This document shows positions 1-64,000 of a stretch of 64,000 nt of DNA, piece by piece. The stretch comes from Struthio camelus (Eukaryota > Chordata > Aves > Struthioniformes > Struthionidae). Numbering within the stretch: position 1 is the stretch's first letter; each line of letters begins with the position of its first letter. Made by a program: the position numbers and the translations under genes. The notes beneath the pieces were generated by a model, which saw only the letters and a program-made list of their open reading frames with translations, did not search any database and was not told the DNA's origin. The DNA lies in NCBI RefSeq assembly GCF_040807025.1, contig NC_090964.1:6806214-6870213 (forward strand), written 5' to 3'.

Positions 1-1731
1 CTCCAAAGTAGCTCAGAACAGCCAGGCCTCATGTAGTTTTGGAACCAACCACCAATCATTTACGGCTTTGCTTTTAAAAAGGAAAGCAGGATTTATTTAC
101 ACAACTTGAGTCCAGCGTCTCCTAGGATACAGAAATCAAGACATGCATCTCCCAGCCTCTGTTCCCAACTGCAGGACAATCCACAGTGAGCAAAGCTATT
201 CAAATCGCCCAAGTGTAACAGTGTGCGCGCACTGCATTTCCCTCAACATGTTACATCACTCCCTCATTCTACACCAGGAAGGCTTCTGAAATGGCACCAC
301 ATAAAACATACTGCCTTTCCCACCACCCTCTCCTCTTTTCACATCTTTGATATCAAAGGATGAGCAGGATGGGGGAGAATAAATTCTTCAATTTTTGTTG
401 CGGTTATTACGGTGTCAGAGGCAAGTTAAGAGACTCTTTTGTATTCATCACCTTTTCAGAGGACCACAGAGCATTTTAACAGACACCAGCCAAGGACGCT
501 AACACTTTTCTTCTACAGATAGCACAATAAGACACGGATTTGCAAGAACAGTAGCCTGGACCTCCAACAGCATCTGTCAGTGCTAATCTCCGAAATTCTA
601 CTAAAACATAATGCTGCTTAGGTTTTCATTCCCTAGGAGTACAGAGTCCCCAGGAAATCTGGAAGATTTGCTCACTAGTCCAAGGAAAACAGCAGTAGGC
701 GTCATCCTATTCTTACTTTGAAACCATCCACCTTCCCATCCCTTCGCTGCTTTAGTTCTTCCATTTTACAGACTAGACAGAGTATCTTATACGCAGCACT
801 GGCAATCATCTTTGCTAACATTCAACATGGCAGCAGTTCCTGCTTTGCTGTCTGGAGAGTTCCAGTAATCCAGAAAGTTCTTTCAGAAGGCATGTATTCC
901 AGCATTTTTCCTCAATCCTACACCACGATCCAAACTGACTATATGAGCTACAAGTATCTGACCCCCCAGTTAATATCAGCTTCCTTGTAAGACCTGATGT
1001 TATCACCTACAGTTTTAAAGCCAGGAGGGCAGGTGAGGGGCATATAGTAAACACACAGCCTCTAGACAACAGAGTCACAAAGTAGTCAGCATTCTGAAAG
1101 AAAAGGTAACTGTTGATATACTGGTAAGCACAAGCAAGAAACCTTCAGAAAGTCTCGCTAACTGATGTTTCAATGCTCTGGTCCTTATTTCACTACAAAG
1201 AAACTAGTTAGTTTTACAATTCTTGTGCTGGGTCAGGAATACCTGCTGGATATCAAAGACATTCAGTTCTCTCAGGCCAACAAGGTAGCCTCGATCCTCG
1301 GGCTTGCTCTCTGGCGTGTTCAGTCCGTACAAATACTGCAGCACAGAGACAAAGGGGCAGCAGCATGTGCAGGGATGTGGACTTTGTAATTTTTCTGAGA
1401 TGAACAAACAAGGTAACCTGGGGTTATCAACACTGCAGTGTCTGTCACCGTTAAGTCAGAGCGTCTGGCAGATTTGCTTTTCAAACAGGCCTTTGGCCAG
1501 AGCGTGGCAAAAACTTGCACCATTGGTATCATTTGAACAAGCCATCATGCCTCACCTCAGATAGGGGTAGCTTATTATTACCTTGTTTCAGAGGTGTATT
1601 TCACCAACATCACAGACTGCTGGTTCCCAGGTGTATTGGGAGGAATGCTTTGAGTTATTCAGGAAGGGAAGTCTTAGCATGGCACAGAGAGTATGTAAGT
1701 TAGAATGACTTTTTTTTTTTTTTTTAAATAC
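1..1731 (-). other. NUDC: NUDC intron 2 (partial)
   Basis: This stretch lies downstream of the NUDC exon 2 donor on the minus strand and continues off the left edge. I looked for NUDC exon 3, which should encode a Lys/Arg/Glu-rich helical segment, and did not find it, so it must lie outside the window. The open frames here are short and have no recognisable family signature. A stretch near 745-800 contains a CCATTTTACAGA string reminiscent of an old MIR-type SINE, but it is too short to call. The donor end of the intron carries a long A tract (T tract on the plus strand, about 1710-1725). Confidence 0.6.
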
Positions 1732-3415
1732 CTTTTCTGCTACTCCATCTTCGCCACCAGTGAAGAAATCAGTTTTCCGCCTCAGGAAACTAAAGAATGT
1801 GTTCACAAGCTGTTTGAGGAAACAGAGGGTAGGGGTTGGGGTAAAGAGGAAAAAAAAAAGAGCAATGAGACCAGATCACTCCCAGTCATCCCCTGTCTCC
1901 TCAGTAGTCTTTGTTCTTCTTTTTACTTCCTGCCTATGTCTGTGTTAGGATCATATTAGAGTCAAACCCATTACCGTTTCCCAGCAAAAAAACTGAGGAC
2001 TTTTGTGGAGATCCAGCTTACGGATTCCCAATTTTCAGAAGATGCATTTTTGTGTTTTACATGAAGAAAGGGGAAGCAGTTCATTCTCAGGCCATCTTCC
2101 CTTGGAGATGCATCAACTTTGAAATCCCAAGCTGTTACTTAGACCCATCTGACGCTGGAACTTCTTTTTTAATTAAATATACACATACATGTATATAGAT
2201 ACACGTGTATACTATAAATTCACTTCTTTGGTTGTCTAAGCCCTCAGAGCTTGCAAACCCACCTTCCCCAGCTCTGTGACTTGTTTACTTTTACAAAAGA
2301 CTAACACGTTTGCTACCCACTAACAGCCTAGAAGCAACGGATGGTGGTCTGCGCCCTGCAAGACATGCGACAAGACAGAACTGCCTGTCAGGTGTCCCTG
2401 ATGAAGTAGAAGTTGTGAACTGACATACTAGAATACACCTGCAAGAAATAATCTCAATGAGTATGGTTTCTCTTTCTTCTTTTCCAGGAATAATGTCTTT
2501 GTCAGTATTTCAATCAGAAGCTTCAGTCCAGTAGGAAGAGCTGTTATTAACATCATTTCCCCAGACCACCTGTGGGTGGGGGATGTTCCCCAGAACTGTA
2601 GTAATCTAGCTGCATGTCATCACCTAGACCCTCTGAGCAGCCTCCAGCAAGAGTCACATCAGAAAATGTGAGTGCAAAGAGTATCAGTAATGCAGCTACA
2701 GTGAGGGAAGGGAAACTGTATTCATGCTTAGGCATACTTCTGCCTATTTTATGACTGCAGCCAACACATCAGGTCTCACAAGGCAGCTCTCAGACGGTCA
2801 TGCTGAGAGTGTGACAGCTCGACTTGATCCTCCCCATGCAGTGTCTAGTTTCGCTGCAATACGGAGAGGGATCTGCCTTTCCACACGCCTCTAACGCCTC
2901 TAGCAAGCCAACGGTGTTAACTTGAACGAGTGCGAACGACCCACCCATAAAACGCCCCAGCTGCTCAGGGGCGACGAGACGGCCGCGGGAGGCGGCAGGA
3001 AGCCGAGGGGCATGGCCGGGGCCCCCCAGGCCCTCATCAGCACGGCGCTAATTAGCCCTTCCTCCGCGCCTCCTGGGCTCCAGGTCCCCCCGGGGGCGCC
3101 GAGAGCAGGAACCCCCAACGACGGGGCGCTGGGACACACGTGCCCACCGGGGAGGGCCCGGGGCTCCCGGAGACCCTCGTCCCAGGGAGGCCGGGCCGCG
3201 GCTGCCTCCGCCCCCTGCCTCGGGGCCCGCCCCTCCCCCACTCACTCCGCCCCCCGCCCCGGGAACACGTAAAAGCTCCCGCCACGGCCCGGGCTCGGGT
3301 CCAGGCCCGGCGGTGCTACCTCGCGCACGCCGCCCTGGTGCTGCTGGGCCATGGCCAGGAGCATGCCGTCGAAGCGGTCCTCCTGCTCCGCCGCCTCCTC
3401 CGCGCTCAGCCCCAT
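1732..3415 (-). CDS. NUDC: NUDC, nuclear distribution protein C (5' part, exons 1-2)
   Basis: NudC is a CS/p23-fold co-chaperone acting with HSP90, LIS1 and the dynein complex in nuclear migration, mitosis and cytokinesis. Only the N-terminal part is in the window. Exon 1 is 3415-3320 (32 codons, containing [17 protein letters not shown]). Exon 2 is 1809-1732 (26 codons, [16 protein letters not shown] then GGEDGVAEK). Both match the human N terminus closely, including the conserved [12 protein letters not shown] segment. The junction is phase 0: GAG|GTAGCA donor and CAAACAG acceptor. The exon 2 donor is AAG|GTATTT followed by a long A run. The first ATG opens the family-typical N terminus, and it sits in a CpG island. 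The CS domain and C terminus lie off the left edge. Identification is secure for the family; the missing exons cannot be assessed. Confidence 0.93.
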
Positions 3416-3660
3416 GGTGATGGTGGTGGTAGGGCCCGCCGCCGCCAACGGCCCCCTCAGCCCCTCACGCCGGCGACCGGAAGCGGAAGCGACGCGAGCG
3501 GAAGGCGGTGCGCGAGGGCCCGCGCCGCCCGCCAATCCTGAGCGCCCGGCCGCCCCGCTCTCTTCGCGGATTGGCCTTTGCGGCGTCCAATGTGCCGCGG
3601 GGAGGCGGGACCGGCGGGGCGCGGGGTTTGGTTGCTATAGCGACGGCCGGTCTGGGCCTT
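3416..3660 (-). promoter_or_regulatory. NUDC: NUDC CpG-island promoter with CCAAT boxes and an X-box-like site
   Basis: This GC- and CpG-rich stretch lies directly upstream of the NUDC start. Three NF-Y-type CCAAT boxes lie within 60 bp: CCAAT at 3532-3536, ATTGG at 3570-3574 and CCAAT at 3587-3591. No TATA box is obvious. At 3631-3644 the sequence GTTGCTATAGCGAC is a near-palindrome resembling an RFX X-box. The CpG-rich DNA extends on both sides, from about 2930 to 3960. Confidence 0.7.
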
Positions 3661-3699
3661 TCCAGAAAGCTCGGCGAGGCCGCGTGTCCCCGGGGGGGG

Positions 3700-3790
3700 G
3701 GTAGGGGTCAAAGGGCAGAGGGCACGTCACGGGAGGGGGGGCTACCTCCCCGAGGTCAAAGGGCAGAGGTCACGGCCGGGGGGGGGGCCA
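3700..3790 (+). promoter_or_regulatory. Tandem DR1 nuclear-receptor sites in a short repeat
   Basis: Two copies of a roughly 48-bp G-rich unit each carry a direct repeat of AGGTCA-like half-sites spaced by one base. The first is GGGTCA-A-AGGGCA at 3705-3717. The second is AGGTCA-A-AGGGCA at 3753-3765, followed after one base by a further AGGTCA at 3767-3772. DR1 elements of this form bind HNF4, RXR/PPAR or COUP-TF in known systems. They lie between the divergent NUDC and NR0B2 genes, about 1.4 kb upstream of the NR0B2 start. Function is inferred from the motif alone. Confidence 0.5.
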
Positions 3791-4680
3791 GCTGCTGGGA
3801 TCCACCCCCCCCCCCGCGGCCTCGCCCTGAGGGGGCTCCAGCCTTGGGTCTGAACCCGCCTGGTTTTGGCGTGACTGCTGCGGGCAGGCAGCCGCGCTGC
3901 CGCTCGGCTCTGTCCCGGCGCTGGTTCCGCCAGGGCTGCGAGGAAACGTCCCAGCGCTTTCTTGACCGGGGCGCGGAGGCTTAAAATTCAGCCGGTGTGA
4001 AGGGAGGTGACGGAAAGCAGCCTTGTGGAGCGCTGCCGTTGAGCTGCAAAGAAGCCGGCCCGGTCGCCCTCGGGGATCTGCTTATCTGCAGGGACCGAAG
4101 GATCCACCTTCTCTTGTGTTCGCTGCTCTCTTCCGTGCACGGCCCCTGCCTGCCTCTTGGCTCTTTTAGGTCTTCCTGCAACTCTTCCCACGCCCCCCTA
4201 CGTAGGATTTCCCTTCCATTTACAGCACCGGTCTTGTAGCCAGCCTTTCTTCGGGATGAGGTGCCTTAACCCTAAGGAGGGTGAGGTCTTCTGACTCACT
4301 GGCTCCTTCCTGCTATAGAAATTCCTCACTTTGTTGCTGGACCCCTTGAAATAAGTAACCAGGTGCGGCCAGACTTTTCTAGACCAACTTCTGTTCATCA
4401 AGTGATAAAACCATCTGGCAATTCAAGGCAAAAATGTAAGAACCTGACCCTGCCCTGCCTCGTATTTCCTTTGTGACACAAGATCCTTTGGGCCCTGCCT
4501 CAGATTGAATACTATAATCTTTTTAGTTCACTGGGTTTCTCGTCCTTAACTGTGACAACATGAGTCCCTTGTCAACAAGGTTGGGCAAACATCTGCTGAT
4601 AAAACGACTTCCAGGTTGCTCTTCCCAAGGCCGGAGCATGCAGGCCGTTTGCACCAGGGTCCTCGCTCCAGACGAGTGCC

Positions 4681-4701
4681 GTGTGTGTGTGTGTGTGTGT
4701 G
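4681..4701 (+). repeat. (GT)n microsatellite
   Basis: Ten uninterrupted GT units lie in the NUDC-NR0B2 intergenic region, about 500 bp upstream of the NR0B2 start codon. Confidence 0.9.
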
Positions 4702-4777
4702 AACTTCTTGGCAGTGACACCTGCCGTATAGTGCTGCCTGATTACACGGCGGGGCCTTGGTGCCATGGTACAGGCTG

Positions 4778-5030
4778 GGTTAATGACTTTGTTTAAACTG
4801 TTTGGGTAATCGTGATAAGGCCGCCCAACCTGCTGTCCTGTCCCCGCGCTGCTGGCCCCGCTGGCACTTCATTGAGAAAACGGCCATTGACGCCATGTGG
4901 AGAACTCGTTTGTTCCAGCCAATCAGTCCAGGGATGGCTGTTTTTTTTTTTTTTAATGAGGACCGCTTAATCACAGAGCGGTCAAGGCTATGAAGGGGTG
5001 TTTCACTTGTGACTGAGCCTTATAAGAAGA
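4778..5030 (+). promoter_or_regulatory. NR0B2: NR0B2 promoter with liver-type factor motifs and a TATA-like box
   Basis: Read 5' to 3': an HNF1-type half-site GTTAAT (4779-4784), a forkhead-type TGTTTAAAC (4790-4798), a GATA-type TGATAAGG (4813-4820), a CCAAT box near 4918, a perfect 7-bp inverted repeat GACCGCT/AGCGGTC (4961-4967 and 4977-4983), an LRH-1/SF-1-like TCAAGGCTA (4982-4990) overlapping the right arm, and a TTATAAG TATA-like box (about 5020-5026). NR0B2 is known as a liver and gut gene controlled by LRH-1, HNF4 and FXR, so the cluster fits its neighbour. Individual sites are motif matches only. Confidence 0.6.
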
Positions 5031-5196
5031 GCTGGTTAAAACAGCTATGGGCTGGCAGAGCTGGGAGGAGAGACTGTGCCCGGGGAGCTTTGATTGCCGC
5101 AGGGGGTTGTGACAGTGCCCTTCTGCTTTACGGATCTCCCTCCTCTGCTGCAGCAGGAGCTGAATTTTGCTGAGGATCCAGGCACCCAGCTCGGCT

Positions 5197-6521
5197 ATGA
5201 CAACCAGCAGCATGGACGTGGACTGCAAGAGGTGCCAGTGCCACAGCGAGGACAACCGCACCGCCATCCTCTACACCCTCCTCAGCCAGAACTTGAACCA
5301 CAGCCGGGTCAGCTGCAGTCCAGCCCACCAGCGCTGCCTGTGCCACCAGCGCCGGACCGTCTGCCTCCGCACGCCCCACGTCACCTGCCAGGCGGCCTCC
5401 AATGTGCTGGTGAAAACCGTCAGCTTCATGAAAAACCTGCCTTCCTTCCAACTGCTGCCCCGAGAGGACCAGCTCTTGCTGCTGGACAGCTGCTGGGTCC
5501 CCCTCTTCCTCCTGGGGCTGGTCCAGGAGATGGTGACATTTGAGGTGATGGAGACCCCAGCCCCCAGCATGCTCAAGAAGATCCTTCTCGATGGCCAAAG
5601 CAAACAGCAGGAGCCCGAGCGGATGCAACCCACGCTGGCCGCGGTGCAGCGGCTGCAGTGCTGCCTGAACACCTTTTGGAGACTGGATCTGAGCCCAAAG
5701 GAGTATGCCTACCTGAAGGGCGCCATTCTCTTTAATCCTGGTGAGTGTCGAAGCCTCACAGCCCTATCTGCTGGTGGGGAGAGAAGGCCCCGCAAGCATG
5801 AGCATCTAGAAACACATTTCGTGGCTTGGACTGATTCAGAGCACGGGCAGGAGGAGCTGTGCACGGGAGAGGAGAAGAGGGCTGGTTATCTTATCATGGA
5901 TACCTAGTATTACATAATGCCGTTTACTGTTGGGAAGTGGGGAGGACAGATGTTGAATGTAGTGCTAAAATCCAGGGACCTTGCCTAGCCTGCAGACAGT
6001 AAGGACCCCAGGACTTATTTTGCCAAGCATGGGTTTACCCTGTTAACTATTTTTGCTCCCTCAAAGCAAAGCTGCTACTCAGCAGCCCCAAAGTGGCTAC
6101 GTCTTAGTAGTGCTGCGTCCATTTAATTAATGTGGCACTCGGAGTCCCTTCAGAGGTAGTTGAAGGGATGGGAATAGTAGAAACTGGAGCTGCTGTGCAG
6201 CCTCCTTCTTCACTGGCTTTTTCCTCCTTTCTCTCCATAGATGTCCCGGGGCTGAGGGCCTCCCTGTACATTGAGAGCCTCCAGCGGGAAGCCCAGAGAG
6301 CGCTGCAAGAAGTCCTGCGGCCCCTGCACCCCGAGGACCAGGGTCGCTTTGCCCGCATCTTGCTGATTGCCTCCACCTTGAAATCTATCCCTCCTGCACT
6401 CATCACAGACCTCTTCTTCAGGCCAGTCATCGGCAATGCAGATATTGTCGAGCTCATCACAGAAATGCTGTATGAAATAACCAGCAGGCAGCTGGCTCCT
6501 TCGTCGCGCATGGCGCTCTGA
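5197..6521 (+). CDS. NR0B2: NR0B2 / SHP, small heterodimer partner
   Basis: SHP is an orphan nuclear receptor that has a ligand-binding domain but no DNA-binding domain. It represses LRH-1, HNF4 and other receptors, and so controls bile-acid and lipid metabolism. There are two exons, 5197-5740 and 6241-6521, joined in phase 1 (CCT G|GTGAGT ... CCATAG|AT). The product is 274 aa against 257 in human. Visible hallmarks are an LxxLL-type box LYTLL (residues 25-29), the segment [18 protein letters not shown], the SHP-typical [22 protein letters not shown] at the junction, and STLKSIP and DLFFRP in exon 2. The start ATG at 5197 gives the family-like N terminus; an upstream in-frame ATG at 5167 is less likely. 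The C terminus runs about a dozen residues past the helix-12 region ([10 protein letters not shown]) where human SHP stops. Confidence 0.95.
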
Positions 6522-7725
6522 GGGACTGCGCTCGGCTGTCAACCCCACAGACGTCGCCTGCTCCCCGAGTCAAGTGTCAGAGGGCGGCAAAGTGAATCTG
6601 GGAGCAAGGTTTAGTGAGGCAGGTGCTCTGTACTTTGCAGGGAACTGGCTTTGTGTGTGTTTCGTTAAGCCTGGGGAACAGCTCCAGAGGCTGTAATTTT
6701 CAGCTAGAATGCAGAACACGCAGACAATTCACTTTGATTCAGCAGATGTTTACAGCAGCTATTGCTTGGTCTGTGCCAGTCTCAGAGGCGGGCTGTTGCA
6801 GGGAGTACATGCGCGCGTGTGTGCGATAGGTTTGTTTCCCTGTTCTGTAGCCAGAGCTGCTCAGCTGCCTGCAAACGCACCAGTCCTGCAACACAACATA
6901 AATCCGGTTAGAGCCTGGTCCACATTTTTTCACTCAGTGAATACCTGGCTCCATTGAAATCAATCTGTGTTTTGCTGTTAACTCCAATTAGATGAGGTTT
7001 GACCTCAACTAACTGTCCAAATGGCTTGAATCTGCAGTATTTAGTATTTAGGCAGGCTGATGAATATATCTTCAGCGAAATCACTTATCTGGATACTACC
7101 AAGTGCAAACACCATGGAGTAAGGTCCTAGTGAAGTCCCAGTGTATGTCTATTGTGCATGAAATCTTAGAAATACTCATAAAGAGTCTTTTCCTCGGGCG
7201 CTAACAGGGAGAAGGCCAGTTTAAAAGCTTAAAGGGTGTGCAAACCGTCAAACTTACCCCTTCTACCTTTTCTTAGACTGAATTTTATCTTTTCTCCATA
7301 ATGCCAAAAAATGCAATGGGATTTCTCTCAGAGCAATGGATTACTCAAGAGTAGCCAAATCTATTGCCCATAATGTGGCATGAACACCAGGGACTTCATC
7401 TTAACTTCATCTTATATATTATGTGGGTGCTTTTCACAATATTGAGGATGGCTTAGGCTGTCAGCTTAACTCCATTTATATGACAATGTGACCCACTATA
7501 AACACTGCAGAAAAAAGTTCAGCTACTTTAGCGGCAGAACAAAACATTCCTTCCTTGAGTTACAGCTGGTTGCACATGTAGCATGTCTGGAAAGCTCGCT
7601 CCTTCTGTCTACAGCTTTCACAGTGAGTTCAGATGTCAGTATTTTATAAGTGAATGTTCTTGTGGTTTGTATATAAGAGGCAGTAAATTATTTTTGTAAT
7701 AAAATGTTTTGCATTTTGGAAACTG
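6522..7725 (+). other. NR0B2: NR0B2 3' untranslated region
   Basis: This AT-richer stretch follows the stop codon and contains no convincing ORF. It ends just after a canonical AATAAA. It contains several ATTTA-like and T-rich runs but no recognisable repeat. The length (about 1.2 kb) is inferred from the poly(A) signal only. Confidence 0.6.
7698..7703 (+). terminator. NR0B2: NR0B2 poly(A) signal AATAAA
   Basis: A canonical AATAAA lies in a T-rich context and is followed within 40 bases by a TGTTGGTGACTTTTTTGG GU/U-rich element. It is the first canonical signal downstream of the NR0B2 stop codon. Confidence 0.75.
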
Positions 7726-8700
7726 TTGGTGACTTTTTTGGAGATGGCGATAAATGCTGCAGCTGCACTCTCTGTGGGGTTAGAAAAACCTGCTGCAGGT
7801 CTGGTACACAAATGACGTTTGAATGACAAGGGACAGAGACCTTCCCCAGAGGCTCTCCATAAAAATCATTCTGCTTTGTCATCACATGGGAGTGTTGCGA
7901 TGTGGAGACAGCGAGCATTGTTCGTAATCACTGCTAGCAAGAGTTGTCTGATTAACAGCTCCACAGCAGGAAATCCTTTGTGCACCCAGTAGATAGAAAT
8001 TAGCAGAGGCAGCAAAATCGCAGCCTTTCCACTTATCACTCCTTTTTTTCCAAGCGTATGAGTCCCACCCTAACGGCTCTCAGCCAGATGCAGCGGCGAT
8101 GTGGGAGGCTGATGCTGTGACTCACCTGGATGTGCACACAGCTACTGACGGAGATGCAAAGACCATCCCATTTGCCATAACTTAACCCACTGAGGTATCC
8201 GGTAAAGTCGCACAAAACCTCCCTTTCCCCCTTTGCCCTCCCAGCACTGCTCAGCTGAGGCCTTTGCTGTGAGCTCAGGCTTCCTCCTTCCCCTAGGACG
8301 AGCCGTCCCAGCACAGGTTTGGGTGCACGCAGTGTCTCAGGGAGCCTGAGTCAGTATGGGTGCAGCTGGAAGACGGGGGTGCTGCCGCGGTTGAAACACC
8401 TTGAAATTTAGCCAGCAGCCTGGTGGGAGGAAGGACCGTTTTGTCTATGCGTTCCTTCAGCCCTCACCTCCACCTCTGAAGAGCCAAGAAGTGACAGATC
8501 AATTCCAGCATGATCTCAGCCCCGTGACAGCCATTTTCCACGAGGAACGGAGTGTGTGAGTCACCAGATGGTTTCAGAAGGCCCACACCAACCATCGGCA
8601 GCCTTCAGCTATGCAGCAAGGTGACACCCACGTGAGTCACCGCGCGCCAGATGCCAAACAGCGCCATCGCCATGGATACACAGAACCAGGCACGTAACCA
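7726..8700. other. NR0B2-GPATCH3 intergenic region, unique part
   Basis: I see no gene in this stretch. It is ordinary mixed-composition sequence, with short open frames only. Confidence 0.5.
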
Positions 8701-8709
8701 TTTTGGCAC

Positions 8710-8936
8710 GGGGGGGGGGGGGGGGGGGGAAGCCTCCTGCCGCCTGTCCAGCCATCCCCGGGAACGGGGAGGTCTGCGGGTTCGCCCGTCCAGCGTGGCT
8801 AGTGCCAGGCTCTAACGACGCGCAGCTCTGCCAGCACAGGGCCACCCCTCTGTCCCCTCCATCACGGGGCTTTCCCGAGAGCGAGGCCAGGACCCCTCGC
8901 GTGGGGCTGCCCTGCACGGGGGGGGGGGGGGGGGGG
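8710..8936. repeat. Two long poly(G) tracts
   Basis: Runs of 20 G (8710-8729) and 19 G (8918-8936) lie on the plus strand about 190 bases apart, in the GC-rich DNA ahead of GPATCH3. They could form four-stranded structures. Exact lengths of such runs are often unreliable in assemblies. Confidence 0.85.
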
Positions 8937-9280
8937 CTGGCCACCCCCAGGGCCTGTGACCCCCACTGGGACCCGGCCACCCCCCAGGGCCCAGGACCCC
9001 ATTAGGGTCTGGCTACCATGACCCCTATCAGGGCTGAGCCAGCCCAGGGCCCATGACCCCCACTGGGGCCCGGCTCCCCGCCCAGGGCTCTTACCCCCAC
9101 CAGGGGGCTTGTGACCCCCTCATTGGGGCCTGGCCCCCCCCTCCCCGGACCTGTGAACACTGCCTTCCCCCCTCCCCCGATCAGGGCCTGGCCACCCCAG
9201 AGCCATGACCCCCACTGGGTCCTGGTCTCTCCAGGGTCCGAGACCCCCCCCCGGACCCGGCCACCCCCAGGGCCCCCCCT
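8937..9280 (+). repeat. Degenerate GC-rich tandem repeat (about 40-50 bp unit)
   Basis: A degenerate unit of the form GGGCC(C/T)RTGACCCCCACTGGG(A/G)CCYGGC recurs about seven times with insertions and substitutions, ending just before the GPATCH3 promoter. It has no coding potential in any consistent frame. Confidence 0.65.
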
Positions 9281-9289
9281 ATAGCACTG

Positions 9290-9454
9290 CGCCCGGGGGA
9301 GGGGGGGGGTGAAGCGCTGCTCCGCCCGCCCGCCACCAGGGGGCGCCCGGCCCGCGCTGGGTGGGGCGGGGAGCTGACGTCATCCCCGCGCGCCGATCCG
9401 CAGTGACGCACGGCGTCGCGCGCCGGCTCGGCTCCTGCCGGGCGGGGCGACAAG
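9290..9454 (+). promoter_or_regulatory. GPATCH3: GPATCH3 CpG-island promoter with perfect CTCF core
   Basis: CpG-rich DNA lies directly upstream of the GPATCH3 ATG. The string CCACCAGGGGGCGC at 9333-9346 is a full match to the CTCF core consensus in plus orientation. The start codon lies inside AAGATGGCGGC (9452-9462), a YY1-type motif that commonly sits at starts of housekeeping genes. No TATA box is visible. Confidence 0.7.
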
Positions 9455-12400
9455 ATGGCGGCGCCCAGCTGTGGCGCCGGTAATGGCGGCGCCGCTGCCG
9501 CCAGCTACTGCCTGGTGAGCGGCATCCCGGCGGCGCTCCGTTCCGCACAGCTCCGCCACTACTTCAGCCAGTTCATCGAGGCCGGCGGTTTCCTCTGCTT
9601 CCACTACCGGCACCGCCCCGAGCGCCCGCCGGCGGCGGGGAGCGGCGGGGAAGCCGCGGCGCCGCGCACTTGCTCCTGCCTGGTGGCCGTGCGGCCCGGG
9701 CGCGCCCGCCGCCTCGTCCGCATGTACTCGGGGCGCCGCTGGCTCGGGCCTGGCGGGGCCTGGCTGCCCGGCCGCTGCCTCGTCCGCAGGGTCCGCCTCA
9801 GCCCCGGTACAGGTACGGCCGGGCCTTTCCGAGGGGCCTGAGCTAGGCCTCGCCTCCCCGCACGGGCCTGGGGAGGGGGATCCGGTGCCAAACGGGCCCG
9901 AAGGAACCCCCGGCCCCAGCAGCCAGCCTATGCTGCTGTCCACTGGATGGTTAAAACCCCTCACGGAGTTTTCTCCCTGCCTTAAATCCACTGTGGGGTT
10001 GGAGGAGTCGGTTCTGGCTCCGTTCATCTTCTCCGTCTATAAAATGCTTGAGGCCGGTGCCTATGTGGGAGGGCGCCTGATTTATCCCCTCTCTGGTGGT
10101 GTGCCCGAGTGTGTGTTTTCTCCCTCCCCTGAAATCCTTGCCTCCCTCTCCTCCAGGTGCAGAGACATTTCCCTACAGAGGTGACAAGATGGCTGCGAGC
10201 GATTCTGTCGCTGAGGCGGATTTGAAGCGGCTGCCGGAGTTAAACCCGCCTGCGTTCATGCCTCATGGGAACGTGGGAACACCTTTGAAAGTTTTTCTGG
10301 AGTTGATCCGGGCCTGCAGGCTGCCTCCCCGGATTATCAAGAAATTGCAGCTGGATTTTCCCAAGACGGGCTCATCCCGTAGGTATGGGAATGTGCCTTT
10401 TGAATACCAGGACACTGAGACAGTTACAGGAGAAGAAGGAGTTTATACTGCAGCAGGGGACGAGATCACAGAGGACGAGGGGCCTGTGGCAAGGTCTGAG
10501 ATGTCCAATTCAGTCAGTGCTGAGGAAGATGGGGCGGGACTGGAGAAGGAGGAAGCGGAAGAGTCGCACTCAGATGATGTAAGTGGATTTCTCCTGTTAA
10601 CATCTAAGGTTAATCGTTATGACTGCAAAGCTGGGAGGGTCAATATAACTCTCTCAGAGCTTATTTTTCATTTCTTAATTGTATTGGGTAGATCATTTGT
10701 CTGAAAATGGTGTTAGAACAAAGTTGTTCAAATTGTGGTGCACCAAGACCCTTGGTGCACGTGGTGGTGTTGACATTAGCGTCTCTGAAGCTGGTTGTCC
10801 AAATTAGGCCAGTTTTAGGGAGATAAAACTGTTCAGCTCAAAGGGCTTGGCCCAAAAGAACAAGCACAGGCTGAGGCTAGTGCTCCAGGTGGAGGTCTCC
10901 GCCCCGCCACTTGGCGGACTGTCCTGGCTCTGCTGTTGCTTATAAATGATGTGGCTGGAGATTTAGAAGCGCATTAGTGTTTTCAAAATGACATGTGAAG
11001 CTGTACAAATGCTTGACCTTGGATGCCCTTGTGCTTAAAGTTATTCATTCCATGTCCCGAGAAGAATGATTTTCCTGACAAAGACTCCTAGACAACTGGG
11101 CTGGACAGGTTCCCCACAGACTATCTCACTCGCCCCCACGTGACAGACGCTTGTCTAGTCTGTTCTCATAAACCTCTGTCATTAGAGGGGTAGTACAATC
11201 CCCAGGCAAGCCATTCCCGTTCTCAGCTGTTCTCGCCATTATACACCAGAATAAACTTGTACGCCAAATCTTCTTTGCTGCAATTTTATTCCATTAGGTT
11301 ATCCTAGCAACAGCAGACACCGAGAACACTTTGTTCCCGTCTTTACAAACTTCTTATTCAACAGCTGCCTTCAGTCTTTTCTCTTCCAGACTAAACAACT
11401 TGACTCCTCTAGCCTTTTCTCACAGGCTCTGTTTCCTGGATCTCTAATCATTCTTTTGGCTGTTCTTTAGTTGGTTGATGTCTTCATGAAGGGCTGTGCC
11501 CAAACTGGGCAGCCAGCAGCAAAGCTGTCAGTTTGATCTATGGCTCTGCCAGCAAGCTTCTTCTCTTGAAATGATACAATCTCTCTTAAGGATCAACTTG
11601 ACTGGAATTAATTTGTCGCTAGCGCTGACTTTACGTACGACAGGCCTGCTCCTTAAATGGGCATCTTTGTGTTACGGATTGGCTATGTTGCTGAAAGGCT
11701 GCTGTGAAGTGGGTGTGATGTGGTATTTTCATCACTTTTGTCTGCTGACTCTGAAGATGGCATTAGTCAGGGGAATGAAGTCATCAGTGCGAGTCATGTT
11801 AGTGCCTGAAAACAGCAGGCTGGAACGAGCTCTGTTGACGAAGCTGTTTCACAGCGAAGGCATTGCAATGGACCGTGAGGGTCAGGGAAATGGGGAGGAG
11901 GCTGGGCCGTGTGCTGTCACTATTGCTCACCTTTCACTGCTTCCTTTGCAGGACAACGATACCTGTGAGGAGTGGGAGCGACATGAGGCTTTGCATGAGG
12001 ACGTGACCAAGCAAGACCGCATGGAGGAGCGGCTCTTTGAAGAGGAGATTGAGCTGAAGTGGGAGAAAGGTGGCTCTGGGCTGGTCTTCTACACGGATGC
12101 TCAGTACTGGCAGGAGGAGAACGGAGGTAATGTTGTTAGCGTTTGTGTCTCAAGACTGAGCCGCAAACTAACCACCACTGTCTGGGGTCTTGGAGGCCAA
12201 GTCCTGCAGTAGCTGATAAATCAGGTACAACCCTGTACAATTATTCCTGTTCAGCTACAGATGCAGGCATCTTGCCATCACATGTTAAACTTTCCCTTTC
12301 TCACAAAGCCTGTAGTCATTCAATCCAACGGCCAGAGATCCCTCTCTGGTCCTACTGGCAGCCTTCTCTGTAGGCAGTGTGGCTTGTGGCATCCCAGCTA

Positions 12401-14225
12401 CCCTTTCCTTTTCATTTCGCTAGAGAAAATGGGGGGCTCTCCAGCTGTCAGACAAGTCTTCTGTGTCAGGCTTTCACAGTCATCACCACCAAAACTGATG
12501 GTTTCTTTCTCTTGGCAGACTTCGATGAGCAGACTGCGGACGATTGGGATGTGGACATGAGCATCTACTATGACAAAGGTATCTGAGCTGAAAACCCTCC
12601 TAGGAAGCGGTAGAGAGAGGGTAGTCTTGAGCTTGCAGAATTTCTGCAGTGGGGGGACTCTTTGGCTCTGTCATCCTTTGAAAGTGTCCAAGATGTCAGA
12701 GTAGTTGAAACAGCATTTTTTTTGGTTTGGCAGCGAGAGTTGCCAAGGGGAACAGGTTCTGCCTCCTTGCTGCTTGGTGCTCTGGGGGAAATCAGAGTGG
12801 TGAAAGGCTTTCCTGAGCTGTGCTGCTCTGATCCTTGCTTCTTTCTTCCTAGATGGAGGAGATAAGGATGCTCGGGACTCGGTCCAGATGTGGCTGGAGC
12901 AGAGACTCCGGGATGGCTTGGAGGATGGGTCTGTTTCAGGGCAACAGATTGGGACCTTTGAGAAATACACCAAGGTGAGCTTTGGCTATGCACTCTGGAG
13001 TGGATGAGGCAGGCCAGGAAAGGCTGTGGTGGTGATGCTTAAAGGATGTGGGTCTTGGGGGAGCAAAGAGCTTAGGCATGTGGTAGGGGAGGAGGGTTCT
13101 GGGCGGGTGAGGAGGTGGCTTTGTCCAGCATCTCTGCAGAAGCCTTGAACCAAACTCCCGAGGTCACCCTGGATCGTAACCGCACCCATCCTGCCTTGGC
13201 CCTGGAGCAAGCTCACGTGGATCAACTTTTTCCCCTCCCAGGGCATTGGCAGGAAGGTGCTGGAGCAGCAGGGCTGGACCGAAGGGCTGGGGCTGGGGAG
13301 CAGCAACTCAGGAATGGCCGAAGCTTTGGACAACGAGGGTCAGAATCCCAGATGCAAGAGGGGGCTGGGGTAAGTACCCAACCCTGTCCTGCCGGCGCGT
13401 GTTCAGAGCCTCCCTCTGAACTGACAGGGCAGCTAAGTGGCAGTGAAAGGAGCAGAGTGTGAACCAGAACTGGAAGGCCACCCCAGGGATCTGCCTTCCC
13501 CCGTGCAGCAGGCAGTAGGGCCTGCCGCAGTGCTCTCGAGCACAGTACGCTGCATTTCTGACCCATAGTCTGACAGTCCAGCTCTCCCTGAAAGGGGCTT
13601 GCGATGCCCTGGGCTTGTGGTATTAGAAGAGGAGGAATGGACCCATTGCAGGTTCGTGCAGCACACAGGCATGGAAGGAGAGCAGAGCCGTATGGGAGCT
13701 GTGCTCAGATCTGAAGCCGTGATCACTTCTGCCATAGTCATCTTGTGACCTGAGCTGGAGCTGTGCATCTCCCCTCTACCTTCTCTGTGGGGTTTCCAAA
13801 GGCTTTATGCATTGCTATATTATGCTGTGAGGGCTGGCTTTTGTTCTAGAGCCATCGCACAGCCAGGAATAGGAAAATAATTTATTTTTTTGCCCTGTAT
13901 TGGCCTGCTCCTCCCTTGTAGCGTGTGAAGGAGATGGCCTGGGGTATAAAGGGGTTTCCCACTGCCTCAGCAGTGCTGGACCCAGTGCTTCCTGCTTCCC
14001 TCCAGGTACCATGGGGAGAAACTGCCGACCTTCAGCAAGGTAAAGAAGCCTCGGCGAGATGGTCCCATCCTCATCTCCACCATCTATGATGACCCTGAGC
14101 CAATGGACAGTGGTGACCTACTGCTCAGGCGCCAGCCGCCCACTGCCATGAAGTACAGACAGGACATGCCATTTGTCCGGGCGTCCTATGGTGCTCAGGA
14201 GAGACCCAGTGCCCTGTCGCACTAA
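9455..14225 (+). CDS. GPATCH3: GPATCH3, G-patch domain-containing protein 3
   Basis: GPATCH3 is a nuclear/cytoplasmic G-patch protein. Human work links it to RIG-I/MAVS signalling and to eye development; the G-patch family often activates DEAH helicases. Seven exons were placed: 9455-9812, 10157-10578, 11952-12126, 12519-12578, 12853-12974, 13242-13369 and 14006-14225. All phases agree and give 494 aa (human about 525). Matching segments are YFSQFIEAGGFLCFHYRHRP, MYSGRRWLGPGGAWLPGRC, RLPELNPPAFMPHGNVGTPL, CRLPPRIIKKLQLDFPKTGS, the acidic EEWERHEALHEDVT stretch, DEQTADDWDVDMSIYYD, and the G-patch in exons 6-7 (GIGRKVLEQQGWTEGLGLG ... CKRGLGYHGEKL). All introns have GT-AG ends. The gene is shorter than human mainly in the low-complexity part of exon 1. 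Intron 2 contains an old CR1 fragment. Confidence 0.95.
11040..11515 (-). mobile_element. Old CR1-type LINE 3' fragment (antisense)
   Basis: This segment of GPATCH3 intron 2 contains the string CAGACTAAACAACTTGACTC followed by CTCTAGCCTTTTCTCACAGG, then TGTCTTCATGAAGGGCTG and CCCAAACTGGGCA. That order matches the reverse complement of the conserved CR1 3' region, in which a 'taaacaa ... cctctcctcaca ... cccaaactggacaca' pattern is diagnostic. The copy is diverged, and its ends are approximate. Confidence 0.7.
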
Positions 14226-14232
14226 GCACGGA

Positions 14233-14385
14233 CTGTCACAGAGCCTTTGTACTGGTCCTGCCTCCCTCCTACCGCAGGCTGGCTCCTGCTGGTCTCAGGT
14301 CTGGAGCAGGGCGTTGTTAGTATATTTATTTTTGGAAGAAATGGAGTTGTAACAAAAATTGCTTTTGTGGGTTTTTTCCTTCTTA
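14233..14385 (+). repeat. Duplicated segment, copy 1 (in GPATCH3 3' UTR)
   Basis: The segment starts CTGTCACAGAGCCTTTGT, runs through CTGCTCCTG-like and CTGGAGCAGG blocks, and ends GTAACAAAA ... TTTGTGGGTTTTTTCC. The same ordered blocks recur at 15282-15436 with substitutions and small indels, so this is a direct duplication about 1.05 kb apart. Confidence 0.8.
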
Positions 14386-14991
14386 CTTGAGCTATTTCAA
14401 GCCAGGGGAGACATTGCTTATCCCATTTGCTCAGTGAGGTTGGGGAGATGACTGATGCTTTAAAGCCAATGCTAGGGGGAAGGCTGCTCCCTGGATTAGC
14501 CAAGGTTGTGTTCTAGGTCTGTAGCCAGTTCAGCCTGAAGATCGGAGCTCGTAGTTCATGGCTGCCTGAGACCCAGGGGAGGACAAGTACAGACAAGGCC
14601 AAACGTGGCACAGTAACTGTCCTGCAGACAGCTTGCTGCTGGCCTGCAGCCTCACGTTGCCTGGGCGTGACGATCCCACAGTCACAGGAGAAACTTGCCT
14701 TGATGAAAGACACGTCCTGGCAGCTTTCAGAGGAGCTCTGCAGGAGGCGTCTCCCTGCGGTCGGGCGTAGCAGTGCTTCCTTCCATGGCTCTTGGACATG
14801 CAGGGCCATGTTCTGCCTGTTTCCCTGACACAGGCAGCCTTTCCCAGGCTGCAGCGTCCCCAGTCTCTCCTGCGGAGAGAGCCTTCAGCCTTGTGACCCT
14901 GTACTGCAGCGTTAGACATGAATTAGCATTCTGCCTGCCTGCAGGCTGTGGCCTGGCCACGTTAGGCTGGCCAGACACCCCGGACTCCTTC

Positions 14992-14997
14992 ATTAAA
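14992..14997 (+). terminator. GPATCH3: GPATCH3 candidate poly(A) signal ATTAAA
   Basis: ATTAAA is the commonest variant poly(A) hexamer. It is followed by a GTAGTGGGAGTG-like GU-rich stretch about 15 bases on. No AATAAA occurs between it and the stop codon. Confidence 0.55.
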
Positions 14998-15281
14998 GCT
15001 CTAGCCGTAGTGGGAGTGACACAGAGAGCAGTTTCCCTTTTCTTTGCAATGAATGACTGAACTCGGTTGCAGGTCAGCAGCCCGGAGGGACAGGAGGACT
15101 TAGCCTTGGCAGCAAGGGCAGCTGCTGCTCCTGCAAGCTGAGACCTCCCTTTGATGGGGCTTGTAACTCTTGCTGTGGCACATATTGTGTTCCTCGCCGT
15201 GCTCTCGCTGGGGCTGCCTGCTTCTAATCTCAGACTTCAGTGGGTTTATCAGGGCTGGTAAGGAAATCAGCGGCTGGGTTG

Positions 15282-15436
15282 CTGTCACAGAGCCTTTGTG
15301 TTGGTCCTGTCACCTGCAGCCTGCTCCTGCTGCTCTTGGGGCTGGAGCAGGCCGTTAATACACATTTACCATAGAATATAGTATAGTTTAGAAACAGATC
15401 TGTAACAAAAGTCACCTCTGTGGGTTTTTTTCCTCC
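15282..15436 (+). repeat. Duplicated segment, copy 2
   Basis: This is the second copy of the block at 14233-14385. The shared strings are CTGTCACAGAGCCTTTGT, TGGTCCTG, GGCTGGAGCAGG/GTCTGGAGCAGG, CGTT, TGTAACAAAA and TGTGGGTTTTTT. It lies beyond the inferred GPATCH3 poly(A) site. Confidence 0.8.
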
Positions 15437-15529
15437 TGCAAGGGGTAGCACGGCTGAGCTGCCTTATCCAGCCTTGCTGTACCAGACCCCTCGTGTGAGG
15501 GGCGCTGGAGTGGGGGGTTTTTGCAGGAA

Positions 15530-15835
15530 ACCCCTGTTCCGTAGCGCCGGCAGGGCCGCCGCGACCCGCAGGCGGGGCCGGGACGCGAACCCGCCGCCCG
15601 CGGTCGGCCGGGGCTCGGCGTCCGGCTGCGCCCTCGGCTCCCGCGGCGGCGGCGCGTCCCGCCGGCCGCCAGGGGGCGCCGCAGCGGTGTGGCCGGCCGG
15701 AACGCGGAACGCGGCGCGCGGGGCAGCCCGGACCCGCGGCCGGGGGCACCGGCGCGGCGGCGTTGGGGGGTGAGCGGCGGGGAGCGCGGCGGGGGGCGGA
15801 GGGGACGTGGGGGAAGCGTGGTGATGGGGGTGGAG
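15530..15835 (+). promoter_or_regulatory. CpG island with CTCF-like site between GPATCH3 and GPN2
   Basis: A very CpG-rich block lies about 1.2 kb ahead of GPN2. CCGCCAGGGGGCGCC at 15666-15680 matches the CTCF core with one mismatch, in plus orientation. It may be part of the GPN2 control region, separated from the GPN2 start by the minisatellite. No exon was identified here. Confidence 0.55.
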
Positions 15836-15839
15836 AGGG

Positions 15840-16530
15840 GACGTGGGGGGGGGACAAGGGACATGGGGGGAGGACAAGGGACGTGGGGGGAGGACAAGGG
15901 ACATGGAGGAGGGCAAGGGACATGGGACAAGAGACATGGGGACAAGGGACTTGGGAGGACAAGGGACTGGAGGGGACAAGGGACATGGAGGAGGACAAGG
16001 GACGTGGGGGGGACAAGGGACATGGGGACAAGGGACATGGGAGGACAAGGGATGTGGGGGAGGACAAGGGACGTGGGGGGACAAGGGACATGGAGAAGGA
16101 CAAGGGATGTGGGGAGAGGACAAGGAACATGGGGGACAAGGGACGTGGGGGGAGGACAAGGGACATGGGGGAGGACAAGGAACATGGGACAAGGGACGTG
16201 GGAGGAGGACAAGGGACATGGGAGAGGACAAGGAACATGGGGGACAAGGGACATGGGGGGAGGACAAGGGACATGGGGGAGGACAAGGAACATGGGACAA
16301 GGAACGTGGGAGGAGGACAAGGGACATGGGGGAGGACAAGGAACATGGGGGACAAGGGACATGGGGGGAGGACAAGGGACATGGGGGAGGACAAGGAACA
16401 TGGGGGACAAGGGACGTGGGGAGAGGACAAGGGACATGGGGGAGGACAAGGAGCTTGGGGGACAAGAGATGTGGGGGGAGGACAAGGGATATGGGGGGAA
16501 CAAGGGACATGGGGAGAGGACACAGGGGAT
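15840..16530 (+). repeat. Purine-rich minisatellite, unit about 16-21 bp (GGACAAGGGACATGGGGGGA)
   Basis: About 35 tandem copies of a unit of the form GGACAAGGGACRTGGGGGGA fill this interval, varying mainly in the G run (3-7) and in GGGACA/GGAACA. In the 3' half a higher-order pattern of three units (about 50-58 bp) marked by GGACAAGGAACATGG recurs at roughly 16119, 16177, 16227, 16283, 16338 and 16394. The plus strand is G-rich with regularly spaced G runs. Because the unit is not a multiple of three and has no stop codons, several frames stay open for 300-450 codons; these are artefacts. Confidence 0.9.
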
Positions 16531-16639
16531 GCAGGAACAGCCTGGGGACATGGTGGAAGAGGGGAGAGGGGACATGCTGTGGCCAGGGAAGGGCCACGCC
16601 AGTGGTTGTCACATCGGGAAGGACCCAACCAGGGCAAAA

Positions 16640-16981
16640 GTCACCCCAAACAGGAGCGGGGGCCCGCGTCCCCCAGACACCGACCACCCCACGGGTCTCA
16701 CGGGGAGCTTTGCGCCCACGTTCGGCCGCGGCGGCATTGCTGGAGAGGCCGGGCGGGAGGGGGGTAACGGCGGGCGCAGGACAATGTCCTGACTGCGATG
16801 TGGCCGTGCGGGAGGCCGCGGTCACGCAGTGGTGCTTTCCCTGCCCCTCCGCCCGCTCCTGGCGGGCCGATTCCCCACCGAGCTCGGGGCCCAGCGGATC
16901 GCCTTCTTATAGACGCAAATACAACGGTAAAGCTGAGCTGCTCCTCTTGCAGACAACAGGAGGAGAAGGAAATGAGCCAAG
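16640..16981 (+). promoter_or_regulatory. GPN2: GPN2 proximal CpG-rich promoter and 5' UTR
   Basis: CpG-rich DNA runs from the end of the minisatellite to the GPN2 ATG at 16982. It holds no TATA box that I trust. A CTCCTCTTGCAG string ends near 16951 and could be a 5' UTR splice acceptor, but no matching upstream exon was identified. Confidence 0.5.
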
Positions 16982-19900
16982 ATGTCTGAAAACAGCCAAA
17001 GGGCCTCCCTGGCCTTCGGGCAGGTAGTGATTGGGCCTCCGGGCTCGGGGAAGACGACCTACTGCCACGGCATGCAGGAGTTCATGGCCAGGATCGGGCG
17101 CCGGGTGGTCGTGGTGAACCTGGACCCCGCCAACGAGGTGACGCCCTACCAGTGCGCCGTGGATGTCTCCGAGCTCATCACCCTGCCGGACGTGATGGAG
17201 AATTTGAAGCTGGGGCCCAACGGCGGGTTGATCTACTGCATGGAGTACCTGGAGGCCAACTTCGACTGGCTGCAGGAGAAGCTGGCTGCCTTCAGGGGTC
17301 ACTACTACTTGTTTGACTGTCCGGGACAGGTGGAGCTCTACACCCACCACAACGCCCTGAAGAACGTCTTCGCACAGTTGGCCAAGTGGAACTTCAGGGT
17401 AGGTTTGGGGCCTCGCAGGTGGCTGGAATCACCACCTGGACCCATGTGTGCTTGTGAAAAGGGCTCAGGATTTTTACACCATGTGATCGGAGCTTTTGGT
17501 TGTGGATGTGGGAAATAATGATTCTTTTCTTTGCTAATCTCTTTGTCCTTTCATGTTCAAGGGGTTTATCAGGGAAGGAGAAGAGTTTTGCCCCCATTTT
17601 ATGCTTGGAGGGATTGGCAAAGAGTGCCTTGCTCAGGACTTTGGCGGTGGCATCATCAGGGGTAGAAAGAGGGATTCTTTCCTCCCACACTCTGGCTTTG
17701 CTCTCAGGTCCTGTGCATGCAACTTGTATGTTTTATCTGAGGCTATATTTTGGAGCAGGGAGGTAGATTTGTGTGCTGGGGAAGTCAGGATCCTTGGCAT
17801 TGCACTGTGAGAAAGTCAGCATCATCTCAGGCCCTACCTGCCACTCCTGCAGCCAACCCGAATCGCTGTGCACGCTGTAATATGTGCCGTGTGCTTTCTT
17901 GCACAATGGAAGATGCAAATTAGGAAATGCAGGTGAGAAGAGTCCCGTCACCAAGCTAACTTGCCTACGTTGCATTTGTTTTGCATTTGGGCCAAACCAT
18001 GAATGTGCACACCATGTATGGTGTGAGCAAGAAAGGCAGGTTCATTTGCTTGAGAATGTCACTGGGAATCTGCACATTAGAATTGATTTTTATTCAAATA
18101 AATGTACATGAAATTGCAGTTGCTAAAATAAGATAGTTACGCTCTTTTTTGATGCTCAGTTTAGCACTAACAGTGCTTACCCCTGCCTATGAGCTTTACA
18201 CTTACTTTTTCTGCTGCAGAAGCATAGCTGTGACTCAACCACACTTGACTATAGAGCCCTGACTTTGAGTAACATTGTGTAACAGGCAGTAACTTAACAG
18301 AGATCTTAGGCCACATTGTTAGAGCTGCATGAAACGCAGGGAATCAAACTGCTCGTTAATTTAATTATTAATTATTATTTCAAACCACATGACAATTGTT
18401 TCTCCCAGCAGAGTATGGTGTACTATAGTTACTGCTACCGAGTGTACACCGTGCATGAACATTCCTTTGGGGAAGGTGGGAATCTCACGGCAGTCCTGTA
18501 ATTCAAAATGAGAGTTAACCCAGACTCCCACCCCCAAAAATCTGCGGAGTTCAGACAAGCGTGTTTCCTTGCTTCAGCTGCAAAAGAAAAAAGTCCTGAG
18601 AAACAGAAGAGCAGTAGCAAGTCGAAGTGTCTGTCAGCACTGCTGGTGGAGCTTAACTCCTCTATAAGTCTTCTCATGGGTCTTTCTCTTTGCTGGCACC
18701 CTGAATCCCTCGGGTGGTCTATGTGTGTAAATGTCGATCTATAAATAGACACACACACACACACACACGTATACAAGCGTGTATTTATATGAGGATGTTT
18801 CATATACACAAGCTAGAAGTTAGGAGGTAACTTTCATAATATGGGAACCTATGTGGTTATAATCGTGTCCGTTCAGTAACCACTTCTTTGATCGTCCCAA
18901 AAGTGAGTAGAGGGGCTCTTCGCTGTGTCTGACCTTGTGCTCTCCCCTTGCGCCTCTGCCATCCAGCTGGCAGCAGTTCACTTGGTGGATTCTCACTACT
19001 GCACGGATCCTGGCAAGTTCATCTCTGTCCTGTGCACCTCGCTCTCCACCATGCTGCACGTGGAACTGCCCCACGTTAACGTCCTCTCCAAGATGGACCT
19101 GATCGAACAATATGGCAAGCTGGGTAAGAAGAGTCTTTGCCAGAGAGAGACGTAGAGTTGGGCTGGGTCAGGGGCAGACTAGCAGCTCAGCTGCAGCATT
19201 GCGCTGGTGTGTTGCTGGGAGATGGTCGGGGAACGGTTCTAAATTTTTCTGGTTTCTTGGTGGCACGTTCTGGCTGGGGAAGCCCCAATACCCACAAAGT
19301 GCCCTCAGAGGTACTTGCTCAGGAAGCAGGAGAAACAGCACTGACAAAGGGTCCGGTGGGAGCACATCAGACCAGTGTGTGTCACAGTCTGCTCTTTCTT
19401 GCCATCGCCAGCTGCTGCTCTCTCACTCTGCCCAGCCTCAGTGCTGCTGGGGTAACTGAGTCTCCCCTGGTGCAGTTGTTGTCTGCTTTTGATCCTGTTA
19501 GCATCCATATTTGATATTAATTTAAACTAAGTGAGCCGAATTTGGCAGGAGTGTGCAAGGCAAAGCTGCGATTTGCACTTCAGCAGGTGCATGTTGCTGT
19601 GGGAGAATCCCCATTGCTGAAACCCACCTGCTGAAGAGCCTGGAAGGGCTTTGTGCTGTTAATGGAGCCTTTGGGAAGCAGTGTCTTCCCCGCAGCGGGG
19701 AAGGCTCTGGCCCACCTAATCGTAAGTTAGGAGCACGGTTATACTAAGCTCTAGAGCATCCAGAAAGTTGGGCACCTCTGGGGTGTGTTTAGCCCATGTG
19801 AGATCTGAATCACACTCTGGAGGTGCTGTGCTCTGGAGGCAGGTTCTGAAAGGTCCTTTGCTGATGTTTCCTTGCAGCCTTCAACCTGGATTATTACACA

Positions 19901-21460
19901 GAGGTCCTGGACCTCTCCTACTTGGTTGACCATTTAGCTTCCGACCCCTTCTTCAGAAATTACCGCCGCCTCAATGAGAAGCTGGTGGAGGTGATTGAAG
20001 ACTACAGCCTGGTGTCCTTCGTTCCGCTTAACGTCCAGGTGATGCAGCAGGAAGAGTGGGGTAGAGAGAACAGAGAGCATTGGACGTGTAGCCAACGCAT
20101 TTGTTAGCAGCTAGGTTACGTCTGGGCTTCCGACAGGCGGAAGAAAGGGTGCATCTTCAAGGTCATACGCCAAAGCCCCTCACTGCCTCTGCCCCCAAAA
20201 TGTGGTTGTAGGAAGTAAAGCCATGAGGCATGGGAAGCTTAAATATTGAGGAACACAGGGATGGAGAAGGGCAGTGAAATACACCCAACCTTGTAAATGG
20301 TTTGTGATAGCCAAAGGACAAGAAAAGGCTAATGAAATTGGGGCTAAGTAGGCCTTCTTTCCTGGGGTGGACATCTCTTCTGCACCTGCATTTCAATTCT
20401 GGGCAAAGTATTACCTAAAACATTGTTAAATTAGGGAGCACAAGATAATTAGAAGATGGGAGGAATACGTTTATGAGGAAGGGCTAAGGTGTTACTTTTG
20501 TAGTTTGCTGAAGTGGCAACAGAGGGAGATGTGCTTAGAGGTGGTAGAAGGAGGTGAGAGGGCAGAGGATGTCAGCACGTTGTGTATTCAGTGCCTCAGA
20601 GAAAATGTATGGTGAAGCCTAGTCTGCAGTTCAGTCCCTTCTGCTTCTCGACCTTACGCTCATTGGCCAACTCTCCAGGGCCAACAGCATTAGCTCTTGC
20701 CTCTGGGGAAGGATCAGTGTGTCACCTCCCTTCCTTTCAGGATAAGGAGAGCATGCGGCGGGTGATGCAGGCAGTGGACAAAGCCAACGGCTATTCCTTC
20801 GGAGACCAGGAGCACAGGAGCCTCGAAGCTCTGATGTCAGCAGCAGTGGGAGCTGATTTCCACTTTACTTCGTATCCTTCTCCGCTCCGTTGCTTTGAGT
20901 TTTGATCTCTCTTTCATGGATTGGGGGAAGGGGCAGGGATGTGGGCCTGGCAGCTTGCAGGCCCAGGCTGTTAGTAACATAATGCGATGCTGGTTGGTGA
21001 TAGATGTGCAACAGGTTGGTAGGGCTCAGCCCAGATCTTAGCAGACAGTTGTCCACACCAAAGCCACCACATTTGTTGCTAATTGATATCTTAAATGTGG
21101 GTGGAATCTTTTGATAACTTCCCTCTTATTCATGCTCACTTGGACTGTTTCATTCCACTTTGTCCAAACTCTATAATTGATTCCCCTGTAGTTGTCAGGT
21201 TTATGATCAGCCAAAGCCAGAAATAACTCAGGTGATGCATGTTGTTACGGGTACTGCTGTCTTCCTGCCAGCCTCCAGGCTAATGGTGGGGTTGGTTCTT
21301 TGCTGAGAACCTTAGAACTCCTTGCAGAAAGGAGTGTTTTGAGCCCAGCCCCTGCTGTCTTGTTTTCCTTGATTTATGAGTTATCAGCACACTTGCAGTG
21401 CAGGAGAAGTATGTGCGATCTCAGGACAAGGCCGTGGAAGAAGAAGTGATGGATATGTAG
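16982..21460 (+). CDS. GPN2: GPN2, GPN-loop GTPase 2
   Basis: GPN2 is a small dimeric GTPase of the GPN-loop family needed for cytoplasmic assembly and nuclear import of RNA polymerase II, acting with GPN1 and GPN3. Five exons, 16982-17398, 18967-19123, 19878-20038, 20741-20871 and 21388-21460, have consistent phases and give 312 aa (human 310). Motifs seen: P-loop GPPGSGKT (18-25), NLDPAN (46-51), the family-defining GPN loop (78-80) in LGPNGG, DCPGQ (112-116) and the SKMD guanine-specificity motif (180-183). The [16 protein letters not shown] and [14 protein letters not shown] segments match human. The last exon is short and ends EEEVMDM. Exon 4 ends ACT TC with an unusual GTATCCTTCT donor: intron 4 looks U12-type. 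The start gives the family-like N terminus. Confidence 0.96.
17555..17730 (-). mobile_element. MIR-like SINE relic
   Basis: In GPN2 intron 1 the order CCCCCATTTTATG, GGCAAAGAGTGCCTTGCTCAGG, then GGGTAGAAAGAGGGATTCTT and TCTGGCTTTGCTC resembles the antisense MIR core (cattttacag ... gacttgc(c/t)caag ... agagctgggatt ... ctctaac). It is strongly diverged. Confidence 0.45.
18749..18768 (+). repeat. (CA)n microsatellite
   Basis: About ten AC units lie in GPN2 intron 1, followed by a GTATACAAGCGTGTATTTATAT tail. Confidence 0.85.
20872..21387 (+). other. GPN2: GPN2 intron 4: U12-type GT-AG intron
   Basis: The donor reads TC|GTATCCTTCT, matching the minor-spliceosome 5' consensus GTATCCTTT in 8 of 9 positions and lacking the usual U2-type +5 G. 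A branch-site match TTCCTTGAT lies at 21365-21373, with its A at 21372, 15 bases before the CAG end at 21387. That spacing is typical of U12 introns. The splice is phase 2 and restores [10 protein letters not shown], as expected from the human protein. Confidence 0.8.
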
Positions 21461-22065
21461 CACAGCTGCCTCTCCCACAGCTGCTCGCTGTTTTAACATC
21501 TCTCCTTTTCCTACCAGGAGTTTAAGGGATTCTCTGTGTTGTGTGACTTAGACCAAGTGAAAGCCTTTCCAGGCAGCTGTTGGACTCCCTTTCACTAAGG
21601 CTTCGACGTCCAGTGCTTCGGCCCCCCCAAAGCACAGAGCAACGTGTTTGCAGACACACCACGGCTGAGTGCAAGGCAAGCCAGGTCCTTCCTTAGGGGC
21701 AAGAGAGATTTAGCCGGGTTAAGGCATGGTTAGCAAATGAAGAGAAGCAAGGCAGAGGAGACTGACCTTTTCCAAGTCTCCTCCTCCCCATCATGACCAA
21801 GGTAGATCCAGCGAGAGAAAAATCCGTTTGAGCTGTCTCTTCTACAGTGAGACTTGTGACACAAGTTCTTGGTTTACAGCGTAGGAGGAGCATGCGTGGT
21901 CCTGAGGGGAACGTCCAGGCTAAGAAGCCTCCAATCCATCTCGAAGAGGACAGAAAGATGGTTGTTTTTCTTTTTTTTAAATAATGATGGACTCTTTCTT
22001 AATAAAACACTTCTCCATCTCGCTTTCATCTTGTGAGTTTGCTGAACCTGAATAAATAAAACTCA
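21461..22065 (+). other. GPN2: GPN2 3' untranslated region
   Basis: This is non-coding sequence after the TAG at 21458-21460, ending at two closely spaced AATAAA signals. Nothing else is recognised in it. Confidence 0.65.
22001..22060 (+). terminator. GPN2: GPN2 poly(A) signals
   Basis: AATAAA occurs at 22001-22006. An overlapping AATAAATAAA occurs at 22051-22060. The stretch between them contains TTGTGAGTTTGCTG, compatible with a downstream GU-rich element for the first signal. Confidence 0.8.
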
Positions 22066-25000
22066 GAGTGCTACAAAGCCTGGGGCTAAAAAGCCTGTGG
22101 TGGGAACTTCACAGCAGCTGTTGTGTTGTGTACTTTGCAGAAATGCTCCGTGCTTGCGACGTTGTGTTTCTCTATGATCTACCTGAGAGCAGACAAAGCG
22201 TTGCTGGAGGGAGTGGGGACGAGCGAGTGTGGGATGTGAAAGCAGGTCACTTCCCATGCGCTCTTCTCCAGGGGCTGAACGCTGGCGTGTGGTGTGCACG
22301 CAGCGAGCCGACAGCGACGCGCAAACTGCCAACTCGGCTTTTGTAGGCTTTTGATTAGGAAAGACCCTGTGTGACTCAGCAGGAGGTTGGAGCACATCGT
22401 TTGCATGTAGGCCCTTCCCCAGCTGCCGGGTTGTCTGCCCTCGTCCACTTTCCTTTTTCCTGGGCTTGCTTTTTACGGCAGCTTCTTCAGCTCCCGAGTA
22501 ACTCCCTCTCGCCGGCCGGCTGCACGTCCCGGCAGGGAGGGCAGCTGCTCCCAGGCCTCACGTGCCACCTGCGCCGCTTCCCCCTGCAGCAGCCGTGGGG
22601 GACAGTCAGCCCTGGAAACTGGGCTGCCTCGAGTGATGAGTAGCGAGGTGTCCCTGCGGAGCAGCCCTCCGAGCGCCTCCCGGCAGCTTGCGCGGCAGCG
22701 TGTCGGATGCGAGCAGGCGAGACTCCTGGCTCCCAGCTCTGCGTTCAGCCTCCCGCCGCCCCAGCATCGCTTTTGCCTGAGATCTTGCGTAAAGCAGCAC
22801 GGCGGCTTCTTGTTTAACAGCTCAGCCGGGATAAGACCCTTAGCAGAGCGATCGCCGGCTGCTGTCAGTGAAGGCGCGTGGGGTCTTGCCTGGCACCAGA
22901 GGGGCAGTGACTGCAGCTGGGCGCAGAATTAAAGCTAAGTTTCCTTGCATCTCACAGCTTTGTGACCAGAAATTCAAACAAGTAGACGGTCGGGGGGGAA
23001 AAGGGGTGAGAAGACGCATGCTGCCATGCATGCATGAACGCCCACGCTTGGCCTTCAACCAGCTCACTCACGATGAAAGACTGCATTTCAAATGCAAGAG
23101 TCAAATTCCTGTCTGCTCTCTGTTGTCAGTTCCTAAGCGCGTTTCCTAAGAGCGCAGGGACGTTCCCGGGCGCAGCGGCTGCGTTTCGGTGCTATCTCAG
23201 GCTAAGAAACGGAGCTGAAACTCCACCCTTGCGTTTTGGCCTTGCGGACTTCTGTCCCTTTCGTGTTTGAGCCCGGTAGTTGCTGTACAGGGATGGGAGA
23301 TATGATTATAAAATGAGAATTTTTCTGGCTGATTTTTATGGCTTTGAGAGATTTGGAGGTTTAAAAGGGTATTGTCAGGTCAAGCTGGAGTTATGTAAGA
23401 GCCATCAAAGCATTTGTGGCAGCTTGGCTGTTTTACTTTAATACCCACGCAGTAGCTGCCGCCCCGGCCCTGCGGTGCGGCCAGCGTTGGAGAAAATGAA
23501 AATCAGAGGTGACTACGAAACCTCTGCCTTGTCTCAGCCGAGACATGCTGAGGTCAAGCGATCCAGAGCCGGACAAGTTTGGCATTGTTGCTCAGAGAGG
23601 CTCTTCGCAGCCGTTTAAGCGCAGCGCTGGATGCCGACGCGCCGCTCTTGCTCCCTCTCTTCTCCCCGTGCTGGCAGGGGGCCGGTTGCTCCCGGGGCTC
23701 GGAGGATTTTGGGGTCCCGACGGGAGCAAACGGCCGTGGCCAGGCGAGAGCAGGGGCTGAGCGGGGCCCACCCGGCTCGGGGAGGCGACGCCTCGGCTCC
23801 TCTCGCTCCCGTTGAGCAACCGGCTGGGGTGAAAGACTGGGCTTAGTCACCGGCTTGAGGCAAGCTTTGGTGCGTGTCCCAAAGGTGTCAAAAGCCCCGG
23901 GATCCTCGGGTGACACCCAGCCGCCGCGGGGCCCAGCTGCTGGCGGAGGCTCAGCCGTGACACCCAGCTCCCCGGCGGGCACCCAGGAGCCGGCCGGCCC
24001 CGGGCACGGAGCCCGGCCCCCGCGGGGTTTCCAGGCTGGTGCCTCTTTCCCGGGGGCCGGGCTCTGCAAACACCCCAAAAACTGCCCCCCCCCCCCGCAG
24101 GGCTGCCCCCGACACCGCAGGGCCACGAGCATCGCGGCTCCCCGGCCTCCGGCTGCGTCGGAGCCACAGCGAAACGTGCCGTGCACCCATTCCCGGGCCG
24201 CGGCGAGCATCCCTCAGCTCACCCGCAGCGGGACGGGGGGGGCCGCGGCCCACGCGCGGAGGCGTCCCGGGGGGCCAGGGCTTCCCTCCCAGCCCCGAAA
24301 AGCTGCCGGACCGGCTCGGGGGCCGGGGTGCATCGCCGCCCACACGGCCCAGCCAAGCTGCAATTTGGGGCGCTGTCGACATCGGGCTGCTGCTGCTGCG
24401 CAGCCGCCCGGTTAACTCCTCGGCGTCCTGCCGGGATTGCCAAGCCGCCCCGAGCGCGGGGTGCAGCGCAGCCTCCCCGCTGGGCGCAGCTGCCCACGTA
24501 CCCCCAAAATGCACTGAAAAACATCCCCCTACCGTCGGCCCCCCCCCCCATCCTCCAGGCTCTGCACCCTGCTCCCCCGCGACGCCGTCCTCGGAGCAGC
24601 CTGGCCCCCGGTTTTGCTCCTTGGCTCCTAAGAGGCGCCGGAGCATCGGTGGGGATGGGGCCGGGGTGGGCGAGGGGCTGGGGGTGAAGGGGGGGGGGCG
24701 CAGGGGTTAATCCTGGCAGCGCGCTGAGCCCGGCTCAGCCCCTCCGGGCCATGCGTCCTGGGCAAACAGGTTCTGGTTTGTGCAGCCCGGCCTCCCCCGG
24801 CGGTACAGCAGCGCGCGCGTTCCCACGAGGCCCTGCAGAGCCCTCGCACAGCTCGTTGCAGCAGGGGCAGGTCCCAGCGGGGCTGCCGGGGCAGCGCGGC
24901 CGGGCTGAGCACCCCGCACCGGGGAGTGGGGGGAGCTTTTGCACCCTGCGGGTCCCTCCCCAGCCGGCCGTGCCTCAGTTTCCCCAGGGACATCCCGCGA

Positions 25001-25640
25001 GCCCTCGCTGGCCGCCCCGGCCGCCGACGGCCCGGCGCCCTGCTCCCCGGCAGGGTGGTGGTGGGGGGGGAGGCGCAGAGCAGGGTGCTGCCGGCTGAGT
25101 CACAGGGAGGCTCCCGCCGGCTTTCCCCATCAAAGGCGGCAGCGGGCGAGCGCGGCGCCCTGGGCGGCGAGGCCGCCTTCGCCCCTAATTGCTGCTCGTG
25201 TCGAGACTCGCGCTGCTCCGGGGCGCTGCGCCCTGCGCCGGGGCAGGCCGTGGCCGGGCGCCAGGGCGAGCGAGACCTGCCGGGCTTCGGCCCCCCCCTC
25301 CCACCGCGGCCGGCACCTCGCCGGCTCCGGGAGGGGGGGGGAAATAAAGGCGGGGGGGGGGAAGGAGGCGCTGGGAAACGCTGCCTGGGCCGTGCGGGAA
25401 GGCTGCAGTGGGGTTGGGGCATGAATCACTGCAGCCCACTCTGGGGTCACCACCACTGGTGTCCCCCCCCCCCCGTCACCGCCGTCCCACTCCGGGATGC
25501 CCCTTTACTTCCCCGGGTGCCGGCTGCGTGGGAACCTGCCCCGCTCCAACTTGTCCTTCCTCCTCCTCCTCCTCCTCCTCCTCGCCCCGGGGCCCGGCGG
25601 GGGGCAGCGACGACGCAGAGCACAGAGGCAGGCGTGCAGG
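22066..25640. other. GC-rich gap between convergent GPN2 and SFN
   Basis: I find no recognisable gene. 22066-23480 is mixed composition. From about 23500 to 25640 the DNA is very rich in C, G and CpG, with several C or G runs of 7-12. Long open frames here (up to about 400 codons) are Pro/Ala/Arg/Gly-rich, overlap in several frames and on both strands, and look compositional. An AP-1-type TGAGTCA occurs near 25097-25103. The sequence GGAAATAAAGGCGGG near 25339-25353 looks TATA-like, but no exon follows. Confidence 0.5.
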
Positions 25641-25646
25641 TGAAGT

Positions 25647-25652
25647 TTTATT
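25647..25652 (-). terminator. SFN: SFN poly(A) signal
   Basis: TTTATT on the plus strand is AATAAA on the minus strand, 405 bases beyond the SFN stop. The 3' UTR (25640-26056) includes a long T tract in the transcript sense (A run at about 25956-25977) and several G/C runs. Confidence 0.75.
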
Positions 25653-26056
25653 GGGGATGCACCGAGGCTTCGGCCCCCCCCCTCGCCCCCCCCCCCCCCC
25701 CACGGCCCGTCACCTCCTCCCGCTGCGAAGGGGAAGCCGCAGAGCAAGGCACGCCAGCAAGCGAAGGACAGGGCCGCCCCGCGCCCCCCCGCTCCCCGGA
25801 GCCGCCGGGAGCCCGTGGGCATCCCGCCCCGCTCTGCCGCTTGTTCCCCCCTCCGCCCCGGGACGCGGTGCCGGGGGGATGCGGGAGGCGGTTTTGGGGG
25901 GGGGGGGGCTGCCGGGGAGGAGGGACGGGGAGCCGAGATGCCTTACCCCCCCCCAAAAAAAAAAAAAAAAAAAAAAAGAGGCAGAAGACGGAAGAACAGA
26001 GAACAAGGTGGGGAGGGAGGAGGTGGGAGCCGGCGGCGGCTCCCCGGGGCGGTCGC

Positions 26057-26797
26057 TCAGTTCTTGGGCTCTTCGCCGGCCTCGCCGCCGTCTTCGCCGG
26101 CGCACTCGGCTGTCCATAACGTGAGGTTGTCCCTGAGCAGCTGCATGATGAGGGTGCTGTCCTTGTAGGAGTCTTCGCTGAGCGTGTGCAGGTCCCCCAT
26201 GGCCTCGTCGAAGGTGGTCTTGGCCAGCGAGATGGCCTGCTCGGGGGCGTTGGCGATCTCGTAGTGGAAGACGGAGAAGTTGAGGGCCAGCCCCAGGCGG
26301 ATGGGGTTCGTGGGCTGCATCTCCTTTTTGCTGATGTCCATGGCCTCTTGGTAGGCTTTCTGGGCACTGTCTATCGTCTCCTTGCGGTCATCCCCGGTGG
26401 CCACCTCGGCCAGGTAGCGGAAGTAGTCTCCCTTCATCTTCAGGTAGAAGACCTTGCTCTCCGCGTCGCTGGCCTTCTTGATGAGATACTTGTCCAGCAG
26501 GCCCAGGACGACGTTGCAGACGCTCTTCAGCTCCTTTTCCACCTTCTCACGGTACTCGTTCACCAGCTGCGCTTTGTCGTCGCCCTCCTCGGTTTTGTGC
26601 TCGATGCTGGAGATGACCCTCCAGGCGGAGCGCTGGCACCCCACCACGTTCTTGTAGGCCACGGAGAGCAGGTTGCGCTCCTCGTTGGACAGCTCGTCCC
26701 CGTGCTCCACCACGGCCTTCATGAAGTCCGCCATGTCCTCGTAGCGCTCGGCCTGCTCGGCCAGCTTGGCTTTCTGCACTTGGTGGTTTCTTGCCAT
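26057..26797 (-). CDS. SFN: SFN, 14-3-3 sigma (stratifin)
   Basis: 14-3-3 sigma is a phosphoserine/threonine-binding adaptor, p53-inducible in mammals, that restrains CDK1 and acts in epithelial differentiation. The gene is one uninterrupted exon, as in human; 246 aa against 248. Seen: [34 protein letters not shown], the phosphopeptide pocket K49, R56, R127, Y128, [40 protein letters not shown] and the acidic tail ending EEPKN. The sigma-specific Met, Asp and His (human M202, D204, H206) are kept at 200, 202 and 204 (AMGDLH), which separates it from the other 14-3-3 paralogues. The frame stays open upstream of the ATG, but the MARNHQ start aligns with the family. It lies tail-to-tail with GPN2, as in human. 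Confidence 0.96.
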
Positions 26798-28360
26798 GGC
26801 TGGCGGCGGGGAAGGGGGGACGCGGGTGGACGGGCGAGCGGCGGCGCGGGGGGAGACGGAGCGGCGAGGAGCGGGCCGGTCGCCTTGGGGAGCCGTCGGA
26901 GCCTCTGCCGAGCGCCGCCGCCGGGATTCGCTTTTGGCCGGGCGTCGGAGCCTGGAGCAAGAGCGGGAGGAGCCAGGAGGCCGCGCGCAGCCTCCTTCCC
27001 CGCGTCCCCGTCCCCGTCCCCGCCGCGCCGCCCCTTGCGAGGCAAAATTGCCGTGATTCATCGCCCCGCCGGGCAAAAAAGGGGGCGCCGGGGAAGGGGG
27101 GGGGGCGAGCGGGGCGGCCCCGCGCCCGGCCCTCGCCCCGGGGCGGCCCGGCCCTGGGCCCACCGCTGGCGGCGGACCAAATTAAAAAAAAATTTTAAAT
27201 TAAATTTGAAAAAGCCCCAGAACGGTGCACCCGGGCGCTGCCGGGCGGCAGCAGGAGCTGCAGGGCGCGCTCGGCTCCCGCCGCCCGGCCGGCGCGGGAA
27301 ACGGGCCGGGGGGGCAGAGAGGGTGGAAAAGGGGTTGGGGGGGGCTTCCTCCCCCGCCGCCCACCCCAAAAGCCTATCAACGAATCAGTGCCGGTTTTCG
27401 CCGGTGGCTGGGAATCGCCGCGGCTCGCCGGGCAGGTGGGAAACGGAGCCGGGGCTGAGCCGCTTGCCTGAGCCCCGGCCGGCGCTCCCGGCTCCCATCT
27501 CACCCCCCCCCCCCCGCCGCCGCCCCCAAATTAAGGTGAAATCAGCTCGTTTCGTTGAACTACCAGGCTGCCGGCTGCCAGCAGCCAGACGGACCCAACC
27601 GAAAAAACACCCCATAACTCGAAACAGGACGGTCGAGGAAGAGCGACGGGAGGCTGCACTTTTGGGGACGACTCTGGGCGTTTTGGGGCTTCGGCGGGCC
27701 CCCAGAGCGAGGTGCCCGGCGCCCCCGGCTCGGCCTCTCGCCCGCTCCCGGCCGGCCAGCGGGGGCCCCTCCACCCCCCTCGCTGCGATTCCCCCCGCGG
27801 CGCCGCCGGCCGAACGGCTCGCCGCGGACTTTGCCGATCTCTTCCAAACGCGATGGAAATGATTCTTTTTTTTTTAACTTTAGGAAAAAAAAAAAAAAAA
27901 AACCCGCCGGCTCGCTCCAGGTGTTGGCTGCCCTTGGAAACGCGCCGGCCAGATTAGGATCTGCGCTTCATGTTACGCTGCAGTTTCGCTCTGGAGCTGA
28001 TTAAGCCTGTTCCCACACGCAGGGCGCTGACTGCGCCGGGAGGCAGCGCGGCCAAGCCGGCTGCACCCCCCGGGCTGCCCGCCGCGCGTGCGGCAGCCGT
28101 GCGGGAAGGGCAGGGTGGCGGCGCCCGGCCGAGGCCAACTGTTTTATCAGCGTCACCCGCCGCTTTACTCATGGCTGCAAACACCCCCCGGCGCCGCCCC
28201 GGCCGGCTGGGCACGTGCAGCGCATCCCTGCGGCGGCGGCATCGCCGGCTCCCTTCCCACCGCCGCCTTTCCCGCTGGGGCAACGGCATTCGGGAGCTCT
28301 CCGCCTGGATAAGTCTCTGGGTGCCTGGAGAAGGCGGTTTGGCCTTGCTGGGTTCCTGCC
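26798..28360 (-). promoter_or_regulatory. SFN: SFN upstream CpG island
   Basis: CpG-rich DNA extends about 1.5 kb upstream of the SFN start. It is interrupted by a compact A+T block at about 27179-27212 (TTAAAAAAAAATTTTAAATT-type) and by an A run near 27884-27901. The A+T block could serve as a TATA-like element, but it lies about 380 bases before the ATG and I could not place the transcription start. No clear p53 element (two RRRCWWGYYY half-sites) was found by eye. Confidence 0.5.
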
Positions 28361-28369
28361 TGCCGGAGG

Positions 28370-29632
28370 GGTCCCAGCACCTTCCCGCAGCCCCGACACC
28401 TTCCTGCAGCCCCGACACCTTCCCGCAGCCCCGACACCTTCCCGCAGCCCCGACACCTTCCCGCAGCCCCAGCACCTTCCTGCAGCCCCAGCACCTTCCC
28501 GTAGCTCCGACACCTTCCCGCAGCCCCGACACCTTCCTGCAGCCCCGACGCCTTCCCGCAGCCCCAACACCTTCCCGCAGCTCCGACACCTTCCTGCAGC
28601 TCCGACACCTTCCCGCAGCTCCGACACCTTCCCGCAGCCCCAGCACCTTCCCGCAGCTCCGACACCTTCCCGCAGCCCCAGCACCTTCCTGCAGCCCCGA
28701 CACCTTCCCGCAGCCCCGACACCTTCCCGCAGCCCCAGCACCTTCCTGCAGCCCCAGCACCTTCCCGTAGCTCCGACACCTTCCTGCAGCCCCAGCACCT
28801 TCCCGTAGCTCCGACACCTTCCCGCAGCCCCGACACCTTCCTGCAGCCCCGACGCCTTCCCGCAGCCCCAACACCTTCCCGCAGCCCAGCACCTTCCCGC
28901 AGCCCCAACACCTTCCCGCAGCTCCGACACCTTCCCGCAGCCCCAACACCTTCCCGCAGCTCCGACACCTTCCCGCAGCCCCAACACCTTCCCGCAGCTC
29001 CGACACCTTCCTGCAGCCCCAGCACCTTCCCGTGGCCTCGACACCTTCCTGCAGCCCCAGCACCTTCCCGTGGCCTCGACACCTTCCTGCAGCCCCAGCA
29101 CCTTCCCGTGGCCTCGACACCTTCCTGCAGCCCCAGCACCTTCCCGTGGCCTCGACACCTTCCTGCAGCCCCAGCACCTTCCCGTGGCCTCGACGCCTTC
29201 CTGCAGCCCCAGCACCTTCCCACGGCCCCGACACCTTCCTGCAGCCCCAGCACCTTCCCGCGGCCCCGACACCTTCTCATGGTCCCAGCACCTTCCCGCA
29301 GCCCCAGCACCTTCCCGCAGCACCGACACCTTCCTGCAGCCCCAGCACCTTCCCATGGTCCCAGCACCTTCCCACAGCCCCGACGCCTTCCTGCAGCCCC
29401 GACACCTTCCCATGGTCCCAGCACCTTCCTGCGGCCTCAACACCTTCCTGCAGCCCAGCACCTTCCTGCAGCCCAACCCCATTCCTGCAGCCTCGATGCC
29501 TTCCCGCATCCCCGACACCTTCCCACAGCCCCGACATTTTCCCGTGGCCCCAACATCCTCCCGTGGTCCCAGCACCTTCTCGCGGTCCCAACACCTTCCC
29601 GCGGCCCCGACACCTTCCCGCGGCTGCTTTTT
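28370..29632 (+). repeat. 19-bp minisatellite (CAGCCCCGACACCTTCCCG), about 66 copies
   Basis: A strict 19-bp unit, CAGCCCCRRCACCTTCCYG, is repeated about 66 times, 1.6 to 2.8 kb upstream of SFN. Variable positions are few: CCCC/CTCC, GACACC/AGCACC/AACACC and CCCG/CCTG. Between about 29026 and 29210 the array becomes a 38-bp dimer (one CAGCCCCAGCACC unit plus one TGGCCTCGACACC unit) repeated five times. The distal end degenerates. As 19 is not a multiple of 3 and the unit lacks stops, overlapping frames of 400-500 codons are open on the minus strand and about 200-270 on the plus strand. Confidence 0.95.
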
Positions 29633-31374
29633 TCGGCTAGCCCCAAGCAGCGCCCTGTGCAGGGCCTCGGCAGGCAATTAAGGATCCCGCCCCAGATTAG
29701 TGTAATCCACCGTGGGAGTAGACTACACGGCCCTAAAGCATGCGAGGGCACTTTCGGAAAGAAGGCGGCAATTTGGCTTTAAGCGAGCGCGTTTCCGGCC
29801 TGCTCGCTCGGAGGCGAGCTGCGGAGGGGAAGGCAGCCGCGGGGCTCGGTGCGGAGCCAGCCAGCAGCCGCCCCGCTCCGGAGACGCGCGAGACCCCTAG
29901 AAACCCTTGGAGACCAGCGCTGCTGGTCCGCAGCCGAGCGCAAAGCGCTCCCGCGCGGGGGCCGGCCGGCCGAGCGCTGCAGCCCTCCTCGCCGAAACAC
30001 GCTGAAAGCCGCAGCTTTCCATTGCAAAAACGCGGGGCAGCGATTCCTGGGGGAATCTAGACTGCGCAGGCTCCAGCTCCGTCTCCAGGCCTGCAGATTA
30101 CATCCCTCGCAGCGCTAAAGCTGCAGTGTCCATGTTCATCCCCCCCTGGCCACCCCGGCCCCGTCTAACCGGGTGCCAAGCCGGGAGCCAGCTGTGCCGG
30201 GGGAGCCAGCCCCGGCCTCACCTCCCCAACGCCGCGGCGCTTTCCCAAGGTCAGCGCTCGCCTCTGGACCCAGCCCAGCTTCAGCGTGCTGCCCTTAAAC
30301 TTGGGCTGCTCCTTCGGCAGCCCGGCTCCCAGCCGCACTGGCGTTTCGGCTATTTATGCAGCCACGGCGGCTCTGCCCCGAGTGGGACCTCTCCGCAGGG
30401 GCCAGCTCAGAGCGACCCCCGGCCCCCGCCGGCCCAGCTAGCTGGTACCAGGCAGCCAATGGCTCAGCAGTAGCTCCGGTGTCTCGTTAGCCCCTGCCAA
30501 CAGGAGCTGAACGGCTGCCAGAGCGGGTTGAAATTGGCTAAGAGGCTGCAAAAACATTCTGCTCTACCGGTTTCATGAAAAATAAGAGGCTGGGTGAAGG
30601 GAAGAGCCCCGGATCCATGTGCGCCACTCAGGCAAAGGCTGCAGGGCCAGCTCAGCTCTAGCATTAGCGCGCTGAGTTCACCCCGGAAAGCACCTCCGAG
30701 CGTGGGAGAGCGTGCTGCAACGTGCACCTCGCCAGCAAGGGGCCGGCGAAGGACTCAACCCCCAGGAAACGCTACCGAGGGCCACTACGCGTCTCCTCCC
30801 TGCTGCGCCCCGCGATGCTCCAGGCAAGCTGGGGCTGGGCTCCCGAGCAGCTCCGTCATTGCACGCAGCGAGCGAGACGCTTGTGACCATCCCCGGGGGC
30901 GCTGGGAGGACGTTCAACAGCCCAGCTGCTCCCAGGGCTGCGGAGAACCTGCCCGTTCTCGAGTCCTCCCAGCCCTTCAGAGGGGGGCGAGTTTGGCCAA
31001 AGGCTGCTGTGACAAAAGCGGAGGGGTGCTGGGGTGCCCAGCGGACTCCGGGCGCTGCCCATGCTCCTTCTCCCGGTCCTCGGAGCGAGGCATGCGCCCT
31101 TTCCCCTTTGCAGGAGGGCGCAAAGCTCTGGAAGGCTGAGAGTTGCCTTAAGGCCACAGTTAGCGCCAAAGCCGAGTTTAGGGAGTTCTTGGCTCCCGGC
31201 CTTGTGGCCAACACAGCCAAAGGCAGAGGCAGGCAAACCCTCTCCGGCTTCGCCGGGGCTCGGCTCCCCCACCCCGCGCGGCGAGAGCATGCACAGGCAC
31301 GAGCCGCAGGGAGCAACGCCCCTGGCCTGCTACAGCAGAAGCCACATCGCTCGCGTACAGTAAATAGGAGAAAC

Positions 31375-31380
31375 TTTATT
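31375..31380 (-). terminator. Unassigned minus-strand AATAAA
   Basis: On the minus strand the context is TTTTGTAACAAAAATAAAGT, preceded by an AT-rich stretch in otherwise GC-rich DNA. It could be a distal poly(A) site for ZDHHC18 (about 5.5 kb after its stop) or mark an unannotated transcript. Confidence 0.35.
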
Positions 31381-33069
31381 TTTGTTACAAAAGTAAAAGG
31401 CATAAATAGAGTGCAAATCCTACTGGACTCTAAGCTTTGCCGGCGGGTTCAGTCCGGCCGTTCTGCAGCTAGAGAACTCGCCGCGTTGGCGGCCGGCGGA
31501 CCCGGCCTCCGCTGCGTCCTTCCGGAGACGCTGACGGCGCAGCGCAGGAAGGGGAGCGACTACACCGAGGCGACTGGTCAAGCTGCTGCTGTGCTCGAGG
31601 CCCTTTCCCCTCAAACTAGAGCTGCACTAAAACAAAACAGAAAACACAGAGCTCGCTGGGAAGTGCTTAAGGGTAAACTCCTAACGCGCGCTAACTACCT
31701 TCAAGGGAGGAGTGCCGCGGGCGCACGGACCCGGTGAAAGCAGCAGCTCAGAGACGGGCCGGCCAGAGGCCAGAAGCTGCGTAACGCGCCGCTGCCTCGG
31801 CTGTAGGCACGCTTGCGTGAAGCCTGCTGGTTTCGAAGGCCGGCTCGAACGCTACCCAGCATCTTCCAGGATCTGCTGGCGGGGAGACACCTTCCCTGGG
31901 GAGTAAGGCTAGGCACAGGGGCCACCTACGGCCTTGGCTCAGTTGCATGAGTCTCTGCAGTTGCAGGGGCCGGTAGGAGCCCCAGTTATTGCACTCGGAA
32001 GGGATGACGGTATGGCTTTAAGCTTTGAACCCGTGGGACGGCCGCCTCGGCCCCGGGGCGGGGGGGTTAGGGTTGGAAAGGCTTTTCCTTGTGCATGGCA
32101 GCGTTGGCCCCTCTCGTGGCGGGAGGGAGGCAGGCGCGCAGCCCTGGCACGTGGAGGCACACGTGGTGGTAATGGCTGTCGTTTCGGGGCTGTCCGTGGT
32201 GTCTCGGCTTCCCTTGGGGCGCTCCAAGAGAGGCAGAGGGCTGCAGTCCGCAAGAGCTCTTTAGTGCCCTGAACACACTGGCTTGCCCACGGCGCACGGG
32301 AAAGGGAAGGGAGGAAGAGAAAGAGAGGGTTAGTACCGGAAACACTGCAAGGAGAAGCAGGTAACAGGAAGCAGAGCAAAGAGGATCATCCAGGCTAGCT
32401 AGAGGAGAGAACGGCGTGGGATCGAACGAGTGCTGGGCCCGTCAGCGGTAGAGAGGTTGGACAGTGGTTTCCCCTACAGTTAAGCCCTGCCTGGGTGGAT
32501 GAGGTGCGTGAGACCCTTCACCGAAGACCAAGACGTGAGTTGTTAGTGCCCAACACGCTCACACATCATGCAGCAGGACTCCACCACGCTGAGCACGAGG
32601 GTCACAGCACCAGACAGCACACCGTGATGGGGGAAGACACCAGCACAACTTCCACAACATCAGCGGAGCGGGACAAACACCGCTAGACAGCCCGCGGGTG
32701 ACGGCCGCCTCGGCCAGGCCCGTGTAGAAGACGCTGCGGGATGCGGCAGCTCCGCGCAAGGGCTGGCGTCGCGGTCCAGAAACCCAGCCTGCTCTGCAGA
32801 CCACGCGGGGACGGCGGCGACGAGATAGGAGCAGGGAGGAAGGTCCGTCTCCGCTGGGTGGGGAGCGGCTCCGGCGACCCGGTTCTGGCAGACGTGAGCT
32901 CACGATGTGTTGCACGGATGGAGGGAGGAGGCAGGGATGTAAGCGTGGGAGGTGAGGGGCGGCCTCCGCAGCCCCCGGCACTAGGGACAGGATTCAAGCA
33001 ATGCTAATTTGCAACGTGCTTCAAAAGGAACTTACCTCCGTTGCGGGCACGTCGCAGGACGAACCTTGG

Positions 33070-33195
33070 GGTACAGAGAGCAAAACTGAGGCGCGGGGAA
33101 AGGAGGGGAGGGACTGACTGAACCACAAAGTGCATCAGTGGCAGAGCTGGGATTAGAAATCTGTTCCAGGCTCCCAGTCCTCAGTTCAGGCCACA
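33070..33195 (-). mobile_element. MIR-like SINE relic
   Basis: The string AAACTGAGGCGCGGGGAAAG, then CAGTGGCAGAGCTGGGATTA and GGCTCCCAGTCCTCAGTTCA, follows the antisense order of the MIR core (aaactgaggca ... agtggcagagctgggatt ... tgctc). The 'gtggcagagctgggatt' block is the diagnostic part. Confidence 0.65.
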
Positions 33196-34252
33196 GCTCG
33201 CTGTAAACACCAAATCTCTGCATCAGTTGGGGGCTCCCTGCAACCCCAGCAGCACCATTGCTCTACCGAGTACAAACCACCGCTGCAGTCCAGCCAGCAA
33301 GCACCTGCCTCTCCAGGCTCAACAAACCCGCTGCCCTGAGCCCCGTGGCTTCCTCCAGGCTGACCTGCAGCCGCATCGTTCTCCAAACACCGCCATGCAC
33401 ACCACCTGAACGCACACGAGCCAGTCGGCTCCGTCTCCTGCCAGGCCCCAGCGCAAGGCTGGGAGAAACCTTCCCTTTCTTCTCTCCAAGGCTGCGGGCA
33501 ACCCTCCTAGCACACAGCCCTGCACCGAGACAGCGAGCAGGGCTCGCCGTCCCCCGCGACGGTGGGAGTGTCGGCACACACAGATGTCTACACAACCGGT
33601 GGGTGATGGGCTCCGTGGACAGAGCTGGTCATGCAGTGGAGATGAGATGGGTCACTGGAGTGGATGACTGGGGGAGGAGAAGAAAGTGCTTTCTTACCAG
33701 CTAACCCTCAGAAAGCAGGGCTAACATCCAAGGAGGGGGTATATCCCATCAGGCTGTGCAGGAAATGGCAAAGTCCTGGCAGGCATCCTCCTGAGGAAGA
33801 CACCAGAGATTATGCACCTCAACATCTGCCAGTACAGTGTGAGCTGGGTTAGACAGGGACACCTCTGATCCTGGCACACCCATCTCTCACACTCGCTTGG
33901 TCCAGGGGTGAGAAAAGGACACTCTGCAGGAAGGTGTAATCAGAACTGTGTCAACTCCAGCAGCTGCAGGATGAAACCCTGCCCAGCCTGGAGACATGAG
34001 TCCGGAAAAAAAAGCCTCTTGGCTCTAGCAAGAGCCACGGCTCCACAAATTGCTGCTGGGCTCTGGTGCTAAGTGTACCTTGTGGCCCCATCCTGTGGGA
34101 AGTTCTAAGAGCTTCCAGGAGAGGTCTGTGGCTAACAAACAATCCAACTTCCACCTGACAGAGAGATGTTGACAACAAAGACACCTGCCCTCTTCCATCT
34201 CGAACAAAAAAAAACCAAAAAATGCAAGCAATTAACTCTTTAAAAATATAAT

Positions 34253-34258
34253 TTTATT
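34253..34258 (-). terminator. ZDHHC18: ZDHHC18 poly(A) signal
   Basis: TTTATT on the plus strand reads AATAAA on the minus strand in an A+T-rich context (CGCATAATAAAATTATATTT). It is the first canonical signal I found after the ZDHHC18 stop at 36910 and implies a 3' UTR of about 2.65 kb. Confidence 0.65.
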
Positions 34259-36909
34259 ATGCGAGTAACAAAAGAAACCAGTTTAAATAAAAGCAGGAAG
34301 GCGTTTGGCCCCCAATAGCACCCCCACACATTGCTCTCCCCAGCCTCAGGTAATCTCCGTTCCTCACTCCCTGAGCACCAGCCCCTCTCTGCACAGCTTG
34401 GCTTTCCTGCCCTGTCCCCAAGCCCGCCGCCAGAAGGTAGTGTCGAGGCTCTTTGACGACAGGGACATTGGGAACATCAGTGCAAGAGAAGCAGGGAGAT
34501 TACGGCACGGCAGCCAGCTCACTTCCTCTCCAGAAGCAACGCTGGCTTTTATGCTGTCACACTAAGGTGGCCTGGCTGGTGAACTGGGGCAGGAGATGGC
34601 ACAAAGCTCGGGGGCTGGGGCTTGCTGGGTCAAGCTGGCAGAGCGGCACTGGGAGCTTCCCCGAGTGCTCAGCCCCAGGCAGCGAGGGCCATCTGCTGGG
34701 ATCCGGTAGAAGTTCAGCCGCGGCCACATGCTCACCTCAACTTCCTGGCAAGAGGCAGGCCAGACAGGCTCCAGGGCAGCAACACCACCCTGAGGTACCT
34801 GCACGGAGAGTGCAGGCTTGCAGCACGCAGCTAACCAACTGCTGGTGGAAACCGTTGGACTTTGGACTGGTCACCAGGAGTAAACGAGGCAGATGTCAGC
34901 ATATCACGCTGGAGCCGCCCTACCCTCTCACAGCAACAGGGAGCTGTCAAGCTGCAGCTCTGGCTCTTCACAGAGGGGAAGGTAGAGCTAGTGGTCACAG
35001 CAAACAAGCACCAAGATCTCCATGCAGCAAGCCAGAAACATAAGGCAAAGGGCACCTTTCCAAGGTCCAAGAAGCAAAATGGTAATCCACTCAAAGAAAA
35101 AACAGCCCAGGAACTCGCTTTTCCACATCCCATCCCCAGAGAGGTAGGGGAAAAAGGCAAAGGGGCTCTTTTGATAGTAGGATTGGGGGTGTCTGTAGCA
35201 TCCCATAACTGACAACCGAACCGGGTTGCAAAGAGTGCCAGAGTCTTGGGAGGCTGGGAGGGAACTCTGAGAGCCAAGCAGCGGCCGCACTGCACGAGGC
35301 TGCCGCTCTGCGGTCCCCCTGCACACCCCGAAGCAGCACTGACAGCCTCGCTCCCCTCCACCTGCGCTAGCAGGGGCAGCTCCCTCCTGCACGTGGGCTG
35401 GCTCAGTCATTCACAGTGTGTAAAGCACAACGCCGGCTAATTCAGCGGCGACAGGCTGCCCCACGCACGTGCTGACTCTGCCTGAGGTTGAAATATATGT
35501 GTCTGACCCACAGAAACCTAACCAAGTAGCTTGACACAAAACGCTGCAAGTCTCTGCCCTGGTGCTAACACGCACAGCACTATCTACACCAAATATAAAA
35601 CGTTCTACATAGAAAAAAAATCTAGAAATTGTGCAAAAACATCCAGCAGCTTTTAATAACGCGATTCAAGTATTGCTAACAAGGTCTGTGACTCTCCTCT
35701 ACGCACACTCCAGTGTTAGTAACCTGCAGAGCTGGCTGCTCGGCCCAGCTCTCCCAGCTGCCTCTGCAGCCACAGAAGGCTGCTCACGACACGCTGAGAC
35801 ACACATAGGAATCGTTCCTGAGGCCCTGTTGACAGTCTTGCTCTAGTCTGCTGGCCGGAAACCCAAAACAAGAGCACAACATGAGGTTATCAGAGACCAG
35901 CACCCACTCACTGCTTCCTCTGTGTTACTCCAGCTAGGATGTGACCCTCAGGAATTCACCTACTCTTCTATTGCCTTTAAGTGTCCTACAGACAGGACCC
36001 AGCCAGGCTTTCCTGGCAAGCCGAGGTCAAATCCTACAACTGTCCCTTTCCAAGCAGCATCTCACCATGAGAGCTGCAGAACACTGTGTGCTTTTCCTTT
36101 TCCTCACGGAGACGAGGTTCTTCCTAACTTGTGTCCTTGCTGCAAAACATGCTCTTAATGGCTGAAAGAGCCCAAACACTCAGAGCTCTTCAGCACTCCC
36201 TCAGTGACCAGCCAAAAGTCAGACTCAACCAGCAGCTGGGACATCTAGCCAGCTTCTGCATCTGCTGGGAGCCAGAGAGACCTCTCAGGCAAACAGCCAC
36301 AACTTACCAAGGCACAGCAGCTTCCAGAAAAAAAAAAAAAAAAAAAGCTGCTCCCACAGCAGGCTGAGAACCCAGCCATTAAGACACAGAACCCCTCCAC
36401 CCTGGCACAGAGCAGGAGGTGGCATTCGTGGAAATATCAGGAATACCAACGAACTTCCTCCGTCATCAGCCCGAAAGATGAGACTTGACAGTATAACTCA
36501 GAGCATGAACCGTTTACCTGTCCCCACCTCCCACCCTTGGCCCACCTCATTATTCCTTGCAGCAAACACAGCAACTCTCTGGAGCAGACCCTTCAGGCTC
36601 AGAGGTCTAGTGGCTCTCCAGACCTATTTGCTTCCCAGGTGCAGTGAGGACCCCCTGCTTTCTGCTGGAGTCTGAGGGTCTCGCATGCTGTTATGCTCTA
36701 TCAGTCGAAAGTCCAGGCAGGCCACATCACAGTGAGACAAATAAACAAAAATAATAAATAAAAAAAAGGCAACGTATGGCTCGACCGAGTCTTTGGCAGC
36801 TCTGCATCACAGGGCTGTCCTGCCTGAGGCCAGGGAGATGATAATAGGGGAATGTACTGGCTGGAGTTAGGTGCAGGCACAACAGGCACTGGGCTACGTC
36901 ACAGCACCA
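34259..36909 (-). other. ZDHHC18: ZDHHC18 3' untranslated region
   Basis: This non-coding stretch lies between the ZDHHC18 stop codon and its inferred poly(A) signal. Besides an A run at about 36330-36347 and another A-rich tract near 36745-36768, I see no repeat or gene. Confidence 0.55.
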
Positions 36910-39900
36910 CTAGGGAATGCCTCCTACCATGCTGGTGTCAGTTTTGGCTCCAAAGGAAGGGATTTCACTCTTAGGACTGGACGGGGTCCCAACATCCGGC
37001 TGGATAAATCCTCTTCTGTCTATCAAACTGGAAAACAAAAGGGAAAGGATGCAAGGGGAGAGAAGTTACAACTCTCCGGAAATGAAGACTAGAAGCTACA
37101 CAGTAAATCAATCGGTTTCTGCAGAAAGAGATACCTGGCACAGAACAGGGGATTTAAAGCTTGGACAAAGGGAAGGAGTAAGTCTGGTAGTGAAAATTCC
37201 CTTCCTCCAGTCTCATGAGCACAGCCAAGTGAAGGAGCAGAAAACAGACTGCACTCAGTACAGTATCTCGGTCTGCTCAGCAACCCCAAGCAAGTGCCCC
37301 TCACCCCATGCTTTTCTAAGAACGGCTGCGTGCCTCCCTCCTAGCACTGAGTTTTAAAGCAGAAGGCCTTGATCCATTTGGTGTCGAGCAAACATGCTGA
37401 GAAGCTGCTGCCTCAGCTGGCCTTGGCAGCTAAGTCAACTCTATCCACAGTATCAGAACCCTCCTGACATCCAGACACCCCCATCACAAGGCTGGGAGCT
37501 CACATGCCACAGCTGTTCAGAGATGGGTCTCCCTGCGGGAGCTGCTAACCAAAGCATCAGCAGGAGCGGTTTGGACAACACAGCTTCCTGTCCATTAGGC
37601 AAGCCACAAACATCACACAAGCCACCAAACAGTCTTTAGTCAGTAAAAGCTTTGGGTCACCACAAACCCAAATGGGAACTGGTGATAGGACTTTACAACA
37701 GGAAAACAACATAAACGAGAAACGATTTGGAGTAAAATGCTACCCTCCCAGCACACAGCTTGGCTCCCTCAATCTGCAGACTTACCATTACCAAATAGCA
37801 GCAGTAGCATTTCAGCACCTCTAGACCAACCAAGAGCTTGGAGTACTTCAGAGAGCAGGACAGGACACGAACAGAGAACACTGACTTTAGCTATGTGGCC
37901 CTACTTGAAACTCAGACGCCTTCCCCTGCTGTTACATTACACTGAGTTAGCACCTCTGGGATGCTCTATATAAATCCAGATCGGATCTCGGCAAACAAAA
38001 TACTGTCTCAAGGAGACCTGCATGCCCTAAGACAGACCGAGAGCTCCAAGTCAGCATGCAGGTCCTCAAACCCAGCAGCCAAGTGCAAGACGACTCCAGT
38101 CTAACCGCCCAATTGCACCCTCTTGTGACAAAGCAGTGATAATTCTATGCTGCTCATGGGCCTGAAGGAAAAGCAGCTTGAAGGTGCCCATGCTTGAAGG
38201 TGTCCATGCTCCAGGTCCAAAGCTTTATTTCATTACACTTGGAGCGAACTGCCTGCCTTTGCCTCTCTTTTCATCGTTGTTCTGGTTAGCTCACAGGTAA
38301 GCAAATTTGGTAGGATGCTATTAAGCATTTCAGGCCATCTGAGTGTTGCTTAAAGATCAGGGTCTCCACACTGCCTGGCGCAGATCCCTGCTGATTGCTC
38401 GCCAAGAGTTAGTCTGACACTTGCTCCTTGCAGTACAGGAGGAAAAACATGCGCTAGGAAGTACTGCCACAACTGACGTCTACCATTTGCCAGCAAGCCC
38501 TTTGGTGCTGTTACTGTCCCCTTATTAAACCACAGGATGCTTAAGCTGCAAGTTCCACGAAACAATTACAACTGACCCAAACTCAGCAAGTTCAAACACA
38601 GAAGCAGCAACAAATCTTAAATCTTTTACATTTCTCCAGCCTTTCTCTGCAGAGTCTGGGAAACTGTTTCCCATCTTCATGGATGGGGGATGTTCATCAT
38701 CACAGGAGTACATGTGTTTGCCCGACACAATCTCTTGTGAATCATAATAAACCCGTGCTTTCTGGGGTCCTTCTCACAGAGCAGGATGCACTTCCCAACG
38801 CAGTGGAGGTCAAAAGCTCTTACCTGGGATGGAACGGTCCACACAGCACTGCACAGCAGTTTGTGAGGATACTTTTATGGCTGTAAGGATTAGCAAACTC
38901 TGAGCCCCTCTTATTTGACCAGGACCCTTTGATCTGAAAGGGAAAGGATGCGTGCAGATTAAGATGGGAAAGACATGATAAGAGATAAGAGATCTACATG
39001 ATAATAGAGTCAGTTCAAATCCTTGCTCAGGAGGCAAAAAGCTTCTGTCCTACTAAAAATATCCTCCTTCGCTTTAACAAGCAGGACAACTGCAGAAAGG
39101 CAGCCAGAGGAGACAGCAATATGCTCTCCTGCCTTTGCCAAGGTTCAACCTTGCAGCTACAAAGTTCCAAAGCTGTGCCCTCCTCGTGTTTCATGGCAGC
39201 TTGTCAGCATCATTGCCTTCAACTCCAGCCTCTTCTTCCCTCATCTTCTACCAGGCTGAAAGCTCACTGGAGCAGGGCTCCTAGCTAATGGTACCTTGCA
39301 TGCTCCTCAGGCTAAACAAACAGCAAGGGGATTCCCAGGCCATTCTGCTAACACAAGGAAACAATGTCATCTGCCCACACCCTGAGCAGCTGTCACTGGG
39401 ACTCGATTTCGAAACCCCAGTCACGCCAACCACGGGCACACAAGAGCGGGCAGATGCTATACCTGGCCTCAAGCCCCTGGCTGAAGCGAACCATTAACCA
39501 CCACGTTTCCTCTTTTTGTTTTTACTTCCTCTCCCCAGGTGCAGCCTAAGTCTGGCAATGTGGGCAGTGCAACCAGAGAAGCAATGGGCCATATGCTCTG
39601 GACTTGGTGCTTTGGTGCTCTCAGTACCAGGGTGCAACCTCCATTAGCTTCACTTACATGGCCTTGCACAGCTCTGCCAATACCTCCAAACATAATAGGA
39701 GAGGAGGGAAAAAAGCCACACACATTTCTTCTGCAGTGATGGAAGCCTCCAGCAAGCATTACAGGTACTTGTGGCCAGAAGGGTGAATTTTGATTCCTTC
39801 CAAGGATCAGACAGATCCTGCTTTTCCATACAGTCTGCCTTGCTCAGGGTACTCATTTGGCCATTCAAGGCTGCACGCACCACAGTCTTTAAGGTAAATA

Positions 39901-42900
39901 TCGTCAGAAGATGTCTGTACATTATTTGCCTATTACACTTGAGGAACTGACAGAGACAAAGGGACTTGCCCAGGGTCTCACAGGAAATCTGTGGTTAGGC
40001 AGGATGCTGAATTAAGATCACCCGTGTCCCAAGCTAAAACCCAAATCTCTGGGGGCGGTCTTCCTTTTTTAAAATCTCAGAACTCCAAATTTTAAACAAG
40101 ACCACATATAGACCAAAAAAAAAAAAAAAAAAACATGCGACCTTTCAAACGTTTCAGCTAGTTACTTCCTAGCCTGACGTGGCCAAGTAAAACGTGCTGC
40201 CCTCCCAACACAATGCCCCGCTGTTGTACATCACTTTCTCCCCACTCAGCTATCCGAACTAGAGCCTCAACGCCTTGGGCATGGGCTGTTTGCTTCGTTA
40301 TGAATTATCATAGGCAATGCAGACAGAACGCTTTACCCAGCGTACCGTACCAAGGCACCCAGTCAGGGACTCCCTGAAAACTTCACCTCTGCTTAGAAAG
40401 TAACAGGGCTGGCAGCCCCCCTTACACCTTTCAGAGCCGGCTCTGTGAACGGACAAGCATCCGGGTACTTACATCTTCATTCGTTGTCAAGTTGGAGGCG
40501 ACTAAGTAAGTATGAAAACCTGAGAGGCCCAAAATAGACCAGACTGAGAAAAAACAAATCACCAGCTCCAGCACAGTGAAAAAAGGAGTTAAGGAAACCT
40601 CAAAGAACAAAATCTTCCTGCAAGGAGAGGCAACGGGCTCTTTTGGGAAGACCACATGCACTGGGCCTTGAAAGCACCCTGGCTTCTGAGGGGTTGGCTG
40701 AGAAGCCCACACAACACATGTACGTGCCCACCCCTTCTTTTAGGGAAAGACTCCCCCCACTCCCAGCAAGGGGAGAGCATTTCAGTGATGACAGCAGGTA
40801 GGCCGCTACCTTCCCATTCCCTGTGCTGGTCTGAAGACATTCATCAATGCACAACCAACTCCAGTCATTCCCCTTTCCACATAATCTTGCAAACTGCAAA
40901 ACAAGTCTGTTACCAAACTTTAGTCGCTGCCACAACGAGCAGGGAACTGATAGTCCAACTGCGGCAGTGACCTAAACATGGATCTAAAGATCCTACCAGT
41001 TTGGTGGTGCTATCAGTCTACAAATGGAGAAGTGCCTGCCTGCCTGCCCCAATCAGGTAGCTAGGGGACTAAATTAGGCTTTGGAAAGTACATCAAGGTG
41101 CCCCTTGGAAAAGCTCATTGCACTACTGTGTGACACTGTCAGCGTTGCTGCACCAGGGCTCAACAGTCAGAGCAACTGATAGCATTAGAAGGATATCTCG
41201 CAGGCGTTGTCTTCAGAGTGGTGAGGAATCCATCTCTCTGAGAGCCTGCAAAGCAAAACGGGACAAGGAACTACGTTCCATCAGGCAGCCTTGCATCTCC
41301 AGCCAATCTGCTTCACTCCTGAGTACACAACCGCCCTCCCCCGCAGGCCAGACAGATCTGCCTGGCTGCCCATGACATATATTCAGTCTGTAACTTTGCA
41401 GAAATGTCAGTGAGCAGACACGGCTCCAAGAGGTTCAGGGCTGACAGGCAAGTCACTTTCCCTGCGAGATCCAGAGTAGATGCACCCAAAGCCCTTCAGC
41501 CCGCTGCTGCCCTAGCATCACATGTAAGTCATCTGCTCTGAAGAGAATAACCTAGTCACTAAGTGTTACAATTTCCCTGTAGTGAGGTGCAGGGTGGATC
41601 TGTGGCTCCCTGCAGTCTGAGACCCAGTTTACGCAGGCAGCCCTGCAGTGAAGAGCCTCATATTAAACCAGCAAAGGCCAGACCCTTCCCCCACTCTGTC
41701 CACTAAGAACAGAGGCCCTGCTGCAGCATGGAGTCACAAGTCACTCCTCTCCAGGAGCGCAGTGCTCATTGCTACTAGTAACCGCAGTACTTACGCAGAG
41801 TGAGGTGGGTGACAACACAGGCAAAAATGAAGGCTGTCAGGAAGGAGAGGGAGAGGATGAAGGCATAGAAGTAGCGATAGTTGCGCTTCCCCACACAGTT
41901 GCCCACCCAGGGGCAGTGGTGATCAAACCTCTCTGAAACAAAGGAACATCGTGAGAACTCCTGTCATCTCACACACAGTAACAGAGCAAACTCTGCTGAA
42001 CCTCTGCAAATCCAGAGGCTACAAACTGAGCTTCCACCTGCCACACTAAGATCAGAACCTCTTAGCAGTAATACATTAGCACAAGTTTCAACAAAGCACT
42101 GCAGCCTGCTCGCGTGCCCTTTTATAACACTAAAGGCCAAATCTTTCCTCTCTTCCAGCCCCACATAAATACAAACCTTGCGACTGGTAGCATCTACCAT
42201 TACTAAAACTGAAAGAAAGCAGGGAAAGTGCAGAGATGTTTTTCCACTCTCTGGCAGTAGTGGGTGTGTGCACCCAGCATCGCTGCTCCCCTTCTGTGCG
42301 TCAGTCCCCCCCTCCACCTTCTTCCGAGCAGAAAATAATTTTCAACGTTGTGAAGATACGCCTCTAAAACCACAGAATCTGCCTGGGAACCCAGAGCAGG
42401 TGCAAGACATCTGGAAACACTCCTGGCTGTTTTCTAATGAAAGGGTTGTATTTAAAACTAACAGGACTGCTGTAACTGTAGCGCAGGGGCGACTAACGCA
42501 AGTAAACTTATCCAATACAAAGCAGAAACATGCCCATTCCTCCAGAAGGCTCCCCTCCAAACACTGTCCCAGTCATGGCTGCTTTCCAGTGAGCCATTCT
42601 AATGTAAAGAGGAGTCACAATTTCCAAAACTATCCCCAAACACATGGGGCTCAGCAGCTCTCAGACTTCTCTTAACCAGAGTCCTTGGGATCCGGTAACA
42701 CTCTCAGGTCAGTCATCCCATCCATTCCTCAAGCTGCTCCTGCAGACAGCATAATGCACAGCCTCCGGTTGCACGCAGCGCACAACCAGGAGCCTACCCA
42801 TGGGGACTGAACTCAGTCACATGCCACCCTCTTGCCAGTTCAAGTTGCTCCTGCACAGCCAGACTGAGCAGGGAACCTCATGTCACCCTCACGTTTCCTG

Positions 42901-45900
42901 CCTTCCTGCCCTGCTCATCCCCCTGCACCTGCCTTGGGCCTGGCTGTGCAGAGCTATTGGAGGCTTTCTTCACATCTTTATTTTCTCCTGTTCCTCTTGT
43001 CCCACCAGAACCTGAGGGCACAGGGGGAGGACACAAAAAGACTAAACCAGAATCTATGCTGGTGCCTCTACAGCCCTGCCTACAGCCAGGGGACAGACAA
43101 GGAGCCTTCAGCACTGTTCCACAACCCTGCGCCTGGGGGAGGCCTTAACCACATCTCACGATACAGTCCTCCTAGAGCCACAGGAAGAGAAGGCACAGAG
43201 TACTGGAGAGGTGATGTCCCCCAGCCCAAAACCACTGCACTGGCGTTGCTCTCATTTTAAACGGGAACGAGAAAGACGACTTAGTATCTCACTTCATAAT
43301 CCTTTAACAGTAGTAAAAGCAATCTGCCCAGGAACCTGAAATACTCCCCCCTGCCCCTCTCCCACAAGAGATATCAGCATACTTCCAGCCTCTGGACTTA
43401 CCAACGCAGTTGTCGCAGACACTGCAGTGAGAGGTTCGTGGAGGGCGGAACATTTTGCAGGTGTAGCAATACTTTAGTTTCACCACATACTTGTTGATGA
43501 CCACTTCCATCGTGCGGGCTGGTGGGCGATAGGTAGAGGTACCCATATTATCTACAAGGGGAAGGAGGGATAGTCAAACTGGTGCAGGTGAAACCCAACC
43601 TATCAGATGCTCCAGCCAAAGCCCCCACATCATGCCAAGCGACTTCCTGGCAGAATAAGGGACGGCACGTGCTCTCCTGCTCACGTGATTTTAATGCAAA
43701 AGCTGAGAGGCAGTTCAGCCTACAGGATTTGTTTCAGAGTGGGCAGCCAGGAGCTCCAGTCAGCTCCTCACAGCATTGTTTATGTTCCCTTTGCTGTCTG
43801 GTCAAGGAAAATGCTGCTGGGATGACAAGAGGAAATAATATCTGCCCAACGCTTTGAAAACATAAAGCAATATATAAATAGTGAGCATAAAAGCAGCAGT
43901 GTTAATGCGCCCAGTAACACCAACTCATCTCTACACGTCTAACAGTTCACAACAAAAGGAGGCACATAATCTGTTAATGCACGTGCAGTTCCTCCTCTGC
44001 TGTATGCACAGCATCAAAGTTACAGAAATCAGGAAACCGTCACATTAGGGTAACCTCAGTAAAAGCATCCCCAACCTGTAGCTGGAGCCAGCAGCACAGC
44101 CATGCTCAAGAGACTCATTTTCATGATAGAAGGGGAGGACGGCAGGCAGGTCTCAAGCGCTCCAGACAGATTTCATTGAAATTTGACACAGGTACATTAA
44201 TAGCACAAGAGGAACTATTCTCCTCAAGGCTGAAGCTGAAGAATTTTTAAGGACGCTACAAGCTGCACTTAGGTATGCTGCACTGGCATTTGACTAGTAA
44301 TTTGGGACTGACAACTGAAGACTGTTTCTTCAATCAGCATGAGCGTGAGCTGGGAAACCTCTGTATCATGTTTGCAATTTGGGGAGTTATTTCATAATTT
44401 ATTTAATTCACTCTTAAAACAACACCTTTACAACTTTGAGGAAGTCTTTGAAAATAGAGATTTAACAGTGAGCAGATTAAGAGGAAAATGACTGGATTAT
44501 ATTAACAGTAACAGCTGGCACAACCAGCAGCTTCTGAAGCCAGCTAACCGCTTTAGGCACTTTTAAATAGAAACATGGATAACCACTCTGAGGATATTTT
44601 AAAACTAGTTGTATGGGCAGACACAGAATTATTGCCTTGCAACCATCTTCAGTGGGGACAGATTCAAGTTGTCTCACATTAGCTTTGCTAAAGCATTGTG
44701 TTACTAAGAGCAACATCAAAGCAGTCCACAGATCCTGAATGCATACGCTTTCTTGGCTACCACAAAAACAGTGTGACATAGCAGTTTTTAGATAGGGACA
44801 AATATTAGCGTGCTGTTAATGAAACCATTAATAAAGGAGACCTTGAGGCACAGCAGGCTAAATGGCAAATCATAACCTTAAAAATACTCATTTCTAAATG
44901 AATTATCCTACCAATATTTTGCAGGAAAACTTACAGGGTAAGATCCCTCCTAGTCTGGACAACATTCAAAGTAATTAACGCTCTGTAACAAAAGGGCATA
45001 GGCACTCTCACTCTAGTCTTTCTTTCAGCAAAAAAGAGAAGCAGAACAGCTAGCCAGCTTTCTCAGCACCAAATCTGCAAGTCTGTCCCCAGGATCGGAC
45101 TTTTCCGAGAGGCACAAACAGGGTGTGGGTGGTTAACAGCAGCGGCAGTTGAGTCTTTTGCTGTCACCACATTCACCTGTCACAGAGCGTCCTTCAGGAA
45201 GGATGGGATTTTCAAAGACTTTCAAAGAAGTCAAGAGGAGTCCAAATGAAATTCCATAAAAGCCAGACACAGAAAAGGTTACTTAAAACTCCAGGCTAAA
45301 TCTGTTTCATGCACAATTTCACAGTATCGGTCAGTACTATGCAAAACTGAAGACAAACAAAAACGCGGCCCAGGCTGCCCCTGGAACAGGACACCTACTC
45401 TCCCCAGCTGAGCCTTGGTGCCTTCACCTGGAGACCTATTTAGTGCTAGTATAACTGTATTCACGCAAACAGAATGAAACACTTACAAAGAAAAGCAAGG
45501 ACATGGCGTCTAAACACAGCATACAGCCTTTTCCCTTACAAGGCTTAAGCTTTCCAGCTCAACCCTCACTGTCTGCAGCATAACATAAGTAGAGATTTGT
45601 TGTGGTTTACCAGAAGCAGCTCTGAAATCCACTAAAACCAGCAGGAGTCTCCATGAGGGGTGGCACTCTAGCCCTGTGCACTTGGAGTTAACATACAGAC
45701 TACATGCTCAGTTCCTTCTCACATCAGCCTTCACAAAAATCCAGCATCAGTCATCTCCCCCCTCCACTCCAGACACATCAAGCAGGAATCTGGCAGGGTG
45801 CTTTAAGGCTACAAATCCACGGTCCCTTTACATCACTATTTCTCCCATAAAGTCAGTCCTGCTCTCTGCTCCTCTGCTTCCTGGTCCTGCCACCTTCCCT

Positions 45901-48900
45901 GCGCTGACAGTAGCAAGAAACACTCTGTCAGTGTTTGTCCAGGCAAATTCCCTGCTCCTACTCACTGGGCGACCACCCAAACACCAGCGCGAGGGAGGCA
46001 CCAGGAACAGTCAAAGATAAGATCTGATAATCTTATAATCTTTGATTTGATAATCAAAGATAAGATCCAGCAGTAGACCACACTCAAAATGGATTGGAGT
46101 TTAGTTGCAACTGTCTCATTAAAACAGAAAAAGGCGGCTTCATTTCTGCATGTTTTTAGAAAGACTTCTCTGATCCAGAAAGCAGACTCAGTGATCCTGT
46201 CCGTCACCTGCTGATCAGGGAAAATTCTCCCTCCACATTCCAGAAGATGGAGGAATAGCAGCAAAAGGCCAGGCATTAATGCTTTTTATCTTCCAGGCGT
46301 GCTTCTTGTTTCAGTAGTTTTATAAATATTAATTAGCTAATCGTCATCAGCTTTCCTTCTTATCAGGATCTCTATATTACAGCCATGCTGCATATAGGAA
46401 AAAAAAAAAGTCGAAGTAGCAATGAACTGGCTCTTCCGGGGGGGGAATAATCAAATTTTGTAACCTGGACTGGAATTTAGATCATCACAAATCCCAGCCC
46501 CAGATCTGAACCACTGCTCAGATCATGAAAACACTGTCACTGCTTAAAAGCATGGCACAGAGTGATTCTGACTGGGGACTCTGCTTTTCCAGCTGCTGGA
46601 GAACAGACCCTAATGGTATCAACATTTAGGGCACTGATACTGCCAGCTCCCCCTCATCTGAACTCTGCATGGGGCCACAGCCCAGTCAGGTCTTGGTCCT
46701 GAGGGCAGAAATAGTTATAGCCTCCAATCCCTTGTATGGGATGTTGCCTGGGAAAGTGATGGGATTAAACAGAAAGGGAAACTACTGCTGCTTCTCTGCA
46801 GATCCCCTTAAGGCACAGCCTGCTGTGCTACAGGAGCTTGTCACACCTCTCTCACCATGGCTCCTAAAACACTGCCAGGCCTCCCAATCTAATGCTCTGG
46901 CCCCTTTTCCCTTGAAATGACTGTTAAAGAGTCAAGACTCACTGAGCCTGAAATGCACGCAGACACACACATGCACTGAAGCAAACACAGGAGAGGGAAT
47001 AGAAGTCTCACCGATCCGCTTTTCCAGGTCTGCAGCTTCACTTGGGGTGGCTCGAGGCAGGATACCTGGATCTCTGAAGCTTGTCTGGAGCAGACAGCTG
47101 ATGACAAAGAAGAAGAGGACAGCTGCAATGATGGGGATGGCCAGGGTCAGGTGACTTGCAAGGAAGGGGCAGCTGTTTAAAAAAAAAAAAAAAAAATTTG
47201 TTTCAGACCATCCCAACAGCACTTGCTACCAGCTATTGCATTAATACTATAAGTTACCATGGGGTGGTGGACTAAAACACTGCTGCTTTGCAGAGACCTC
47301 TGGAACAGTAAGAGACAGCCCAGATAACATCCTGCAGCACTGGAGTTGCACTGGAAAGACAGGGTCTTTGAAGCAAAGGCAGCTCCTATACAGAGCCTCT
47401 TGGCCCTTCCGAGGTCCCAGAATCGTGTTTCAAAAACCTGTCAGCTGTCCCAAAGCCTGGTCACCTTCGACAACAGTAGCATCAAGCCCATATGGAGAAA
47501 GGCCTAAGTTAACAAGAGATCAAAACTGGCAGGAACATGATCCCACTTGGTCCAACATGTGAAGCTGAAAGGGAAATTGGCTTTGATTCAGCACAGCTTT
47601 GCTGTCTCTGGATGACTTGCATGTCCTTCATGGTGCACCAGATGTTTGAGCGGGGACGCATTTCAGTACTGAAACTGCTGTGACAAGCCAGCGTGCATCT
47701 AAACAGATGAGGCCCGTTCCTGGGCTTGCTGCTGCTGAACAAGTAGCAGTAGGACCTGAGGCTGTTGTCCTGCACAAAGGGACCAGAGCAATTGCAGTCA
47801 GTAGCAGGGCAACTCAGTTACTCACAGCACAACATGCTAAGAGACCTCTGAGGAACACAGCTCTTCACGTAACGCAGTGCTGGAGCCCCCCTCCCATTCC
47901 TCACTCTGCGAAAGGATTTGCTATTATAAGCACTGATAAGTACCCAGACTTGAGCACTGACACGCAAGCCTTTGGAGCCCTGATGGCCATGGGCAGTGCT
48001 AAGTCTCAATAACATAGCCAAGGCAGTTCAAAAGGATTAAGCAACTTTTGTTTCAACTCTCAAGCTCAGCTGTGCAGAACAAAGCAGCCACCAAGCAACA
48101 AAACCCCTCTGGCCTGAGACCAGCTCTGCTGCCCAGCCCCTCAGCCCTCTCCCTGAGAGGGGCACAGAAGGGCCTCTGAAACAAGAGGCATGCTTTCTTG
48201 CCACTGCTTTTCTAGGAGAATCTCTGGGCCCCTCTTTCATCCTTCAGGCAACAGAAGAAATTGCATTGAAAACGTGAACTGCAGACATAGGTGAGATGTA
48301 TTGCTATACATCTAGCAAACCATAACCCGTGCAACAGAAGTGCACTGCTATAATAACAACTTGGAAAGCCCCAGGGCATCTTCAACCAAGAAACAGTGAC
48401 TAGGCAAGAAGGGAGGGGGAGAGCAGATGTCCTTTACTTGGCCCAGTACAAAGCACTTACTGTGCTATTACCATCCATTAGCTTCAGAAGCAGCAGAGAA
48501 AGCTGTCAAAAAGTCACAGATGACACTACAAAAGGAGGTTTCGCACAGGTATCTATTACTGCCTCCCACAGCTGCCTACCAGTTTCAGCTTGTCTGACTG
48601 CTCTTTCTCAGAACCTCTAATCTGACCAAATACCTCAATGTCTCCGTCTGCAGGCTCGGGCAGCTATACTTTGGGACTCAGGAAGATAACAAGGTGATCC
48701 AAAGGCGGGCATGATTCCCCCACTTCATCCAGCAGTAGGGAAAACAAATTGCCTTCCCCCCTGAGAGGCAGAAATACAGAGATGGAATAGCAGAAGCCCT
48801 AAGAGATGTCAAGAATAAATCACGCTCCCTCCCCAGCTCCTCTCAGGCAGTGTAAGACATAACGGGGCAGTCTGGGCTCTCCCTTCCCGCAGGGCACAGG

Positions 48901-50368
48901 AGCGGGGAGCTTCCCTGGGCTGGCTCAGAGCCACCTTCCTGAAAGGAGAGGAGATCTGGGGAGACACACTTTCCCCTTCCCCAGACACCACTGCATAACG
49001 AAGGTAGAGCTCCAGTGCGGACCCTCAAGGTGAGGCCCTACACGTCACAACGGATTTTGCCATCCTTCAAGAGCCTTTAAGAGAAACTCCGTTCCTACCT
49101 CCTCTACCTAACAAATTGCACCAGTCTTAATGATCTTCTGGCTGCATGGACCAATTTACTTCTTGGTAGGCTTGGAGTAGGAGAGATTGCAGGGCTATTA
49201 AGAGACAAGGAGGACATCTCACGACAGGGAGCTGCTGAGGCGGTTGCCCGCTTTGGTCATTGAGGATGTTAAACCTACTCACAACACCAGTGCTTCCCGC
49301 CAAAGCAGGGCTGGGAACCTCGCAGCAGGAGAGTGATTTAAGGAAAGAGAGTGGGGAGAAGGGAAGGATACTGGGGCTCTCGCACTGGGGAGAGGTGCCT
49401 GCCCATAGCTCCTGTCACCTGCTTCAAGAGGGTACATAGGGAGGGCGAGATGCCACCTAACACATGTGTGAGCGGGGACAGCTTCTCTCCTGCAGCCCCC
49501 TCCAGCCAGGGGCTCAACAGAGGGGAACAGACCCCAACCCCTGGCAGAGAACAATCTGGGAAAGTGGAGGGGGACACAGACCCCAAAGGCGGGGACAGAC
49601 CCCACAAGGCTTCATCCCTGCAGAGAAGGGAGGGGCTAACCCCAAAGAGGGGGGGCCTAGATCCCCCTGCAGAGGGACAGACCCCACAGGGCACCCAGAG
49701 CCCACAGCGTGGGGGGGACAGCCCCCAAGGGGGGCCCCCACAGCCCCCTCAGCACAGGGACAGACCCCACAGGGCACCCAGAGCCCACAGCGTGGGGGAG
49801 ACAGCCCCCAAGGGGGACCCCACAGCCCCCTCAGCACAGGGACAGACCCCACAGGGCACCCAGAGCCCACAGCGTGGGGGGGACAGCCCCCAAGGGGGGC
49901 CCCCACAGCCCCCTCAGCACAGGGACAGACCCCACAGGGCACCCAGAGCCCACAGCGTGGGGGGGACAGCCCCCAAGGGGGACCCCACAGCCCCCTCAGC
50001 ACAGGGACAGATCCCAGAGGGCACCCAGAGACCCCAGCATGGGGCGGGGGGCAGCCCCCGAGGGCGACGCAGGCCGCAGGCGCCCCCCAGCCCGGCACTC
50101 ACTCGAAGGCGAAGAAGAGGCCGCTGGTGGCCAGGATGAGGCCGAGCGTGAGGGCGAAGACGCCGCTGTGCCGAGCCAGCATGAGGCGGCCGCCGCAGTA
50201 GAAGCGGTTGCGGCCCGGGAACACTTCCCATTTCCGGCGGGGCCGGCGGGCCGCGCCAGGGCGCTCCGGGGCGGCGGGCGGCGTGCCGGGAGCGGGCGGC
50301 GGCGGCGAGGCGGCCAGGCCCGGCGCCGCCACCCCCGGCGGGATCTGCCGGTACTCGCAGTCCTTCAT
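36910..50368 (-). CDS. ZDHHC18: ZDHHC18, palmitoyltransferase
   Basis: ZDHHC18 is a Golgi protein S-acyltransferase of the DHHC family; human substrates include HRAS/NRAS. Eight coding exons: 50368-50103, 47172-47012, 43551-43402, 41932-41795, 41245-41197, 40575-40473, 38933-38824, 37027-36910. Phases agree throughout, giving 364 aa (human 388; the difference is mainly the Pro/Gly/Ala-rich N terminus). Seen: MKDCEYRQI start, [22 protein letters not shown]1 about 69-88, TM2 about 97-118, DPG motif 123-125, Cys-rich domain with DHHC at 196-199, further hydrophobic segments, TTxE (TTNE, 285-288), the [18 protein letters not shown] PaCCT region and SLIDRRGF. The end is TSMVGGIP. Exon 5 is only 49 nt, and the intron after it is AT-AC (U12-type). 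Introns are otherwise GT-AG. Intron 1 holds a tandem repeat near exon 1. Confidence 0.96.
39925..40045 (-). mobile_element. MIR-like SINE relic in ZDHHC18 intron 6
   Basis: CTTGAGGAACTGACAGAGAC, GGGACTTGCCCAGGGTCTCA, then CAGGAAATCTGTGG and GTCCCAAGCTAAAACC follow the antisense MIR core order (gaggaaactgag ... gacttgcccaaggtcaca ...). Confidence 0.65.
40576..41196 (-). other. ZDHHC18: ZDHHC18 intron 5: U12-type AT-AC intron
   Basis: On the minus strand exon 5 ends GCG AG and the intron begins ATATCCTTCT, matching the U12 5' consensus ATATCCTTT in 8 of 9 positions. The branch-site consensus TTCCTTAAC occurs exactly at 40596-40588, 12-13 bases before a terminal CAC (AC at 40577-40576). Exon 6 then begins TGTGCTGGAG. 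The phase 2 join gives [13 protein letters not shown], as in human. No AG lies between the branch site and exon 6. Confidence 0.88.
43835..43895 (+). mobile_element. MIR-like SINE tail
   Basis: ATCTGCCCAACGCTTTGAAAAC, then AAAGCAATATATAAATAGTG, resembles the sense 3' tail of MIR-family SINEs (gcgctttgag ... gcgctatataaatg). The fragment is short and diverged. Confidence 0.35.
46005..46068. promoter_or_regulatory. Intronic TCF/LEF-GATA motif cluster with hairpin
   Basis: In ZDHHC18 intron 2 the string TCAAAGATAAGATC occurs twice. Between the copies, ATCTTTGATT (46038-46047) and AATCAAAGAT (46052-46061) form a perfect 10-bp inverted repeat with a 4-base loop. Each arm contains a TCF/LEF-type ATCAAAG, and the direct repeats contain GATA-type AGATAAG. 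Function is inferred from the motif only. Confidence 0.4.
49675..50045 (+). repeat. Tandem repeat, alternating 83/82-bp units, in ZDHHC18 intron 1
   Basis: The unit begins GGACAGACCCCACAGGGCAC and contains CCCAGAGCCCACAGCG and CAGCCCCCTCAGCACAGG. Units start at 49675, 49758, 49840, 49923 and 50005, so the spacing alternates 83, 82, 83, 82. The two unit types differ at GGGGGGCCCCCAC versus GGGGGACCCCAC. Divergent copies extend leftward to about 49500. The array ends about 60 bases before the exon 1 donor. Confidence 0.9.
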
Positions 50369-50595
50369 GGCGCCGCGCGGCTCCTCGCAGCGCCCAGCCC
50401 AGGCGAGGCGAGGCGCCGCGCGGCCCGGTCCCGGCCCCGGTCCTAGTCCCGGCCCCGGCCGCCGGCCCCCGCCGTTCGCTCAGCGGACGTGTCCGCTCCG
50501 CCACGCCCGGCCCCGCCCGCCGCGCCGCCCCCACTAGCGGCGCCCCCTGCTGCCGCCGCCGCGCGCCGCAGCCCCGCTCCCGGCCAGCGCCGCAC
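50369..50595 (-). promoter_or_regulatory. ZDHHC18: ZDHHC18 CpG-island promoter with CTCF-like site
   Basis: CpG-dense DNA lies upstream of the ZDHHC18 ATG. GCGCCCCCTGCTGC at 50540-50553 is a minus-orientation match to the CTCF core (13 of 14 positions). There is no TATA box. The island ends abruptly at the CA-rich repeat field. Confidence 0.65.
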
Positions 50596-51114
50596 AGTCT
50601 CTCTCTCTCACACACACACCCTCACACCCTCACTCCCCCTACCCTCACACACACCCCTGTGCTGAAATCCCCTCTCACACACACACACCCACCCACCCCT
50701 GTTGTGAAATCCCCTCACACACACACAGAAGACACCTGAGGTGAAATCCCCTCACTCACACACACACACGCACGCGCGCCTGTGGTGAAATCCCCTCACA
50801 CACACACACACACATACCTGTAGTGAAATCCTCTCACTCACACACATGCCTGTGGTGAAATCCCCTCACACACACACACGCCTGTGGTGAAATCCCCTCA
50901 CACACACACAGAAGACACCTGAGGTGAAATCCCCTCACTCACACACACACACACGCACGCACGCGCGCCTGTGGTGAAATCCCCTCACACACACACACAG
51001 AAGATGCCTGTGGTGAAATCCCCTCACACACACATGCTCCTGGGAGAGCTGTGCACACACATACACAGTCTCACACACAGTCCTCTTTGAGCCATGCGCA
51101 CACACGCACACACA

Positions 51115-51149
<35 letters not shown>

Positions 51150-52020
51150 AAGAGTTCTGTGGTGAAATCCCCTCACACACACACACGCCTGTGGTGAAAT
51201 CCCCTCACACACACACAGAAGACACCTGAGGTGAAATCCCCTCACTCACACACACACACACGCACGCACGCGCGCCTGTGGTGAAATCCCCTCACACACA
51301 CACACAGAAGATGCCTGTGGTGAAATCCCCTCACACACACATGCTCCTGGGAGAGCTGTGCACACACATACACAGTCTCACACACAGTCCTCTTTGAGCC
51401 ATGCGCACACACGCACACACACGCGCACACACGCGCACACACACACACACACAGAGAAGAGTTCTGTGGTGAAATCCCCTCACACACACAACACACACAC
51501 ACAGTTCTGTGGTGAAACCCTGTCTCCCACATACACACACACCCCCTCACTCCCCCTACACACCCTTACACACACCCCCTCTCCCACTCACACACACAGA
51601 CAAGAGTTCTGTGGTGAAATCCCCTCACACACACAACACACACGCACACTCCTGGGGGAGCTGTGCACACACGTAACAGTCACACACAGTCCTCTGAACC
51701 ACGCACGCGCGCACACACCCACCCAGACGAGGTCTGTGGTGAAATCCCCTCACACACACAACACACACACCGAGTTCTGTGGTGAAACCCTGTCTCTAAC
51801 ACACACACACACTATCCTGTGGTGAAATACCCCCCCCCCACACGAGTCCTGTGGTGAAACCCCTTCACATACACGCACACAGTCCTGTGATGAACCCCCC
51901 GTCACGCGTGTGCACGCACACACACACACAGTCCTGCGGTGACACCCCCTCGCACACACAGAGTCCTGTAACGAAACCCCTTCACACTCACACACACACA
52001 CACCCTGTGGTGACCCCCCC
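50595..52020 (+). repeat. CA-rich compound satellite with GTGGTGAAATCCCCTCACAC units
   Basis: Runs of (CA)n alternate more than twenty times with a conserved core GTGGTGAAATCCCCT. Part of the array is a tandem block of about 307 bp: the segment from about 50881 to 51187 recurs from about 51188 to 51490 almost unchanged, including the non-repetitive insert CTCCTGGGAGAGCTGTGC and CAGTCCTCTTTGAGCCATGC. A more diverged third block follows. All open frames here (Cys/Val/His/Thr-rich) are repeat artefacts. Confidence 0.92.
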
Positions 52021-52231
52021 CAGCCGCGCACAGGCGCACGCTTCGCAGAAACCCCCCCCGGCGCCCGGCCCGGGGCTGGCACTGGGCCACAGGGCACCCA
52101 CCTCACCCCACGGGGTGGCCGCTCCTGTTTCAGGCGGCCTTTCCCCTCCGGGGCTCTTGTTCGCGGCTACGGAAAGTCAGCATTTAAGGGGCTTAATCCA
52201 CTGACTGCGGGTTGAACGCTTTGGGGCAATT

Positions 52232-52252
52232 CCCCCCCCCCCCCCCCCCCCC
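52232..52252. repeat. Poly(C) tract
   Basis: A run of 21 C on the plus strand lies about 200 bases beyond the end of the CA-rich field. Confidence 0.85.
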
Positions 52253-54395
52253 GACACTGGAGACACACCTGAGCCTGGTTTGATAGGGCATAAGCAAGAA
52301 CAGAGTTCAACCTTTTACGTTTCAACATTTGGCATGACAGGATTTTACAATCGCTCCTTTCTCCCGAAGATTCGAGGCAAAAGTAACGGGGAACAGTCAA
52401 ACACATGTCCAGCGGGTTTGGAGGGGAAGAACGTGATCTGAATGTAAAAGGACATTTCCAAGAAATACCTCACTGGGGCGGGCAGGAGAGCATCTCTCCG
52501 GTACCGCGGGCCTGAGCAGGGTCAGCAGGACGGAAAGGCTTGGATTTTGCAAGCTCCAAACCACAGAGCCAACCCACAAAAGGATGGGGGTAGGGACAAC
52601 CTTTCAGAGGTCAAAGGTAAGACCAGCAGGAAACATATACAAAACTTTGCCACCGATTTGGAAAGTTTAAATAGCCTCTTCCAACGTGTTACGAGCTTGG
52701 ACTTACATTTAAGGGTTTATTTAGCATCTCGTTACAAGATGGGATGTTTTGTGCATTTTGCAACGTACACAGGTCTGCCTTTTAACTTCTCAACACTTGC
52801 CCTGCTTACAGAAGAAACTCTCCAATTAATCCTGTGAGCAGGAGCACAGGGCTTCAGCTTCGAAAACCAATGGAAAAAGGAAACTGCAGAGCTGCTGTCT
52901 GGGGGAGAAAATTAACAGGATCCAAACTCACCTAGCAGCTAGACCAAGAGTTAAAGCATGCAGAAGTGGCAACAAACACCAACACTTTCATCCTATGGAA
53001 GAGCAGATCCTTTCAGCACAGTGGCACTTGCAAGGAAGCAGGTTTTAGGCTGAAAGCAAGAATGGTCTCCCTTCTATAGCAAGACCTTCAAGAGTTTTGT
53101 GCATGCTGGGCTTTGTGTTAATCAGCTGAAGGATCACAAGCTTTGGGTGAGATGAGAAAACATCACATTCTCCATTCTAAGAGGTGGTGGTCTTAGGATG
53201 CGAGGAAGTGTGACTTCTGCCAGGCCATACAGTAGGGCAGCAGGAGAGCAGAAAACACTCTGTTCTGATGATCCCCCGCTCTCTGTCAAATGGAGCAGGA
53301 AATAGCGCTCTGCTCCTTGAAGCTTATTTCCCATCCCAGGACCATCCCTATTGCACCTCCCTTCTCCTCATCCACTCCAGTCCTCACGTTTCCCAAAGGG
53401 GGAACTGTCACTTCACTGAAGAGACACAAACTATGGTTCCTGTAAAAGCTATTAATTTTCATTGGTGATATTCATGTACCGACACACAAACTTCCGCGCT
53501 CCACAGAGTGTTGTGTTGCAGCACCACAATCCCCTCCATAAGCCCCTACCAGCAGTCCTCGAGAACAGCTGTTGCCGTCCTGGTTGTAGGTCTCACACAT
53601 TGACATTGGCTCCTCTTCCCCTGTAGCTCCTCCTGCATTTCCCTCACTGGCAGCATTGTCCCACGGTCACACCTTTGCTTGATGCCCACCAGCAGCGGGT
53701 GACCTGCTCTGACATGTGGCTGCCAGCTGCGGGCTGATGGCGGAGGCTGTGACACCGCGCTGCACTGCAGCTGGACGTGTGCTGTCTAGCGGAGCCTCAC
53801 ACGTGGAGCAGCTCCGGCAGACAGCACACGCCACAGCTGCTGCCCGTGCCGCTGCCTCCCTGCCGCATGACTTGATGCACTGAGTCAAGTACTTCGGCAA
53901 AGAAGGAACTTGAGAGGTCTGAGTGGCACGTACAACACAAGATCCTCCCACAGAGGCTGGGAATACTTGGGTTGCAGGAGGTGTTTGCTGTGATTTCAAG
54001 AACACTTCCCTGAGGTTTTGCACCAGCTGAGAATCTGACAGCAGCAGATCTTTGCCATAAATAATTGCTCAGTGACAGTACTTCACAGAAGACATAATGG
54101 CCATGCATTTCCTCTTCCCAGCGAACTTAGGGAACTTTTGGTCATCAGTAAAGAGTAGGGGCAGGACACTATAAGAGTCACAGCAAAGAGAACGTGCCCA
54201 TTTTAGACATGGTCACACGCTGACAGCTTTCTAACGGAGTAATTAGCAACTGAGTAAAACAGCTTTGTAATCTTTTCAACTGTCACAATAGCACCATTGC
54301 ATATGTGTTAGGCTTTTAAAAAAAGTGAGCTCCAATCCTGACCAGTATTTCTGCCCCACTACCAGCCTGGAGAAATATATACTCCCAATTGCTAG
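52253..54395 (-). other. PIGV: PIGV 3' UTR and intergenic DNA
   Basis: No gene is seen in this stretch. The first canonical minus-strand AATAAA after the PIGV stop is at 52721-52716, so most of this stretch may be a PIGV 3' UTR of about 1.7 kb. The remainder is spacer up to the CA-rich field. Confidence 0.45.
52716..52721 (-). terminator. PIGV: PIGV candidate poly(A) signal
   Basis: TTTATT on the plus strand is AATAAA on the minus strand (GCTAAATAAACCC). No AATAAA or ATTAAA was seen on the minus strand between here and the stop codon. Confidence 0.5.
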
Positions 54396-57300
54396 CTATG
54401 TCCAAGGCAAGAAGTTGCAGTGCAGAATCAGTCCCAATAGCCAGTAGGACAGGAAGTATCCAAGAATGCATTTGGCGAGGGGGGTATTTAACCTATAGTT
54501 GAGCAGTAACCTCACAACGGGGTTTTCAGAAATCCCTTTCTCATAGGAGCCAGCAAGAGAGTTACCTAAAACAGACTTCTCAGAGAGAGATGCTGTGGTT
54601 TGATTATCAGTCCCTCCATTCCAGAGCAAAGGTTCATACTCTTGAAGCAGATGAGCAGAAAACCAGTAGAGGATCGGCGTGGCGGAGCCAAAGAACCTGG
54701 TTAGAACCTGAGAACATGCAGAGAGAATCCCATAAATTGCAGGCCTTTGCCTCTAAACAACCCGATTCTGAAGAACGGAAGGAGCAATCTATCTGCCTGA
54801 AAAAGATTACTAATAAAAACAAATAAAATATAGCCCTACTTCACAGTGCTAGGATTTATTACACTTGGAATGAAACGCCTCTCAGCTCAGGGCTGCTTTA
54901 TTTATGAAGACTTTGTCTCCAGGTTTTGGGCAAACAGATTGCCACAAAATCACTGAAATCCTTGTCAACAGTCCAGCTCAGGAATTGGGCAGTAGCAGTA
55001 GCTTCAGGGGAGATTTGAACCTCAATGTTCAACCATTTTTTTCTGGATTTTCACTGGAACCCCCAATCTTTAGTGTCACTAGCTATATCCTGAAAAGGCC
55101 CTGAAACACTTTCTCGGGACCGGCAACTGGCTCCGGATCCTTTCATTGCCATCCATTCAAATTCTACCCAACACGATAATGACCCAGTATCCTTATCCTC
55201 TGACAGCTGTTTAGCAGGGTTTGGCAAGCCTGGCATTAAACACATTTGAAATGCCTCCTAACACCAGCTGGTACCTTTGATCCAAGTCCTAGTGTCCTCA
55301 TCACACAAAGCAACTTCCCTTCAGGAATCCTCCGGGAAACAAGAGGAACTAAATGCTTTTGGAAACTGACTGGGGAAATAGCTCCTAGGGAGGAAAGGTA
55401 AAGCTTTTGGAAGCAACGTTTGCATTGTCCTGTGCCTGTCCCGCAGCTTAGAGAACTTCAGATTGTGTAACTGTCACTGAGTCACCTCAGCCCCCACGCT
55501 GTATTCCCTTTAAGAAATCACTTCGCTATGTTGCTATGAATGTCATACCTGCACGTGCATGCAGAAGACTCCAAACAGCAGCAGGACTGTGGCATGGACC
55601 ACATACACCAAGACAGCGGGGCAGCAAAATCCAGTTCCTGGTTTACCCTCTCCTTGCTCTTCTCCATTCTTTCTCCTCTCTAGACCAAGAGTTAGGCAGT
55701 GCCGAGGGTTGGCAGTGAGGTAGGTCCAGGCAGCCCATGAGCCCAGAAGTGTGACAGGCAAAGCAAGCAAGAAATTTGGTACCTGTCTGAGCTCAAAATA
55801 CCTTAGAAAGCCCACATTCCAGTAAACGTCTTGAATATAGGAATAGACCACAGGGAACCGCTGGGAACACCAAGGGGGTCTAAGCCCATTCTTGGCGGCT
55901 AGACGATAGCCCTTGTCCAGAGCCAGCTGCAGCAGCGGCTTGGGTACACTCTGCTGCAGGCCGGTGCCAGGAGCACAGAACCTCACGTAAGCATAATACT
56001 GAAATAAAGCAAATGGTAGAAAGATCCCAGCACACATCAGAATGACTGAAGATGCCAAGCTAAGGAGTTGTCTCCAAAACGGAGGGAGCTTCCTTACCAA
56101 TCGTGAACCCACCTGGAGCTGGAGGGCAAAGCATTTACTGCGGGAATAGATAAAGAAGCCAGCATTGACAAGCCCATTGGCACGCACCCCAGAAGCAAGG
56201 GAGAAGAGCAGTCCACTGAGCCAGGTCTGCCCCTTCTCCAGTTGCCACATGGCACTGAACGCCAGAAAGGCAAACATGCTCTCCGAGTAAGCAGCTGCCA
56301 TAAATATGTTGGCAGGGCTGATACAAAACAGAATGGCAGCGAGGAAAGCCACCCTGTGACACCGCAGCACGACACAGCCCAGCTTATACAGGGCAGCCGC
56401 TGCCAGGACAGAAAAGAGAGAATTAAGAAGAACAGCTGATAGCAGCAGGCGGCTTCGCAAACGCAACAGCCACTGCAGGGGCCACAGAGCAACTTCTGCC
56501 ACGGCGCGCACGCTCAGGGGGTACACTGGGAAGAAGGCAAAGTTGTGCTCATACAGGTAGCCTCGCTCAGCGATGAAGAGGAAGTGCTCCGCGTCCCAGT
56601 GCGAGAGGCCTCCCAAAAGCCATTCCAGGAGCAGGTCGCAAAGGCCAGGCTCAGACAGGCGAGGGGGAGAGAAGGCATCTGCAGCATGATCCGGGATCAG
56701 GAGGTTAAACAGAGCCTGGAAAAAGAAGGGAGGATTGAAGTCCAGCAGATATCCTCTTGCATCCTACTGAAAGTAGAAGGAGGATTCCCAGGTTTCAAAG
56801 GGGACAAGAGGCACACAGGACACAGGCTGGCAGGCTTTTCAGCAAGGACACCTGTAAGATTGTGAGAAGGTGCAAACACAATCTTTTGGGGCACGTACAT
56901 CTGAACTGACTAAAACTCTGAAAAATATCCAGCATGGGTCCCCACAGAACAGGGCAGGGAAAGGTTACTCAGCCCGGTGATCTTGGGCACATCTAAATGC
57001 TTCTGCTCACACTGGGCACTTTTGTAGCACTGTACATAGTGCAGCCTCCTGTTGCACTGCTTTTGGCATTATCATCCCAGGGATGTATGAGGGAGAGAAG
57101 ACAGAACTAGAGAAAAGATTTTCCCAGAGCAAATTGATACCAGGAGGCAGAAGCAAATTTCCAGGCCCCTTCTCTAGACTCTACTTCACTCCATCATCTC
57201 TGCAGCTCAGCACGCACAAAGGGGTTCTCTTTCTGGAGATGAGTAAACAGAAAGCACAAACCCATTCCTCCTAGGAGTTTGTGGTGCTGACCACAACATT

Positions 57301-58183
57301 TTGAAGGGTGAAAGAAAAACCCAGATAGCTCATGAAATAGCGGGTTGCAACTTAACACATCATATTGTCACATCGAATGAAATTAGGTTTCCAAAAAAAA
57401 AAAGCTCCAAACCTCAAAAGTTAAGTTTTGCAGCTTACTAAATGGAGATTGTGATGAATCCCCTGCAATTCATTGGCAGAGAAAAGAAAAAGGGCCATGT
57501 TTAACAAATTGGGCCTAAAAGACATACAAAGCTGACTTTTTACAATGAAGCACACATCTGGACTAACCAGGCCTCTGGCATTTGTAACACGGAGTGATGG
57601 TTCCTCGGCTGATGGTTCCGCTCAGCCCTGCCCAGTGGTGACCAGAGATGCCACAATCTGCCAGCTGGCTGGTGGCCTGCTGCTGAAGATCTTTCTCATT
57701 CAGAGAGATTTTCTTTCAGCAGGGCCATGGCTACAGCTAGACTCTGCTGGCTGCCTCACTACGCAGGAAGGGCTGAGTGGACCAAGAGCAACTGAGCTAT
57801 CCCACGCTCAGAGGACGGCTCTGGAAAAATGTGCAGGAGGAGATTACTGTTCCTGTTCTGTGGATAAACAGAGGACTTCAACCTGCTGCGCTGCCAATCC
57901 AGCCTCTTGTAACATCAGTATGAAAACACTGTAAGTTGTAAGAAACCATATATAATTTTATTTAACAGCAACCCGTCTCCTTGGATTGCAGCTGGTCTTC
58001 TGGCTCTCCAAAGGAGATGATTTTTCAGTCAAGCAGAACCAGTTAGCTCATGCTGCTAACATTACAGCATAATTGGTTCAGGAATAGGAGACTTGCCTGC
58101 AGTAGAAGTGTCAGGGCTCTGCAACACATTGCAAACCACAGGACCTCTCGGAGGTAGGGATCTTGCCTGTTCACCAGCTCCAT
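54396..58183 (-). CDS. PIGV: PIGV, GPI mannosyltransferase 2
   Basis: PIG-V is an ER multi-pass enzyme that adds the second mannose to the GPI-anchor precursor from dolichol-phosphate-mannose. Three coding exons: 58183-58097 (29 codons, [18 protein letters not shown]), 56715-55549 (389 codons) and 54707-54396 (ends LHCNFLPWT, identical to human). All joins are phase 0, giving 521 aa (human 493). Seen: [13 protein letters not shown], the luminal HWD motif (68-70) in [83 protein letters not shown], multiple hydrophobic spans and [11 protein letters not shown]. The first intron has a GC donor (CAG|GCAAGT). Upstream of the ATG at 58183 no extra coding exon is needed, since the N terminus aligns with human. 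Confidence 0.95.
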
Positions 58184-61100
58184 TCTGAGCTTGACAGTTG
58201 CCTCAATAGGTCACTGATGCCAGGGAAACTCTCCCTCCAGTTTTGGAAACCTGGAATGATAAAGAGAGTACAGACACATAAAGGTACTTCTGCCTTCAGC
58301 CATATTTGTAAATCATGCACCTCTATTTACTTTTACCTCAAAAGGCTGCAAATCTACATGAACAAGAAAGTCACTTATGAAAGAGGCCATGGAATGGCGA
58401 GACGATGTAGAACTTTTCTTTGATACTCTGCCTATTAAAAAAAAAAAAATTCCCTGACTTCTTAACCTTGGCTAGGATGCAGGGGGAGAGAAGTATAACA
58501 TGTACTCTCAGCCTGTTTCTTACTGGGCCAGTGTAAATACCAAAAGCAGTCTCATTGACCTCCTTACTGGCTGTCTCAGCGGAAACACCAGCAGCTCAAG
58601 CCACAACTCAGTGAAGCATCTACGCACGCATTCAAGTTCCAATGTGTTGAATGGGACTTAAACCTTTCTCCTTTTTTTTTTTTTTTTTTTTGAAGAGAGA
58701 CATAATTAAATGTGGACTTTGAGTGTAAAATCCATGTAAGCACTTTGATGACAGGGGCTCTCAGTCAGTCAGACACAGCCAGGCACTCTCTCTTCTCTCT
58801 CCTGCTGCCCGTCCTGTGTTTGCTCCTGGGAAGCAGAGAACTCCTTTACTCAGGCCTGCCTTCCATGGCACCGATCCCACGAGCTATTTCTGGGCCAGGC
58901 TAAAATGCCTTCTCAGATATGGAGGCTTCCCACTCACACCCTCCATCGATCAAGGACAGCATCCTCCTGTCATGACACTTACATAACTCCACTCTCTCCA
59001 CCTGTATTTTTCCAATATTTTGGCAGAGGTCCTGGTCTCCACAGTGAAGGCATCTGCCTGTCAGGCAAATTACATATGCTAAGGTGGCTCTCTTCCACGT
59101 CGTCCCCTGCAAACCTTACCTGGAAGCTTGAACCGCTTTGAGGAGTCTCACTGCTTTCCTTTCTTTACATTCTGGATTGACATTCTGGGACCAGCTACGC
59201 AAACTACTGGCTCAGAGCCACAAAGGCAGGCAATATCTGCTGTGCAGCTTTTTAAGATAACACATTTCTTCCGTTGGTTCCCTAGCCACCAACTGCTTTT
59301 CAGTTTGAGCAACAGAAGACCCAAAGTGCTCTCTAGGTTCCAGTGACACCACATCCTGCACTGTTTCCTACCTGCCATCTTTCTAATCCAGTATAGCTCT
59401 ACTACATAAAGATCCCAGAGCACTTCACAAGCAATCCCTAATGGTCTAAAAACACTCTCAGATTTCCCTATTCCCATTTTACTGACAGAGAAAATTGAGA
59501 AGCTGGCATGTTAAAAACGGCACGGGAGAACAGAGAGCGAGTCATTGGCAAAACAAAAAACAAGACCCAAATATACTCATGTATAGCTCCAGTCCTTAAC
59601 CACAGGGTTACGCTTCCTATTTTGCCACATATAAAACTTCTGATTTTGCTCATATTCTCCTCTTGCTCCAGAGCATTCATAGCTACAGACAAAGCAACTG
59701 GTGGGAGGCACATTCTACTGAATCACGAAGCTGCAATGTTATTTTAAGAGAGGGGATACTTCAGCCCAGCTGTAAATTCTATTAAAGCACATTCACAGCT
59801 GCAAACCCTATTAAAGTACAGAGGCAAAAAATTGTCCAAGCACTTTAAATATTTTTAAAAAGACAAAGAAAAAGCCTAGCTTGAACGTGCCAAGAAGGCT
59901 CAAATCAAACGGCTTTAAAAAGCCTGCTCCTGTCACGAAGCAGCGCACCTTGCAGCAGAAAGCAGCAAAGTCTACAAAAAGCTGCAACCCACAACCACCA
60001 TTCTGGGAGAGAGCACAGTGTTACACAGAGCTCCAAAACCTCTGCTCCAAGAGCACCAAGAAGTGCTGCTGAAAAGATCACTTATACGAACACAAAAAGG
60101 CAGAAGGGGGTTAAAAATATCTTAGCAGAAAAAGACGTCAAGTCTTAATATTAAAGGTCTATTTCTCTCCGTGTTCTGTGTTTCTACCCATCCTTTTGCT
60201 CTTAGATAGGAATTCATTCTCGCTCACTCTGGAAACTAGACTATCAGAAAGGACACACGTATGAACGAAACAGATGCTGGACAAATAAACACGTCCATGA
60301 AAATATGAATTCTGAAGGCCTGTAAAAACGCAGTATAGACTGGTTACCACCCGGGGGCAGCAGGCACTTGCTACAAAGGCATTTCCTCCCTCCCCACACC
60401 ACGGCAATCAGTTCCTGGTTATACTATAGGATTCCTATTAGGAAACCTATTTCAGCATGCTTACCGAAAACACAGCCATGGTTTAGGCATCTCTGCAATC
60501 TGCCATTACATTGAAGAGATACTCAAAACATATTTAAAAAACTGTTCTAACCGGTACTCCAAAACAGAGTGAAGAAAATAAAAGAGTGAATTTCAAAAAT
60601 CCCGTTCATTTAGCACGGTTTCTGCCGGTCGGGGCACCCCGGGCTTCGCTGCCGAGCCCTGGCCACTTTCACCCTTGCTCAGTCTTGGTTGCCGGTCTGC
60701 AGGCAGAAACCCCAGCACAGCTTCGAAATGGACCTGAACTGAAAACGGTTTCAAGAAACGGGAACGTTTCTACTGTTGTACAGTAACAGCTCCACGTGTT
60801 TGAACAAAACCTACGTTAGACCAAAACGTAACACCACCTTTTCGATTGAGACGCCCGACCCACCGAGCGAAGCTGCTGAAGTTGGAGCTGCCACGCGTTT
60901 ACACCAGGCCTGAGAGCGCGCCGATCATTCCCCTGGCTCCCTGGGTGTTTTAACGTCTGCTTTACTCTTGTGAGCAGCCACAAGGCAAAACAGTAACAAT
61001 AAACCCCACTTTGTGAAGGGCATTCACCGCGCGTACTGACTTGTGGTGCGGAGAAGCTAGGGACTGATAACTCCGTGTCTCTGGTGCTTCTTTCTGACAG

Positions 61101-61980
61101 CTAAAACTGTCACTGCCTGCACCTGGCACACGCCGACAGAAACGAAACGCAAAATTGTTTCTCCTCTCTTCGCAGATAAGAAAGGCCTGCTGCAATGTGC
61201 AGAGACTCCAGCAGAGGTTAGATCACGGTTGAAACGCTTAATAGGAACGTTTTCAAGGTTGGACACAATTATCGCTTGTCTGTTTATTAATGGATTAATA
61301 TTCAACATGGCATAGAACCAATCGGCATTTGAAGCACAAAGGGGCTCAACCCCAAGGCAGGTCAGCTCAAGTGTTGCCATTAAACGTGTTCTTCGCCGTT
61401 GTCACAAGCCTCCCTAGAAGGGCCGGACCGGAGAACGCTCTGCTGTCTTGCACTGTACTGAGGTTTTCAGCCTCGGAAATCTAATCTTTCCGTTTCGCTT
61501 TTTATTAGCCAGGCCTTTTAAAAGGATTGGTTTGAGTATTCAGTACTGCCTCCAGTTTAAAAATAAAAAACAAATGACATCCAGCCCTTCCCCCTTCCTC
61601 CTCCTCGCTCCGATTAGTTTTTACTCAAAATGTCAAGAGGAAATATTTCTCAACGTTAATCCCACCCCACGAATGCGAATTCTAATTTCTGAACCTTTGG
61701 TGGAAAGCCCCCCAAAACTCATTTCCTTACGCGTAACTTGATGGCAGTTCAGGCCGAGGTGAGCACCAACCGCGGTTCAATCCCCATCAGTTTTCACTTT
61801 CACCGCTGAATCTCCTCGCCTCTGAAACCATCCCTTCCCCCTCCCACGCTTGGGAACGGGCAAAATCGGACTCGCGCCTTTAACGTACTGCGGCCTGGAG
61901 ACCGGTTCCCCAGCGGGGTCAAAGAACAGAGAGGGGCAGACGACATCGGGCTTCTGACACGTCTACACTTGACCTTTTTG
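58184..61980 (-). other. PIGV: PIGV upstream region / probable 5' UTR intron
   Basis: No coding exon was recognised. Sequence is mostly AT-balanced and unique, with a T run at about 58672-58691 and an old MIR-like relic near 59390-59515. If PIGV transcription starts in the CpG island at the right edge, this is a 5' UTR intron. Confidence 0.45.
59390..59515 (-). mobile_element. MIR-like SINE relic
   Basis: AAAGATCCCAGAGCACTTCACA, then TTCCCATTTTACTGACAGAG and AAAATTGAGAAGCTGGCATG, follows the antisense MIR-family order (gatcccaaagcgctttacaa ... cattttacagatgggga aactgag). Confidence 0.6.
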
Positions 61981-61989
61981 GTCATTCTT

Positions 61990-64000
61990 CCCCGGGCTGC
62001 CTGCGCCCAACGCACGAGGGCTCAGCGCTAGCTGCTCCAGCGAGGCGCGGGGGAGTCAAACCAGAACAAGACCAACAAGCACCGCGTCTCCACCGGGACG
62101 TACGACGGTGGGAGCCAAGGCTCCGGCCCCCAACCCGGACGTGCTCCCAGGGGCCACGGCAGGACGGCGGAGTCGTTCGGTTCTGCGGGGAGAGCGAGGT
62201 GACGGAGGCAGCGGGCAGAGCCGAGCTGCCGCCCGGCTCAGTCTCCGGCCCCTCGGCGCCGACGGACCCCCGCGGCGCGTTTTTACGGGCGCCGGTTTCC
62301 GGCGTGCAGGAGGCCCAACAGGGAAAGGCTGCCGCAAGCCCCCTCCTTCGGCAGGACGCAGAGGGCTCGGCCCTGCCGCGACAGGGGGACGAGGCCGTCC
62401 GCGGGGTCCCCTCCTCCCCCGGGAGCGCCGGCGGCCAAGTCCCTACCGGACGCCCCATGCCGCGCAGGGGCGACTCCCACCCCGAGACCGAGGGGCACGG
62501 GGCAGCCAGAAATGGGGGGAATATCTCTGAGGGCTGTTCCTCCCCCCCCACCCTGCCCCAGCAGAAAAGGGGGTATCTCGGCGCCCTGGGGTGTCTGTAG
62601 CTGTTCTGGTCCCCCCCCCCCCCCACAAAAAAGGGTGAATCTTGACAAACTCCCCCAAGGAAGGGGAGAGCCCTGGGGGTGTCTGGGCCTTATCCACCCC
62701 AGGAAGGGGGGAGCTGTTGGGCTCGGGGTGGGGGGGGCGCTAGGCCTTGGGGGAGTGTTTGTGCCCTCAAAGGGGGGGGGTGTACGGCCTGGGGGGGGGT
62801 CTAGACCTTGGGGGGGGCCTGTTTTCCCACAAAGGGGTGGGGGGGGGCCTGGGGGTGTCACTGAACCCCTTCAAGGGGAGGGGGGGCTGCGGGCTGACTC
62901 TGTCCCAAGGGGTGCGAGTGGGGCTGGGGGGCCTCATAGGCCTTGTGGGGGGGCTTAATCCCCTCCCCATGGGGAGCATGTAGGGCCTGGTGCGCGTGTG
63001 GGGGGATATCTAGGCCCTGGGGTCACTCTGACCCCCCCCCCCAAGGGGGATGTGCAGGGCCCGGGGGGGTGTCCGCCCCCCCCGGGTGTGTGTAGGGGCC
63101 GGGGGGAGGTCTGTGAACCCCCTAAACGGGGAGGTCCGGGGTGTCTCTGCCCCACGGGGGTGCGCGGTGCCGGGGGGGGGGAGGGGCAGGTCTGAGCGCG
63201 GCCCCCGCCCCCCACCCCCGGCGCGGCCCCTCCCCCACCTGAGCGCCCGGCGCGCGGCTCCCGCGCCGGCTCCATCCCGCCGCCACCGCCCGCCCCGCCC
63301 CATCTTCCGGCCCCGCCCCTTCCGGCGCCGGACGCGCGCGAGCGCTCGCCGCCGCGCGTCACGTGGCGGTTTGGGCGGGGGCGGCGCCATCTTTGTTAAG
63401 GGCGGGCGGCGCTGAGGCGCTCGCGGCAGCGGGGTCCCGCACGGCCCTCGGGGGGGAGTGGGGGGGGCAGCAGGCCGCGGCGGCCCCCCCCGGGCCCCTC
63501 CCGCTGCGCCCTCGGTGCCGGCGGCCGGTGCCTCACCTTCTCCAGAGGGGCTGCGCTAACGGCCGGGCCGTCGCCTCGAGCAGGCCGCGAGCTGCCCGCC
63601 GTGGCGGCCCCCAGCGCCGAGGCGGCCCGCGGCGGCCCCTGAGCGGGCTCGGAGATTAAAAAAAGAAAAAAAAAACAAGAAAAAAAAGGGAGGGAAAATA
63701 AAAAGCCCCGTTTTCCCCCAGGGGCCGCTCCTGGGGCCGGCCGCGGCGTGGCCCTGCCGCCAGACCTGCGACGAGGACGGGGCGGCTGGGGCAGCCGCGG
63801 CCCCGACACGCTGCTCGCCGGAAGGCTCTCAGCACCGTCCCGCGACGCCGCTCTGGCGACGCGTACGGTTGTTACGTTAATCACTTACCGGCCCAGGAGG
63901 GTGGGCAGGCTTCCCTCAGGCCCTGGTCCGGGCGACGCCGGAGGCGTCGCGTCCCGCTTTGCCTTCAGCCTAACCCAGCTCGCGCTACCCTCGACCCCGT
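61990..64000 (-). promoter_or_regulatory. PIGV: CpG island at right edge, probable PIGV promoter
   Basis: The last 2 kb is strongly CpG-rich apart from the G-run repeat at 62560-63190. Around 63290-63400 lie GC boxes (CCCCGCCC), two ETS-type TTCCGG sites, an E-box CACGTG (63360-63365) and a YY1-type GGCGCCATCTTTG (63383-63395): a typical housekeeping promoter. On the minus strand, splice-donor-like sequences occur at GCTCAG|GTGGGG (about 63237), GAGAAG|GTGAGG (about 63537) and GGCCG|GTAAGTG (about 63890). Any of these could end a non-coding first exon of PIGV. A plus-strand gene starting here cannot be excluded. Confidence 0.55.
62560..63190 (+). repeat. Degenerate G-run tandem repeat
   Basis: Units of roughly 50-70 bp, each with a GGCCT-GGGGG(n) block followed by a CCCC(N1-4)AAGGGG palindrome-like element (for example CCCCTTCAAGGGG), recur about ten times with heavy variation in G-run length. 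No frame is plausibly coding. Confidence 0.65.

Follow-up and report, generated by a model that had tools for sequence, protein, structure and literature searches.

The ZDHHC18 locus raises the question of how exon 5, the end of which cannot be placed by annotation restricted to GT-AG introns, is joined to exon 6, and whether the intron between them is an oddity of one gene or an old inheritance. The window, meaning the whole 64-kb stretch of DNA that was analyzed (C23:6806214-6870213), belongs to a genome of 1.45 Gb in 262 contigs. The exons lie on the minus strand: exon 3 at 43402..43551; exon 4 at 41795..41932, which carries FDHHCPW and has TTTCAG and GTAAGT on its flanks; exon 5 at 41197..41245, 49 nt long, which is without GT and ends in CCTGCGAG followed by ATATCCTTC; exon 6 at 40473..40575, 103 nt long, which ends in TTNED followed by a GTAAGT donor; and exon 7 at 38824..38933. 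Apart from the intron in question, the boundaries of exons 3-7 are ordinary AG and GTAAG sites, and the joined exons make an unbroken reading frame of 182 residues. The joined protein has a Pfam DHHC match (1.3e-38), and its best match in the PDB is human ZDHHC9. Judged by the DHHC domain and the closest match to ZDHHC9/14/18, the gene is a member of the DHHC9 subfamily. It is called ZDHHC18, and not ZDHHC9 or ZDHHC14, because separate ZDHHC9- and ZDHHC14-like loci are present in the genome, and because its neighbors (14-3-3 sigma and a GPN-loop GTPase) agree with what we take to be the human gene order near ZDHHC18.

The neighborhood has some features of its own. The gene for 14-3-3 sigma, SFN, is a single-exon reading frame of 246 aa (26063-26800, minus strand, the stop codon at its end left out). 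At 28378-29621 there is a minisatellite of 19-bp units in about 66 copies, and because of this repeat at least two minus-strand frames stay open for several hundred codons. The stretches 50684-52020 and 49669-50068 contain tandem arrays rich in CA, one of which has a period of 307 bp and 99% matches, upstream of the likely exon 1 of ZDHHC18, and a minisatellite of 82-83 bp where its intron 1 starts.

The intron between exons 5 and 6 (40576..41196, minus strand) is 621 nt long and in phase 2. Its 5' splice site, ATATCCTTC (41188..41196), holds an exact copy of the donor word ATATCCTT at 41196-41189. The consensus of the U12-type branch site is TTCCTTRAY, and it is matched by TTCCTTAAC (40588..40596), in which the likely branch adenosine is 40589 or 40590. 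The intron ends in TCAC, its 3' splice site AC being at 40576..40577, and TTCCTTAACTCCTTTTTTCAC directly precedes exon 6. The distance from A40589 to the intron end, at the terminal AC, is 13 nt; the published optimum is 11-13 nt (PMC3584512). On these signals and the evidence given below, 41196-40576 is almost certainly a U12-type AT-AC intron.

The single splice-signal words, taken alone, are not very telling. RTATCCTT occurs four times in the 64-kb window against 1.58 expected, and TTCCTTRAY followed by AC three times against 0.86 expected. Their combination tells more. The strict pair, ATATCCTT with TTCCTTRAC and a following AC, occurs once in the window; among 300 dinucleotide shuffles of the window it turned up in one, and when the 773-nt stretch from exon 5 to exon 6 was shuffled 20,000 times it never did. 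The looser pair, RTATCCTT with TTCCTTRAY and a following AC or AG, occurs twice, and 23 of 300 shuffles had at least one. Stronger evidence than these shuffle statistics is that the sister genes have the signals at the matching codon too, as described below.

The second occurrence of the looser pair is the likely U12-type GT-AG intron of another gene, at 20872-21387 on the plus strand, 516 nt long and in phase 2. It is the last intron of the GPN-loop GTPase gene and reads TTTACTTC/GTATCCTTCTCC ... TTCCTTGATTTATGAGTTATCAG/CACACTTGC, slashes marking the splice junctions here and below. Exon 1 of that gene has an ATP_bind_1 match (1.2e-49), and its best match in the PDB is GPN-loop GTPase 3. The gene is presumably GPN2, whose C-terminus the joined sequence probably matches. 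The branch-to-end distance, 15 nt, is greater than the optimum. From its sequence, this is likely a second U12-type intron of the window.

The ends of the ZDHHC18 intron have also been examined through the protein. With introns of at least 40 nt, and with acceptors allowed as far as 60 nt inside exon 6, 80 joins keep the frame open (11 GT-AG, 30 GC-AG, 28 AT-AG, and 11 AT-AC). Exactly one of them, the AT-AC pair given above, yields the expected protein. In an alignment of 176 residues with human ZDHHC9 (8hf3_A; E 2.1e-84), this protein is free of gaps at the junction TTPAS/VLELV, and the sole gap, of two residues, is further downstream. None of the GC-AG or AT-AG joins yields the expected protein, and with a different AT-AC end, at 40588, PFFT is added and the cut would fall at the branch site itself. 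The initial annotation had given the donor, branch site, AC acceptor, and 49-nt exon 5 correctly to the base, and its claim that these ends restore the expected protein agrees with the gap-free junction.

The number of open joins might be taken to mean that exons 5 and 6 are separated by a U2-type GT-AG or GC-AG intron and that the AT-AC signals are coincidental, the more so as the intron contains two U2-like acceptors, at 41018 and 40618. However, exon 5 is without GT, and each of the 11 GT-AG joins uses a donor that fits the consensus at three of nine positions and inserts ARYPSNAI, which is lacking in human ZDHHC9. Coincidence is also at odds with the recurrence of the same signals in ZDHHC9 and ZDHHC14, and we consider a U2-type junction of this sort extremely improbable. 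Equally little credence is given to removal of an intron with AT-AC ends by the major spliceosome, as happens with the U2-type AT-AC introns of sodium-channel genes. The class of an intron does not follow from its end dinucleotides by themselves (PMC2831892), but U2-type AT-AC introns are reported to have G at +5 (PMC2831892), whereas the ZDHHC18 intron has C at that position within ATATCCTT and, 13 nt before its end, an exact U12-type branch site.

Searches of the genome with ZDHHC18 exons returned further DHHC loci, seven matches in one search and 23 in another. The ZDHHC9 and ZDHHC5 loci were named by resemblance to human chains in the PDB alignment, and two others, L032 and L009, are presumably ZDHHC8 and ZDHHC14. 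In ZDHHC9 (contig C11), an AT-AC intron of 287 nt, GGGAC/ATATCCTTCC ... GTCCTTAACTGCGTTCTCAC/TGTCC, is at L011 4491-4777 on the plus strand. In ZDHHC14 (contig C3), an AT-AC intron of 5381 nt, GCAAG/ATATCCTTTC ... TTCCTTGACTTTCAATCAC/TGTGC, is at L009 306-5686 on the minus strand. ZDHHC8 (contig C17) has a GT-AG intron of 1441 nt with the U12-like donor GTATCCTT, ATTAC/GTATCCTTCT ... TTTCTTTAACTCCTGGATCCAG/AATGG. ZDHHC5 (L033, contig C5) also has a GT-AG intron with a U12-like donor, GTATCCTC, of 126 nt, GTCAC/GTATCCTCTT ... TTCCTTAGTTGCCTGCTGGCAG/TATGG. The branch site has one mismatch each in ZDHHC8 and ZDHHC9 (GTCCTTAAC in the latter). The signals of ZDHHC5 are weaker (GTATCCTC; TTCCTTAGT), and its intron is the weakest case for the U12 type. 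RTATCC donors are found in all five genes, and in all five the intron is in phase 2, while the exon after it has a length of exactly 103 nt and ends in TTNED or TTNEQ. ZDHHC9, ZDHHC14, and ZDHHC18 share an exon 5 of 49 nt. The initial annotation had pointed to ZDHHC14 for comparison, and in the same genome that gene has an AT-AC intron at the same codon and phase. Its reading of the ZDHHC18 intron as a minor-spliceosome AT-AC intron thus gains from ZDHHC14 and ZDHHC9 alike, in addition to the splice signals and the restored protein.

Other DHHC loci were inspected by eye in thirteen 10-kb regions, and no RTATCYTT donor was seen there adjoining a recognized DHHC exon; the intron need not be confined to the five genes. 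A likely TTxE exon was seen in three of them (L034, L039, and L042). Exon 4 of ZDHHC14 (FDHHCPW) was not found by a motif search between exons 3 and 5 (L009, L010, and L035; C3:77981400-78006000), and may be hidden by a 151-N gap at L010 536-686. A scan of viral contigs (viral_contigs) for relatives gave two stretches that match a pattern, neither of which encodes a relative.

The five genes in which the matching site has a U12-type or U12-like intron coincide with the published DHHC9 subfamily (DHHC9, 14, 18, 5, and 8), whose members depend on GCP16 or GOLGA7B (PMC10076531). A ZDHHC8 intron, called intron 4, is listed as a GT-AG U12-type intron in human and Drosophila and is reported to have turned U2-type twice in Diptera, in D. 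ananassae and in Anopheles (PMC2831892, Table 2 for the listing). This number may follow the fly gene. A fly ZDHHC8 gene appears in the U12 list of PMC2952598 as well, with another gene number. We infer that the published intron is the one found here in L032. The ZDHHC8 intron reported as retained in PMC10705125 is the final one and so has no bearing here. Because the ZDHHC8 intron is U12-type in human and fly, and because the five genes make up the DHHC9 subfamily, one ancestral U12-type intron would have been present before the five genes split and been inherited by ZDHHC5/8/9/14/18, with a switch between the GT-AG and AT-AC subtypes separating the ZDHHC5/8 and ZDHHC9/14/18 branches. Vertebrate U12-type introns are stable, 156 of 180 clusters having been kept in every lineage of the comparison, and subtype switches are known from 36 U12DB clusters (PMC2831892).

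The ZDHHC18 intron could be real and U12-type without a single ancestor for all five, if the introns of ZDHHC5/8 had a separate origin, or shifted separately, near the same codon. MAFFT places the split residue at column 64 in ZDHHC5/8 and at column 62 in ZDHHC9/14/18, the subtypes differ, and ZDHHC8 and ZDHHC5 are without the preceding intron, which divides exons 4 and 5 of ZDHHC9 and ZDHHC18 in the same genome. However, the two-column offset results from a 2-residue gap downstream of the split residue, and counting back from TTNE without gaps aligns the split residues of the two groups; this count and the equal 103-nt exon argue that they are one site. The shared phase 2 and the RTATCC donors in all five also speak against independent origin, as does a metazoan comparison in which loss was commoner than conversion and a single U2-to-U12 change was reported (PMC2831892). 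Independent origin is therefore considered unlikely, although less so than the two U2-type readings. Since four sister genes have a minor-class intron at the matching place, the ZDHHC18 intron is, on present sequences, most likely an old inherited intron of known kind and not an oddity of one gene.

A broader proposal is put forward tentatively, as possible but still short of being favored: one U12-type intron, already present before ZDHHC5/8 and ZDHHC9/14/18 parted, may have been kept in the five GCP16/GOLGA7B-dependent genes through their duplications and a switch between GT-AG and AT-AC, so that the output of the subfamily would be jointly dependent on the minor spliceosome. If true, the whole subfamily, including Ras-palmitoylating enzymes, hangs jointly on that machinery. 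The intron itself is of known kind; what deserves to be followed is the pattern across the subfamily. Among the literature matches listed, no description of the ZDHHC18 intron or of the five-gene pattern was found in the text available from them.

Genes for the minor-spliceosome RNAs are present in the genome, each match being over the Rfam cut-off and each count a lower bound of at least one locus: U11 on C23 (108.8 bits), U12 on C1 (150.3 bits), U4atac on C6 (97.7 bits), and U6atac on C20 (134 bits). An 18-nt piece of the genome's U12 RNA and a 15-nt piece around the ZDHHC18 branch site form 11 pairs with one bulged A (-11.7 kcal/mol), and seven of 1000 letter shuffles were as low. The corresponding counts per 1000 are 70 in ZDHHC9, 45 in ZDHHC14, 32 in ZDHHC8, and 17 in ZDHHC5. 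Neither U11 nor U6atac stands out by the energy of its duplex with the 5' splice site of ZDHHC18 (74 and 122 of 1000 shuffles, respectively, were as low), and over all five 5' splice sites the counts for these two RNAs run from 5 to 918 per 1000, with no reliable pattern. By the established mechanism of the minor spliceosome, extended here to ZDHHC18, U11 and U12 would recognize ATATCCTT and TTCCTTAAC, U6atac would then take the place of U11 at the 5' splice site, and one of the two branch-site adenosines would attack the 5' end of the intron.

The consequences of failed splicing can be predicted by translation only. The U2-like 3' splice site CCTCTCCTTGCAG (40618..40630, minus strand) precedes the U12 branch site by 21 nt, and joining exon 4 to the acceptor at 40618 leads to a stop after nine codons. 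If the intron is retained, translation in the frame used stops at residue 124, which is 12 codons past the split codon, and skipping exons 5 and 6 together shifts the frame. Exon skipping and use of cryptic splice sites around minor introns have been reported in general after inhibition of minor snRNAs (PMC8034651), and both would be predicted for ZDHHC18. Palmitoylation is named among the functions of genes affected by loss of Zrsr2, the gene itself being unnamed in that account (PMC9501576).

It remains to place the intron among known ones. The initial annotation had called AT-AC introns among the rarest in vertebrate genomes. This is fair against all introns, U12-type introns being less than 0.5% of them (PMC2831892), but within the U12 type AT-AC introns are common enough, their share being 26% in human and 18% in chicken (PMC7367187). 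Because of these shares, the ZDHHC18 intron is rare among introns at large but ordinary among those of its kind, and the class is known and well studied. Like vertebrate U12-type AT-AC introns, it has the ATATCCTT donor, a TTCCTTRAC branch site, and AC some 11-13 nt past the branch A, and it is a single such intron among the U2-type introns of its gene; there is no substantial difference. Compared with the introns of ZDHHC9 and ZDHHC14, it is of the same subtype and at the same codon and phase, with the same flanking exon lengths (49 and 103 nt), whereas its length differs from theirs and the ZDHHC9 branch site differs by its one mismatch. The published ZDHHC8 intron belongs to the same gene family and, if it is the L032 intron, also shares the site, the phase, and the 103-nt next exon, but its ends are GT-AG where those of ZDHHC18 are AT-AC.
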